64,000 bases of DNA from Ziziphus jujuba (lineage: Eukaryota > Streptophyta > Magnoliopsida > Rosales > Rhamnaceae), in NCBI RefSeq assembly GCF_031755915.1, contig NC_083387.1, forward strand, positions 12,669,001 through 12,733,000, written 5' to 3'. The notes beneath the pieces are model-generated. The model was not told the DNA's origin, searched no databases, and saw only the letters and a list, made by a program, of their open reading frames with translations. This document shows, piece by piece, positions 1 through 64,000 of this stretch. Each line of letters opens with the position of its first letter. The stretch's first letter is position 1. A program made the position numbers and the translations under genes.

Positions 1-773
1 TGTGGACCCTAGTGGATTTGTATGCTGTAGTGATACTATTTTTATATTGAAGTACTATTTGATATTGCATGTGTTCATTTGCCCACGTTTTAAATGGGGT
101 TCCATTGGATATTTTTTAAGAATTGTCCAGTGAGACTTTATTAGGTGGGACCATTTGGAAGATCCCAAGAGGTTCCCAAGGTGATCCTGTCATATTCTAT
201 TTATTTTATTTTGTTAAAATTGAATTATATAATATTATTTTAAGAATTGAACGTTGAACATCAATATTTTTTATTGCGATTTTTTTTGAACTCTTATCCC
301 TTATGAGATTATTTTTTTATATTAAGTTTTTTTTAAAAAAAAAAATTAAAAAAAAAAAGAGTTAAAAGGTTAGCATTTAAAATCAAATGGATAAGGGAGA
401 ATAAATAAAATTAATTAAATAAAAAAGATACAACATTGAATGACGTGGATTATTGTTAGCATCTATATTACTATGTCTTCCAAGATAAATTGATAAGTAT
501 CTCTTAATAGAATTAGGCTCATATCATGACGGCATGATAATTTTACTATAAGATGTTTTTTTATTAGTCTTTAGATCATATTAAAATTTAAAATTCAAAA
601 ATGGTACAATATGGATTTAGTAATATACTAAAACCATATTTAAGAAAATTGAATCTTATTACAATCAATTAATTACTAAATATAATTTTAAATCTCAACC
701 ATTGATGTGATCTAAATGTTGAAAAAGAACATTATAGTATTAGTTATGATATTAAAAAATTGATTTGAGTTTG

Positions 774-808
<35 letters not shown>

Positions 809-1303
809 GTAGAAATAGATATATATACACATATCGTATGGTGTCTGTTTCACGTATCAAGAAATTTGACAAACATCATATTTTTCCATTAAATGGATAG
901 ATCATAATGATAACTATCCATTATTTTATAACATTTATCCACTTTCAAATATACCTAATCAAAAGCTAATATGATTAGTTAAAAGATATTTATCAAAAAT
1001 CTTTGTATGTTGAACACTCCACTATATGTGTATATATATATATATAAATAAATATCTAAATATCAAGTAGTATGTACAGAATGAACAATTTAGAAACAAA
1101 ATCTACTATTTACCGATAGATGGTCATTTGCAATATTATTTATTTATTTATTGGTAAAGCACTATTAATTCTTGAATATAGGAATATTATATAGGAAAAA
1201 TATATGTCCTATTTAAGTGATTAACATACCAACTTCAAAATATTAATTTTGATTGGATTATTTATTAACCAAAAAAAAAAAAAAACTTTGATTGGACTCT
1301 AGG
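1..1303. other. AT-rich upstream flank of peptide copy 1
   Basis: I see no gene here. From about position 180 the sequence resembles 34500-34680 and 42240-42420, for example the stretches around 'aagaattgaa(c/t)gttgaa' and 'gttagcat...gaataaataaaa'. It is therefore part of a block present three times in the window. A GT/AT microsatellite lies at 777-808 and shorter AT runs near 1030-1045. Confidence 0.5.
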
Positions 1304-1403
1304 GACATAAATAGGAAAAATATTTGTCCTAATTAAGTAATTAGGACACACCAGACATAAATAGGAAAAATATTTGTCCAAATTAAGTAATTAGGCCACA
1401 CCA
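1304..1403 (+). repeat. Tandem duplication of a 50-bp promoter segment
   Basis: Two units, 1304-1353 and 1354-1403, share the order gacataaatagg, aaaaatatttgtcc, aattaagtaattagg, cacacca. Single related copies lie upstream of the other two peptide loci at about 38900-38990 and 43685-43765. The segment is therefore ancestral promoter sequence, and it was duplicated only in copy 1. Confidence 0.75.
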
Positions 1404-1693
1404 ACATCCAAGAATCAAATTCAATTTGAACCTAAACAAAGAAGAACAATCTTTGTCCTCGTGCAAATAAAATAAAGAAAAAGGAAAAATATTTGTCCTA
1501 TTTTAAAGATAATATCTATACTAATTAAGTAATTTAATTTATGGGTGGTTCCTTTGGCAATGGCAATGCAAATGCGGCCCCATCCCTCAACCTAATGCAC
1601 GAAATTTTGAATACTATTGCATTTTTCAGTCAAACAATTTGCCTTTCTCCCTCTTTCCCTAAGAACCAAATCACTATCTTTACCCTCAACCGT

Positions 1694-1701
1694 TATAAAT
1701 A
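1694..1701 (+). promoter_or_regulatory. TATA box of peptide copy 1
   Basis: TATAAATA lies 121 bp upstream of the ATG at 1822. It sits in a context (ctttaccctcaaccgttataaatagg) that is shared with 39361-39980 and 43921-43950 at the two paralogous loci. Conservation of the same core promoter at all three copies supports a real transcription start nearby. Confidence 0.6.
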
Positions 1702-1821
1702 GGGCATGTCTTGCCACTCCTTAATTATACTAAGCATAAAAGGAATCCTTCCATTAAAAAAAAAAAAGAAAAGCAAACGAAATTTAAGTCCCTTTGTGAT
1801 CCCTATATGGTTTGCATACCA

Positions 1822-3439
1822 ATGGCTAGGGAGATAATCAATTATCCTTCCTTTTCTTTTGTTTTAATTGTTTCTCTACTCTTGTGCTTCTCACTTCCAT
1901 CCTTTCAAGGTCGATCATTAATCAATGGCTCAAGGCCTAACAAAGTGTATATCAATATCAAAGGGATTAAAAGTTCATTCATTAATGGGAACCATTTAGA
2001 ACCAAGTTTGGATAAAGGACATAGTTTTTGAAGCTTTCAAGCTCTACAAGAAGCTAAAAATTTTGGTACATATGCTTGTCCTAGCCCAGGTGAAGGATAT
2101 ATACCTGAAAGTCTACAAATTTTTTCAAGGGGATACAAATTTTGGTACAAATTCTAATCCTAGTCTGGGAGAAAGGCACATACCTAAAAGCCTTCAAACA
2201 TTTCAAGGAGCTATAAATTTTGGTATGAATCTGGTCCTAGTTTGGGGTGAAGGGTACATACCAGAAAGCCTTCAAACACTTCAAGATGCTATAAATTTTG
2301 GTACAAATTCTGGTCATAGTCTAGGTGAAGGGCACATACCTGAATGCCTTCAAACACTCCAAGGAGCTACAAAAGTTCAAGGTGCTATAAATTTTGGTAC
2401 GAATTCTGGTCCTAGTCCTGATGAAGGGCATATACGAGAAAGCCTTCAAATAATTCAAGGTGCTAAAAATTTTGGTATGAACTCTAGTCCTTGTCCAGGT
2501 GAAGGGCACATACCAGAAAGCCTTTAAGTAATTCAAAGAGCTAGAAATTTTGGTACAAACTCTGGTCCTAGTCCTGGTGAAGGGCACATACTTGAAAGTC
2601 TTCAAACCTTTCAAGTAGCTACAAATTATGGTACGAATTCCGGTTCGAGTCCAGGTGAAGGGCACATACCTAAAAGCCTTCATGCATTTCAAGGAGCTAT
2701 AAATTTTGGTAAGAATTCTAGTCCTAGTCTGGGTGAAGGGCACATACCTGAAAGCCTTCAAACACTTCAAGAAGCTATAAATTTTGGTACAAATTTTGGT
2801 CCTAGCCCTGATGAAAGGCATATACCTGAAAGCCTTCAAGCATTTCAAAGAGCTACAAACTTTGGTACAAATTCTGGTCCTAGCCCAGGTGAAGGACACA
2901 TACTTGAAAGCCTTTAAAAATTTTAAGAAGTAACAAATTCTAGTATAAATTCTGGTCCTAGCCTGGGTGAAAGGCACAAACCTGAAAACCTTCAAACACT
3001 TCAAGAAGTTAAAGATATTGGTACAAATTCTGGTCCTAGCCCAGGTGAAGGGCACATACCTAGAAGCCTTCAAACATTTCTAGGACGTATAAATTTTGGT
3101 ATAAATGCTAGTCCTAGCCCAGGAGAAGGACATATACCTGAAAGCCTTCAAACAATTCAAAAAGTTACAAACTTTGGTACGAATTTTGGTCCTAGTCCGG
3201 GTGAAGGGAACATTCCTGAAAGCCTTCAAACTTTTCAAGGAGCTATAAATTTTGGTACAAATTATGGTCCTAGCCCGGGTGAAGGGCACATACCTAAAAG
3301 CTTTCAAAAACTTCAAGGGGCTATAGATTTTGGTACAAATTTGGGTTTTAACTCGAATGGAAATCACATACCTTGAAGCCTTCAAACGCTTTAAGGAGCT
3401 ATAGATTTTGGTCCTAGCTCAAATGAAGAACATGACTGA
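1822..3439 (+). pseudogene. Multi-repeat CEP/PIP-like secreted peptide precursor, disrupted
   Basis: From the ATG at 1822 the first 69 codons give a short basic start, a strongly hydrophobic segment (residues about 11-24, FVLIVSLLLCFSL) and a likely cleavage region near FQGRS. This is a typical secretory signal peptide. The reading frame then runs into tandem 26-residue blocks whose core is NFGTNSGPSPGEGH. The ending SPGxGH matches CEP peptides, and SGPSP..GH resembles PIP peptides; both are small secreted hormones read by leucine-rich-repeat receptor kinases. Disruptions are a TGA at 2029-2031, an extra T in the run 2120-2125 that shifts the frame, TAA at 2525, 2915 and 2924, TGA at 3374 and TAA at 3392. 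The final in-frame stop is 3437-3439. Most nonsense codons replace CAA or GAA of the linker. A 69-residue secreted product ending PSLDKGHSF is still possible. Family assignment is inference from the motif alone. Confidence 0.65.
2041..3437 (+). repeat. 78-bp coding tandem array, about 18 units
   Basis: The unit is 78 bp and reads as 26 codons: a linker like PESLQTLQGAI followed by the core NFGTNSGPSPGEGH and I. I count about 18 cores. Ten or more keep PSPGEGH or a one-residue variant. Some have diverged to NPSLGERH, GHSLGEGH or GFNSNGNH. One linker has an 18-bp internal insertion near 2370-2388. The last unit is short (DFGPSSNEEHD). The linker and core keep their phase through nearly all units, so the array grew while it was coding. 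Confidence 0.9.
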
Positions 3440-4433
3440 AATAGTGAAATATTAATTGTTAACAAATTATTTTGTGATTTATATAGTTCACAAAATGCAA
3501 CTTAGTTACATATATGAAACTTATTGGAAGGTTGTTGTTTTTTGTTTTGTTTTGTTTTATTTTATTTTTTATTTTTGTTTTTTTTAAAAGGTAAATAACT
3601 TTACAGTAAGCGCATAGAAAAAGGCTTGATCAAAGAGGATTATAGAGAAATGCAAATATCTTGCACCTTCTGGATCTTAAACTTTTTAGGCATCTCTTAA
3701 GTGCTAAGTTCATCAAAAGAGTAAAAAGCATAATTTAACATTCTCTTCCTTAAAAAAAAAAAAAAGAAAGAAAAATAAAAAAGAGAGAGTTTCCTTGGCA
3801 ACTAGATCTGCCAATCGGCTTGACTCTCGTGCAAACCATTGCAGTTTCCGTTGTTGTTACAAAGTGTGTTTTTGATCAAAGGAATGTTATTGTGCAATGC
3901 CAGACCCAAAAAGCTTTTTTCAGAAGGGCACCTGATTATAATTTTTTTTAAATATCAAATAATTAACAAATATTTTTTCATAAAAAAATACTTTTGAATT
4001 TGTATTGAAAAAAATATTAATATTTATCTTTTATGTGGAAAAATATATTTATCTTTTTTATTTTTTCTCTTGTCGATATACTTGTACATCACCAAAATCA
4101 AGTCTTTTTGGTTTGTATAATGATCTAATTTATTTTTCAAATCATCTTATTTATGTTTTATCTTCTTTCTAATTTATTACAAATAGAAATTTCATAAAAA
4201 AATTAAATACATGAAAAATATGGAAACCCGTAAAATTCATAAATATTTGTAGAGATATGTTATAGTAAATAAAAAAAAAAAAAACACTTTAACAAGCTTT
4301 CCTAAACCAACAAAATTCAAACTTTCCTAAATAGTGACAGAAGCAAATTTGATAAAGTAGTCTCTGAGCTTGAAATTAAAGAACATTATTCTGTATTGGT
4401 TCTTGAAAAGCTCCATGGTTAGACGGTTATCCT
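3440..4433. other. No recognisable gene
   Basis: AT-rich sequence with T-rich and A-rich runs near 3536-3590, 3752-3785 and 4270-4285. I see no coding, RNA or transposon signal that I can support. Confidence 0.4.
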
Positions 4434-4972
4434 TTTGGGGCTTTTATTTTTCCTTCACAAATCGCAGAACTTAATGGAAGCAAATATCTATGAAATGGTG
4501 AAAGGTATTTCCATGTTTGGTAAGTTTTCTAAAGTGTTAAACTCAACTTTTGTCTCCTTATTCCAAAAGTGGACAAACCACAGAGTTTATCTCAGCTTAG
4601 GCCTATTTGCCTATTCAACACCCTTAATGAGGTTGTTAGTAAGATAATAATATAGAGGTTGACACCTATTAGCCAAAATTTGATAAGTCCAAGTCAGTTC
4701 AGTTTTATCATGGGGAGACAAATTCTGGACGATGCTGTTGCATTTTAGGAAGACTCACATTCCTTTAATAATTTTAAGAAGAAAAAAGGTTTCATCATGT
4801 GGAAGATTGATCATGAGAAGGCTTCTAATAGAATTAATTGGATTTTAAGGCACTCATGAAGGAAGTTGATTTTCCTTAAGCTTGGATTGATATAATTTGG
4901 CAAAGCATTAATGTGGAGAGCGTGAAGTTTGTTTGGAATGGTGAGTTGTCTAAAGCTTTTGTGTCTAAGAGA
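4434..4972 (+). mobile_element. LINE (L1-type) reverse transcriptase, part 1
   Basis: Interrupted frames encode the conserved first half of a plant non-LTR reverse transcriptase: IPKVDKPQSLSQLRPICLFN (about 4555-4623), then SPSQFSFIMGRQILDDAV (about 4688-4740) and a KKGFIMWKIDHEKASNRINW segment (about 4784-4845). These are the usual 'LIPK', 'RPISL' and 'GRQI' blocks. Frameshifts and stops show that it is dead. The endonuclease half expected upstream is absent, so the copy is 5' truncated. The element continues after two later insertions at 6691 and again at 14423. Confidence 0.8.
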
Positions 4973-6690
4973 TGGGTATGGTGTAGCACCAGCAATTCTT
5001 TTAGGCCTTAAAATAAAGAGAACTAAATGTTTTTGAAATTTTTTTTTTTTGGTGTGATTTACAATGAAAAGATTGCTTGTGTGATTGTGTGAAAAGACAA
5101 TTTTTCCCTCGCTTATTTGACACAAAGTAGAGGTATAATGGTCTTTTACCTTTTTATTTATTTATTTGTATTTATTATTGTAAGTCTAGAAATTAGACTT
5201 CTTTAAGGTGAAAAGGAGTGTACAAGTATATGATAGGTGCATTGTTGACTTGGAAGCTAAGTAAGCACTTAAAGTAGAGTTGGATCAAGCCTATGCAGAT
5301 GGGTTAACTTTCCAATTTATTCTAGAAGATTGCAACTCAAATTTATGTATCAAATTATATATTCACCAAAAGTTTTGAAAGTTAACTTTACAACGAATTT
5401 TACATATTGATTTTTTAAAATTTTTTTAGAGAAAGTTATGATGGTTTTAGTGATTATATGTCTGAGCTAATGGGTTTATCTGATTTTTCAATGGGTTTTG
5501 AAGTTGAATTGGATCCAATGACCTATGGATATATGGGTATTAGAGTTGGACAAACTTTGGACACAAAAAGAAGATTTTTTAGCTTTTATTTATTTAACTA
5601 GTATAAGATAATAAAAATGAGACATTTATTATTATTATTTAATTATCTTTCCTGATATTAGTTGAAATAGGTTTTTAGAAACCCTAAAGATTATTTAAAA
5701 GTTATGCTAGTGTTCTTTTTATTTGTTTTAATGATACAAACCAACGGAGGAAGAGATGGAGACTTTGATATCATTGTTTAAGTTGGTTATGAATGGCCAT
5801 GGTGCTTTGCATCTAAGTATAAAAAGTCACGTGTTCTATGATAAATGAGTGTTTTATATCTTATGGAAAAATTCAAATATAAGTTTTCTATGCTCTATGA
5901 TATGACATCCAATAAGACTAAGTATGTTATGATTTATTTGATAAATTATATGTTGATATATATATATATATATATATATATAAGTTTTCATGTATATACT
6001 ATTGAATATATGTTATATGTATTATGAACTTTATATGTTTTAATATGAATCATGCATAATGTTATTGTATTTATGATATGGAACATGTTATGAACTTAGT
6101 AACCCAATAAGTAATTATGTTATGATTTATTGGATAAGATATGTTACAATTAATATAGATATTATATGTTTTGTTATATCTTATGTGTATGGTATTGTAT
6201 TTATGGTATGAATCATGTTGCAAGCCCACTATAATTAATGAATGTTGATTTAATGACGTATTCATCATATGATAAAAATTATGTTGCTTGTTTTATGCAT
6301 GTCTACATTGTAGGCATATGCATATCTATTCTTTATAGTTTGGAAAATTACTTAGTTAATTTGTGCAGTCATTTTTCCAATTGTTGCATTATATTTTAGG
6401 TATAACAATGAGTAAGCCTTATTTATTTGTCCTAGTGGATCATGGAAAGTGTCTTAGCTATACTTGAGAACTACTTAAATATTTTTATGTTAAGGAATAA
6501 AGTTTTGTTTAAGTAAACTCTTCGTATTGTTATTATTATTTTTGAAAATATTATTTTGCATTCAAGGTATAGGACTTGAATAAAAAATAAATTTATTTAT
6601 GAAAAGTTTTTAAAATTCTGCATTTTTTGTAGGTAGATGATAGTTACTTCAATTATGCTGGACTTGAGGGGTATAGTTGGTGTTTGTTAC
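4973..6690. mobile_element. Unidentified 1.7-kb insertion inside the LINE
   Basis: The LINE protein breaks after FVSKR at about 4972 and resumes with IRQRDPLSPYVF at about 6691. In intact elements these two parts are almost adjacent. The DNA between them is therefore an insertion or series of insertions. It is AT-rich with an AT microsatellite at about 5955-5982 and codes for nothing I recognise. I could not fix exact ends or a target duplication. Confidence 0.5.
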
Positions 6691-7687
6691 ATAAGGCAAA
6701 GGGATCCTCTTTCTCCTTATGTCTTTATCATGGGTCTTGAAAAGCTTTATCGCATTATTAAGGCCAAGTGGATACGGGGTAGTTGGCATCTGGTGAAATT
6801 TTGACAAGGAGGCCCTGGAATTACTCATTCGTTATCTGTTGATGATTTAGTTCTCTTCTTTGAAGCTTCTGTTCCTTAAGCTCAAAGTGGTTTTGAATTG
6901 TCTGAATCTTTTTTGTAACATCTCTCTAATCAAAAGTAGAATTTAACGAGTCCTACATTTATTTTTCTAGTCATATTAGGAAGGAGGCTAAGGTTGTTGT
7001 GGGAAGAGTCACTAACATCCCTATTACTGATAATCCTTGGAAGTATCCTAGTGTTCATCTATTTGTAGATGGCAGAGTTAACAAAACATACTATTTTCAT
7101 AATTCCAACTATAGGTTCTATTTACAAACTTTCTTCACAAATGTAATCCCAGTTATAAGTTCAATTTCAGTTTATCCTATGCAACTTCTTAACTTTCCTA
7201 AGAAAGTTTGTAACAATATAGACCAGACTAATCAAAATTTTATATGGCATGAAGTTCAGAATAAAAGAAAATTACATATTTTTAGCCAATATTTAATCTA
7301 TAATGATAAGGCCAATGGAAGCTTGGTGGTTAAAAAAGCCAAAACCATGAATAAAGCAGTGTTAATGAAATTGGGTTGAAGATTCTCTCAAAGTAATCAT
7401 TTCCTTTAAATTAACCTTTTATGGAGTAAATATAAGGTTCAAGATGAATTTTGACAGCCTGCAAGAAGGTAATGTGGTTCCTACAACCAAAGAAGTCTAA
7501 ATCATGGAAGCTCTCTTCTTAGTGAAGGCCATTCATGGAGGACTGGGAATGAGTGTGAAGTGATCTTTTGTGAAGATTTTTGGTGCTCCAAGTCTCTAAA
7601 GAATTGGAATTCAGAGAGTTTGAACTTAAATTGGAATGAAAAAAAAAAGCTTTTTGATTGAATTCATCCCTGGTGAAAGGACGACTA
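6691..7687 (+). mobile_element. LINE reverse transcriptase, part 2
   Basis: The sequence encodes RQRDPLSPYVFIMGLEKL, then GGPGITHSLSVDDLVLF. The latter is the catalytic region, with SVDD where plant LINEs usually have FADD. From 6999 to 7379 an open frame gives the thumb region, with VCNNIDQTNQNFIWHE and KKAKTMNKAVLMKLG. These match the order seen in plant L1 elements. The copy is interrupted at 7687 by the LTR element whose target duplication is 7683-7687. Confidence 0.85.
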
Positions 7688-8781
7688 TGATACAATCCTA
7701 GGTCGACTTGCCCCTAAACCCATATTAAATTAGCCCAGATCGAAATTAAGTTTAGATTCTAATGGTCACCTTAACCCCTAATCAACTTATGATTAGAAAT
7801 GTTGGTATATTGAAAATACCACAATAGGCTATGGAATGTCCTATTGATAAGTCAAACTAGAATACTAGTTCTCTAATGGAGTTCTAGGTGTTCTAAAAAA
7901 ATAAAGAGAAATCTCTCTCACAAATAATTTTTTGTATGAATGATGATCTGAATATTATTGAAAAAATAAACCTTTAAATATGTTTAGGTTACAAAAATAA
8001 AATCCTAAAAACATTAGGTAAAATCGACCAAAAGTGTTGAAACAATAGTGTGGCCGAATTTTACTTAACTTTCCTAATCTAATTTGTATTAATTAATTTC
8101 TTAATTTTGAAAAAGGGATTAATTAATTTACACTCAAAATAATAAAATATCAACTTTCCTAAATAAATTTTTCTAGCAAATAATTAAATAAAAACCAAAA
8201 TAAAAGACTATTTCCTAACCTAAAAGTCTAATTTCCAGATTTAGAAAGTAGTTGACTAGTTTTCCAAACAAGCTATCTTTGTCTAATCACCAGCTAATTT
8301 AGACTCCAAATCAAATCCAAATACCATGCAGGATGCCAAATAGGATAAGAACTTGTCTCCACATGTTTTCATTGATCAGAATGATCAAAGCTTGCTTGGA
8401 TTACAAGATAACTCCTTCCCAACGCCAATCATTCACAATTCGGCCAACGTTGAAGTGTGTACGTAAATGATGTGTATGGAAATCCTTGCTTCTACCTTGG
8501 CATGATTCGATGGCCTCTTGGTGAGCTCAATTACATTCATAAGTTAACAAACCTGTCCCTTACTACCAAGAGTCCTCATATGTACCAAAACAGCTTCCCA
8601 GGTCCATTTCGGCCTTCACAACTTGGAAGCTCAGAGTTTTAAATCTTCTGATATTAATATGCCTTCTTGAGATTTAATTACTCTTTGAATGAAGCTAATC
8701 AGATTATCCTTAAACCTCTTAGCTTGTGCCATTGTAATTGGTCCGGTATTCAATTGCACAGGTACAGGTAGGTTCTCATCT
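7688..8781 (-). repeat. 3' LTR of the Gypsy element
   Basis: This 1094-bp LTR is similar along its length to 13290-14417 and to the solo LTR at 60973-62059. Shared blocks include 'aaacccatattaaattagcc' near the start and 'atgccttcttgagatttaatta' near the end. On the minus strand it contains the last codons of the polyprotein (about 8631-8781). Confidence 0.9.
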
Positions 8782-8832
8782 TTCCCCTTCTCTTGAAAGT
8801 GATTTGTTCTCAAATCGAAATCATCAACTTTC
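8640..8832 (-). pseudogene. Polyprotein C-terminal tail running into the 3' LTR
   Basis: On the minus strand the frame reads [19 protein letters not shown] and continues across the LTR boundary into [18 protein letters not shown] and [18 protein letters not shown]. Tails ending in GP(I/M)TRARAKRFK are usual for plant Gypsy polyproteins. The same tail is readable in the solo LTR on the minus strand at 61801-61998 (LITRAQAKKFKDKLSAFIQR). Confidence 0.7.
8782..8797 (-). other. Polypurine tract
   Basis: On the minus strand AAGAGAAGGGGAAAGA directly precedes the 3' LTR. This is the expected position and composition of the plus-strand primer of an LTR retrotransposon. Confidence 0.65.
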
Positions 8833-9479
8833 TTGTAGTGGATGACATAAGGAAAAGTCTCAATGAATTCAATCCACCTTCCATGCTTTTGGTTAAGCTT
8901 TCCTTAGCTTTTGATGTGATTTAAAGATTCATGATCTGTGTGAATCACAAATTCCCTCGGCATCAAGTAATGTTGCCATGTCTCCAAAACTCGAACTAAA
9001 GTATACGTCTCTTTATCGTAGGTTGGATAATTCAATGTCACTCCATTCAACTTCTCACTAAAGTATGCTATAGGTCTTCCTTCTTGCATCAACACAGCTT
9101 CAATACCTATACGTGAAACATCACATTCAATTTTAAAAGTTTTTGAAAAATTTGGTAAAACCAATAAAGAAGCATTAGTTAATTTTTCTTTCAAAATATT
9201 AAAAGGCTTCTCTTGTGCTTCTCCCCATTGGAATCCCACATTCTTCTTCACTATTTCAGTCAATGGTGCTGCAATAGTACTAAAATCCTTGACAAATCTT
9301 CGGTAAAAGCTAGTCAAACCATGAAAACTTCTTACCTGGGTGATAGTAGTAGGTTTCGGCCACTCTTGGATTGTTTTGACCTTGGATTGGTCAACTTTAA
9401 TTCTTATAGCACTTATAAAAAATTCTAAAAATCCTAGCATATCTTTACAAAAATCACACTTTTTAAAATTAGCAAACAA
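8833..9479 (-). pseudogene. Gypsy RNase H domain
   Basis: The frame starts with [18 protein letters not shown]. It passes through the connection ([40 protein letters not shown]) into RNase [29 protein letters not shown] and HTDHESL. The retroviral-type RNase H aspartates appear as CD and HTD. After a stop near 8904 the homology continues as [20 protein letters not shown] to about 8833. It then joins directly to the polyprotein tail, so the integrase is deleted at about 8832. Confidence 0.85.
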
Positions 9480-9519
9480 TCTTTCTTTCCTAAGTACTTC
9501 TAAACTAACCTAAGATATC

Positions 9520-10090
9520 CTACATGATTATTAAGTTCCTACTATATACAAGAATATCATCAAAATAAACAACCTCAAATTTTCCAATGAATGGATGCAT
9601 GACATGGTTCATTAACTTCGTGAAAGTACTAGGTGCATTAGTTAACCCAAAATGCATTACTAACCACTCATATAAACCATATTTTGTGTTAAGTACAATT
9701 TTCCACTCATCTCCCTCTTTCATTCTTATTTGATGATACTCACTCCTAAGGTCAATTTTTGAAAACATGTATGTACCATCTAATTCATCAAGCATATCAT
9801 CTAATCTAGGAATATGATGTCTATACTTAATAGTTATGTTGTCTACACACATACACCATGAACCATCTTTTTTAGACATTGATAACACAGATACAGCACA
9901 TGGACTCATGCTTTTCTTAATGTGACCTTTTTTAAGTAATTCATTTACCTGGCTTTGTAATTCTTTTGTCTCCTCGGGATTACTTCTATATGCAGACCTA
10001 TTAGGAATTGTGGTTTTGGGAATAAAATCTATTTGGTGTTCGATCCCTCGAATAGGTGGTAAATTATTAGGTATCTCTTCCAGTTATATA
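9520..10090 (-). pseudogene. Gypsy reverse transcriptase
   Basis: Minus-strand frames give [49 protein letters not shown], the palm motif [28 protein letters not shown] and the catalytic box [11 protein letters not shown]. This is the standard order of a Ty3/Gypsy reverse transcriptase. The YFDD box is intact, but stops flank the domain on both sides. Confidence 0.88.
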
Positions 10091-10398
10091 TCATCAAATT
10101 CCTACAAAAGAGAAAAAATAGAGCTTGGCAATACAGTATCTTCTGGGTTAGCTAGATGATTTAAATAAGTATCTTTATCCAACATGACCGGTATATGTTT
10201 CGTACTTAAAAATACCTTTTTAATCTAATCTTAGCTAAGATAAATTATTTTCTTTTTTTTCTTTCCATTTTTCTTCTCACTCTTGGGTTTAAAACACTTA
10301 CCTTGGTGATTAGGTTCAGCTTTGCCTTCTTTTATGCATGTTGAAGTCGTGGGTGGCATAATGGATTTCTCCCTTTGCCATTTGGCCTCTCTCTTTTG

Positions 10399-10968
10399 TT
10401 ACATTTGCATTTGATCTCTAAACATCTCTCTTGGTGTTAATGGCTTGAGCTTAATCTTCCTGCTTTTAAAATGGAACACAGTAGAATTTTCTCGACTACA
10501 ATGTATAGTATTCTTATCAAATTTCCATGCTCTACCTAACAAAATATGTTCCGCATTCATGGGTAGAACATCACATAAAACCACATCCATATAGTTATCA
10601 ATACTAAACTTTACCTTAACTTGTTTATTTACTTTTATCTCACCACTATCATTAAGCCATTGAAGTCTATATGGTTCGGGATATTTAATTGTTGTTAAAC
10701 CTAATTTCTCCACCACAATAGTACTAATAACATTGGCACAACTTTCACTATTAATAATCATACTAGAAATGTTACATTGAATATCACCTCGAGTATGGAA
10801 GATGTTTTCCCTTGGCATTTGATCTTCTTCTTTATACATGGTCAACACTTTTCGTGCCACCAAGCTTAGTTCATCCTTGAAGCTTTTTGAGTCAGGGTTC
10901 ATCACATTCTTCATCTTCGGATTCCATCTCTTCATGCTCGATTTTGGCTTCAGTTTCATCACTATCAT
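10399..10968 (-). pseudogene. Gypsy aspartic protease with altered active site
   Basis: The 189-codon minus-strand frame contains SMIINSESCANVISTIVVEK, GLTTIKYPEPYRLQWLNDSG, NKQVKVKFSIDNYMDVVLCD and HILLGRAWKFD, the order of retropepsin-like proteases in plant Gypsy elements. The catalytic DSG is expected where NSE stands here. The aspartate and glycine are therefore both changed and the enzyme should be inactive. Confidence 0.75.
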
Positions 10969-11247
10969 ACTCTAACTCTCCATTGTCCTTCAGCACCATA
11001 ATTCTTCTATTTGGGCATTGGCTGGCAATATGTCGTTGGTCCTAACACTTCAAACACACAATATCACAAGTTATAGATAGTTTAGGATCAATCTTACCAC
11101 TCAGTTTTGGTGTTTATATGGATTTGGCCTGGTTGTCCTTCCTTGGCTGACTAGAGCTTCCCTCATCTTGTCTCAATTTTAGTCTTGGTTCAAACGCAAG
11201 ATTGCTTCTCCAACTAGTAGAACTTGTCCTCCCACTATTTAAAACTC

Positions 11248-12149
11248 CTACAAACAGTGAGCTATTACCCTTTTTGAGTTGGTTCTCAATTTGATGGCCA
11301 CATGCAACATCTCTTCCAACTCTTGGTTGGCAATCTCTTGGTTTAATCCTCCAAGAAATCTAGCTATTGTTCCTTTACAGTCCTCATTCATGCTTAACCT
11401 CATCATAAGCATCTCCATCTCCTTGTAATAGTTCTCCACCGTTATATTTCCTTGAAACAAAGTTTGTAACCTTTGATGCAACATTTTATGGTAATGATTT
11501 GGAACAAACCTTTTTCTTATGGCTCCTTTCATTTGTCATCAAGTGTTTATTAGCTCATCACCCACTCTCCTTTAGGTACTTTGCTCATTGCTCCACCATT
11601 GTAATACATAATGTCCAAATTTCAGGGCCGCCAACTTAACATTTTTAGTCTCCGAATAGTTATAACAATAAAAAATAATCTTCATCCGTTCTTCGCATTC
11701 TAAGTAAGCCTTCGGATCATTTTTTTTTTCCAAAAATGCTGGTATGTTGACCTTAATACTTCGAGGATCATCATCTTTATCTCGGGTTTATCTACCATGG
11801 GTTTTCATTCCTTGGGGTGCAAATATATTGTCATGCTCCTCAAAATTGTCTCCAAAGTCTACTTCCTCAAATTCCTCCCTAAAACATCTGCAGCCTTCTT
11901 TACCTCGACCACGTCCTCCTTGTGGTTCCATCCTAGGGTTCAATCTTTCTTGTGAGTTCTCAAACCTGTTCAACCATTGATCAAGTTGATCAAATCGAGC
12001 ATTCACCCTTTTCAATTGCTCCAACACCACTTGCATGTATGTAGGTGCTGATGAACTTCCTGATGCCCTAGATTCTCCTTTAAACCCACGGAGTCCTCTT
12101 GAAGTTTTCTTATTGAGTCACATCCTCTTCTTAGTCTTGAATCTGTCAT
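11248..12149 (-). pseudogene. Gypsy gag
   Basis: A likely start is the minus-strand ATG at 12149 (MTDSRLRRGCDSIRKLQED). A frameshift then leads into 12036-11788, a coiled-coil-like stretch (LKRVNARFDQLDQWLNRFEN). 11532-11248 encodes the core gag domain: MKGAIRKRFVPNHYHKML, LQTLFQGNITVENYYKEMEM and MNEDCKGTIARFLGGLNQEI. This pattern fits the retrotransposon gag family. A cysteine knuckle is only weakly visible near 11000-11070 (CPNRRIMVL on the minus strand). Confidence 0.75.
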
Positions 12150-13269
12150 GTTAGTGAAATAATGCAAGAAAACCTCACCAAGTTCACTCCCTCATGTATA
12201 TCACTCAAACAGGATCTTGTTCACTCGTGTTTCACACTAGTTTTGGCTTTTTAAGCTTATTATAAGCTCACACTCTCTTGCATTTTTTCACTCAAATATT
12301 ATCTCAAAGTTTTAATAAAATAACTTAAAACCAGTAATTAGATCACATGTATGTCCTAATTAAACCTATCAACAACATAAACAAGTAGCAAGCAAATTTT
12401 GAATGAACGATAAAACTTAGTCTTGGCTTTACTATCCAAACACAAGGAAAAATAACAAGGCAATTATTTTCAGATTTAATAAGGGATTAAATCAAAATAT
12501 TAAGAGCCAAAATTCAAGGATAAAATTTAAAAAATGATTCAAACAATTAACGAGAGCACAATTCGAATAAAGTATGGGATAATGGTTGGTTGTAGTTCTC
12601 GTAATTCAAGTTTATGTCTCAAATCCCTTGACCAATTTTAATCCAATCAATTAAAACACAATATTCCAATATCTAGCAACCAAATTTTAATGATCAAACA
12701 GAAACTTCAGCAAACACAATTGAATTTCAAAATCCAAGCCAAACTCAATTTTTCAACTTTCTCAAACCCGGCCTTTAAGCAAATTTTTTTTTTCAAACTT
12801 TGGCCCTTTTTTTTTTTTTTTTTGGATCACTAAACAGAATAATACCAAGACAAAATCTAGCAGTACAATCACCATAAAAAAAAAATCACAACTTTAATGC
12901 CAAACAAGTTGTCAAACCCAAATGCACCTTCCAAATTAGAAAATTGTAAAATTTTAGGTTTATGCAATATGTTCTCAAAGGTCCTCTCTCTTTTTTGTTT
13001 AATATATGAATGCAAATAATTAAGATTAAAACATCAAGTAAAAGAAATAAAAAATAAACCAAATTACTAAGAACTAATATGCAAAACCAACCAACAAACT
13101 AGAAAGCAAAAATTCGGCTAACACAAAAAAACCTAATTTGGCTATGAATTTTTTTTTTTTTTGGGTATGCAGCATGTGTATAGATAGAAGCAATCTTAAA
13201 CTAATGTCAAAATTGGAGATTTGCACAAAAATAAAACAAAGTAAATAAGATAGATCAAACCCGAATACA
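12150..13269 (-). other. Gypsy leader region
   Basis: This is non-coding sequence between gag and the primer binding site, on the minus strand. It has T-rich runs at 12785-12825 and 13148-13162. I see no gene in it. Confidence 0.6.
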
Positions 13270-13289
13270 ATCTTGGCTCTGATATCAAA
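13270..13289 (-). other. Primer binding site, tRNA-Met type
   Basis: Immediately inside the 5' LTR the minus strand reads TTTGATATCAGAGCCAAG. This is close to the TGGTATCAGAGCC primer site complementary to the 3' end of initiator tRNA-Met that plant LTR elements commonly use. Confidence 0.75.
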
Positions 13290-14417
13290 TGATACGAACC
13301 TCGGTCGACTTATTCCTAAACCCATATTAAATTAGCCCGGATCGAAATTAGGATCAGATTCTAATGGTCACCTTGACCCCTAATCAATTTGCAATTAGAA
13401 ATCTTGGTATATCGAAAACATTATAATAGACTATGGAATGTCCTATTGATAAGTTAGACTAGAACATTAGTCCTCTATTGGAGTTCTAGGTGTTCTAAGA
13501 AAATAAAGAGAAATCTCTCTCACAAGTAATTTTCTATATGAATGATGATCTAAATATTATTGAGAAAATAAAGCTTTTAATAGGCTTGAGTTACAAAAAT
13601 AAAGCCCTTAAAACATTAGGTAAAACCGGCCAAAAGTGTTGAAACAATAGTGTGGCCAAATTTTATTAACTTTCCTAATCCAATTTGTATTAATTAATTT
13701 CTTAATTTTCCAAAAGGAATTAATTAATTAACAATAAAATATTAAAATATCAACTTTCCCAAATAAATTTATCCAGCAAATAATTAAATAAAACTAAAAT
13801 AAAAGACTATTTCATAATTTAAAAGTCTAATTTCCAATTGGAAAAGTAGTTGACTAGTTTTCCAAATAAACTATCTTTGTCCAATTACTGGCTAATTTAG
13901 ACTTTAATAAGATCCAATATGTCATGCAGGATGCCAAATAAGATTAGAACTGGTCTCCACATGTTGCTATTGATTGGAATGATCAAAGCTTGCTTGGATG
14001 ATAAGATAACTCCTTTCTAGTGCCAATCATGCACAATTCGGCCAAAGTTGAAGTGCATGCACAAATGATGTGTTTAGACATCCTTGCTTCTGCCTTGGCA
14101 TGATTCCATGCCCTTTTGGTGAGCTCAATCACGTTTATAAGTTAACAAACTCATCTCTTGCTGCCCAGAATCCTCATATGTACCGAAACATATTTCTGGA
14201 TCCATTTCGGCCTTCATAGCTTGGATGCTGAGTACAGGTTTTGAATTTTTTGATATTAATATGCCTTCTTGAGATTTAATTATTCTTTGAATGAAGCTAA
14301 CTAGATTGTCTTTAAATCTCTTAGCTTATGCCTTTTTAATTGGGTCTGGTTTTCAATTGCATAGGATTAGCACCCCAGCGATTTATTGTTTACACAGGTA
14401 CAGAAGGGTTCTCATCA
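13290..14417 (-). repeat. 5' LTR of the Gypsy element
   Basis: This LTR is 1128 bp, slightly longer than its partner because of a short insertion near 14366-14395. It starts tgatacgaacc and ends ctcatca in window orientation, and is followed by the target copy ggcta. Confidence 0.9.
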
Positions 14418-14422
14418 GGCTA

Positions 14423-15760
14423 TGAGTCACGTGGGTTATCGATTTTTCAATTGGTTGCTTCTTGAAATCACCTCTTGAGGAAAAAAAAAAAAAAAAAAAG
14501 CCCTCAGGTCTCGACCCACAAATGAATAGGAAATGGGGCGAGGGTCTTTCTTTCTTGAAAATATTATGTAAAAGGAAGTTATTCAAGATATCTATGGTGT
14601 TCATATTTTTTTGCCTAAATCTGTTGAAGACAAAGTTATATGGAACTTCTTTTCTTAAAGAAATGTCTCTATTAAATCAGCTTATAATTTGAGAGTTGAT
14701 AAGGAGAAGGTCCCCATCAAATGCAATTATGGTGTTGTTTGGAAATTGAAGGTGATTCCTCTTATATAGCTATTTTGCAGGTTCATTGTTCACAACAAGC
14801 TACTTACTAATAAATCTAGTGTGGACAAGAAGGCCCTCCCAAAATTCTATTTGTGGTGTTTGTGGTGCTGACGTTGAGAGTTCTCTTCATGCTTTAAAAG
14901 ATTGTAAGAATGTTTCCTATGTTTAGTCTAAGTTGGGGGTTATTACTAGGGATCCTAATTCTTTTTATGTATGAACATGGGGATTGATTGAATGTGGCTT
15001 TGAAAAGTAAGTCCACTTTTGGTTTGATGAAAGTAATTCTTTCCTAGATTGGAATATAGTATTTATTTTTATTAATTGGTTAATGCTTTGGAAATGGCAA
15101 TTTAAGTTGGTCCTTAATGATGATTTTACTTTGTCTAGTAATTTTTTAAAGATGATTTTACTTTGTCTAGTAATTTTGGCGACGCTATTCTTACATATAT
15201 TGTTGTTATGTGAAATAATATGTGCTATTCTTATATATATTGTTGATATGTGAAATAAGTTGTCCAAGAATCTAGGCTGTAGCCTCCAAGATCAATTGGG
15301 AGATGCCTAAGGGAGAATGGGTAAAGTTAAACACTGATGTTAGTTTCAGGAAGGAGTTTGGTTTTGCTGGTTGTGGTGGTGCTTTTAGAGATAGTAATGG
15401 TAATTGGTTGGTGGGTTTTTATACTAATCTAAGAAAAGCCAGTGGTGTCTTGGTCGAGTTGTGGGGTTTATTTCTTGGCTTGGAGTTAGTTTGGTATGCC
15501 GGTTTAAAGAAAGTAATAATGCAATTAGATTTTAAGTTTGTTGTGGAGGTGGATTACGAATGTATTTACAATCATTATCCTCGTTATGAGCTTGTTATGG
15601 GCTGTAAATATTTGCTTGGAAGGAAGTGAGATATTACGTTGATTATATATACATAGATGATATTACGTTGATTACGTTGATTCCTTAGATAATTTTAGTC
15701 GTTCTTATTCTTTAGTGTTTTCTTTTTTGATTTTCCTTCTAAGAAATTAAAGTTTCCTTA
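14423..15760 (+). mobile_element. LINE part 3: zinc-knuckle-like and RNase H domains
   Basis: After the Gypsy insertion the LINE resumes. Frames give VWKLKVIP and then an SSLHALKDCKN block typical of the zf-RVT region that follows plant LINE reverse transcriptases. An open frame at 15303-15629 encodes RNase H: KGEWVKLNTDVSFRKEFG, FAGCGGAFRDSNGNWLVGF, ELWGLFLGLELV and MQLDFKFVVE. This matches the C-terminal RNase H of plant L1 elements. It ends shortly after 15629, followed by a short 'gatattacgttgatta' repeat at about 15631-15685. I did not find a clear poly(A) tail. Confidence 0.85.
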
Positions 15761-16052
15761 GTTACTGGTTTAATTAGGGTTTCTTGCCATCATTGCGCTG
15801 TTGGTTGGTGTTGTGTTTGTTGAGGGTGTTTGGTCCCCGTTATTTCATAATCAGGCCCATGGGCCACGTCCCCATTAAACCCTTTTAATTATTTTTTATT
15901 GTTAACAACCACCATGGAAGAGATCTTGGTTTGTAGAGAGGAAGCTACAGCTTTCTGAAGGCAAAAACAATTTTTTGGAAAAAAGAAAAAAAATTAGAAA
16001 ACATATAAAGAATATAAAATTGATTTATAACTTTATAATTGATAATTGTATT
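15761..16052. other. No recognisable gene
   Basis: Spacer between the LINE end and an organellar rRNA fragment. It contains nothing I can name. Confidence 0.4.
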
Positions 16053-16205
16053 GGCACCGTCAGATCACTAAGGCCGACTTTCGTCCCTGCTCGACCAGTG
16101 GGTCTTGCAATCAAACTCCTTTCTGCCTTTGCCCTCGAGGGCCAATTTCTGTCTGGCCCGAGGAAACCTTTGTACGCCTTCGTTACCTTTTGGGAGGTCT
16201 ACGCC
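16053..16205 (-). pseudogene. Organellar 23S/26S rRNA fragment inserted in nuclear DNA
   Basis: On the minus strand the sequence reads GAGCAGGGACGAAAGTCGG, then CCTTAGTGATCTGACGGTGCC. Upstream of these it has GGTTTCCTCGGGCCAGACAG and TTGGCCCTCGAGGGCAAAGG. This is the peptidyl-transferase end (domain V) of large-subunit rRNA in the form found in plant organelles. It is much richer in GC than the flanks. It is a short fragment with some substitutions, so it is a plastid or mitochondrial DNA insertion and not an rRNA gene. I cannot decide between the two organelles by eye. Confidence 0.8.
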
Positions 16206-16439
16206 AAAACCCATTTCGTCGTCTAATAGTGAAAACCATCTTTTTGATTGGTACCACAGTAGCCCTTGGGTTGGGTATTGGAGCAACGTTATCTATTGAC
16301 AAATTCTTAACTTTAGATCTTTTTTAAATTAATTCAATTGTAAAATAAAAAAAACACAATGTGTGTATTTAGGAAATAAATGGAAAAGTATGTTTTAAAT
16401 TGTCAAGTTCTAAATATTTAGTTACCGAGATCTGATTAT

Positions 16440-17480
16440 GAGTTTTTAAAAAGTAATTATCAATTTGAGAGGCTATTCCTAAAGGGCCTAACGAATCAAT
16501 TACTTCGATGGTTTATAGTCTTAAATCAAATGATGGTATTGGTTGGATTGGAACATTAAAAAATTAGAAGAATTATTTGAGAACCTCTTAGTTCAGCAAA
16601 TCCTATAGATGCATAGTTATTAAAACAAATCTTACATGTGCATTGGTCTTACAATGAAGATGAGATAATATGGTTGGGGTTCAAAAAATGAAGATAAAAG
16701 TTTATTTTTGTTTGAAATTTATGCTGTAGCGTATTGCTAACAACTGTGTTCCCTCTAGACAGGTTTTGGCTTGAAAATTCATATTAATAATGTTTATTGT
16801 CCTCTTTGTGAAGAAGAAGAGAATATTAATCATCTTTTCCTCAAATGTGATTTTGCAAGAGCTATTTTGTTTGGGGGTGACCGGAATTTAAGACTTGACT
16901 TTTTTCGTTTTCTTATGTTAGAAAGCCGATATGGTTTATTGTTAACCGGCATGCTTTTCATTTTCATACCAAGGAGTAAAAACAAGCTTTTTCATTGTAT
17001 GGTGCTATTGTTCTTGATCAAATCTAGAAGGAAAGGAACCACCTTATTTTAAAGGGAATCGAGCTAATGTTGAGCAGTATTTGTGGATAATTGGAAGGAG
17101 ATTTTGAGGAATTTTTGAACGTGAATCAATCTTGGAATTTATGAAGTTGGAGAGTAATGGTTTAACTACTAAGTCATGGGCTCCTCCTTATTCTAACTTT
17201 TATTAAACTTAATAAAGATGCAACAATTGAAGGTGATAAAGCTTCTCTTGGTGTTGGTTTTTCCTGTGTAGATTTGACAAAGTTTACTGGAATTCTGACC
17301 ATGAAATTGGCTATTAAGTTGGCTGCCAAGTATTCCTGGGATCATATCATCAGTAAAGCTAATGTTTTTATTCATTATTAATGGTATTTGGTCTTCTTCC
17401 AACTAAGGCTCCTAATTTTAAACTGGCAGTGCACTTCTCATGCCAAAAAAATTATTGAGATGACAACTTTTTCTTCTTTT

Positions 17481-17516
<36 letters not shown>

Positions 17517-17795
17517 GGGTAATAGAGGACAACTTTTTCTTGTTGCTCATTTCAGTGGATTTGTTATAGAGAATTTAAGACTCTAGCTCATAACTAAGCT
17601 AGATGGGCTCTTGATATATGTTCTCCAGTTTCTCATCCCTTAGACCATATTAGGTAAGAAAAAATTGAAGTCCCTCTCTCATGTTGTTTTTCCTTCTTGT
17701 ATATTTTGGATGTTTCTTTGTTGCTCTGTGAATGAAATCATGTTCTAGCAAAATATAGAAAAAAAAAAAAAAGAAAAAGAAAAAAGAAACATCTT
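16440..17795 (+). mobile_element. Second LINE, 3' end
   Basis: Frames encode NIKKLEELFEN-like sequence (about 16545), then the zf-RVT knuckle VYCPLCEEEENINHLFLKCD (about 16792-16851). A weak RNase H region follows at 17180-17430, with KSWAPPYSNF, GVGFSCVDLTKF and MKLAIKLAAK. A poly(A)-rich tail lies at 17757-17795, right after 'aatgaaatcatgttctagcaaaatat'. The copy is 5' truncated and broken by frameshifts. A long T run sits inside it at about 17483-17515. Confidence 0.75.
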
Positions 17796-18467
17796 CTCAT
17801 TCCTAGGTTGTTTTTTGATGAAAACTTTATAGGGTTGTTTGGATGCGAGGTTAGTCACACCAAATTATTTTAAATTTTGCTCTACATAAATTTGTCTATT
17901 GTATATTTAGACAAAATTAATTTGATTGGACCATACTTTAAAATTAGTTTGTTCCAAATTTGATCTAATTAAATTGAACTAATTTATATTTATACAAATT
18001 GAATTTGTTTGGACTTTAAAAATTTTAAATAGTTTAGTTTCCAAATCAGTTTTTTAGTTTGGAGAGAAAAAAAAAATAAAAATGACAAATGTCCTACTGT
18101 TATAATGCAATTAAAAAATGACATTCACCCGCTCCTCGATATGACAGATTTCTAGGCACGCCAGGTTTGGTATCTTTCACTCTCATATCCGACCAAATCC
18201 AAATCCAAAGACCACATCCCACTCATTTTTCCTTTATCATTAATCTCAACGTCAAAAATATTTATATAATAAAAAAACGTCAAAAATTTGTTCAACACGT
18301 CTTCTACATTTTATTAGAAAAAAGAAAAAACCAAGGAAACAGAGAAAATAGAGTACCCAAACTGTTTCAATGTAAAAAAGCAAAAGAGAAAGACCAGAGC
18401 ACTCTGAAATTAAGGGAAAAAAAAAAAAAAAAAAAGAAACAAAGTTGCAGCTTTTTCACTTAATGAG

Positions 18468-18501
<34 letters not shown>

Positions 18502-18541
18502 CTTATATATATATTTCCTGTAATTTATTTTCTTTAATTGA
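17796..18541. other. Region downstream of CAD, no gene seen
   Basis: AT-rich spacer. It includes an A run near 18417-18435 and an AT microsatellite at about 18475-18500, just beyond the CAD stop codon. A possible minus-strand AATAAA is at 18524-18529, very close to the stop. Confidence 0.4.
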
Positions 18542-20156
18542 TTAAAGATTGCTCCCCGCAACATCCACAACGAACCTGTATCTAACATCGTTCTTCTCCA
18601 ATCTTTCAAATGCTTCATTAATATAGTCCATCTTGATGGTTTCAATCATGGAAGTTACGTTCTTCTCCCTGCAGAACTCAAGCATTTCTTCTTGTTCTTT
18701 CATGCTTCCCACAAAACTCCCAGTAATCATCCTCCTCCCTACAGGGAAAAAAATAATAATAATAATTAAAAAAAATAAAAAAAAAGAAGAAAAAAAGAAA
18801 AAGAAAAAGAAGCACAATTCAACAAAAGAAATGAGCACCCAATATAGAAAATCTTCAAACCGAGAAACGAATTTCCATATCTAAATAAAAAACATAACAA
18901 AATAAATAAATAAGAAAAGAAAAACATAGCTACTCACCAAGCATAACCATGGGGGAGACGAATTGCAGAGGGGTATTAATAACACCCATCAAGATCAGCT
19001 TCCCATCGAGCTTCAACAAAGAAAGGTAAGGCTCAAGGGGGTGGAAAACAGGGACTGTATCAATAACGTAATCGAATGAATCAGCAGCTTGTTGCATGCG
19101 AGTGGTGTCCGAGCTGACCAGGTAATCATCAGCACCAAGATGTTCAAGAGCTTCCACTTTCTTCTTCTCAGAAGAGCTTATCACAGTCACATGGTGTCCC
19201 ATTGCTTTTGCTATTAACACCCCCATATGTCCAACACCTCCAAGACCCAATATTGCTCCTTTCAATCCACTCTGTTTCAGCCCAAAATGAGTCAGTGGAC
19301 TGTAAACTGTCACTCCAGCGCAAAGTAGCGGCGCCGCTTGTTCCGGCACCAATCCATCGGAAATCTTCACCACAAACCTTAAAAAAAAAAGCCAAAAAAA
19401 AAAAAATTAATATCAACTAATTGGGAATGGTATTTTCTTTGTTTAATAAGAAATTTGGTACATGTGGGGGTTTTGTATATACTTTTGATGGACGACCATG
19501 GCTTCGGCAAACCCTCCTTGAGTGGGTTTTCCGTCGGTATAGACATCGTTATAGGACCAGATTTTTTTGCTGCAGTACTGCTCGTTGTCGGTTTTGCATG
19601 GATGGCAGTTTCTGCAGCAACCCACAGTGCATCCCACACCCACTGTGTCTCCTGCTTTGAACTTTGTAACCTCCGATCCAACTTCCACAACCTCACCAAC
19701 CACTTCGTGCCTATCATCCAATCAATTTTATATAACGCATAATTAATAAACAAATATAAAAAATTTTATAATTAAGAAGCGAAGGAGTAGAACAGAGAAA
19801 ACAGATAGCCTTTTTTTTTTTTTTTAATTACCCAGGAACCATGGGGTAGTGGGACATTCCAAGATCATTTTTGGCCTGGTGAAGATCAGTGTGGCAAACT
19901 CCACAGAAAGTGACTTTGAGGTATACATCTTCTGGTCCTGTGTTCCTGCATTGATTTTGTTTATATCTTTAAAACAAACTTTTTTTTTTTTTTTTTTTTT
20001 GGGTTGAAGATTATTTAATCAGAATAATTCAAAAGGAGAAAAATATTGATGGTCACGAAAGACTTACCTAAGAGTGTATGTATAGGGTGAAAGAATCCCA
20101 GATGAGTCTCTTGCTGCCCAACCTTTTATGGTTCTTTCAGTTTCAAGGCCGCCCAT
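18542..20156 (-). CDS. CAD: Cinnamyl alcohol dehydrogenase (five exons)
   Basis: The encoded enzyme reduces cinnamaldehydes to monolignols with NADPH in the cytosol, the last step of lignin precursor synthesis. Exons on the minus strand are 20156-20068, 19945-19832, 19710-19483, 19377-18938 and 18738-18542. They join in phase at GT-AG sites to 355 residues, the usual CAD length. The start is [20 protein letters not shown]. Catalytic zinc motifs are [10 protein letters not shown] and GHEVVGE. The structural zinc loop [17 protein letters not shown] has four cysteines. The Rossmann motif is GLGGVGHMG, and the following SSSEKKK fits NADP preference. The C-terminus is [12 protein letters not shown]. 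Sequence blocks match bona fide lignin CADs better than the broader sinapyl/mannitol-type relatives. No disruption is visible, so I take it as functional. Confidence 0.96.
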
Positions 20157-20316
20157 GATCGCAGATGGAAAATACAGAGAAAAAATAAAAAAAAAAATAG
20201 AGAAGCAGAAAAGTGGGTATGCGTGGCTGAGTTTCGATGGAAGAAGAAGATGAAGAAGAGGAAGAGTTGGGGTGTGAGTGCGGGAACTGTGGGGAATACA
20301 ATGCAAAAAGCGAAGC

Positions 20317-20321
20317 TTATA
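20317..20321 (-). promoter_or_regulatory. Candidate TATA box of CAD
   Basis: The minus strand reads TTTTATAAG about 160 bp upstream of the CAD ATG and about 100 bp downstream of the AC boxes. Spacing is plausible. There is no transcript evidence. Confidence 0.4.
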
Positions 20322-20412
20322 AAAGGCCAAAAGAGTATAGACGGAAACAAAGCGAAATGGCTACTCATTCGGAATATAGAGTTGGACACCTCAGCATTGG
20401 GGTCACGATTGC

Positions 20413-20437
20413 GGTAGGTGAAGCTAAGGGGGTTGGT
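20413..20437 (-). promoter_or_regulatory. AC-I and AC-II MYB boxes upstream of CAD
   Basis: On the minus strand ACCTACC (20419-20413) is an exact AC-I element and ACCAACC (20437-20431) an exact AC-II element. They lie about 257-281 bp upstream of the CAD start codon. In lignin genes such as PAL, 4CL and CAD, these boxes are bound by R2R3-MYB factors and drive expression in xylem. Two exact boxes 11 bp apart in the correct promoter is unlikely to be chance. Confidence 0.7.
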
Positions 20438-20799
20438 GGTGGATGCCCCTTTGCCAATGGGTTGTACATGCTACCCATTTACTCATACCTTGGATCATTG
20501 ATAAATTGTGGGACCCACTTACAATGATTATGACCGTTGATGGTGACATTTACGGTTTGATTGAGACAACGTTTAGGTTGTATGAAAGTGGATTGGAATG
20601 TGGATGTATGTGATTTTGTTTTTTTGGCTGTGTTGCGTCATGTGTATGTCACTTCGCAAACACGGTCTAAATTACGGAGTAACTGGCCGATGACTTTTCA
20701 CCCGTTTGTGGGACCTGTTTATTCTTCTGTTAGACCATCTTATACAGGCACTTACATAAAACGATTCCCTTTTGTTTTTTTTTGAACGATTCAAATAAA

Positions 20800-20804
<5 letters not shown>

Positions 20805-20893
<89 letters not shown>
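20805..20893. repeat. (CT)n microsatellite
   Basis: An uninterrupted CT run of 89 bp lies about 650 bp upstream of the CAD start codon. Perfect runs of this length are usually polymorphic. Confidence 0.98.
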
Positions 20894-20896
<3 letters not shown>

Positions 20897-22574
20897 ACAA
20901 GTCTAATGGATGTTTGGTGAAAAAAAAGAAAAATATAGTAGGAAATTGATATTTGGAAATTTGTTTTTTGGATTTAAGTTTTTAGAAAATAAATTTTTTT
21001 GATTTTTTTTATAGTGTCTGGTTAATTATAGAAGAATATATGATTTAAAATCAATTTTTCAGATAATTTTAAAATAATATATTTTTAATAGGATCTATTT
21101 TTTCTGTCAGTTTTTTATATTATAAAATTTATTTTCTACTAGAATCCATAAATTTCTTCTCTTAAATATTATCCAAATAAAAAAAAATTTATTTTTTTAG
21201 AAAATTTTAAATTCCCACTAATTTTACAACTATCCAAACACCACTAACTTTATTACTATTCGAACACCCCATAAGAAAAAGCATTCTTCACATTTGAAAA
21301 TATTTATAGAGAGAATTAGTCATAAATCAATCTCTCTTATAAGTTAGTGAAATTATGGAATCATTCTTCTTTTTTCTAAATATTAGAATGGCCTTCAGTG
21401 AGATGATAAAATTTGGGCAAAATAGTCAATTTTGGACGTGGGATATCCAGAATGGTTATTTAGCAAGGAAAAAGTAGTGTCGTGATAAGCGGTGCGAAAG
21501 TAAATATTTAATTTTTAATATTGATATATTTTGATAAGATTTTGTTTTGTTTGTATTCTATGATAAATTAAATATTGATCTATTTTGATAAGACTTTGTA
21601 TTGTTTGTATTGTATGATAATGTGATGCTGTACAATGAATAAGAAAATAACTTAGATATAAATTGGTGCAAATTGTCAAAATAAAAAATATTCTTGTATT
21701 AAATTTAAAATTAAATTTACATGGAATGAGCTTCATTTTCTTGAGAATTAATCTCTAGTTCTCTTCCTCTTCCATTTTCCTTTTCCCTTTAGCATTAGAT
21801 CTTAAAATCACGGTTTTCATTTGTATAATTAAACTATATATTTGCTCTACGTATAAGATCTTATAAGTTATTGGAAGGAGAAAAAAAGAAAAAATCTTAT
21901 AAATTATCGATTAGTGGGTTGAGGTTGAGAAGTATATCAGAGAAGTAAATACTTTTAACATAAAAGAAAAAAAAAAATAGTTTTAATTCGTTTCATTGTG
22001 CTGCACACATATAAAATTTTCATTAAAAAGAAGAAGAAGAAGAAGAAGAAGAAGAAGAAGAAGAGTAATGCTATTTGATATTATAATACGAACCAACAAA
22101 ATAATTACTGCATGTATCTATTTTTCAGTTATGAAACAAATAATTTACTAAATAAATATGTGAATCATGTCTCCAAAAAAAATATATGAATAATGGTACT
22201 TCCTAACCCATATAATAGGATAATAGGATTGAAGACCTAAAAAAAAAAAAAAAAAAAAAAAAGATTAAGACATGTAATCCAATTGAAATAAATGTCCGAG
22301 GTGAATGGTGTTTCACTGTGGAAGAGACATCATAAAAATTCCATCTAAGCTGATTGTTTGTTGATCTTTCGCTTTCATCCTAAACATGGACGTGATCCTC
22401 ATATTCGTTTCATAGTATTACCATCATCCTCTACTTATCTGTTAGAGGATGCTGTCATGAATAGAACCGAAAGGGTCCAAAATGAAAATGATAATAAACT
22501 TGTGTTATGCAAAAGGGTCCATGTTGTTAGGCAAAAATTGTGTTGGATGATCAGGACCCTACACCTGTAAATTT
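20894..22574. other. AT-rich spacer with small repeats
   Basis: No gene is seen. It contains a 54-bp tandem duplication (21517-21570 and 21571-21623), an AAG run (22027-22064) and an A run (about 22239-22262). Sequence from about 20908 to 21271 begins 'ggatgtttggt' and ends 'ctatccaaacacc...gaacacccc'. It could be an AT-rich MITE, but the ends are too weak to claim. Confidence 0.45.
21517..21623. repeat. 54-bp tandem duplication
   Basis: The two units share aatattgat(a/c)tattttgataaga and tttgtattctatgataa with few differences. It is simple non-coding duplication. Confidence 0.8.
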
Positions 22575-22750
22575 CTTCAATTGGAGATGGAAGATTTGGC
22601 CAAGTGGCTTACAAGTTTATGTAAAATGGGAGTCTCGTATCACCATTATTGATGTTTAGTAAAAGTTCAAAGTTCGAATCACGAACTTCCACCAATATGG
22701 TAATAAAACTTATAAGAAGTCAAAAAACCTTTACTACCAAAAAAAAATAA
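22575..22750 (+). mobile_element. Candidate tRNA-derived SINE
   Basis: An A-box-like TGGCCAAGTGG lies at 22597-22607 and a B-box GTTCGAATC at 22672-22680, about 75 bp apart. The sequence ends in an A-rich tail (22738-22770). This is the layout of a tRNA-derived SINE. The B-box spacing is too long for a normal tRNA gene and I cannot fold a cloverleaf. There is no clear target duplication. Confidence 0.4.
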
Positions 22751-23192
22751 AAATAATAAATAAATAGATAAAAAATAAAAGAAAAATACATTAGCTATAT
22801 ATGACATGTAAGTTGGATGAAAGAGATGGACAGCCTTCCTTAAGTTTGCTTCCAAGTTTTCTTCCCAATCAATCTCACCAACCTCTGGTTGACAATTTTG
22901 CAACCACAAAAATGAAAAAGAAAAAAAAATTTCGTTCAAAATTATATGAACCACATAGATACATCGCATCTATGATGAGATTTATTACCAATATTATTAT
23001 CAATACTTGTCGGAAATACATACTAATCCGCTGGTATGCAAAATCTCTCAAAGTTGAATATCCAACGAAAGTTCTTTATTCTTATAACACTATCACGGCA
23101 ATAGTTATCTATTTATTTATTTATTTTTTAGCAACGAAACTTTAACTTATCATTATATTGCTTTCAGCGACTCTTCAACTAACCAAAAAAGG

Positions 23193-23228
<36 letters not shown>
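23193..23228. repeat. Poly(A) run
   Basis: A near-pure A run of about 36 bases is followed by a further A-rich, G-interrupted stretch to about 23250. No element could be attached to it. Confidence 0.9.
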
Positions 23229-23230
<2 letters not shown>

Positions 23231-23250
23231 AAAAGAAAAAAAAAGAAGAA

Positions 23251-24865
23251 ATTGTAAGACTCAATTGAGAAAAGGTCCAAAAGCTTAGTAGGTACCCTAA
23301 AGAATTGTAGAACACAAATGGGTTTCATTAACCCAATAATTTGGTGATTATCAACTCTTTTGCTCTATCTAGATCTACAAAATGTTGCTTATTTTATTAA
23401 TTTTTTAATCCAATTTCCTACCATAGACTTTGTTTAATACCACCTGTAAATAATTTTTTTTTGAAAAGCTGGATAACATTGTAGTTTTCCTGCTGGTTCT
23501 TGATTATATTACTGGTCTAATGTTAACATGCTATTGCAGGTTTTCCACATGATGCTGCCAAAAAGAAAACACTGTTAAAAGCAACTGGTTTTCACCTGAC
23601 TATAAATCATATTACAACATTTCAACTTTAATTTGAAACCAAGATGCGATAAATGAAAAGAGATCAACTCCAAAAGTGCAAGCGGTAATGAGTGTCTCTT
23701 GACACCATTTTACAGTCTTCACTAAATTGGAATAAACAAAACATGTAAACTTTCTCATGGAGTAGTTGGAAGGATGGTTACCTACAAATTTAGACTTGGA
23801 CAAAGTCAACATTAGACATGTCATATTTTAGTTGAGTCAATGTCATTATTGGATTAGATCATATTCTTCTTATGAATATCAAATCAACCAAAATAAAGAT
23901 ATATATAAATATATATATATATAAAATTCTACGGTATAGACAGTCATAGACAGTCTCCATGCTGACCATGAATATTGATGATTGTTTTTTCAACAACTGC
24001 AACTGCCGTCAACACTCCGTACACACCATAGACGGATAAACCCTGTTGTTTGCACATATCAACATTTGATGGGTCAACCTACTGGAAAAAGCAAATATCA
24101 TGGGGCAAACTATAAATTTGAAGGAGGTGAAATAATAATTTATGGAAACTATAATTCCATTACTCCACAATGTAATCTTTTTCATTATTATTATTTAATA
24201 ATATATGAATATGATGGCTTTTTGAGGGTTGTTTAAGCAAACTTGTTGCTCTTAATTACAAGAGGTATGGTATTACACGTACCGTTGGTACAAATGAAGT
24301 AAAAACCAAGCATTAAGTCAAGCTTCAAACAACTCATGTTATGCTGAAAGATGGGCCTGCAAAGGAAACTGGATAAGATGGACAATAGAATGTGAGGTTA
24401 CTGGCTAATTGCCATTGCACACGACCACTGGAGTAGTAACTTAGCTGTAGAGTTTTCCTGTGTATGAAAGAACTGGTTATCCTAATTTTTTCATGGTACA
24501 AAACAACAGAATAATTATAATGACAGTACATGCACTAGACAAACTGTTCCAGAAAATAAACAATGTCCTCCTGGCCGTACATAAAAAACCTCTGGATGTC
24601 AAGTTAGCAGCCAACTGAAGAACTCTTTTGTTCTTTCCCTTCCAGCTGAAGTAATGAGCAGCATTGTACATGATAATCTTTTACCGAGGCCACATATGAA
24701 CTTCTAAAATTGTCTGAACCCAAAATAATACCCTACTGTGAAAACATAACAATGTCTCTAGTATTGGGTAAGTACAAATATGAGTAAAAAACCTGGCAAA
24801 ATGAGTTGGAGCACTAAAATCACCTCAACGGGATATAAATGAAGCTTGGAGGATCTAGTTGTAAC
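23251..24865. other. No recognisable gene; downstream of the pseudouridine synthase gene
   Basis: The last few hundred bases (about 24340-24865) may include the 3' untranslated region of the minus-strand gene that ends at 24866. I see nothing else that I can support. Confidence 0.4.
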
Positions 24866-27800
24866 TTAAGAGTTTGTAAGTTCCCAACTTCGTTGCATAT
24901 GCGAAGGCAAAGAAGCAACCAACTTGATGCTTTCTAGGTGTGAAAGATCATAGTCTGAATACAGTTGCACATTTTGCAAAACCAGAGAAATATCAGGCAA
25001 AACCATTTGCTTGCAATGAAGATGTAGACGAGGATGCTTGTCAGAAATATCTCCATTATCTAAATCGAGACCAAAGGGAAGGATTTTTCTTTTCGGAACT
25101 TCATTTGAGTTGTTTTCATGATTAGAACAAGGAAAAGGTTTCCAGTTTTTATGAGCTTGCCACCCATATTTGTAGTCTCCAAGTATTGGTGTTCCCAAGA
25201 CCTCGGCACAGTGGACACGAAGCTGTGATTCCAGAACATGATTGAAGTTGTGAAGAGCAAAAATTCAGTCAGTAGATAAGGGACAAATTTGGTTTCAGAC
25301 ATAAAAATTAGTATTGAGTTCTGATCCATACCTGGTGCTTTCTACCAGTAATAGGGGAAAGTTCTAACCATGTATATCCTGGATAATTAACATTGGGATA
25401 AGCAGCATATACAGAACTTGTTGATTGAGAAACAATTTTCTAGTAAAACAATCATAGTAACTGACAAAGAGGTCAAAAACAATCTTCATGAGATAGTTGG
25501 AGGAAAAAAGTGGAAAATAACTTCATTAGGCATCTCAAAAGAGAAAAAATTACCGTGAAAATGGATATAGGATGTAAACCATATACTACTTCGAAGCGGA
25601 AATATTTAGGATGTATTATATACTTTCACCGACGTGCATTATATATTTAGGTATTAATTTAGACATTGCTAGTGTTTGTACCCGTTCTATGATCAAATAT
25701 ATTTAAATGGCAGATTTCTTTTCTTTCATTTCTTTTCTTTTTACTCTGCACAACCTCTTGAAAAGCTGCTTGGTATCACTAAATGACCAAGAAAGTTGAA
25801 CCAATCAACTGTTCTCTTCAAATTTCATACATTGCTTTCATTACTTCTTCTTCTTCTTCTTCTTTGTTTTCCCCCACACCCCCCACCCCCTTCCCCTCCC
25901 CTGTCCTTCCAGTTTTTCCATTTCATTTCAGGTCAAAAAGCATCAAAAGAATCAAGAGAAATGGGCACAATAATCATGCAGCCCGTAAGGTTTAAGAAAT
26001 TTTGATTATAACACACAGAGATCAGACTTTTTCCCTTCTTTCTTTTTCCCATGCATCGAAATACTACTACCTTGTGTCTGGTGTAAATCTGTTTTTAAAG
26101 CTGTATGTAATAATTTTGTAGACTTGCAATAAATTTTGTTGCTAACCATGAGATGATCCAATCACTTTATACTTTGTAATTGCATGTTGTGACGCCAAAG
26201 TTTGGGAATTGTGCATTACTGTGATTCGATCTGATTTTCCATTGTCCAATACAACCTGTACTCAATATAACATAGTATGAGCATGACCTGATGGTTTAAA
26301 TTCCCCAACATACACAAAAGGTATGATAAACGGGCTATTATATATGCCACATTGAGCTAGTTATTAGTATTATTAGACTAATAGTAAATGCAATATAGCA
26401 ACAGAAGTAATGCATTTATTTTAATAACAGGACCAAGTTCTCTTAGGCACATCTACGATGCATATAAATGGACTATTTTAAGTTGTGAAAAATATTTAAA
26501 TGGAAAAAGTATACAGATCTGCATCTCATTAGGTTTGATATCCCACAAGACTTTTCAAGATTATATGGTCAAACAACATATGAAGGCAACCGGCTAAGTT
26601 TCATTTATTATGTTGAACTAGTTTACTGTAAGAAATTCCCAATAAAAACCCCAGGACATCAAGGACCAGATACCAAGAAACTAGGCTACTAACGGCTTGA
26701 TGGCACAGAATGCACTGATATTTATACATGGTAAGCCAGTTTTAGCTTCTTTTTTTTTTTTTTTTTTTTTAAAAAAAAACAAAATCTAACCTTTCTCAGA
26801 GGTGCTGAGATGAAACCCTTCCGATGTCTTGGAGATCCAATAACAAGTGCCCAATACCTTCTTTGCAGAATTCTCTTTACATTGTCTATTTCCTTTGAAA
26901 ATAATACATGTATAAGGTTGAAACATAATATCAACAAAACTAACAGCCTTGTAACTTCCTATGAAAATGTTCCTGTACACAGCATGCCTATGAACAGTAG
27001 GGAACCAAAAAAAAAAAAAACTCAACTTTACCCACATCATGTGATGCTCCAAAGGTTTTCTCACGGAAGATGGTATGCAAAACTGTTGCACTTGTTTGTG
27101 TCCTTCCCATCACCAAGATGCCACTACTATCTCTGTCAAGTCTGTGTACCTACTAAACACAGGTTTTTTCATCACAAGAAAGTTAACATACTTATACAAG
27201 CAACCATTAATGAGATTGCCTAAATGGAAGATATGTGTTGTCCAGACCATGCAACACAAATCATAAAAGTTGCGCAAATAATTGAATCTATAAAAATTTG
27301 TCATGGTAATTTCTTTGAATATCCCTCATATTGTGCTTCAAAGAAGTAAGCTGGTCTATCAAAATATTACATTCATATATGTCACAGAAAGGAAATCTCC
27401 TTTTCTTGCAATTTGTTTAGCATACAACCAAATAAAACATTCTGCATATTAAAGATTGTCATCTTATCAAAATCTTTATATGTTTTGATTGCCCCTCTAG
27501 TGCTACACATATAGAACAAATGTACGATAGCAATACAAGTTACTAAACTGTTAGAACTAATAGAAAACTTTCGATCATGTCATACTTCCTATCCCAGCTC
27601 TCATGATCATACAACTACTCACAAGCCCAGAAATTGAGCTTAAGATGGTTGAAGGATGCTAAAATACTGTTTAAAAAAAGGAAAAAATTCAGACAAGTTA
27701 AAGTTAAAAAAATAAACTCACTAGCCGAGGGGGTTCCAAGCAGTCATAACTTAAGCAGGTGGCGGCCAGTTCATCTAAACTTCTTTTGATTCCAATCCCT

Positions 27801-28950
27801 CCCTGTTCAATCACTATATATAATAAAGAAAAGCCCACTACCAACAACTGAACTAAGGAGCAAGTAAACCACAAATGAACCATAAATAGCTGACCTGAAC
27901 TGGCATTCCAGGAGGTTTATTGACAACAATAATTGCAGGATCCTGACCTCAGTAAGCCAAATGGAGCTCATATATTTATCTAAAGCAAGATACCCATGCC
28001 CCAAAAAAAAAAAAAAAAAAAAAGGACTACAGAGTGAAAGTTGAAAACCTTGTATAGCTCAAGGCTGCGGATAAAGCTCACTTCTTCTTCGTTGCAATGA
28101 TATTCTTTCTTATCAACTGGGAACTCTTGAACGCTAATTGGTAGATATATTCGGTCTCCTAAGTTCATAGAGTCTTTAGCTGTCACCTTCAATAATTTCA
28201 AAAATTTTAAAATATATATATATATATATATATATATAAGAAAAAACAGTTATACGGAGAATGCCATATATATATATAAGAAAAAACAGTTATACGGAGA
28301 ATGCCATTTCTTACCCTGCGAAGTCGGGGTTTCTGTAATTCATCGCCCATTTCAGAATGTCCAATGTCACAGGATTCCCTTCGAACCTGCAAGTAAACAA
28401 GAAGAAATTGAGAGGACTTGGGCTTTCCAATTGAGAAGCCACAAAAGAACCTTCTAATGAATTTGGGTTCTACAACTAAGAAGCCATGGAAGAACATTCT
28501 TATTGCTATTTCGTGCACGAAGGAAAAAAAAAAAAAAAAAAAAAAAAAAAACACAACCTGTCTGAGGCGGAAGAGCTTCTGAACAAGGCTTCTAGGAAGC
28601 TCAGGGCAACAACGGACAACCCATTTAAGCGCCGTGGTGGAGGAGCTATATGGGGGGTTTGCAGCTCCACGGCCTATTGCGGCGTCGTTTTTATTTTCCA
28701 ATCGGTTTCTCGCGATCTCCTTCCCCAGAATTCCACCGTCGACGGTGGAAGTGTACGGAGGCAAAGTGAACCATTTGTTGCTGTTGTTGTCGCCGGGGTT
28801 TTCTTCTTGAGTGAGTGTTTCGGGGGCAATGGATGAGTAGTGAGAACGCCACTCGTGGAAAGGGGAGAAGAAAAGCCTCGCGCCATCCAAAACGGTGTCG
28901 TTTAGTGGTGAACGGAGTAGGATTCGGCGGAGGAGTTTGGGGTTTGCCAT
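24866..28950 (-). CDS. RluA-type RNA pseudouridine synthase, probably mitochondrial (ten exons)
   Basis: The family converts uridine to pseudouridine in RNA. Minus-strand exons are 28950-28558, 28386-28315, 28186-28049, 27942-27895, 27802-27722, 27149-27036, 26892-26791, 26255-26147, 25378-25332 and 25222-24866. All introns are GT-AG, and the joined frame is open for 486 residues, close to the roughly 480 of plant mitochondrial members. The N-terminus ([16 protein letters not shown]) is basic and amphipathic, as in mitochondrial presequences. Domain marks in order are [39 protein letters not shown], the catalytic [15 protein letters not shown] with the family aspartate, [11 protein letters not shown], and the C-terminal [20 protein letters not shown] and DYKYGW blocks. 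An in-frame ATG at 28989 would add 13 residues. No disruptions are visible. Confidence 0.95.
28207..28310. repeat. Tandem duplication in intron 2 of the pseudouridine synthase gene
   Basis: 'taagaaaaaacagttatacggagaatgccat' occurs twice (about 28238-28268 and 28278-28308), separated by AT repeats. The decayed copy at 50600-50660 has one unit, so the duplication probably came after the gene was copied. Confidence 0.75.
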
Positions 28951-28989
28951 TGTTTGTGGCTTCAGGGCTTTCACAGAAGAGGAAGACAA

Positions 28990-31964
28990 AAGCCCAGCAA
29001 GGTTTAAGGAAGGGTTTTCGGTTCCATCTTAGTTCTTTATACGATAATAATTAAAAAATAAAAAATAAAAATAAAAACTGGGAAATTGGCATTTGCACAT
29101 GAAACTTTATTAAGGTAGATACTTTACGCCCACTGTTACACTTCAAAATTTATCAAAGTTGACATTTTGTATTTTAAATAATTGTTTGGATAATTTTATA
29201 TGTAGTTTTTGAGGTTTGCTTTAATTCAATTTTATATTTCAAATGCAGTATTTATTTTAAATAAACGTTTATACATTTTCAGAGGAGGTAACTGCAATTA
29301 CATTTATACCCCTTTTTTATAAGAAAATTAATAAAATTTACACATGTTTTATAAATTTATAAATAAAATTAATAGAAGAGATAAATAAAAAAGTTTTAAA
29401 TAATTAAATTCATAAATAAGCTCATTCAGTTTATAAAATTTATAGATTTATAAATAAACTAATTTAGTTCCTACCACAACTATCTACATAATTTTTTGAA
29501 TTTTATTGTAGAAATTTTTAAATCTCTTTGTTCCATTCTAAAGATCTTACATATAATTAACTTTTTAAACCACTGATTTAGCATTTGAAGACCATAATAT
29601 ATATCCACTAGTTTAGAATTAACTTCTTAAATAATAATATCTATCATTGTTTCTAATGAAAACCAACAAGAATTGGGAGAGATCTGCGAAGGCCATGGTA
29701 GACAAAAGGAAGAAGAAAGAAGGACCCAAAAAAAGGGGAAAAAAATTGCATATTTTCCAAAAAAATAAAATGTGTATATATATATATATATATATATTTT
29801 TAATGTGCAATTACTTATTTTCAATCGTCTTCATAAACTTTCTTATATTTTATATATTTTTATTTATTGTTTTAGTTTTTTTCTTTTTTTAATTTTTTTT
29901 CACTTTAATATTCAAAAATAAAGATTTTTTTTTTAAAAAAAATAATCTTGCAATTTTCGAATTAGGCTTGAGAGAAAATTTTTTTTTTAACATTTTATTA
30001 CATTATATATTTATCAAAAATTATATTTTTCTTTTAAAAATATAAAATAACTCATTTAACTGTTAATTTTAATAAAAAAATAAAAAAATAAAAAAATAAA
30101 TTGCAGTTAAAATATCAAAAAATTAAAAACTGAAATTAAATGAGAGCAAATATCAGATACTGCTGTTAAAATTATCATATTAGTATTTTACATCCCAAAT
30201 TCATACATCTCTTGCGTCCCTCTGTCGATCAAACAAACAAAGACTCACGTGCATGTCAAGTGATACATAATCAAGGGTAGGGAACGTCATTTCACTTTAG
30301 TTTGCGGAAGGGAGATCCAAAACGCCAGTTCCCAGAAGTAAAACGACAATGTTGCCAAGAGTTTGGGCATCAAAGCTGTTCTGGTCCTTGACTTGGACTC
30401 TGACAATGGAATTGCAGCGATTTTGACTCCATTGCCCATTTCTCGATCCAAAGAGACTTCTTCTGCTCCAACAACCCCCACTTCTATTTTCTTGTCCCTC
30501 CTGTTGACCAGTTCGACCATGATGTTAGCGACGTATAGACGTATTTATATGTGCATATATTTATTATTTTATTTATAAGAAAATAAAATCAATAAAATTT
30601 GGGATCCAAGGATTCCTTCATGGATGATGAGATTCAGACATAGTTGTTATTTTTAATATGGGTCTTAATCATTAGCTAACAACTAGAGAATTTCGTCCTT
30701 TATTATCCAATTATTTTCCTTTTTTGTTTTTTTAAGCATTAATTTATTTTTTCCTTTTGGTGCTTGATAACTATCACTGTTATTTCTGCAACTGGTTTTT
30801 ATTTGACATGTATGTATATCTGGGTTTTTTTCAAGCTTGTGATTCATATAACATCTCCAATTTCTGTTCAAGCTGTGCAAATTTCTTTTAACATGTCTAA
30901 TCAAGCTTCATGATTGTCATCCACAACTTTGATCAAGCCGTGGCCTAATCTTAAATCACACTTTGCTTTTAAAATATATTTAAATTGAAATTGGTTATTC
31001 TAAATTAAAAATATATAAATAGTTATAAAATTTAACTTTTCATTAGTTTTTATCAAAATTGATATTTTAAAAAAAAATCTTTATAATGATTAAATATTGA
31101 ACCTAATTTAAAATAATAATCAAACATATCTACAAAAATATCTTTTTTTTTTTTTTAGTTTCTATAAATAGATTTTTTATTTTATTAGGAATAACCATTC
31201 TATATAATAAATGGGACTAAAGTCAATTTAAAAATTGAGGGCCTAATATAAAACAAATTCTAAATTGAAGGTTTAATGTGAAACATTTTAAACTTGTGGG
31301 CCTACTGTATCATATAGTTAAAATAAAAATACTAAAGTGTAATTGACTTTAATTTTTATTAAAAGATACAGCCTAGAATTTGACATAAAAGGTTTGAAAT
31401 AATGAAAGAAAAGTTTTTTGCAATAAAAGATGAACTCTATAAGTTTCATAAAGATTGAAGTGATCAAAATAGCACTATTTATTTATTTTTATTTATTAAC
31501 GTATTAAGTTTTTGGTTTTTTCATATAAATTGTATGTATTTTATTTACTTTAATGATATGTTCATGTTGATTAATGATAATTAGATATCCTTGTTAACTA
31601 TAAATATAAAGAGGAAGAAAATAAACAAATGCAAATGAAACACATCTTAAAATTGTGTTAGTTTTAGTTTTATATCTAACAAACTTTGACTACCAATAAA
31701 TAAAACTAATAGAAAATTAAAGTAAACTTAGGGTTGTCGGGACACATTTGGATGGACTTATGAGAAAGTCGCATAAAGTTTTTTCAAGTTGTTGATAGTC
31801 ATTTAAGGAATTCTTAGGGTTCAAGAACAAATAGAAGAAGAATCAGAAAGAAAACAAGTACCCCTCCTGAGAAGAATTTGGCCATCACTAGAACTGAATT
31901 GAGACCAAAAGATGATTTGAAATGTTTGGTTATTTATACTGATTTGAAAACTCAATCTCAAGTG
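28990..31964. other. Intergenic, no recognisable gene
   Basis: AT-rich with an AT run at 29774-29798. A GC-richer patch at about 30290-30530 has short open frames on both strands (IKAVLVLDLDSDNGIAAI on plus). It matches no family I know and may be a relic exon. The rest shows nothing. Confidence 0.4.
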
Positions 31965-33056
31965 AAGGGTATTTTCATAGTGGTTATTCTAGACATATGA
32001 CTGAAGATAAAGCCTATCTTTGTTAGATTTGTGGATTACAGTGAGGGTTTAGTTACTTTTAATGACGGAAGCAAATTAAGAGTTCTTGGAAATGGTTCAG
32101 TTGAAAACTCTTGGTATTCCTAGAATAGGTGGTGTATTTTATGCTGAGGGATTGAAGGCAAATTTGATAAGTATTAGTAAAATTTGTAATGACAAGTATA
32201 ATGTTCAGTTTATAAAAGGGACATGCAGTGTGTTGAATGGTGACACTTTTTTGTTGGTTGATGACTTCTCCATATATGGTTGGGTTAGATTTATTAAGGA
32301 GAAATATGATCCTTTTGATGTCTTTACGTTTTTGTGTCAGAATAAGAAAGTAGTTATTGATAAATCTATTCGTTTTCAAAAGAGATCATAAAAAAAAGTT
32401 TGGTAAGTCAAAGTTCAGTAACTTTTATTCTGCAAATGGGATAAGTTATGAATTTTCTACTCCTAGGACTCCATAATAGAATGAGAGTGTTGAAAGAAGA
32501 ATGAGATATTTTGGGAGATTGCTAAAGTGATGCTTATTAGTAAGAAACTTGCCAAGAATTTATGGGCAAAATCTACATTGTAAACAGAGTGTACCTTAGA
32601 CTAGGGATAAGGTAAGACTCTTTATGGGAAAGAAGTCTACAGTGATGCATTTCGGGGATTCTAGTAGTACATGCTACATTTCAAAAGATAAAGAAGACTT
32701 CGAAAAGTTTGATGCTAGAAGTAACATTGGTATTTTTCTAGAATATGCGTTAAACAATTGAGCTTATAAGGTGTACAAATTAAGAATTTCCACCATTATG
32801 GAATCTATCAATGTGGTTGTAGATGACTCAAGTGTAAAGGTTGTCCATGAGCTTAGGGACAACGTCATTTTCGAGAAAAAAACTGAAGTTGAGCCTAAAG
32901 AAGAAAATAGAAGCAGAAGTCTAGAAGAAGATAATGAGGCCAAAAGTCCAGAAGAAGTAGAGCCAAAAGGAAGAAGACCCAAAACAAAAAGAGCCACAAA
33001 GAAGAATGATAATATGAAGGAGAGGTCTCGAAGAAGAGAAGCCCCAAAGGAGTAAA
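31965..33056 (+). mobile_element. Ty1/Copia retrotransposon fragment
   Basis: Frames give SRHMTEDKAYLC and VTFNDGSKLRVLGNG, then an open frame at 32086-32391 with IPRIGGVFYAEGLKANLISI, which is the typical pre-integrase region. This jumps to DDFSIYGWVRFIKEKYDPFD from the integrase core, so the zinc-binding part between them is deleted. Later pieces are ISYEFSTPRTP, KFDARSNIGIFLEYALNN and MESINVVVDD, followed by an acidic and basic low-complexity stretch (EPKEENRSRSLEEDNE, then KGRRPKTKRATKK). No reverse transcriptase or LTRs are seen. Confidence 0.8.
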
Positions 33057-33174
33057 AAGGATCCTTCAATGAGAAAAAAGTATCTCTTTAAATAGAGGAA
33101 AAAAGTTGATACTAAAGTGCAAAAAAGAAGGTTAAGCCCAAGGAAAGATTGAAGGTTTTGTTTCATCATGAGGA

Positions 33175-33250
33175 TTTAAGAAGGTACTTGCAGAGGGTGA
33201 GATCATGCTTCTCATAACCCCTTAAGAAGGTACTAGCAGAGGGTAAGATC
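33175..33250. repeat. Short direct repeat after the Copia fragment
   Basis: 'ttaagaaggtact(t/a)gcagagggt(g/a)agatc' occurs at about 33177-33203 and 33223-33250. It looks like a local duplication. Confidence 0.6.
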
Positions 33251-33526
33251 TTTGAAAGTCAAAAGAGAACAAACTTTCCTAAAAGAGAAAACTTGTCGGA
33301 TTCATCTAAATTCCTATTGGATTGCTACTGATCTTTCTTATATCTTTTTATATTCAATGGACAAAGGAGAAGATGACAAAAGATAATTTTCTTGTTGGAG
33401 AGGAAGGATTAGGTCTAGCTTAGGGAAGGAAGAAAATGCATGGAGAAAGTAAAAGGCTTTGGTTTGCTATATTTGTATTGCTACAAAAAAAATTATAGAC
33501 AAAGATTAAGATCAAAAATTAAAAAT

Positions 33527-34160
33527 GTTACTGTCTACTTTCAAATGGTCTGTTACATAGTGTGGCTTACCAACAGTCCTTAACAAGATATTTCTCAAAA
33601 GGAAAAAATAGATACATAAATTATTATCAATTTTATTATTTTTTAAGGAAAATATATCTACACATCATTAATGGATTGGGATTTAAATAAAGCGATTGGA
33701 AAATGATTTTTGGGATGAATGTTTATCAAGTAAACATTTATGGCACAGAGATTAGAAGTTCTTCCAATCGTTATCATTTATTGCTATGTGGATTGTTTTA
33801 TTTTTATTACCATATCAAAAATATAGACATGGATTTAAAAAAAAAAAAAAAAATCACTATTTACTTTCAAAAGGATTGCTAGATAGTGGGGGTTCACTAA
33901 AATATTCCTTACTAAGATATTTTTCATAAACAAAAAATAGATAAATAATTCATTATCAATTCTTAATATTTTTTTTTAATAAATATACATATAATATTAT
34001 ATATATTTATATATGTACATATTATAAATTAGTTGAGATTTAAATAAAACCATTGCTGAACGATTTTGGATTGATATCTATCAAATAAACATTTATGTGA
34101 TATATACTAGGAGTTCTTCATCATTGTGCCATATAGATAGCAATTTATAAATCCATTGGA
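33527..34160. repeat. Tandem duplication of about 326 bp
   Basis: The unit at 33527-33852 and the unit at 33853-34160 share long similar stretches in the same order: 'tactttcaaa(t/a)gg', 'aagatattt(c)tca', 'atagata(c/a)ata', 'gatttaaataaa' and 'caa(g/a)taaacatttatg'. Both lack coding potential, and divergence is moderate. Confidence 0.75.
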
Positions 34161-34963
34161 GTTGCTTTTAGTGCATATAGTCTTCATAGTTTTAGCTTTT
34201 TACTTTTTTAATTATTTATACAAAAGAGAACAAATTTTTTTTTCTGGCTAAATCATGATTTTAATGTTCAAATTTTTTAACATGTGGATAAATTGTTTTC
34301 TATTATATTATTCATATTAATTATATAATAAGTGTGATTAATTTTTTAAATAGCAATAAAATGATGTATTGTTTTATTTTGGAATTTAGAGTCTGTGGGA
34401 TAATTTTAATCATAGATCATTTTCGAAACTTGAAAAAAGTAAAATATTTTATTTTGATAAATTATTAATGTTCTTTTATGGATTGAAATATGATTGAGTT
34501 GAAATGTTATGATAAATTTTGCATATATTTTGTTTATTTATATTTTGTTAAAATTGAATCATATTGTTTATTTTTTAAGAATTGAATGTTGAATATTAAT
34601 ACTTTTTGTTTTAACTTTTGGTCGTTATGATTCATTTTTTCATATTAGATTGTTGGTAAAGATAAATAGTTTTAAAATAGAGTGGTTTTTTTTTTTTTTT
34701 TATAATTTCAAAATGACTCTTTACAATTCCATTCTTTATATACTACTATTTAAAGGTATAAAAAATATAAAATTATTTAATATAATATTATTTATTCCTA
34801 AAATATCTCTAATTCATACCATTCCAAAATTACATATCTTTTACAAATAAAAATTCTTTTCACAATTCTAAAATAACTATATACAGTCCCTTTAAAATTA
34901 ATTTCATTAAAATATTTTTTTTCCCCTTCCTTCTCGTTTGAATTAGGGTTGATTTTCATTTTT

Positions 34964-35363
34964 GAACATCTTCAAATTTATAACTTATTATTTTGGAACG
35001 TTCAATCATAAATTTGCAGATGTTTGGTTGTGAGCTTCTAAATGTTATCATTTTGTTTAGTTGTATACTTCTGAACATGCAATTCCACATGGGTACATTT
35101 TTAGATGTTCGATTTTAAACTTTTGTACAGCATTAAAATATTTGTTTGTATACCTTTGAACATCTTCAACATTATAACTTATAATTTTGGAGAGTTCGAT
35201 CATAAACTTCTGTATGCATTTCAGATGTTCGGTTGTGAACTTTTGAGCTTTATCCTTTTGTTTAGCTGTATACTTCTGAACATGCAATTCCACATGGGTA
35301 CATATTTCAATGTTCAATTGTAAACTTTTATATACCATTAAAAAAATTTGTTTGTATATTTTT
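34964..35363. repeat. Tandem duplication of about 200 bp with internal sub-repeats
   Basis: Unit 1 is 34964-35157 and unit 2 35158-35363. Both contain 'gaacatcttcaa', 'cttctgaacatgcaattcca' followed by 'catgggtaca', and several 'gttcg(a/g)ttgtaaactttt' sub-repeats. The minus strand stays open for 93 codons (35338-35057) with a repeated QKFxIEHLK-like phrase. This is most likely a by-product of the sub-repeats. Confidence 0.8.
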
Positions 35364-38300
35364 GAACATGTTGAAATTGTTCGATTGTAAATGTTTGAAC
35401 GAAATTTAGAGATATTAAATGTCCTAATTTTATTTAGAGATAAAAATGAAAAAACTATAATGGACTTGCTTTATATCAATTACTAAAAATAAAGTACAAA
35501 AAGATCATTTTGAGATTGCATTTAGTATCATAATCGCAAACTAATTTGTTCAAAACTATAAATTGTCTAAATTTATTGTCTCATGAGTGGCTACATAATT
35601 TGAAATTAAGTCCTTAAAAGCTTTTATTTAGAAAGCATATGGTGTTTCCCCTCTTTGGGCACATATTTGATGATATTTAAATCATTTATCAACAACTGGC
35701 AGCATTGGATATCCTGGTATCATGAACAACTATAACAACGACAAAGGTAACAAAAATATTGTCAACATAAATATTAATATAATCCAACACTTCCATTATC
35801 TATATCTTTTTCATCCTGCATATTTTTTACATTCAATTAGATATAATCCATCAATGATTAAAAAAAAAAATTGGCATGTTTCATAGCGTAAGATATTTAA
35901 TATCCGTATATATATATATATATATAATACTCGACAGATAAAAGCCGATCATCTTGATAATGTTTAGATGGACGCTTTTGAACAATTAAAAATGTTTAGT
36001 TTTAAACTTCCAAATAAAAGACGTATTTTGACATCTAGAATAAAAAATAAGCCGAACTTGTCATTGGTATATGATAGAAAAAATAATCCAAACTAAAGCA
36101 ATCATCACAAAATGAAAAACAAGAAGAAGAAGAAAAAGCTAAATATATCTTATTGTTTCATATTTTTGGGCTTCCGTAATTTTTGAATAATTATTGTATC
36201 TGCAACCTTAATTTTTAATGGAGTATTAGTTAGATGTATATATGTAACGTATTATTTGAAAAGAATAATGAGACTGTATAAAGAAATTATTTAAATAAAT
36301 TTAGTTAATAAGTATCCTTAATAGTAATTTTAAATGTGGATAGAAATGTAAATCAATAATGAGATTATATAAAGTTCAAACGGTAGTGCAACTAGAAATT
36401 CTTTTTAAAATATTAGCTTGTAAGACAAAGTGGGCTAGGAAGAGTAAATAAAAAAGATAATATAATTAATGTAATGGACTAAAGTATCTACAACAATATT
36501 TCTTACTTGATAAATTTAGAATTATCATCCAAAATGTATGTTTCGAGATATATATATATATATATATATTTATATGATCACATTTCAATATTCGAATAAT
36601 AACAAGATCTAGACACTATGTGTTTGCGGGATTACACTTCTGTTCTATTTAGAATTAATTTTGAAGCTTTAAAATTGATTATCAAAGAATGTCAATCTAG
36701 TATGAGTGTTAGGTAAATTAATAAGAAAAAAAATTCTTATTTTACAAGAATCAATATCCTTTGGCAAATGCAATTGACTTTTGAATTCTAACTTTCGAGA
36801 TTTATATTTTATCTTCTCTAATAATCTATAATTAAAATACTAATTTTAATTTATTAATAGTCTACATTGAAAATATTTTTAATTCAAATTTAGAAATTTA
36901 CGTTCAATGTATTTTCTTTAAATATGGTTGTGATGAAAATAAAATCTTTTATTAAATATTTAGTAATACAAATTATATATAGTAATAAAAAAATATATTA
37001 CAAGTAAATAGATGATAATAAATAATTATTTACCTAACACTTAAATATTGATTTGAAATTGTACAATAATTATGAAATAGTAGTTCTACCAAATATTTAA
37101 TTGATTCTTTCTACAACATAACTAAAATTAATTCTCTTTGAAAATACAACAATACCAAATCATCACTGATGAATTACATATAATCCAACAAAAGTACATT
37201 ATGTTTGGATGACAAAGCGAGTATATAATATGAATAATCTAGTAGCATGTCTAGGAGGGGTAAATCTAGTGACAAAGTTGATAGTTCCCATAGATAGCTC
37301 GGTTCAAATTCTCCAATCCTTACAATAAAAAAAAAAATAAAAAATAAAAAAATAAAAAAGAAGAAGTATTCATACTATTTGAAAATTTGGAAAATACTAG
37401 AAATGCGTTAAATAGGCTTTTTAGATGACTTAGGCTTCGTTTTGATGGTTGAGAAATAAAGAACTAGCAAGAGTCTAGACCTACTTCATATTATCTCCAT
37501 GTCTCAAACTACATATTTACAGTTTTATAATTTAATAATTGAGGAGTCATTCCTCCCATAAACAGGAAATTTAAATATAATAAAGTGAATAATGAGAACT
37601 TGTTCCTCCCACAAATATAAAAAAAAAATGCAAAAAAATAAACAGATGAGGACTCTGCCCTCCACAGCAAAGTAAGTAAAACTAAATGCAAGAAAGTAAA
37701 ATACTAAAAGTTAAAAAAATCAGGTGCAAGGACTTTTTATGTGGAAACCCTATATGTTAAAAATCACATGTGCTAGACACACAGACAATCCTAATCTAAG
37801 TGTAAGGAATATTATTGACATTGCTAGTCATTGAGATAGTTGATGACTCACTTTTTGACACTAAATGCAGTGGCTTTAAGCCCAGACCATTGCTACTACT
37901 ACTCCTCTCAAGGATACATGTAAGACCATCTTCAAAGCCTCCTTCGCAAAGGCTCTACTCTTCCAAGCTTGTTGCAACAAATCCTAAAGTACCAATCAAA
38001 TTTACGGGATAAGGTGTTTTGGGACGTTTGAAATATGTGGGAAATATATAAGTCTCTTTCTAACTAAGAAAGTACATGTTTGAGACAATCATTGAGAAAT
38101 AATTATTGAAACACAAAGTGAGGATTAGAGAATCGGCCCATAATAGCTAAGAAGTGATTTAAAGATGAAATTTATGGTCCAAAATCACTTAAGCTCAATG
38201 TATTTCCATTAATGGTGAACTACCTATATCTGGAAACATGGAACTCTCTCCCATTTTTTTCTATCACCAAACTTGAGAAAAGATAAGGCTTTAATGAAAA

Positions 38301-38375
38301 TGAGGATCTTATTCGAACAACATAGGGGTTGTTGGAACAAGGGTGTTAGAATCCAACCATAAAAAGACACTTTGC
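35364..38375. other. No recognisable gene
   Basis: AT-rich part of duplicated block 2. AT microsatellites lie at 35909-35926 and 36549-36569. At about 37307-37350 'ggttcaaattctcc' precedes an A-rich tail, and the same arrangement occurs at 43608-43660. This may be an old SINE end shared by two copies of the block. Confidence 0.4.
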
Positions 38376-38520
38376 AGGACGTTATCCGAACAACATACAC
38401 ACCTTGTTCGAACAACGTAGATCCATCACTAAATGTATGACACATGCTAGGACATTGTCTGAGCAATATATACACCTTGTCCAAATAATGTAGATTCACC
38501 ACTTAGGAAATGACGCGTGG
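38376..38520. repeat. 73-bp tandem duplication
   Basis: Units 38376-38448 and 38449-38520 share 'aggac(g/a)tt', 'acacaccttgt(t/c)c', 'gtagat(c/t)ca(c/t)cac'. Short inverted phrases such as gttcgaacaac occur within the units. No coding potential. Confidence 0.75.
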
Positions 38521-39377
38521 TAGATGTTGTTCTGACATGATAGTGACTTTGTTCAAACAACAGTAAAAATTGTCAAACTAGATATTTTTACTTTAACAAA
38601 TTTGGTAAAAATCATATCAAAACATAATCAAAATGCCTAGAGTATAAAAACTAGTAAATATGCAAAGGTCAGCGAAAAACATAGATAGTGTGGAATAGTG
38701 TGTGCTTAATCACCTAGATATATATATATGAGCTCTCTAAGTTACTTACTTTATCTAATAGGGATTTGATCTTCATGCTTAGGTATTGATTGAGATTGAT
38801 ATTTTACAACTATGTATTTTGAATCATACAAATTTACCAACACACAAAAAACTAACACAACAATGTTAATTCTTAGAATATAATATTAAATAAGAACAAT
38901 AAAGGTCCTAATTAAAGTAATTAATATACACCAACATCCAAGAATTAACTTTAATTTGACTATAAGGACATAAACATGAGCAGTTTTTGCCTTATGTAAT
39001 TAATGCGCTCTATCATCCCAGAATTAATTTAAATTTAATAATATTAAAGTTACTAAAATATTGATAAAATTTATTTACCAAATGGTGTGATGGATGATGT
39101 GGTAATTTTAAATTAGTTTTTTTTTATTCATTTATCCATTTAAAAATTTACTTATCCATATTTAAGTTATATTAAAATGTTAATCAATAATATTTTAACA
39201 TATGTTATTTCATAAATATTTTGACATATATAACATCATTGATTTTAGTTTTACTATAGGGATATGGATATGTACATCTATCCTACTATATGAAATTTTG
39301 AACAATATTGCTCTTTTTAGTCAAATAATTTGCCTTTCTCCTTGTTCTTGAAACCATATCACTATCTTTACCCTCAA

Positions 39378-39958
39378 TAGAAATGTGAACGGGGAGGGAC
39401 AGGGCCAGTTTTTAAAATCCCCTCCCCATTCCCGCGGAAAATTTTCTATTCCATCCCACGGTTTTCTCCGTTTCTTTATAGATGGGGCAGGGACGCGGAT
39501 TCCCCAATGGGGGATGGAGTGGGGCGGTTTTCTCCGCTTTTTTTTTTAATTTTTTTTAATTTTTTTATCATTCATATAATTTTTTTTTAGAAATTTATAT
39601 AATTTTTTTAATGAATAAAATGTAAATAATGTGATTAAAATGCAACAAAAATATAATAAAATACATTGATGTCGGTGGCCAAAGTTGAGGGCTTAGTGTT
39701 GGAGCTTGTAAGAAAAAAAGAAAATGATATTTTACATAAATGAAACTAGAAAAAAAATTTTAAAAAAATCATAAATATATATACCGGGCCAGGGTTGGGA
39801 CGGGGTGTTTACTCCCCGTCCTCGACCCATTCCCAGTTCAGGTTTTAAACCTTTGCTCCGAGTCCGTCCCATAATTCCGATTTTTCGAGAAAAAAACTGC
39901 TCCGTTAGGGACGGTGCCCCGTGGGGATCAGGTCGTGCGGGGCAAATTGCCATTCCTA
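39378..39958. mobile_element. hAT-like MITE in the promoter of peptide copy 2
   Basis: This GC-richer 581-bp insertion starts tagaaatgtgaacgggg. Its other end, read on the opposite strand, starts taggaatggcaa, giving imperfect terminal inverted repeats of about 12 bp. The flanks are accctcaa (39370-39377) and accttcaa (39959-39966), an 8-bp target duplication with one mismatch, as hAT transposons make. G- and C-rich 'ggggcgg' arms are typical of a common plant MITE group starting TAGGGATG. It has no coding capacity. It separates the conserved 'ctttaccctcaa' block from the TATA-like box. Confidence 0.75.
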
Positions 39959-39970
39959 ACCTTCAACCAT

Positions 39971-39979
39971 CATAAATAG
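39971..39979 (+). promoter_or_regulatory. Degenerate TATA box of peptide copy 2
   Basis: CATAAATAG stands where TATAAATAG occurs in copies 1 and 3. The first T of the box is changed to C. Confidence 0.45.
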
Positions 39980-40076
39980 GACCTGCCTTGCCTCTCCTTG
40001 GTTGTTCTAAGCATAAAAGCAAGACGAAAAGAAATTTAAAGCCCTAGCGATCACCATTTGATTTGCATACCGACCA

Positions 40077-40320
40077 ATGGCTATAGAAATGATCAATGGC
40101 TCAGCGTCTTACAAAGAGTATTCGGGTATTAAAGTGATAAGAAGTTTATTCATCACTAAAAATTGCCTAGGACCAAGTCTCGATGAAACCTGGAAGACTT
40201 CAAAATCTTCAACAAGCTACAAGATTTGATCCTAGCATGAGCTTTCAAACTTTTCAAGGAATCACAAGATTTGGTCCTAACCTGTGTGGTGCAAAACATT
40301 CGGTAGGCAAGGTTGGTCCT
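40077..40320 (+). pseudogene. Peptide locus copy 2, signal peptide deleted
   Basis: The ATG at 40077 corresponds to 1822 of copy 1. Copy 1 reads gagataatcaat, then the signal peptide, then ttaatcaatggctca. Copy 2 reads gaaatgatcaatggctca. The signal peptide was therefore removed between two copies of ATCAAT. A 50-codon frame ends at 40229 and includes KNCLGPSLDETW, matching NHLEPSLDKGH of copy 1. In another frame two array-like units follow (RFDPSM and RFGPNLCGAKH), up to about 40310. It is neither secreted nor in frame with its units. Confidence 0.7.
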
Positions 40321-40330
40321 AAATTTTAAG

Positions 40331-41879
40331 TGCGCCGTACAAAATTTAAAAAAGTGCCACTTTATTTTTTATTTTTTATTTTTTTACTAAACCACTTTCG
40401 TATATTTAGAAGCACAGTTATATAACAAAAGATAATAAATTTAGTCTAAATTTTGTGGTTCTTTAACAATGAATTTACCAAGAGCATCTTTTTTAGATTG
40501 TATTAAAGTACTCTTTAGTTTTTCTCTTCTTTTTTCGTTTTTCATATTCATGTAATTGTTTTCTAGGATATATTTTAACTTTTTATGGGAAATAGAAAAG
40601 AAAAAATAAAAACACAAAACGACAAGAAAACAAAACAAAACGGATGTAATAGTAAATAAAGAATATTAGAAAAATAGAACATGATTCATAGTAAAATAAA
40701 GCTAATTTCACAATTGTGTTGTTTACTGAGAAGAGCAATACATGATTAATACATGATTGTATATCATGTAACTATGGAGAGGCTGATTTTTTTCCCCCTT
40801 CTTTTAAAAGCAGAAAATTTTCCAAAATAAGTTATTGATTTTGGTATAGACAAATTAGATCGAAATAAAATATCTATTTTTATTTTTTATTTTTTATTTT
40901 TGGCTATTGATTTTGGTATTTTATGTTGGACTAGTTACAGACTAATTAGATCTAAATAAAATATATATTCTTTTTTTTTTTTTAAACCAATGGCTATTCA
41001 TTTTGGTATTGTATGTTGGACTGGTTATATGTAAATCAAATATCTATTTTCTTTTTTGACCAATCGTTTTCTATAAAATAAGATATAAAATTATAAAATA
41101 TATTTTTATTAATTAATTTTTGCTAATGGTGCTATTTATTATGCATCATTATAGTTTGCTTTAATCATGTAGGCATATTTAATTTGTTCATTGTATGCTC
41201 TTTTTTTTGGTTTTTTTGTTTTTTTTTTTCTATATATATATATATATATATACTTATTTATTTATTCATTTAATATTTATAATTTTTTATAGGGTCCTTT
41301 TATCCCTGTATTTTATGTCCTCTAATTTTGAAAAGAAAATTCTTTTCAAAAAAACTCTTTAAATAATAAAAAGTACATATATAATTTATTATACATTTAT
41401 GATGCCCCATTATTATGGAATCATATGTAGTTGCATATCCTGCACATGCTTATGGCCGTCCTATGTAGAGGAAATGAATATTAATTATTATCAAAATTTG
41501 TAATTTGCATTGTTCGGAAAATGCACTGACTTATATATATGTAATTTTTTATCAAGGAAAAAAAATTATTACAGAATTGATCTCCCAACTTACCTCATAT
41601 GGCAACAAGATAATACTGATTTCTCTTTTTATACTATAATACTTTATAATCTTGTTAATATAATATATCTATTGTAGTAGAATTATTTTAGCTATTTTTG
41701 TGTGGATCCGAATTAATTTGATAATTTCGAAATATTTCCTTAAAGAGTTTGTTAATTTGTAATCTTTTTCTTTTCGAAAAAAAAAAAAGCTTAAATAAAT
41801 TATATTTCTTGTATCCTACTAACACTCTAAAATCCACAAAAAACAATAAACAAATCAAAATCGTTCTTACTCTCCTTCT
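40331..41879. other. No recognisable gene
   Basis: AT-rich spacer between duplicated blocks 2 and 3. It has T-rich runs, repeated 'ctattgattttggtattttatgttgga' phrases near 40840-41030 and an AT run at 41232-41252. Confidence 0.4.
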
Positions 41880-42583
41880 TAGTGCATTTGGCCTCATAGT
41901 TTAGATTTTTACTTTTTTAATTATTTATGCACTATAAATTGAGGTATATGATTTTAATGTTTTACTTTCTTAACATGTCTATAAATTGTTTTTTTATTTT
42001 TATTTTTTATTTATTAACATTCATTATTTATAACTGTGATTAATTTCTTTTGTTGAAATACAATCGTGTATTAATTTATTTTAGAATTTCGAGTTCATTT
42101 TATAAATTCAATGATTGATTATTTTTGAGATTTGAAAAAGGAAACAATTTTTTTTGATAAATTATTAGTGTTTTTTTATGAACTTATATATGATTGAGAT
42201 GAAATGTTAGGATAAAAAATCTATATATATATATATATATATATATATCATTTACCTATATTATGTTAAAAGTAAATTTATTTTTCCTTATTAAGAATTG
42301 AGTGTTGAATATTACTTTCCCTTTTTTTTTTGTTTATAGTGAATTTCTCTTCTAACTTTTGATTGGGTTTACTTTCTCATGTTATATTCTTATTTAAAAA
42401 AATTTAAAAGATTAGCATGTTAAACAAAATGGCCCAGGAAGAATAAATAAAAGTAATTAGAAAGAAAGATAATATATTTAATAACATGGGATATAATTAG
42501 TATTAACATTTGTACATCTCCTGTATAAATTCAAAACTATCTTGTAAACGATAAGTTCTGGTATATAACTATATAAATATGAA

Positions 42584-42634
<51 letters not shown>

Positions 42635-43020
42635 TCCACCATTAGGATATTTTAATGGAATTTGATATGGATGCTAATGTTATGCAATATGTTGCAGTAG
42701 AAGTCTATCCTGAAATATGTTGCTTGATATTGGCATGTGTACCAATTCCATCCGGATGTCTTGATTGTAGATGAATTGTATATATATATATATATATATT
42801 AGTCTCATATTAAGACATCTTGGTGGCATGATTGAGATTTCAGGATGTTTTGATGGACTATATAAGTTTGATGAAATACCAACAATCTTAAACAACTAAG
42901 TGAACCCTATCTGATATCATTTAAATCCTAACTATATGTTTAAATTTAAGCTCTTGAAGCAATCGAAATGTTGATAAATGAGATCTTGATGGAAAAACCA
43001 TCATAGCATTCTAATCAGAA

Positions 43021-43056
<36 letters not shown>

Positions 43057-43937
43057 ATCAAGTTTGCATCAATTCGATCTATGGTTTTAGTATCATGTCA
43101 TCATTTATTAGCCATTAAATTACTCTGAGACTGAGATTTAAAAATCAATCGATAATCAAATATGAACTTATTTACATTCTATAGTCATATTTAAGAAAAG
43201 TGAATTATATAGGGATCTGGTAAATTATAAATATATTTTTAAATTTCACCTTTTTAAGCTATCCATTGGTAGATAAAAGAAGTTTTGATGATAAGACTAT
43301 CAAGCTGATTTGATGTGAGCCTAATTGTATTTACTGTTCCTTAGGTTCCTATACTATTCATTTACTTTAAATAGTATGTTAGTATGTCACTAAATCCATT
43401 TGAATTATTAATTAACGTTTATAGCCCCTGAAGCGATCTAATAACTAATAAAAGGAGTCTTGATGCTGAAACTATCAGATCGAACTAATGTGAGCTTGAT
43501 TCTTTTTCTCTTTCCTTACAATTACACACATACAAATAATGAAGTACTATGTCCATGAGAAGACAATCTAGCTGCAAAATCAACTATTTCCTATGTAGAT
43601 AATTGAGTTCGAATCTCCCAACACCTAGGATAAAAAAAGAAAAGAAAAAGTATTTACATTATTATTTCTTGAGTATAATACTATTTATGTCCTAATTAAG
43701 TAATTAATATACACCAACATCCAAGAATTAACTTTAATTTGACTATAAGGACATAAGTAGGAACAACTATCATGTTAAATAACTCATGTCAACATCCAAG
43801 AATTAACTTTAATTCAATGCTAGGGAATAGGAAAAATATATATATATCTTACTACATGAACTTGTAGGTTTTAGTCAAACAATTTGCTTTTCTCCTTCTT
43901 CCCCCAAAACAGTATCACTATTTTTCCCCTTGACCAT

Positions 43938-43945
43938 TATAAATA
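43938..43945 (+). promoter_or_regulatory. TATA box of peptide copy 3
   Basis: TATAAATA lies about 100 bp upstream of the ATG at 44040, in the same context as the copy 1 box. Confidence 0.55.
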
Positions 43946-44039
43946 GGACCTACTTTGCACTCCTTAGTTATATTAAGTGCAAAAGGAAGCCAAAAAAGAA
44001 ACTTAAAGGCTTAATGATCGCTATTTGATTTGCATACCA

Positions 44040-44375
44040 ATGGCTAAAAGAATTATCAGCACTTTTATCCTTCTCCTTTGTTTTAGTTGTTTTTCTACTT
44101 TTGTGCTTTTCACTTCCTTCCCATGGAGATGGCTCACTGTAATTGCCCAAAGTCTCACAAAGTGTACCTGGGTGTCGAAGAAACCGGAAGTACATTCATC
44201 ATTGAGAACTGTTTAGCAAAAAGTCTAGATAAAGTGCATAAACTTGGAAACCTTGAAACTTTTTAAGTAGATGCAAGTTTTGGTTCTAGCCCATGTAAAG
44301 GACACATACATACCTTGAAGCCTTCAAAATTTTTCAAGGAGATACAAAATTTGGTCCTAGCTTAGATGCATGACA
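44040..44375 (+). pseudogene. Peptide locus copy 3, frameshifted
   Basis: The ATG at 44040 opens 58 codons with a clear signal peptide (MAKRIISTFILLLCFSCFST). The frame then leaves the ancestral one: homology to copy 1 continues as nucleotides, but the encoded protein ends at 44216 in an unrelated basic tail. Array-like units remain downstream in other frames: SFGSSPCKGH at about 44278-44305 and KFGPSLDA at about 44349-44370. Only two units are present, against about 18 in copy 1. Confidence 0.7.
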
Positions 44376-44400
44376 TTGCTTAAGATATAAATATTAACTA

Positions 44401-45567
44401 TGTTTTAACAAGCACCTTTTTATGCTGCTCTCCATGTGTAATTGGATGGTCGTTCCCCATTATGATAAAATTTTGTATATAAAACCAACCTTAAAGAAGG
44501 TAGGTATTAGAATCCGATAAAGCATACAAAAGCTACCAATTCATATAGGTAATTAATCACCTATTATCTCAAAATGTAGAATTGTAGGCTAACAAGAGTT
44601 GGGGCTACCTGCGCATAGCCTATACCAATCATACACTGTGGTATTCTATCATTACATTGTTGGTTTGAGCTAGGTAATGGAAAAGATTAAGGTGGGGATC
44701 ATGGTTTGCTTCATTACTGCTTCCATGACCTTGCTAACAAGATATGAATGGTGAAGCTAAAGCAATACTAAACAAGTGAGAAAAGCCCTATATATTCTAT
44801 TATAACTAAGTTACTTTCTCTCATTTTAAAGGAGAACAAAATTAGGCGTAAGGAGATTCAATCGCTATTGGTAGTTCACCCGCTAAGGGAGCATCAAAAG
44901 GAGGTTATTTATTTTGTATTGTTAGGTCGTAAATGATTAGATGCCTTATTTTTGTCTTCATTCTTCCTTGAGAACAGGTTTAAATTCAGAGATGGAAAAA
45001 AGTCATATGACTACTCCTAACAATTAGTTCATATCCTATTCTTTCCTCGCTAGTGAGTTGCATTGAGTTAGTGAAATCTTGTAGAAGTGTCGAAGCCCTG
45101 TATGCTATAATGCTAAGCCAAGGATGCTCCACTTTAATATTTGGTGCATTCACCTTCTAGGGGATTAATCCTGAAGTGATACTCCAAATTAACTCAACAG
45201 TTGTGCTTAGTTCGAACAATGCTGTTAGTATGTGTCATTACTTTCAAGATGTGTGTAGAAGTTGTTGCAATTGCCTCCATGGAGGATGTTTTCAATATTT
45301 GAAACATGTGCAGTTCTTTTATCTATTTTGTCTTCTAATTAAACGTTAAAGGTTTATTCATTCTTACAACTATCTTTTTGAAGCAGATAGTTCACAATGC
45401 TTATTATATAGAAAAAGTAAAATCCAACCCATGAAATACTTATTCAAATCCCTCTAGTTTAAGTATGCAAGAATTAAGGAAATTCAAGCATCTGTATTTT
45501 CATCTTAAGACACCATCCATGAGGAAAGGTTTTACACTCCTATTTTTTACCCAAATTGCCCCAATTT
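44401..45567. other. No recognisable gene
   Basis: Less AT-rich than the flanks, with many short frames and no motif I recognise. It may be old transposon sequence. Confidence 0.35.
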
Positions 45568-45987
45568 ATCTCCCCTCGAGTTAGGGAAGAGGGGCCTTCG
45601 CATCCTAGATAGCGTGTCCCTTCATCCTTAGAATTTGCCTTAGAAACTTCTTATCTTCACGACATTCTTTTACCAAAAACAGAGATGGAGGTGGATTTAG
45701 TTCAAGAATAGATTGAAGAAGAAGTCATTGACATTTTGAGGTTCGAGTTGTATAATGAGAAGGAAGCTTATGTATTGATCTCCCTCTAGGTTAGGGAAGA
45801 GGGGCCTTCGCATCATAGAGGACATGTTCCTTCATCCTTAGAATCTGCTTTAGAAGCTACCTATTTTCACAATGTTCTTTTCGCCAAAAACAAAGATGGA
45901 GGTGGATTTAGTTCAAGGGCAGATCGAAGAAGAAGTCATTAACATTGTGAGGTTCGAGTTGCATAATGAGGAGGAGGCCCATTCATT
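45568..45987. repeat. 210-bp tandem duplication
   Basis: Units 45568-45777 and 45778-45987 share gttagggaagaggggccttc, gatggaggtggatttagttc and 'gaagaagaagtcatt', with roughly one difference per ten bases. The unit is a multiple of three, but no frame stays open through both units. Confidence 0.85.
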
Positions 45988-47417
45988 GGACCAGTGAGTG
46001 CATGGAGAATCATCAAATCCTTCCACTTTGCATGGAGTTTTGTACCTCCATGAGAAAAAAAAGGGAACATATTAAATGGTTTGTAAACAACAAGGATACC
46101 TTTTCCCATCAATTTGTCAGACCCAACAACCCATTTAAGAAATTTTCCATTCCTTTGGACTTTTCTTTCTTATTCATAAATCCATCTTTATTTATGCTGC
46201 CAACTCTTAGTTTGGTCCTATTTCTTATTAATTTTGCTAAAGGGAAGGGGGGAAGAGCCTTAGCGCTTTATATTGATTAAAATTTTTTTTCCCCTCCTAG
46301 TATGGCGCTGTTGCATGCTTCTGATTAATAGAACATGAAAAGGAGGTAGCTAAATAAAAAGATTGCTAAAAGTAATGATCACTAAGAGACACATAATGAT
46401 TAGATCTTTTGATCACACATTTTTTTTTTTTTAAAAACAAAATTTTGGGGACTTTTGCCTTACACACATAAGATTGAATTGCTTGAATTACAAGTTTTAT
46501 ATATTTTATTACACTCACTTCATATTGATAAAAAAGTTCAGAGAACAATTTAAAATGGAGATAAAAAAAAAATTATGGTCATAAGGAAAGGCCTAAATTA
46601 CACAAGAAGTTTTGTCAATTAAAAAGCCATACAACTTGGAGGACATATGACATCTTGATCAAATTGATTACCAACAAATGCTTTTACATTTTACCCCACC
46701 ATGACTTGCCTTTTACCTTACCTTAAGAAGAAATAAATAAGGGGGTATGAAGCACAGGAAATACTGCAAGAAGTGTATGATACAACATGTAACCTTAATG
46801 AGTGGCGGCAAAGTTCTTGATTCATCAATATGAGTGAACTGTGCTTAGATTCTTCATAAAACAACATTGATTTATAAGAGGTGCTGATGGATGAGTAGGC
46901 TTCCCTTTTTCAATTCATGGAATGTGATTAAGGACATGACGAGAGTTCATGCCTTGATAGGAAAGAGATCATTAAAGTGTAGCACAACATCGCCTTTTTC
47001 TTTTTTTTTTTTCTGCCATAAGTTCAACCTGTAAACATGGTAAACCAAATGGGAACCTAAAAAGGGGATGGTACCTCATTAAGCAAAAGATGATCTAAAA
47101 AGGAAAGGCTCACTTGGCTAAAGAAAGGAGTTTTTAAAGCTTACCTTATTATAGAGGGGAAAAGAGGTAACCTATTTTATTAATGATAAGAAAGGGGGTA
47201 AGATATGCGATATGTAACTTGATTCTAAGCCAATCTGGTTGTGGGGAATCAAAAGATCATTGCTGGTGCTGACTTGGATCTTAGGTGACAAAATAAAGTG
47301 GCCAAAAGTGATGAGAAATCATGATCAAAGCTTGGCTTTAGACACCTATTGGCTAATGGTAAGCTTGGCTACAATAAAACACTTACTAAATGCAAAGGAA
47401 AAAGGCCTTCACCACTT
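45988..47417. other. No recognisable gene; may include decayed mitochondrial DNA
   Basis: A 104-codon open frame at 45966-46280 has no recognisable domain. The part nearest 47417 probably belongs to the mitochondrial insertion, because it leads directly into an intron domain V. Confidence 0.35.
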
Positions 47418-47451
47418 GAGCCGTATGCATGGGAATTTGCATGTACAATTT
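47418..47451 (+). pseudogene. Group II intron domain V remnant (mitochondrial origin)
   Basis: GAGCCGTATGCATGGGAATT begins the sequence and TGCATGTACAATTT ends it. This is the shape of the highly conserved catalytic hairpin of plant mitochondrial group II introns, normally closing with TGTACGGTTC. Two G to A changes damage the closing stem. 'aggggggaa', usual just after domain V, follows at 47454. I cannot say which intron it comes from. Confidence 0.65.
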
Positions 47452-47717
47452 TTAGGGGGGAATAGCTAGTAGGAGTCATTATATCCTAATAGCATATATT
47501 TAGAGCTCAATATGAAAAACTTCAGAGATTGTTTCAAAATAAAATCTTTGTGTTACTTTCCTGAGCTAGTATAAGGGGGAGGGTGAGAGGAAATGGAAAA
47601 ACAATGTCCCATTAATAAGGTGAGAGATTTCCAAACCTCCCTCCAGCCTTTTTAAGAATCCTGGCTCTCTAAAGGACCATCTTTAATAATGAAGGAAATG
47701 AAAAAAATCTTAATTTT

Positions 47718-49940
47718 ATGACAAATCCAGTCTAATGGTTGTTCTCCACTAACCGTAAGAATATAAGGATTCTGTATTTCATCTTTGGTGTTATTACTTG
47801 AGTGATGGAAACATGCTTCTCAGTATCGATTTGTATGGAACTAGCATAACCCCAATATCTAATTCTTGGTGGGAATCATTAACTTTATAATGTTTTAATA
47901 ACATCTCACACTTTTTTAATGATATTTTTTTTATGGTTATATTGACGATGATAAGTGGATCTGGTAATTAGTCAGTTTTGATAGTTATAGGTGCATCTGA
48001 CATGGCATTACACAATTAATTGACACTTCATTCTCGTTGTTGCCACCAAGTTTTTTTCTCCTATTAAGCTCAGTCTTAGTAGAAGTAGGTAGTGGCATTA
48101 GGCGGATGGTCTATCCTTCCTTAAATGGTATTACCAGGCATTGTGAAGGAGCTGTTGATTTAGCAATTTATAGTCTTTATTTATCTAGAGTTTCATCCAT
48201 TTTAGGCTCTATCAATTTTATAACAACTATCTCCAACATGCATGGACCCAAAATTAATATGCATAAATCACCTCTACTTGTGTGGTTCATTCTAGTGACA
48301 ACATTCTTATTTTTATTATCATTTCTAGTACCGGCAGAGGCAATTACCATATTGTTAACCAACTCAAACTTTTGTATGACATAATCGTACTCGTACTATG
48401 TTCATAAGTGGTTTTCTAGTAAAATCCCAATCTAGAAAAAATGGAGTATCTAAGACACAACCAATAGGTAACCAATAAAAGAAGTCTAGCAAAAATATCA
48501 GAGAATACACATAACAACTTACCTTAAATCTTTCTGTGAGTGGCTGATTGGAATTATTGATGGTGATAAAACTCTTCAAGTTAGTAAACAAGGATATACT
48601 TCTTCTCAAAATTACTAAGGGACTTGAAAATCTACTATTACTATGATATATCAAACATATGCTTGGTGGAATTATTAAAATTCAATCAAGTTCTAAAGCT
48701 TATCATTATCGACTAAATAATTAACTTGGTATGATTAAACTAATGAGTTGTATTAATGGTCATATACATTCAGCATGACTACTTCAATGACAACATATTT
48801 TTTTAGTGCATGATATTCTTGTAAGTCTACCTATTACGCTAGATGCTCAATCAAATTGGTTAGGTGGATTCTTTGATGTTGATGGTACCATTGGTATCGT
48901 TATGAAGCATCAACTACCTTAACTAAGTATTCGAGTAACCAATAAACTTTTACTAGATGTAAAGTCTTATAGGGTGGTTTTTGGAGAAAATATCTACTCT
49001 GATAGTATTCAAAATGGTTATTATCAATGGTCTATACAAAATTAAAAAGATGTCATCATGATGCTAGATTACTTTAAATCAAGAAATTTTTGAAGTCATA
49101 AATCATGATGATTCTTCCTTATTGAGGAATATTACAATCTTTATAATCTTAACGCACTTAAATATGATAGTAGTCATCATAAAGTATGGCTAGCTTTCAT
49201 AGAAAAATGGAATAAGTTGATGATATAGTCCACCTATCTTCTATTCATTTGTTTATATTAGTAGATAGCGAAGCATCTTGAAGTTTATTTTCTCATTCTA
49301 CCCAGATCCAGTATCATAAGTCATATAGTCTCGATTTAAAAAAAAAAAAAAATCAATATTTGGAAATCTAGGCATGGTTTATGGCATGATCAATATAGGT
49401 GTTCTTAGATTTCTTGTTTGGGCTCATCATATGTTTATTATGACCTTAGACATTGATAACCTTGCCTACTTCATCGCAGCTATTGTGATAATAGTTGTCC
49501 CTCCTAGAATCAAAATCTTTAGTTGAAATATTACCATTAGGGACGGGGTTTGATATAATACAAAACACCCATATTATTTGTTGTAGGGTTCATATTTTTA
49601 TTCATCATAGGATGACTTACTGGAATAATCCAGATAAATTCAGGGTCAAACATTACTCTACATGATACTTACACATTTCTATTATTTACTTTCTATAGAA
49701 GTTGTTTCATGTTATTTGCAAGATTTTACCATTGGGTTGGTAAAATCTTTGGTTGGACATTCCTTGAAACTTTAGGCTAAACCCATTTTTGGATCACTTC
49801 TTTCAGAGTTAATCTGACCCACTTTACCATGGATTTCTTAGACTTTTGAGTATGTCACATTGCATGCTAAATTATCTAGATGCTTATGCTGGATGAAATG
49901 CCATTAGCAACTCAAGGTTGGAAAGTAGTTTATTTGTTTT
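47718..49940 (+). pseudogene. cox1: Mitochondrial cox1 inserted in the nucleus, heavily decayed
   Basis: Cytochrome c oxidase subunit 1 is normally encoded in the mitochondrion. Here the start is ATGACAAAT at 47718. Homology then runs through WLFSTN, LYFIFG, LGGNH, and an open stretch at 48037-48384 with [28 protein letters not shown] and AITILLTN. After an intron it resumes at about 49270 with SSIISHIVS, then [36 protein letters not shown] and a last recognisable piece near 49905. The spelling [11 protein letters not shown] is the plant form. Numerous stops and frameshifts show that it is non-functional and old. Part of exon 1 before the intron appears lost. Confidence 0.9.
48385..49255 (+). 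pseudogene. cox1 group I intron with LAGLIDADG homing endonuclease remnant
   Basis: Between the two cox1 parts the frames give WLIGIIDGDKTLQVSKQGYT (from 48541) and GGIIKIQSS..KAYHYRL (about 48664). They continue with MIKLMSCINGHI, then WLGGFFDVDGTIGIV (48857-48898) and RVTNKLLLDV. Two LAGLIDADG-type motifs and a GGxIKxRS..A.RYRL block are characteristic of the group I intron endonuclease found in cox1 of many flowering plants. The reading frame is broken by several stops. Confidence 0.8.
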
Positions 49941-50449
49941 AACATGAAATCCTTTAGTATTTTATGAACTCTATTCATAATTTAAGCATTAAGATTTGGA
50001 TATATATATATATATATATTAGGAAATAGTAGTTTAGAATTTGTAAAGTGGTTTTATAAGGGCTTTATTGCATTGTCACCCCCTTTATTATCAAGTTTGT
50101 AGTATTTTACCTCTTGACCTTTTAAATTTGTGCATGTACCACCCATACTTTGGAAATTATGTTGAGGCATTCCAATCCTTTAGCTCCATCTAAAAGTAGA
50201 TGCTAAATGGCATGTGATGGTCATGTAAGTTAATTTTACATCTTATTTTAAGGGCAAAAAAGTCAATGTATCTTCTTCCTCTTATTCCTCATCTTCCCAA
50301 GACTTCAACTTTAGTATATATTTAAAATTTTCATTTTTTTTGTTTTTGTAAAAATTAATATTTTTGTATGTATCAAAATTGAAATACTGATTATATATAT
50401 GGAAAAGAAAAGAAAAGAAAAAAACACAATAACCAGGAATGAAATTGTA
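49941..50449. other. No recognisable gene
   Basis: Spacer between the mitochondrial insertion and the gene copy that follows, with an AT run at 50002-50020. Confidence 0.4.
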
Positions 50450-51630
50450 AACCTTGTATAACTAAATTCTGTTGAGAAAGGTCAATGTCACTTTTCCTTA
50501 TTGGTTGGCAACTCTTGAAGACTAACTGATAGATACATTCAGTTTTCTAAGTTCATCGAGTCTTTAGCTTCCATCTTTCAATAATTTCAAAAATTAATAT
50601 ATATATATATATATATAATTTATTTTCCATAAGGTAAACAATTATATTGAAAATCCCATTAGTTACCTTTCTAAGTCGTCGTTTTTGTAATTTAGCATCC
50701 ATTTCATAATGCTTAATGCCATGGGGCTCTCTTTGAATTTTCAAGTAACTAAGAAGAAATTGTGAGGAATTGGGTTTTCTAATTGCAAAGCCATAGAAGA
50801 ACTTTGTAATTGAATTGGCTTTTGCAATTGCACAGTGAATTGGTTTGATTATTAATGCTTTGCAACTTTCTAAAGAAAAATAATAACCACTCTTAGCTAC
50901 TAGAATCCAAGCCATATGGACCACAGATGTAGCCACAAGCTACAAGTGCAAACAATTTTATAAGTATAAAAAAGAATTAGAACTTATTTTCTAGGAAGAA
51001 TGTGGAAGAGTTTTTCCACAAGTTCAAGTTTGACGTTAAAACTTAGTAATGTAAACAATTAGGTGAAATGAGTTACGAGAATTTTATAAAATAATTAACA
51101 AAATACTAGAAAAAAAATGGTAGATAATAATCTAAGCTTTCTTGAAGTGTGTAGAGAATGTGGAAATTCCTTGCTATCTAAGAAATAGTGCGAATAGGAA
51201 ATAGACATGTAATATTTCTAAACTAAAGTCAAATTTGAAAAGAAGACAAAGATTAGTCTACAAACTTGTACTTGAATTAAAATGGATAAGTGAAGAAAAA
51301 AGAATCAATTAAAAGCTTTTGGAAAAAAAAAAAGTGAAGGTACTCAACAAGGTTTGTAGGAAGCTTAGGACAACACCTCACAATCCATTTAAATGCCGAG
51401 GTGGAGGTGCTATAGGTTGGGTTTGCAGCTCCATGATAATTTATATAATCATTGTTGTGATTCCGATCACTTTCTAGCGATAACTTTCGCCAAAATTGCA
51501 CCATTGAGTATGGAAGTGGAGGCAAAGTGAACCATAAGTTGTAATTTCTTTGCAGCGGTTTTCTTCTTAAACAAAGATTTAAGAGGTGATGGTGGAGTGG
51601 TGAGAACAGCACTCGGGGAAGGGAGAGAGA
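50450..51630 (-). pseudogene. Truncated copy of the pseudouridine synthase gene (exons 1-3)
   Basis: Nucleotide similarity to 28049-28890 is clear and in the same order. The exon 1-like part (about 51345-51600) encodes LWFTLPP and SAFKWIVRCCPKLPTNLV. The exon 2-like part (about 50668-50745) encodes QREPHGIKHYEMDAKLQKRR. The exon 3-like part (about 50450-50575) retains the 'agttcatcgagtctttagc' region. The mitochondrial targeting start and the end of exon 1 are lost. The intron 1 acceptor 'gcag|gttcg' has become 'gaaa|attca'. Nothing of exons 4-10 is visible. It is an incomplete duplication that still shows intron sequence, so it did not come from a spliced mRNA. Confidence 0.85.
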
Positions 51631-51940
51631 AATTTATAATACATACCAAAAAATTGAGTTTAAAAAGGAAAAAAAAATTATTTCTTAGGAAATTGGAGAT
51701 TAGGAAAAAGATGAGTAAGATAGTTTGAATTTTTTACCCTTAAATCAAATCGAAAATTAACTCATGTGACCATCACTTGTTATTTAACACCTATTAATTG
51801 ACGAAACTAATGGATTGAGACACAATTGCACACTTTTAAAAGTATATGAGGTACGCACACAAATTTGAAAGATTAGGGGATAAAATGCTATTAACCTAAT
51901 AGTTCAGGAGGGAACGATGCAACAAAGCCTTTCATAAGAT
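51631..51940. other. No recognisable gene
   Basis: Spacer with no signal I can support. Confidence 0.35.
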
Positions 51941-52400
51941 AGGGAAACTTTCTTAAAGGAGTGGATTACAATATTCATATCACTCACAAACTACACCCTT
52001 GATATGTATAAGTAGGCAGATTTAAAATTCTAAAAGCAACTTGGCTAGTATTTTTTGAAAATGCTTAATAAAATTGTGGGTCATTACAAATGGTATCATA
52101 ACCAGGTTAGGACAAAAAAACTTTGTGGACTATGCGAACCACCAATAGACCATCGACGTCCAAATGGACTCCTAAATTAACTAACCACAAAAACCTATGT
52201 GAATACCATAAAGGATTGGGATGCAGTTGAATGCAAGAACGCAATCTAGTGGAGCGTGATAGTATATAAGTTCCACATATATCATAAATTATGCCCTAGA
52301 TATGTGTAAGCACAAGGGTCTAGGACTTCAGTAGTAATTTGGCTAACACTTTTGGAATAAACTAAATAGACTAGTGGTTGTTATAAAAAGAAAATTAGGT
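51941..52400 (+). mobile_element. LTR-end fragments of a second Gypsy family
   Basis: Two related stretches (about 51985-52090 and 52265-52390) share 'acaccc...gatatgtataagta', 'gcaacttggctag' and 'tgggtcattacaaatgg' type phrases. The first is followed by atggtatcataacc at 52092, close to the tRNA-Met primer site. Similar pieces recur at 56250-56370 and 57150-57290. Confidence 0.55.
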
Positions 52401-52514
52401 AGGTGGTCATAATGGGAAGTTAAGGTCACGAGTCGAGGCATGAATGAATATGCTGTGGATGTGTAGCTATGGCCAAACTATTATTGTGATTTTGTTGAAC
52501 ACCTCCTTTGTAGC

Positions 52515-52881
52515 CACATTACTTGACTCTCTTTAAAGGCTTATACAACCTAAGGTCCACATTGGATCAATGAGATTTTAAGCACATATATTATTTAATT
52601 CACATACAACCACTTGATTGAATTAGATTATGGCCAATTATTACCACTCTCCGTGTTAGGTTGTATAAAACCTTCTCTAAAACTACACCACTTGACTTTT
52701 TTTAAAGACATAAAGTTAAAGGACCAGATCGAATCATGAGATTATGAGCCCAAATATTATCTAACCCGCACACAACCACATGATGGAAGTAGATTGTGGC
52801 CTATTTTATCTAATTCCATCGAGTGGTTGTGTGTGAGTCATATAATATTTGGGCTTAAAATTTCACTAATCCAATTTGAGG
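52515..52881. repeat. Direct and inverted repeat cluster
   Basis: Two direct copies ('acttgactctctttaaaggc...' at about 52523 and 'acttgacttttttta...' at about 52691) are followed by an inverted copy. Arms 52721-52794 and 52808-52881 are about 74 bp each, separated by 13 bp. The inner 48 bp pair best, around 'gtggttgtgtg' and 'aatatttgggct'. Transcribed, this would fold into a long hairpin. Confidence 0.7.
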
Positions 52882-54229
52882 TTTTTGACTGTATATGTCT
52901 TGAAGTAGATTCAAGTAGAAGGCATTCAATAAAAATCACAATAATAATCTAGTTTTAGCAATACAACCATATCGTGCTCACCTTTAATTCCATAAGGCAA
53001 TGACTCATGGCCTTGGTAGCCCATTATAATTATCCAACTTCATTTATTTATTAATTATTATTATTATTAGTTATGTTTGTAACAATCTAGTGGTCTATTG
53101 GGCCTCTCCTAAAAGTTTTAGCCAGATTACTTTTTCAATCTGAAACCCACATATTTATACATATATAAGGCATATCCTATGAGTGATGTAGGACTTATAT
53201 TAGTACAAAACTTACTAAATTAAATTGTTTAAACTGTAAGTTAGAATTTAGAAATATGTTTTTAGCATAAAGCATGCTTCAATAAAAAAATCAATTATAT
53301 ACAAAATACATATTAAGACATCTAAAGGGCCAACACAATAAATTTCATATCATTTGGAGTAAATATTTCTCATCAACAAAAATAAATGAAACCATGTTAT
53401 TGATCCTGTTGTAAAATTCTAATAGACAAATAAAAATTTGTAAATTCCATTTCAAATTGAATATAAGTCCAAATGGTGTGAAATAAAATCTTAATTTTTC
53501 TTTATTATAAAGTATAAAAAATAATAAACATAGATTTGTCAAATAGATATTCAACATAAGCTACTTATGCAGAAGTAGTCTCTTTCTAATTTTCTTATAA
53601 ATTAGTAAAGTTCTTGAAATTTTAATTAAATCTACACAACTCCAAATTTAATACTTTCTAAGTTAAAAGAAAGATACATAGGTCTAATTTACAAGAATAA
53701 TATATCAAAAATCAAAAAACAAGTTAATAAAATCGAAATATCAAGGTTTCAAACATGGTTCAAATTTTAAAATAGTGTAGTAGGGTCATATTTGAAAAAT
53801 CATAACTAATTTTAGAAAAATTGTTTTGACATGATTTGAATTGGAGATTGTTTATTAATAAATCTAGTTTCTGGAATTAATCTAGTTTTGAAAAATATAG
53901 TTATTAAATTCATTATAACTTTTTTTAGAAATCTCCAAATTTATTTTGTAAAATTTACGGAAAGTTGACCTATAATGCTTTCCAAGCATAGGTTACCCAT
54001 TCCGTAATTCCACTTATAGCCTTTTATAGAAATTCGAGAATTTAACTTATATGTATAGACTTGATTAAATACTACTCTTAAAGCTTATTTGGTTTTTGAG
54101 TCATCAATCCATCTTTTATAAAGAGCCAAAGGTACAATCCTTTCCACCTCAATAAATCTAATTCCTAGTAAAAATAAATAAATAAATAAATAAAAATTAA
54201 AAGACTACTATACCCATACTATGTGTTGA
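52882..54229. other. No recognisable gene
   Basis: AT-rich with low coding signal, probably internal or flanking retrotransposon DNA. A phrase at about 54090-54180 ('cacctcaataaatctaatt') recurs at 56425-56455. Confidence 0.35.
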
Positions 54230-56710
54230 ATATGTGAGGGCAAAATCATATTTTTACGCAATCATATATAACATCACACCAAACACTTCCAAAGTAGATC
54301 ATACTAAATGAATTCAATATACATTTAATGTCTCATATTTTAAGACCTACAAGAGTTGTGATCTTACAACTCGTACCCCTAAAAAGAATTTTGTCTCCAA
54401 AATTGCCTATTGTTACATTTTTCAAAAGGTTGTTGTACATGGTCTTCGATGTGTGTTAGAGTGCAGACCTTAGCTTGAGCTTGGTTACCTTATTTCTTTA
54501 ACTTAGGACAATCTCTCATCAAGCTCAAGCTTCAAGCATGATTTATTCCACTTACCATAGTTGTTGTACTTACTTTGAGCTTGATTACCTTCTTTCTTAC
54601 ACTTGAAACAAGCTTTAATCTTCTTGTAGTACTCTCCTGTATAATTCATTTCACAAGTAGGGCATGCAAGAGTCTTAACCTAAACTCTTTGTTTTCGTGG
54701 TTTCTTTTCATTTATAATGTCATCCTTATACTTTCTCTTATTGTTATTATTACGATTCCAAGGTTGCATTCACATTAGTCTCCTTCCTTTCAAGCTCTTT
54801 ATCAGCTATGATGTGAGCATTTTGTAAAACATCCTCATAAGTTGGCAACCATAAAACTGGATAGTATAAAATTCATTTTAACCTTGCCTCAAATTCCTTT
54901 ATTTTAGCAAAACTTCTACACATGAGGACTTAGGTCTTTAGACATCTTCTAAAGTCATACCACCTTCTTTAAGTTGATGAAGGTAGCTTCTTTTGCCCTT
55001 CTTACACTTTTGTTCAAGAAAAATTACTTGAATATACGATCCATGTCATTGGATTAGTTGCTATTTGATGAACTCGACTTGTTACATTTCACCACTATCC
55101 TAAATTCTCCTTAAACATATCAGAGGTATAAATCACCTTTGGAGTCTTAAAGCATGACATCAAAGTGAATAACCTTTTTGGTATCCCTTAAACAATTCTT
55201 AACAATGGTTGAATTCTTCGATTTTTTAAAAATTGGTGGATTTTGTTTCCCAAACCAATTCACAATATCAACCAATTCATCCATTCATCTTGATGGTGGA
55301 GGTCATGAAGTCATGAAAAACTTAACGTCTTGTTGGTTTGCCAAAGATGTTGAAAAGGATTGTTATACCCCTTATTTATTTATTTTGTCAAATAGGTGAG
55401 GGTAAAATCATATTTTCATACAATCACACATAATATCATAACTTCCCAAAGACAATCATATCAAATAAGTTCAATAAACATTTAATGCATTCTATTTTAA
55501 AACCTACAAGAATTGTGGCTCTTATAAGTCTCCTCCTTTAAAAAGAATCTCACCCCCAAAATTACCTAGTGTTATGTTGTTCAAAAAGTTGGTGATACTT
55601 TGTTCTCATTTCCTTTTCTCGCTCCTTTGTTACTTTCTTAACTGCATGATTCCTCCATAAGATATTCATTATGATCCATAGAATGAAGTTTCATTTCTTT
55701 AGAAAACTTAGATTTCATCATCCAATGTGCTTTTATTGCTAAGTCATGCATAATTGAAGTGACTACCATTTGTATTCATACATAAAATGTGAAATTTTAA
55801 ACTTTTTAAAAAATAAATTAAATGCCATTCAAGTCTCATACTTTAAATGCAAAACAATGTTTTCAAAATCAAACTTAAATAAAACTAACAAGTAACTTAA
55901 AAAATTTAAGAACATAAATGATAAAATTTTAAACATATTTAAAATTTAAAATAATTAAAAAGGAATTCAAATTTGATAGCAACATTTGTTCATAGGTATG
56001 TTTATTTTGTAGTTCTCTTTGTGTTGCCAAGATGCTTCCCATGACCCAGTAATATATTTAGTAAAAGTTTACTCACTATCATTTCTTAAAAAAGGAAAAA
56101 AATTAAATAATAGGGTGCGTTTACAAGCAAACTTAGTAATTTCCATGCTACAAAAAGTAGACATTCGTATGCTAAAAATTTTAAAATGCATGAAAGACAA
56201 AAACATAATTCTTACCATATGATGCATAAGTTATAGTCTAAATCTGCAATGTCCATAAAGTAAACTACACCCTAAATATGCATAAGTATGTGGACTTAGG
56301 ACCCGAAAAACAACTTAACTAGCACTTTTAGAAGAGACCCAATAGACTAGTGGGTTGTTACAAATAACATCAGAACTTAGTTGCCAAGTTATAAATCTAC
56401 CTATCAAATTAGCCATTTATACACTTTATTCCACCTCAATAAGTCTAATTTTTAGTCGCACAAAAATAAATAACAAATAATTAAATAAAAAGTAAAAATT
56501 TACCATTATACATCTATTATGTGCCAAATAGGTGAGAGCAAAATTGTCTTTTTACACAATCATAAAAAAAAACACATAAACATTTTCAAAGTAAATCACA
56601 CCAAGTAAACTCAATGATAATTTAATACTTCTTGTTTTTTTACCTACAAAAATTGTAAGTCTTTCATTTCTCCCAAAAATAGAAAAATCTCATCCTTAAA
56701 ACTATCATTT
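54230..56710. repeat. Three dispersed copies of a 190-bp repeat
   Basis: Copies at about 54230-54415, 55385-55570 and 56525-56705 share 'gtgag(g/a)g(c/t)aaaat', 'caatcata', 'acctacaa(g/a)a(g/a)ttgt' and 'aaaat...tcacc' phrases in order. They lie 1.1-1.2 kb apart, with gag-like remains after the first and third. This suggests repeated insertion or duplication of one Gypsy family. Confidence 0.6.
54470..55345 (-). mobile_element. Decayed Ty3/Gypsy gag with zinc knuckle
   Basis: On the minus strand, N- to C-terminal frames give WFGKQNPPIFKKSKNSTIVK (about 55260-55200), then KEATFINLK, and finally ACPTCEMNYTGEYY and ACFKCKKEGNQAQ (about 54660-54570). The last is a zinc knuckle pair as in gag of plant Gypsy elements, with the second knuckle's final Cys lost. 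Stops are frequent. Confidence 0.65.
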
Positions 56711-56749
56711 ATCACCTTTTTTTTTTTTACATTGTTAAGGTGCTTGATC

Positions 56750-56960
56750 CTCATTGCATACTAGAGTGTAGACCTAAGCTAAAGCTATTTACCTTCTTTC
56801 TTTAACTCAAGACAATCTCACATCATATGTATGATCTTCCTACAAGTAGCACATGCAAGAATCGCAACACAAACTCCTTTTTATCTTGGTTTTTGTCAAT
56901 TGTACTCTTCTCATTTTACTACCTCTTATTGTTTTTCTTGTAATTCAACCAAGTTCTATG
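56750..56960 (-). mobile_element. Second copy of the gag zinc-knuckle region
   Basis: The sequence resembles 54470-54760: 'cttaactcaagacaatctcacatca', 'gcacatgcaagaatcgcaac' and 'aaactcctttttatcttgg' correspond to blocks of the first copy. It is too decayed to translate cleanly. Confidence 0.5.
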
Positions 56961-57433
56961 ATGTTTAATTAAATCTACATAACTTCAAATTCAGTGGTTT
57001 TGAGCTCCAAAGAAATGTGTATAGTCTAGTTTAAAAAATAAGGTATATAATGTACCTGGTTTAGATTTAAAGATGTAGTAAGGTTAGATTTGAAAAATCA
57101 TGATCGCTTTTAAAAAAATCATTTTAAGATGCTCCAAATTGAAGATTGGTCATTTATAAGTCCCACAATGCTGATAGTCTACTCCTTTAGATATATGTAA
57201 GTATATGGGCTTAGGATCCTAGAAGCAACTTAGCTAGAGCTTTTGAAAGAAACCTAGCAAACTAGCGCATCGTTAAAGCCATTATCATCTAACATCATAT
57301 CGAAGTCAATAGTGGAATTAGCTAAAAGCAAATTAAGAAACCATGAATGGCCAAAAATAACATAAGAGCTGGCTTGAAGTAATGATTGACACCATTTGTA
57401 ACAAGAGCTAAGCAAACCAAAATAGGAGCAGAC

Positions 57434-57507
57434 TCAAATTCAATAATGGGAGTATGAGATCAAAGTTAGCTCAAATTCAATAATGGGAATATAAGATCAA
57501 AGTTAGC
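57434..57507. repeat. 37-bp tandem duplication
   Basis: Units 57434-57470 and 57471-57507 are tcaaattcaataatgggagt and onward, with two differences. Confidence 0.85.
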
Positions 57508-60500
57508 AATGAAACAAGTATCAACACCTTCCACTAGCTCAAAGTAAAGAACAACATCAAAATAGAGATGGAGGTGTCCAATTTGAAGAGCAATTAGATC
57601 TAAAACTATAAAAATGAATTGGATTGAAGATTGGCATATCATACCTAGCCATGTGCACCTATGCTAGATGGAACAAATGGAAAAGGCCCGGCTAAAAGTA
57701 AAACATGAAATGGGTACACTTGTATGAATTAATCATCTATCAAATGAAAAGTACTAAATGGTCAGTAGTTAAATGGAAAACTTGAATCGTTTAGAGTGGA
57801 TGAAGAGTAAGTGGAAAGCCATTAACCAAAACCAAGACAAAAGGCTAAAAAGGATATGAATCGAATTTGTAGATGGAAAAGAAACCTTGGATTCTATCGA
57901 GAAGGTCAACTGTCAGCCTAAATTGGTTTAGAGAGAATTTGATAGAACAATGAAGGCACGTACCTAATTGCATTGATTAAGTCTTAACATAAAAAATTGT
58001 TGCAATGAGACTTGGATTCCTTTGTAACTCAAAAGTGATCAACTTGCCCCTGGTTATTTCATCCAAGTATTTAAGTACATCTCAATTCCCTATTTATGAA
58101 TTTGACTTAGGCTTTTAAATAGCTCAAAGCATGATGCCTTCAATCTCTATTACACTTGTTTTTGTGCAAATTGAAACTTAAGAACAACTTTGAAAGATAT
58201 CTAAAACACCATCATGTTATATTTCACTTTCTCCATGGTGTCAAACTTGATTATCAAAGACTTCTTGTTGAAGTGACAATCATATCATCTTCCATCAAGT
58301 TATCATCCTCATAATCTTTTAGGTATTCAAATACTTCTCGGTCAATTTTACCTTTTCCACTGGCTTTTTTACATAAGCCACATCTTGACCAAAAGGAACT
58401 TTCAATCCTGCAGTGCTTGCTTTATTATAAGCTAAAACAATTGATTTTTTTTTTTTTTTATATCATAGTTTCAGCCATTTTGTTTAGGTTCCTCAAACAC
58501 CCCTTTTTCCTTTGAAGATGAAACTTCAATTTTTGGGAATAATAATGGTCTTTCCTTTTTCAGTTTCGTTTGCAATTTCAAGTCGTTTTTCGTAACCTTC
58601 ATCTTTTCTACTTTCTTAGCCGATGTTAGTCTCAACAAGTTGATGTTGTAAATGCCTCTTTTAGATCCAAGCATGTAGTTGATAAAAGTTGTTTTCAACC
58701 TGATACCATCGACCTCCTTTAATTATCAGAGATCTAAAAGTCCTTGGCTTTTTAATCTTCTAAAAAAAAATCTTACCTAATGATCTTTGGAGAAAATGAT
58801 ATGGATCTTGGCTCAACTTGCACCCTTTTAGTGCTGGTCATTCAACTTGATGACTTCCATTTGTATTTTCAATCTTAAGTGCAAGAACTTTGATTTAGGA
58901 TTGTGAGGCATGTTATCTTCTATATAACACTAGTCATATTCAGTTGTTGGTGCTTTGTAGTTCATCTCTTCTTTTTTGGTTCAACCTCATATTTACATCG
59001 GGTATAAAGTACTTTAGTGGTAGCCTTCTTAGTGTAAAATTCCCTTCCAAGCCTAGTATTCTTATTCCAAACTCTTCCAAATGATGCTTATCCCACGTAA
59101 ACAATGATTTTGGGTTTGGTTAAATTTGAGATGTTGGTTGAAACCATGCTTACTTTGCTCTATGGGAAATGAGTGTTGTTTACTTCTATTATGTCTTTTC
59201 CTTTTTCAAGGAACTTTAGTGTTCCCTTTCTAAATGATTATCAAAGACATCATAAGAATCTCATAATGCCCATATCTGGTCCTAGATGCTATCTTAGGAA
59301 TATCTAATTCCTTGGTCATTAATTCATGACATCTTGACCTTAGGGGTGGATTTAAAAATTTCAACAAGGGGTGCCAATTTGAAAGGGCAAGTTTTAGTCA
59401 GTTGGCTTATATACATACTCCATTTCTAATGGATCAAATTTGAGTATATATTAACTCTAATAGAGAGTCACAGATCATTAGCTAAGGAGATTATACTCCA
59501 CCCATTAAATTTACACTCTAAATTCTAAACTTATCTAGATAAAAAACTTAGATGTATTTATGAAATAATATTTGAAAGAAAAAAAAAAGAGAAAGTAAAA
59601 GCAATATATTACGATGTTGATTAAGATAAACATTAATTTAATATTAATTGCAAGCTTAAGAAAAAATAAACTAAAATAAACAAATTAAAACTTACTAAAT
59701 TCTTGGATTAACAATGTGAAAATATTATTGGTTGATATATTTATATAACTTAAATATGAAAAAATGAACCCTTAAATGAATACGTGGATTAAAAAAACAA
59801 ACTAATTAAATGTTATCATATCATCTGCCACATCATTGGTAAATAAATTTAGTGAAAATTTTGGTAACTTTAGCATTATTGTATATATATATATATATAA
59901 TTTTAATTGGAAACTTAAAAGAAAGCAAATGCCAAATGGATTATCAAAACTTTTACATATAAACATTATTTAAAATTTAATTTATTTTTGGAAAGAAAGA
60001 ATACCATATACAATATATGGCTATAATATTTATCACCTATTCTACTATAAAATCAACATCACATTTTACTTTTATCTTCACAATATCTATGATATATGTG
60101 TTTTGAATAGCTAAACATTAAACTAAAAAGACCAAAATATTGAAAGTTTTTTGCTATTTTTATTGAGGCTAAATATATGTTTAAACAAATAGAACATATG
60201 TAAAGAAAATTGAAAAACTTTTGGGGAGGTCATGCCGACTACCCTTACCCCCTTCCTCATTGGATCTGCCATTGCCTAACCATAAGTCAATTTTCGAGAA
60301 TATTTAGTACCTGAAACTAATTGGTCAAGTCACCAATTTGAGGTAAAAAATGTTTATTACAAACAGTAACTTATCCAATTGCCACTGACGTATACATGAA
60401 CTCCAGGAACTATCTTTTTCTTTCATGAACAACACTAATGCACCCTATAATGATACACCAGATTAAATAAAACTCTTATTTAATAATCTTGTAATTGAGT

Positions 60501-60972
60501 TTTCAACATTTTGTAACTCAGTTGGGCCATTCTGTAATGTGATCAGGAAATAGGAGCTATACTAGGAAATAGATCGATTACGAAGTTTGTTTCCCTTTTA
60601 GTAAAACACTTGAAAGCTCATTAGGAAATAAATTTTGAAAGTCCCATAATTGGTACATCCTTTAACCTTGCTTCACTGACTCAAATGTCAACTACATGAG
60701 CTAAATATCTAGTATATATCTCATGAAATAAACACCCTGCAGTGATGTCAGAGACCAAACTTGAAGGAAGTTTCCTATAAATGAACTTTTGAAGGAACAA
60801 CACTTTGATCTATGCATAACTAACTACCTTTCGACCTTTAATGTTGTGTTTCTGAAATATTGATAACAAGTCTGAACATTGAGTGCGATGTGATCCTTAA
60901 ATCCATCTCGGATCCTTTGTTCTTTCATAGGGTCATTAGATGTTAAATAAGAGAAGAGTTTTAAGAACTCTC
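57508..60972. other. Unidentified, probably repeat-derived
   Basis: No gene is supported. A 75-codon minus-strand frame (58698-58471) reads INYMLGSKRGIYNINLLRL and lysine-rich sequence, with no family I recognise. A stretch from about 59341 ('taggggtggattt') to 60277 ('ggatctgccattgccta') has weak inverted ends like some plant MITEs, but I found no target duplication. An AT run lies at 59880-59900. Confidence 0.35.
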
Positions 60973-62059
60973 TGATATGAACCTAGGACGACCTGTGCAT
61001 AAACCCATATTATATTAGTCCGGATCTAATTATGTTCAAGTTCTAATGGTCACCTTGACCCCTAACCAACCTGTGATTAGAAACCTTGGTATATGATGAA
61101 GACGCCACAATAGGTGATGGAAGACCTATTGATAAGTCAAACTAAAACACTCATTCACTAATGGTGTTTTAGGTGTTTAAAAGAACAAAGAGAATTCAAT
61201 CTCACAAATAATTTTCTGTATAAAATTCAAGCTTGATTTCTCATTGAAAATAAACCTTTAAATAAGCTTTGAATGAACAAAATAAAACCCTAAAAGGATT
61301 AGAAAATTTCGGCCAACATAGAATCCAATTAGGAAATTGCCTAATTTTATACCCTTTCCTAATCTAATTTGGATTAATTAATTCTCTTATTTTGAATTAG
61401 GAATTCATTAGTCTACAATGAAAATAATAAAACAATAAATTTCCTTAACTGATTTGTCCAGCAAATAAATAAATAAAAACCAAAAGTAAAGGTAATTTCC
61501 TAAAACAAAAAGCAGAAATCAAATTAGGAAACTAGAATACTAGCTTTTTGACTAAGTTGACTTTAACTAATCTTTGACCAAATTGAGCTTCAAATAAGCT
61601 TCTATATTCTTTTTAGGATGCCAAATAAGATTATTATGGATTCCCACATGTTGGCCTCTCTTGGAGGAAAGAGAAAAAGCCAACTCAGCAAAATACAGCA
61701 AAACTCGGCCAATTTCTCTCTCATGCGAACACCACTTAAATGACCAGCTTAGCTTCAGCCATGACAAGTTCCCATGACTTATTAGTGATATCAAGTGAAT
61801 TTAAGAAGATTTGACCATAAATGCACTAAAACCGCTACCCAAGTTTGTATCGGCTTCCACCACTTGTATGCTCAAAACAGGCCTTGTATCTTTGGGTATG
61901 GACAATCCCTCTTGAGAATGATCTACTCTCTGGATAAAGGCAGAAAGCTTGTCCTTAAACTTCTTAGCTTGAGCCCTAGTGATCAGCCTGGTCTTCATCC
62001 GTATCGCGTCGGCACCCTAGTGGGTTTTCGATTGTGCAGGTTCTGGCGGATTTGCATCA
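60973..62059 (-). mobile_element. Solo LTR of the Gypsy family at 7688-14417
   Basis: This 1087-bp LTR starts tgatatgaacctagg and ends tttgcatca. It is similar throughout to both LTRs of the nested element. The 5-bp flanks are identical: ctctc at 60968-60972 and ctctc at 62060-62064. No internal sequence is present. That is the product of recombination between the two LTRs of a former full element. On the minus strand it still encodes the polyprotein tail (61998-61801, ITRAQAKKFKDKLSAFIQR). Confidence 0.92.
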
Positions 62060-62064
62060 CTCTC

Positions 62065-63200
62065 TCTTCTCATTCTTGACACTATCATATTACCTTGATT
62101 TAACCTTTTAATTCTTGCCACTTCACTTCTCCGTATATTGAAGGATAGGAATCCGTATTAAAGGTACATTTAAAAAGTGCCCAACTATGATGCCTTCTAC
62201 TCACTAATCTAAACTATCTAAGCTCGATTATTTTTTGATTTATCAAGTTTTTGGTTATTTTTAATATTTTTGATTCTCTTTTCGTTGGAAAAGCTTCAAA
62301 ATTATTTGATAAATATTGAAGTTTTTGAGCTGATTTGAAGTAATTTCTTTATAGTTAAGCAAAAGGCATGAAGACAAATCCTTCTGGAATGGTTCTTGGC
62401 ATTGCTTATTCATTCTAGGATGGTGTACATGCCATAATTGAGTCTCAAAAAAAATAAAATTAAGAAACAGTGGCATACATACCTTGTCCAATGAAGTGTA
62501 TACACTATTTTAGGCAAGGAAGAGGAAGGAAAGTGGTGTGCCCACACCAATTTATCTTGTCTTACACATAAGGAACCCTTTGTGGAGCTTAAGCATTAAC
62601 CATTCCTCTACTTTCTAAATTTCATTGCCCATTCTCTTATCATTTGATTTTCATTTCTAAAATCAAATTTCTTGACCCTATATGCAAAGAATTCATGCTT
62701 CATTCAAGAACTTAGAGTTGCAAGAATTTATCAAGTCTTCATCAGTTTTCTCTAGTTTGGAGAGTTCATCAATTTTACTTTGAGAAAGCTTAAGGTAATC
62801 ATTAATTCGAACATTTGAACCTTCTTTGAGTCTAAATTACCAAGTACCAAGTAAGTGATTCTTTACAAGCATTTTTTTGACTGAATGGATAATATAGTTG
62901 AATTTTGGGTGTATTTTTTGAATTTCTTGGATGGAGGTGCCAAACTTGCCTTGATTGGGTGGATAGTTTGAGTCATCTCTTTACCTTTAATTTTCGTTTT
63001 AAGCTTACTTTAAGAGTTGAATTTGTTTGTTGAAAGTAGTTGAAAATTTGTGCCTAGGAAATGTTTATTGAAAGTTTAAAGTGAGGTTTGGTAGTTGAAT
63101 TTATTGAGCTAGATTTAATTTCTTGACTTATTTTAAAGTCTTTGAGTATATTTGTTGGTTTTTAAAGTTAAGGATCATTTTTTGGTCAGTTTGCTTATTT
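62065..63200. other. No recognisable gene
   Basis: AT-rich with many short frames. I see no motif. Confidence 0.35.
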
Positions 63201-63722
63201 TTAAGAATGAGCAAGAAAGTTAGTTCAAGAAAGTAATCAAGTGAGACTAAAGCTAAGAATAGAAAAATAATCCAAGTCTTCCAACTGCTATTAAGAAACA
63301 CAGTGTGGAGTTTAGTAACATACAATCAAAAGAAAGATACAATGCATTTTTATAAAGAGGACTTTAAGACCATTTGATGGATTGAAGAGAGATAGGCTTT
63401 TGGATGAAAGTGAATATGATGGTAACAATGAGAATATAATCTTAGATAGATGTTTGGAATGGTTAACTCAAGACCAGATATTATGGATAGCATGTTGGTT
63501 AGATAATTTCATTTTAACACAATTAAGCAAAAAGTTCATGGTGTGAAAGTTAAAGGAAATATTGTCTCTTTTTAGTGATGCTATAAATGAGTATTACAAG
63601 CTTACAACATTGAAAAATGAGGGGTTCTTAGATTTCTTGAACAATGGATTTGATTATGATATGATTCTATCTAATATGTGTTTTGCTGGGACAAAGTTTA
63701 CAAATGTTGAAGGTAAAGATTG
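63201..63722 (+). pseudogene. Possible plant transposon-associated protein fragment
   Basis: Frames give KKHSVEFSNIQSKERYNAFL, then TLRPFDGLKRDRLLDE-like sequence with one stop. KEILSLFSDAINEYYKLTTL and LNNGFDYDMILSNMCFAGTK follow. The last two blocks, with 'F..AINEYY' and 'L...GT.(F/W)', resemble a protein domain common in plant transposon and retrotransposon-linked frames (putative plant transposon protein). The match is by eye and weak. Stops and frameshifts make it a relic at best. Confidence 0.3.
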
Positions 63723-64000
63723 ATATAATAATAATTATTATTATTATTATTTTGAAGAATAGATTGAATAGATTTGGTAAGGCATAAAATAAATTCATTT
63801 GTTCAAACCTCTTACCTAATGTTAATGAGAATGAAATGACTCTGCAACAAGTTGAGCTAATGCTTTTGTTTGGGGATGAGCTTTCATGTCGGAAGGTTAT
63901 TTAAGATTCCATTCTTTCTTATATTAAGAATATAAAAACAAAAAAAAAAAATTAGCCTTACCCATCCTTCTTTGATAATGGGTTTATATCATTATGCCAA
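63723..64000. other. No recognisable gene
   Basis: Contains an 'ataataattattattattatt' stretch at about 63726-63751. Nothing further is supported at the window edge. Confidence 0.35.

What the first reader, a model, noticed from the sequence alone, without database searches (positions are those of the whole stretch)
1822..3439. An 18-unit array encoding CEP/PIP-like peptides behind a signal peptide
Each 78-bp unit encodes the same 26-residue block ending in a core like NFGTNSGPSPGEGH. The end SPGxGH is that of CEP hormones, and SGPSP..GH is close to PIP peptides, but the spacing fits neither family exactly. With about 18 cores it would release many peptide copies from one precursor. This may be an undescribed lineage-specific peptide family. 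This copy is now broken by six nonsense codons and one +1 shift.
Basis: partly seen in the sequence, partly recalled or inferred. Interest (0 to 1): 0.82.

Follow-up and report, generated by a model that had tools for sequence, protein, structure and literature searches.

The report
Dead plant hormone gene, 17-fold repeat
This is the wreck of a plant gene that seems to have encoded about 19 linked copies of a small secreted hormone-like peptide; intact relatives nearby encode only two, so it shows how such precursors can balloon inside a gene cluster and then die.

Summary
The array is real: 17 full 78-bp units (2031-3375) behind a hydrophobic, signal-peptide-like N terminus (ATG 1822), between a degenerate first core (PSLDKGH, 2002-2022) and a last core lacking the unit's extra bases (3376-3439). 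Six nonsense codons and the +1 shift are confirmed; a -1/+1 pair was missed. 'Undescribed peptide family' is not supported: the consensus core's last ten residues, NSGPSPGEGH, equal those of tomato SlCEP10, and the spacing (Pro9, Pro11, GxGH) is that of group II CEPs. About 102-122 kb downstream lie three intact two-core paralogues (100-101 aa); two more degenerate relatives lie in the window. The unit corresponds to linker plus second core of the paralogues, so it most likely grew by unequal exchange inside one tandem duplicate. A whole-genome search matched it nowhere else, so it is not a dispersed satellite. Best reading: a dead, hyper-expanded precursor of the group II CEP / two-core PIP type. 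The passages I read mention at most seven CEP or six CLE cores per precursor. Evidence that the long form was ever coding is mixed, and no plant relatives could be searched.

The parts
1694..1702 (+). TATAAATAG, TATA-box-like, shared with the paralogues and with degenerate copy W3
   Evidence: alignment of upstream DNA; promoter function not tested
1822..1908 (+). start codon and signal-peptide-like hydrophobic N terminus, followed by GRSL
   Evidence: 61-63% protein identity of the 69-aa N terminus to three paralogues; hydropathy
2002..2022 (+). degenerate first core PSLDKGH, counterpart of paralogue core 1
   Evidence: frame read; tblastn alignment
2029..2031 (+). first nonsense codon, just after the first core
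2031..3375 (+). array of 17 full 78-bp units, consensus ESLQTFQGAINFGTNSGPSPGEGHIP, with five further nonsense codons (starts 2525, 2915, 2924, 3374, and 3392 just beyond), a +1 shift in unit 2, a -1/+1 pair in unit 3 and an in-frame 18-bp insertion in unit 5
3376..3439 (+). last core (FGPSSNEEHD) without the large extra piece of the unit, and terminal stop; counterpart of paralogue core 2
   Evidence: 81% identity over 64 alignment columns (3372-3433) to paralogue 12772784; stop at 3437
39282..40290 (+). degenerate relative W2: about 580 bp of extra DNA in its upstream part, signal-peptide part missing, remnants readable as three cores; end approximate
43869..44397 (+). degenerate relative W3: N terminus and remnants readable as three cores, frame broken

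Best explanation
A pseudogene of a plant secreted peptide-hormone precursor of the group II CEP / two-core PIP type. A tandem cluster of two-core precursors existed; in the branch that includes the three window copies the linker-plus-core segment was repeated, and in this copy it was amplified to 17 units between the original first and last cores by unequal exchange or slippage. That would give a secreted polyprotein of about 19 cores, whose prolines would be hydroxylated and whose linkers would be cut to release many ligands for a CEPR2- or RLK7-type receptor. It then lost its reading frame. Shown: array, homology, cluster, decay. Inferred: the amplification route, that the long form was ever translated, processing and receptor.
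For: Homology of N terminus and 5' DNA to three intact two-core paralogues (71% over 459 columns). Unit DNA aligns to paralogue linker plus core 2; last core aligns there without the large gap. Period 26 residues against 24 between paralogue cores. Two further degenerate relatives in the window. Core identical in its last ten residues to tomato SlCEP10. Coding signal in the array: 112 non-synonymous changes against 126 expected, reached in 2 of 1000 simulations; in the alignment the only length changes are one 18-bp insertion and three single-base changes.
Against: The three codon positions vary equally among units (P 0.52). Stops in units 1-17: 3 against 5.5 expected, not significant (P 0.19). 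One nonsense site occurs in two units (7 and 12), so it could predate a duplication. The simulation treats shared changes as independent, so its P is too small. The paralogues show no clear purifying selection among themselves (dN/dS 0.64, 1.12, 0.83 on 18-22 differences). No transcript, peptide or orthologue was seen.
Confidence: 0.6

Rival explanations
1. The two- or three-core copy died first and the array grew afterwards as a non-coding minisatellite inside the pseudogene; no many-core precursor ever existed.
For: Equal variation of codon positions, stop count not below chance, and both other window copies are also dead.
Against: Fewer non-synonymous changes than simulated; the unit is a whole number of codons and the largest insertion is 18 bp; most units share one open frame.
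Confidence: 0.28
2. The gene still makes a 69-aa secreted product ending just after the first core (PSLDKGHSF), with the array untranslated.
For: The frame from 1822 is open to the TGA at 2029 and upstream DNA is conserved.
Against: The core lacks the SPGEGH end; the same core is also degenerate in both dead copies.
Confidence: 0.06
3. The gene is intact and the breaks are sequencing or assembly errors.
For: The unit-2 shift lies in a T run.
Against: Six separate nonsense codons, three single-base length changes and decayed cores (14 of 17 units lack exact SGPSPGEGH); two sibling copies are dead too.
Confidence: 0.04
4. A transposon-borne or dispersed satellite that happens to read as a peptide.
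For: Tandem repeat with retroelement pieces elsewhere in the window.
Against: 9 of 9 genome matches lie in this array; DNA homology to genes nearby.
Confidence: 0.01

Closest known systems
Tomato SlCEP10 (YLGIKNSGPSPGEGH) and SlCEP11b (TLGGIKAGPSPGEGH); the latter letters begin the StPIP1 peptide of potato
   Same: Core: last ten residues of SlCEP10 equal the consensus unit NSGPSPGEGH (passages of PMC10515272 and PMC10667265). The two papers give CEP and PIP names to the same type of core.
   Different: Other N-terminal half of the core; no array of this size is described for them in what I read. Another tomato paper (PMC9562649) uses SlCEP11 for a different peptide.
Arabidopsis group II CEPs (CEP13-15)
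   Same: PSPGxGH end with Pro9 and Pro11; they resemble PIPs.
   Different: They have V at position 8 and V or I at 13; here G and E.
Two-motif PIP/PIPL precursors (AtPIP2, AtPIP3, AtPIPL1)
   Same: SGPS and GxGH motifs, signal peptide, Arg after it, two motifs in the precursor as in the intact paralogues.
   Different: PIP1-type cores are one residue longer (SGPSPRGPGH); the paralogues carry an 8-residue tail after the last core.
Multi-core precursors: apple MdCEP4/5/10 (five to seven cores), AtCEP9 (five), rice CLE75 (six)
   Same: Regular cores with similar linkers in one precursor.
   Different: Far fewer cores, other core sequences, not described as dead in the passages read.

Membership tests
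Group II CEP | PSPGxGH end with Pro9 and Pro11 in His15 numbering | tested here: met
   Consensus unit core INFGTNSGPSPGEGH against PMC12494267 passages; met by the consensus, by 5 of 17 single units for PSPGEGH exactly
Group II CEP | Perception through CEPR2 | not testable with these tools
   no binding or response data
Canonical (group I) CEP | Pro4, Pro7 and Pro11 | tested here: not met
   Consensus has G4 and S7; Pro11 present
Canonical (group I) CEP | Score against the published CEP motif matrix | not tested
   matrix is in a supplement that could not be read
PIP/PIPL | SGPS motif and GxGH end | tested here: met
   consensus SGPSPGEGH; paralogue core 2 SGPS[SP]GEGH
PIP/PIPL | Spacing of SGPSPRGPGH, core at the extreme C terminus | tested here: not met
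   one residue shorter; array cores internal, paralogues end RKVRGKKH or RKVKGKKH after the core
PIP/PIPL | Signal peptide followed by a conserved Arg | tested here: inconclusive
   hydrophobic stretch and GRSL / GGRPL seen; no signal-peptide predictor
PIP/PIPL | Elicitor induction and RLK7 dependence | not testable with these tools
   no expression or binding data
CEP or PIP precursor in general | Intronless open reading frame | tested here: not met
   single stretch without need of an intron, but six nonsense codons and frame shifts; met by the three paralogues

The most novel reading that the evidence does not exclude
For a time this plant lineage made a functional secreted polyprotein of about 19 near-identical CEP/PIP-type cores, a peptide-dose amplifier that arose by runaway amplification of one linker-core segment and was later discarded; intact many-core versions may survive in relatives.
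Probability: 0.4. Interest if true: 0.62.

Novelty: new variant of a known kind. Interest (0 to 1): 0.42.

Why it matters
One cluster holds two-core, apparently three-core and about-19-core forms of one peptide precursor, so the birth of multi-copy hormone precursors can be followed step by step. It also shows that the same core is filed as CEP in one species and PIP in another, which matters for assigning receptors (CEPR2 or RLK7).

Tried and rejected
Pfam scans of the N terminus and three array pieces and of three paralogues, the PIP-like neighbour and P0002 gave no match above a curated cut-off. Protein searches with the read-through (7992 candidates scored) and the three paralogues (1029 candidates) gave nothing at E 0.001; the PIP-like neighbour gave two (E 2.4e-6 and 5.2e-3), one of them a three-core PIP-like precursor of unnamed origin (P0002). 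I infer that plants are thinly held there, so these blanks say little. A 3-unit higher-order period offered by TRF has little support: mean unit distance is 0.198 at lag 3 and 0.202-0.204 at lags 1, 2 and 4. A weak tblastn match (E 0.2) in the 210-bp repeat at 45564-45975 is not counted as a relative. A 250-aa antisense frame (2321-3073 -) was set aside as a by-product of the repeat. A genome-wide census with the paralogue sequence was asked for 17 times and never answered; members outside C9:12580000-12899999 are known only from the N-terminal search (7 of 7 candidates scored) and the unit search.

The statement about the largest core numbers rests on paper searches of an open-access library and on passages of the papers named; it is not a proof of absence from print. 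Supplements could not be read. The two degenerate window copies did not appear at E 0.001; they come from the local search.

Full report
What is there. TRF reports a 78-bp array at 2031-3412. Aligning the stretch to the unit gives 17 full units, 2031-3375, and a shorter last piece. Majority unit: ESLQTFQGAINFGTNSGPSPGEGHIP. Before it stands a degenerate core PSLDKGH (2002-2022); after it a last core FGPSSNEEHD and a stop at 3437. Nonsense codons start at 2029, 2525, 2915, 2924, 3374 and 3392. Unit 2 carries the +1 shift, unit 3 a -1/+1 pair, unit 5 an in-frame 18-bp insertion. Units differ by 21% on average. Only 3 of 17 units keep SGPSPGEGH exactly.

Relatives in the same genome. The 69-aa N terminus has four matches in the whole genome at E 0.001, 7 of 7 candidates scored: itself and three places 102-122 kb further on, 61-63% identical. 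Those three encode open frames of 100-101 aa with a hydrophobic start, GGRPL, a variable part and two cores, for example TAPSPGEGH and ISGPSSGEGH, 24 residues apart. tblastn over 320 kb (C9:12580000-12899999) adds a truncated relative at 12789728-12789931, two degenerate relatives inside the window (about 39.3-40.3 and 43.9-44.4 kb), and, on the other strand about 77 kb downstream near 12747.65-12747.95 kb, a PIP-like frame of 102 aa with two cores. In an unrooted tree of six 5' ends the three window copies are split from the three intact ones with support 1.0, although raw identities are about 70% both within the window group and between groups. Each degenerate window relative has remnants that I read as three cores.

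How the array arose. Unit DNA aligns to the linker plus second core of paralogue 12772784 with gaps of 1, 11 and 2 bp. The last piece, 3372-3433, aligns to the same part at 81% over 64 columns without the large gap. So the array lies between the counterparts of the original first and last cores, and its period is close to the distance between cores in the paralogues (26 against 24 residues). Amplification by unequal exchange or slippage between neighbouring cores is the simplest route; this is inference. Unit divergence (Jukes-Cantor 0.25) is well below the synonymous divergence between this copy and the paralogues (0.65-0.75), so the array is probably younger than the split.

Was the long form ever coding? 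The evidence is mixed. For: 112 non-synonymous changes against 126 expected, reached in 2 of 1000 simulations; only four length changes in the array. Against: the three codon positions vary equally (permutation P 0.52); 3 stops in units 1-17 against 5.5 expected is not significant (P 0.19); one nonsense site occurs in two units. Variants shared by units lean to silent changes, but not significantly (P 0.13). The simulation counts shared changes as independent, so its P is too small. The three paralogues show no clear purifying selection among themselves (dN/dS 0.64-1.12 on 18-22 differences).

What it is. The last ten residues of the consensus core equal those of tomato SlCEP10 (YLGIKNSGPSPGEGH); the other tomato peptide, TLGGIKAGPSPGEGH, also begins the StPIP1 peptide of potato (passages of PMC10515272 and PMC10667265). 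Arabidopsis group II CEPs share VPSPG(V/I)GH with Pro9 and Pro11, respond mainly through CEPR2 and resemble PIPs (passages of PMC12494267). Most group I CEPs have Pro4, Pro7 and Pro11 instead, so this is not a canonical CEP. PIPs have SGPS and GxGH, and three of eleven Arabidopsis PIP/PIPLs have two motifs; one paper says SGPS is not found in CEPs (passages of PMC4526919 and PMC4154866), which by its rule would make this core a PIP. The gene is best called a dead member of the group II CEP / two-core PIP continuum.

How unusual. Passages read mention five motifs in AtCEP9, up to four in a tomato CEP (PMC9562649), five to seven in apple MdCEP4/5/10 (PMC6387203) and six in rice CLE75 (PMC2254619). 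The survey of 916 CEP genes gives a mean of 1.34 domains per gene (PMC4197245: sections 3, 18 and part 1 of section 4 read); its maximum I did not see. About 19 is well above the numbers I saw. PMC10704477 was seen as abstract, outline and passages, PMC10773996 as one passage.

Not a dispersed satellite. The tripled unit finds nine matches in the genome at E 0.001, all in this array, 11 of 11 candidates scored. The tool warns that only the best candidates are scored.

Limits. No reads, transcripts, signal-peptide predictor or plant relatives were available. Protein searches found nothing, but the collection seems to hold few plants. A genome-wide census with the paralogue sequence did not complete (17 attempts).

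Noticed in passing
L012, C9:12747955-12747647 (- strand), about 77 kb downstream of the array gene: A 102-aa PIP-like open frame with two cores (SGPSQGGGGH and SGPSPGQGH), beside the cluster.
   Followed up: partly
window 39377-39959: About 580 bp of extra DNA in the upstream part of degenerate copy W2; identity not determined.
   Followed up: no
window 45564-45975: Two-copy 210-bp tandem repeat, 85% matches, just after degenerate copy W3; no convincing link to the peptide array.
   Followed up: no
window 8904-9909 (-): Reverse transcriptase and RNase H pieces of a retroelement.
   Followed up: no
window 18930-19721 (-): Zinc-type alcohol dehydrogenase exons (Pfam ADH_zinc_N and ADH_N).
   Followed up: no
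window 48037-48384 (+): A COX1 fragment, probably mitochondrial DNA inserted in the nucleus.
   Followed up: no
window 20805-20893: Perfect CT dinucleotide run of 44.5 copies.
   Followed up: no
protein P0002 (unnamed source): A PIP-like precursor with three cores (SGPSPGGGGH, SGPSQGGGH, SGPNPGQGH), found with the neighbouring PIP-like frame.
   Followed up: no
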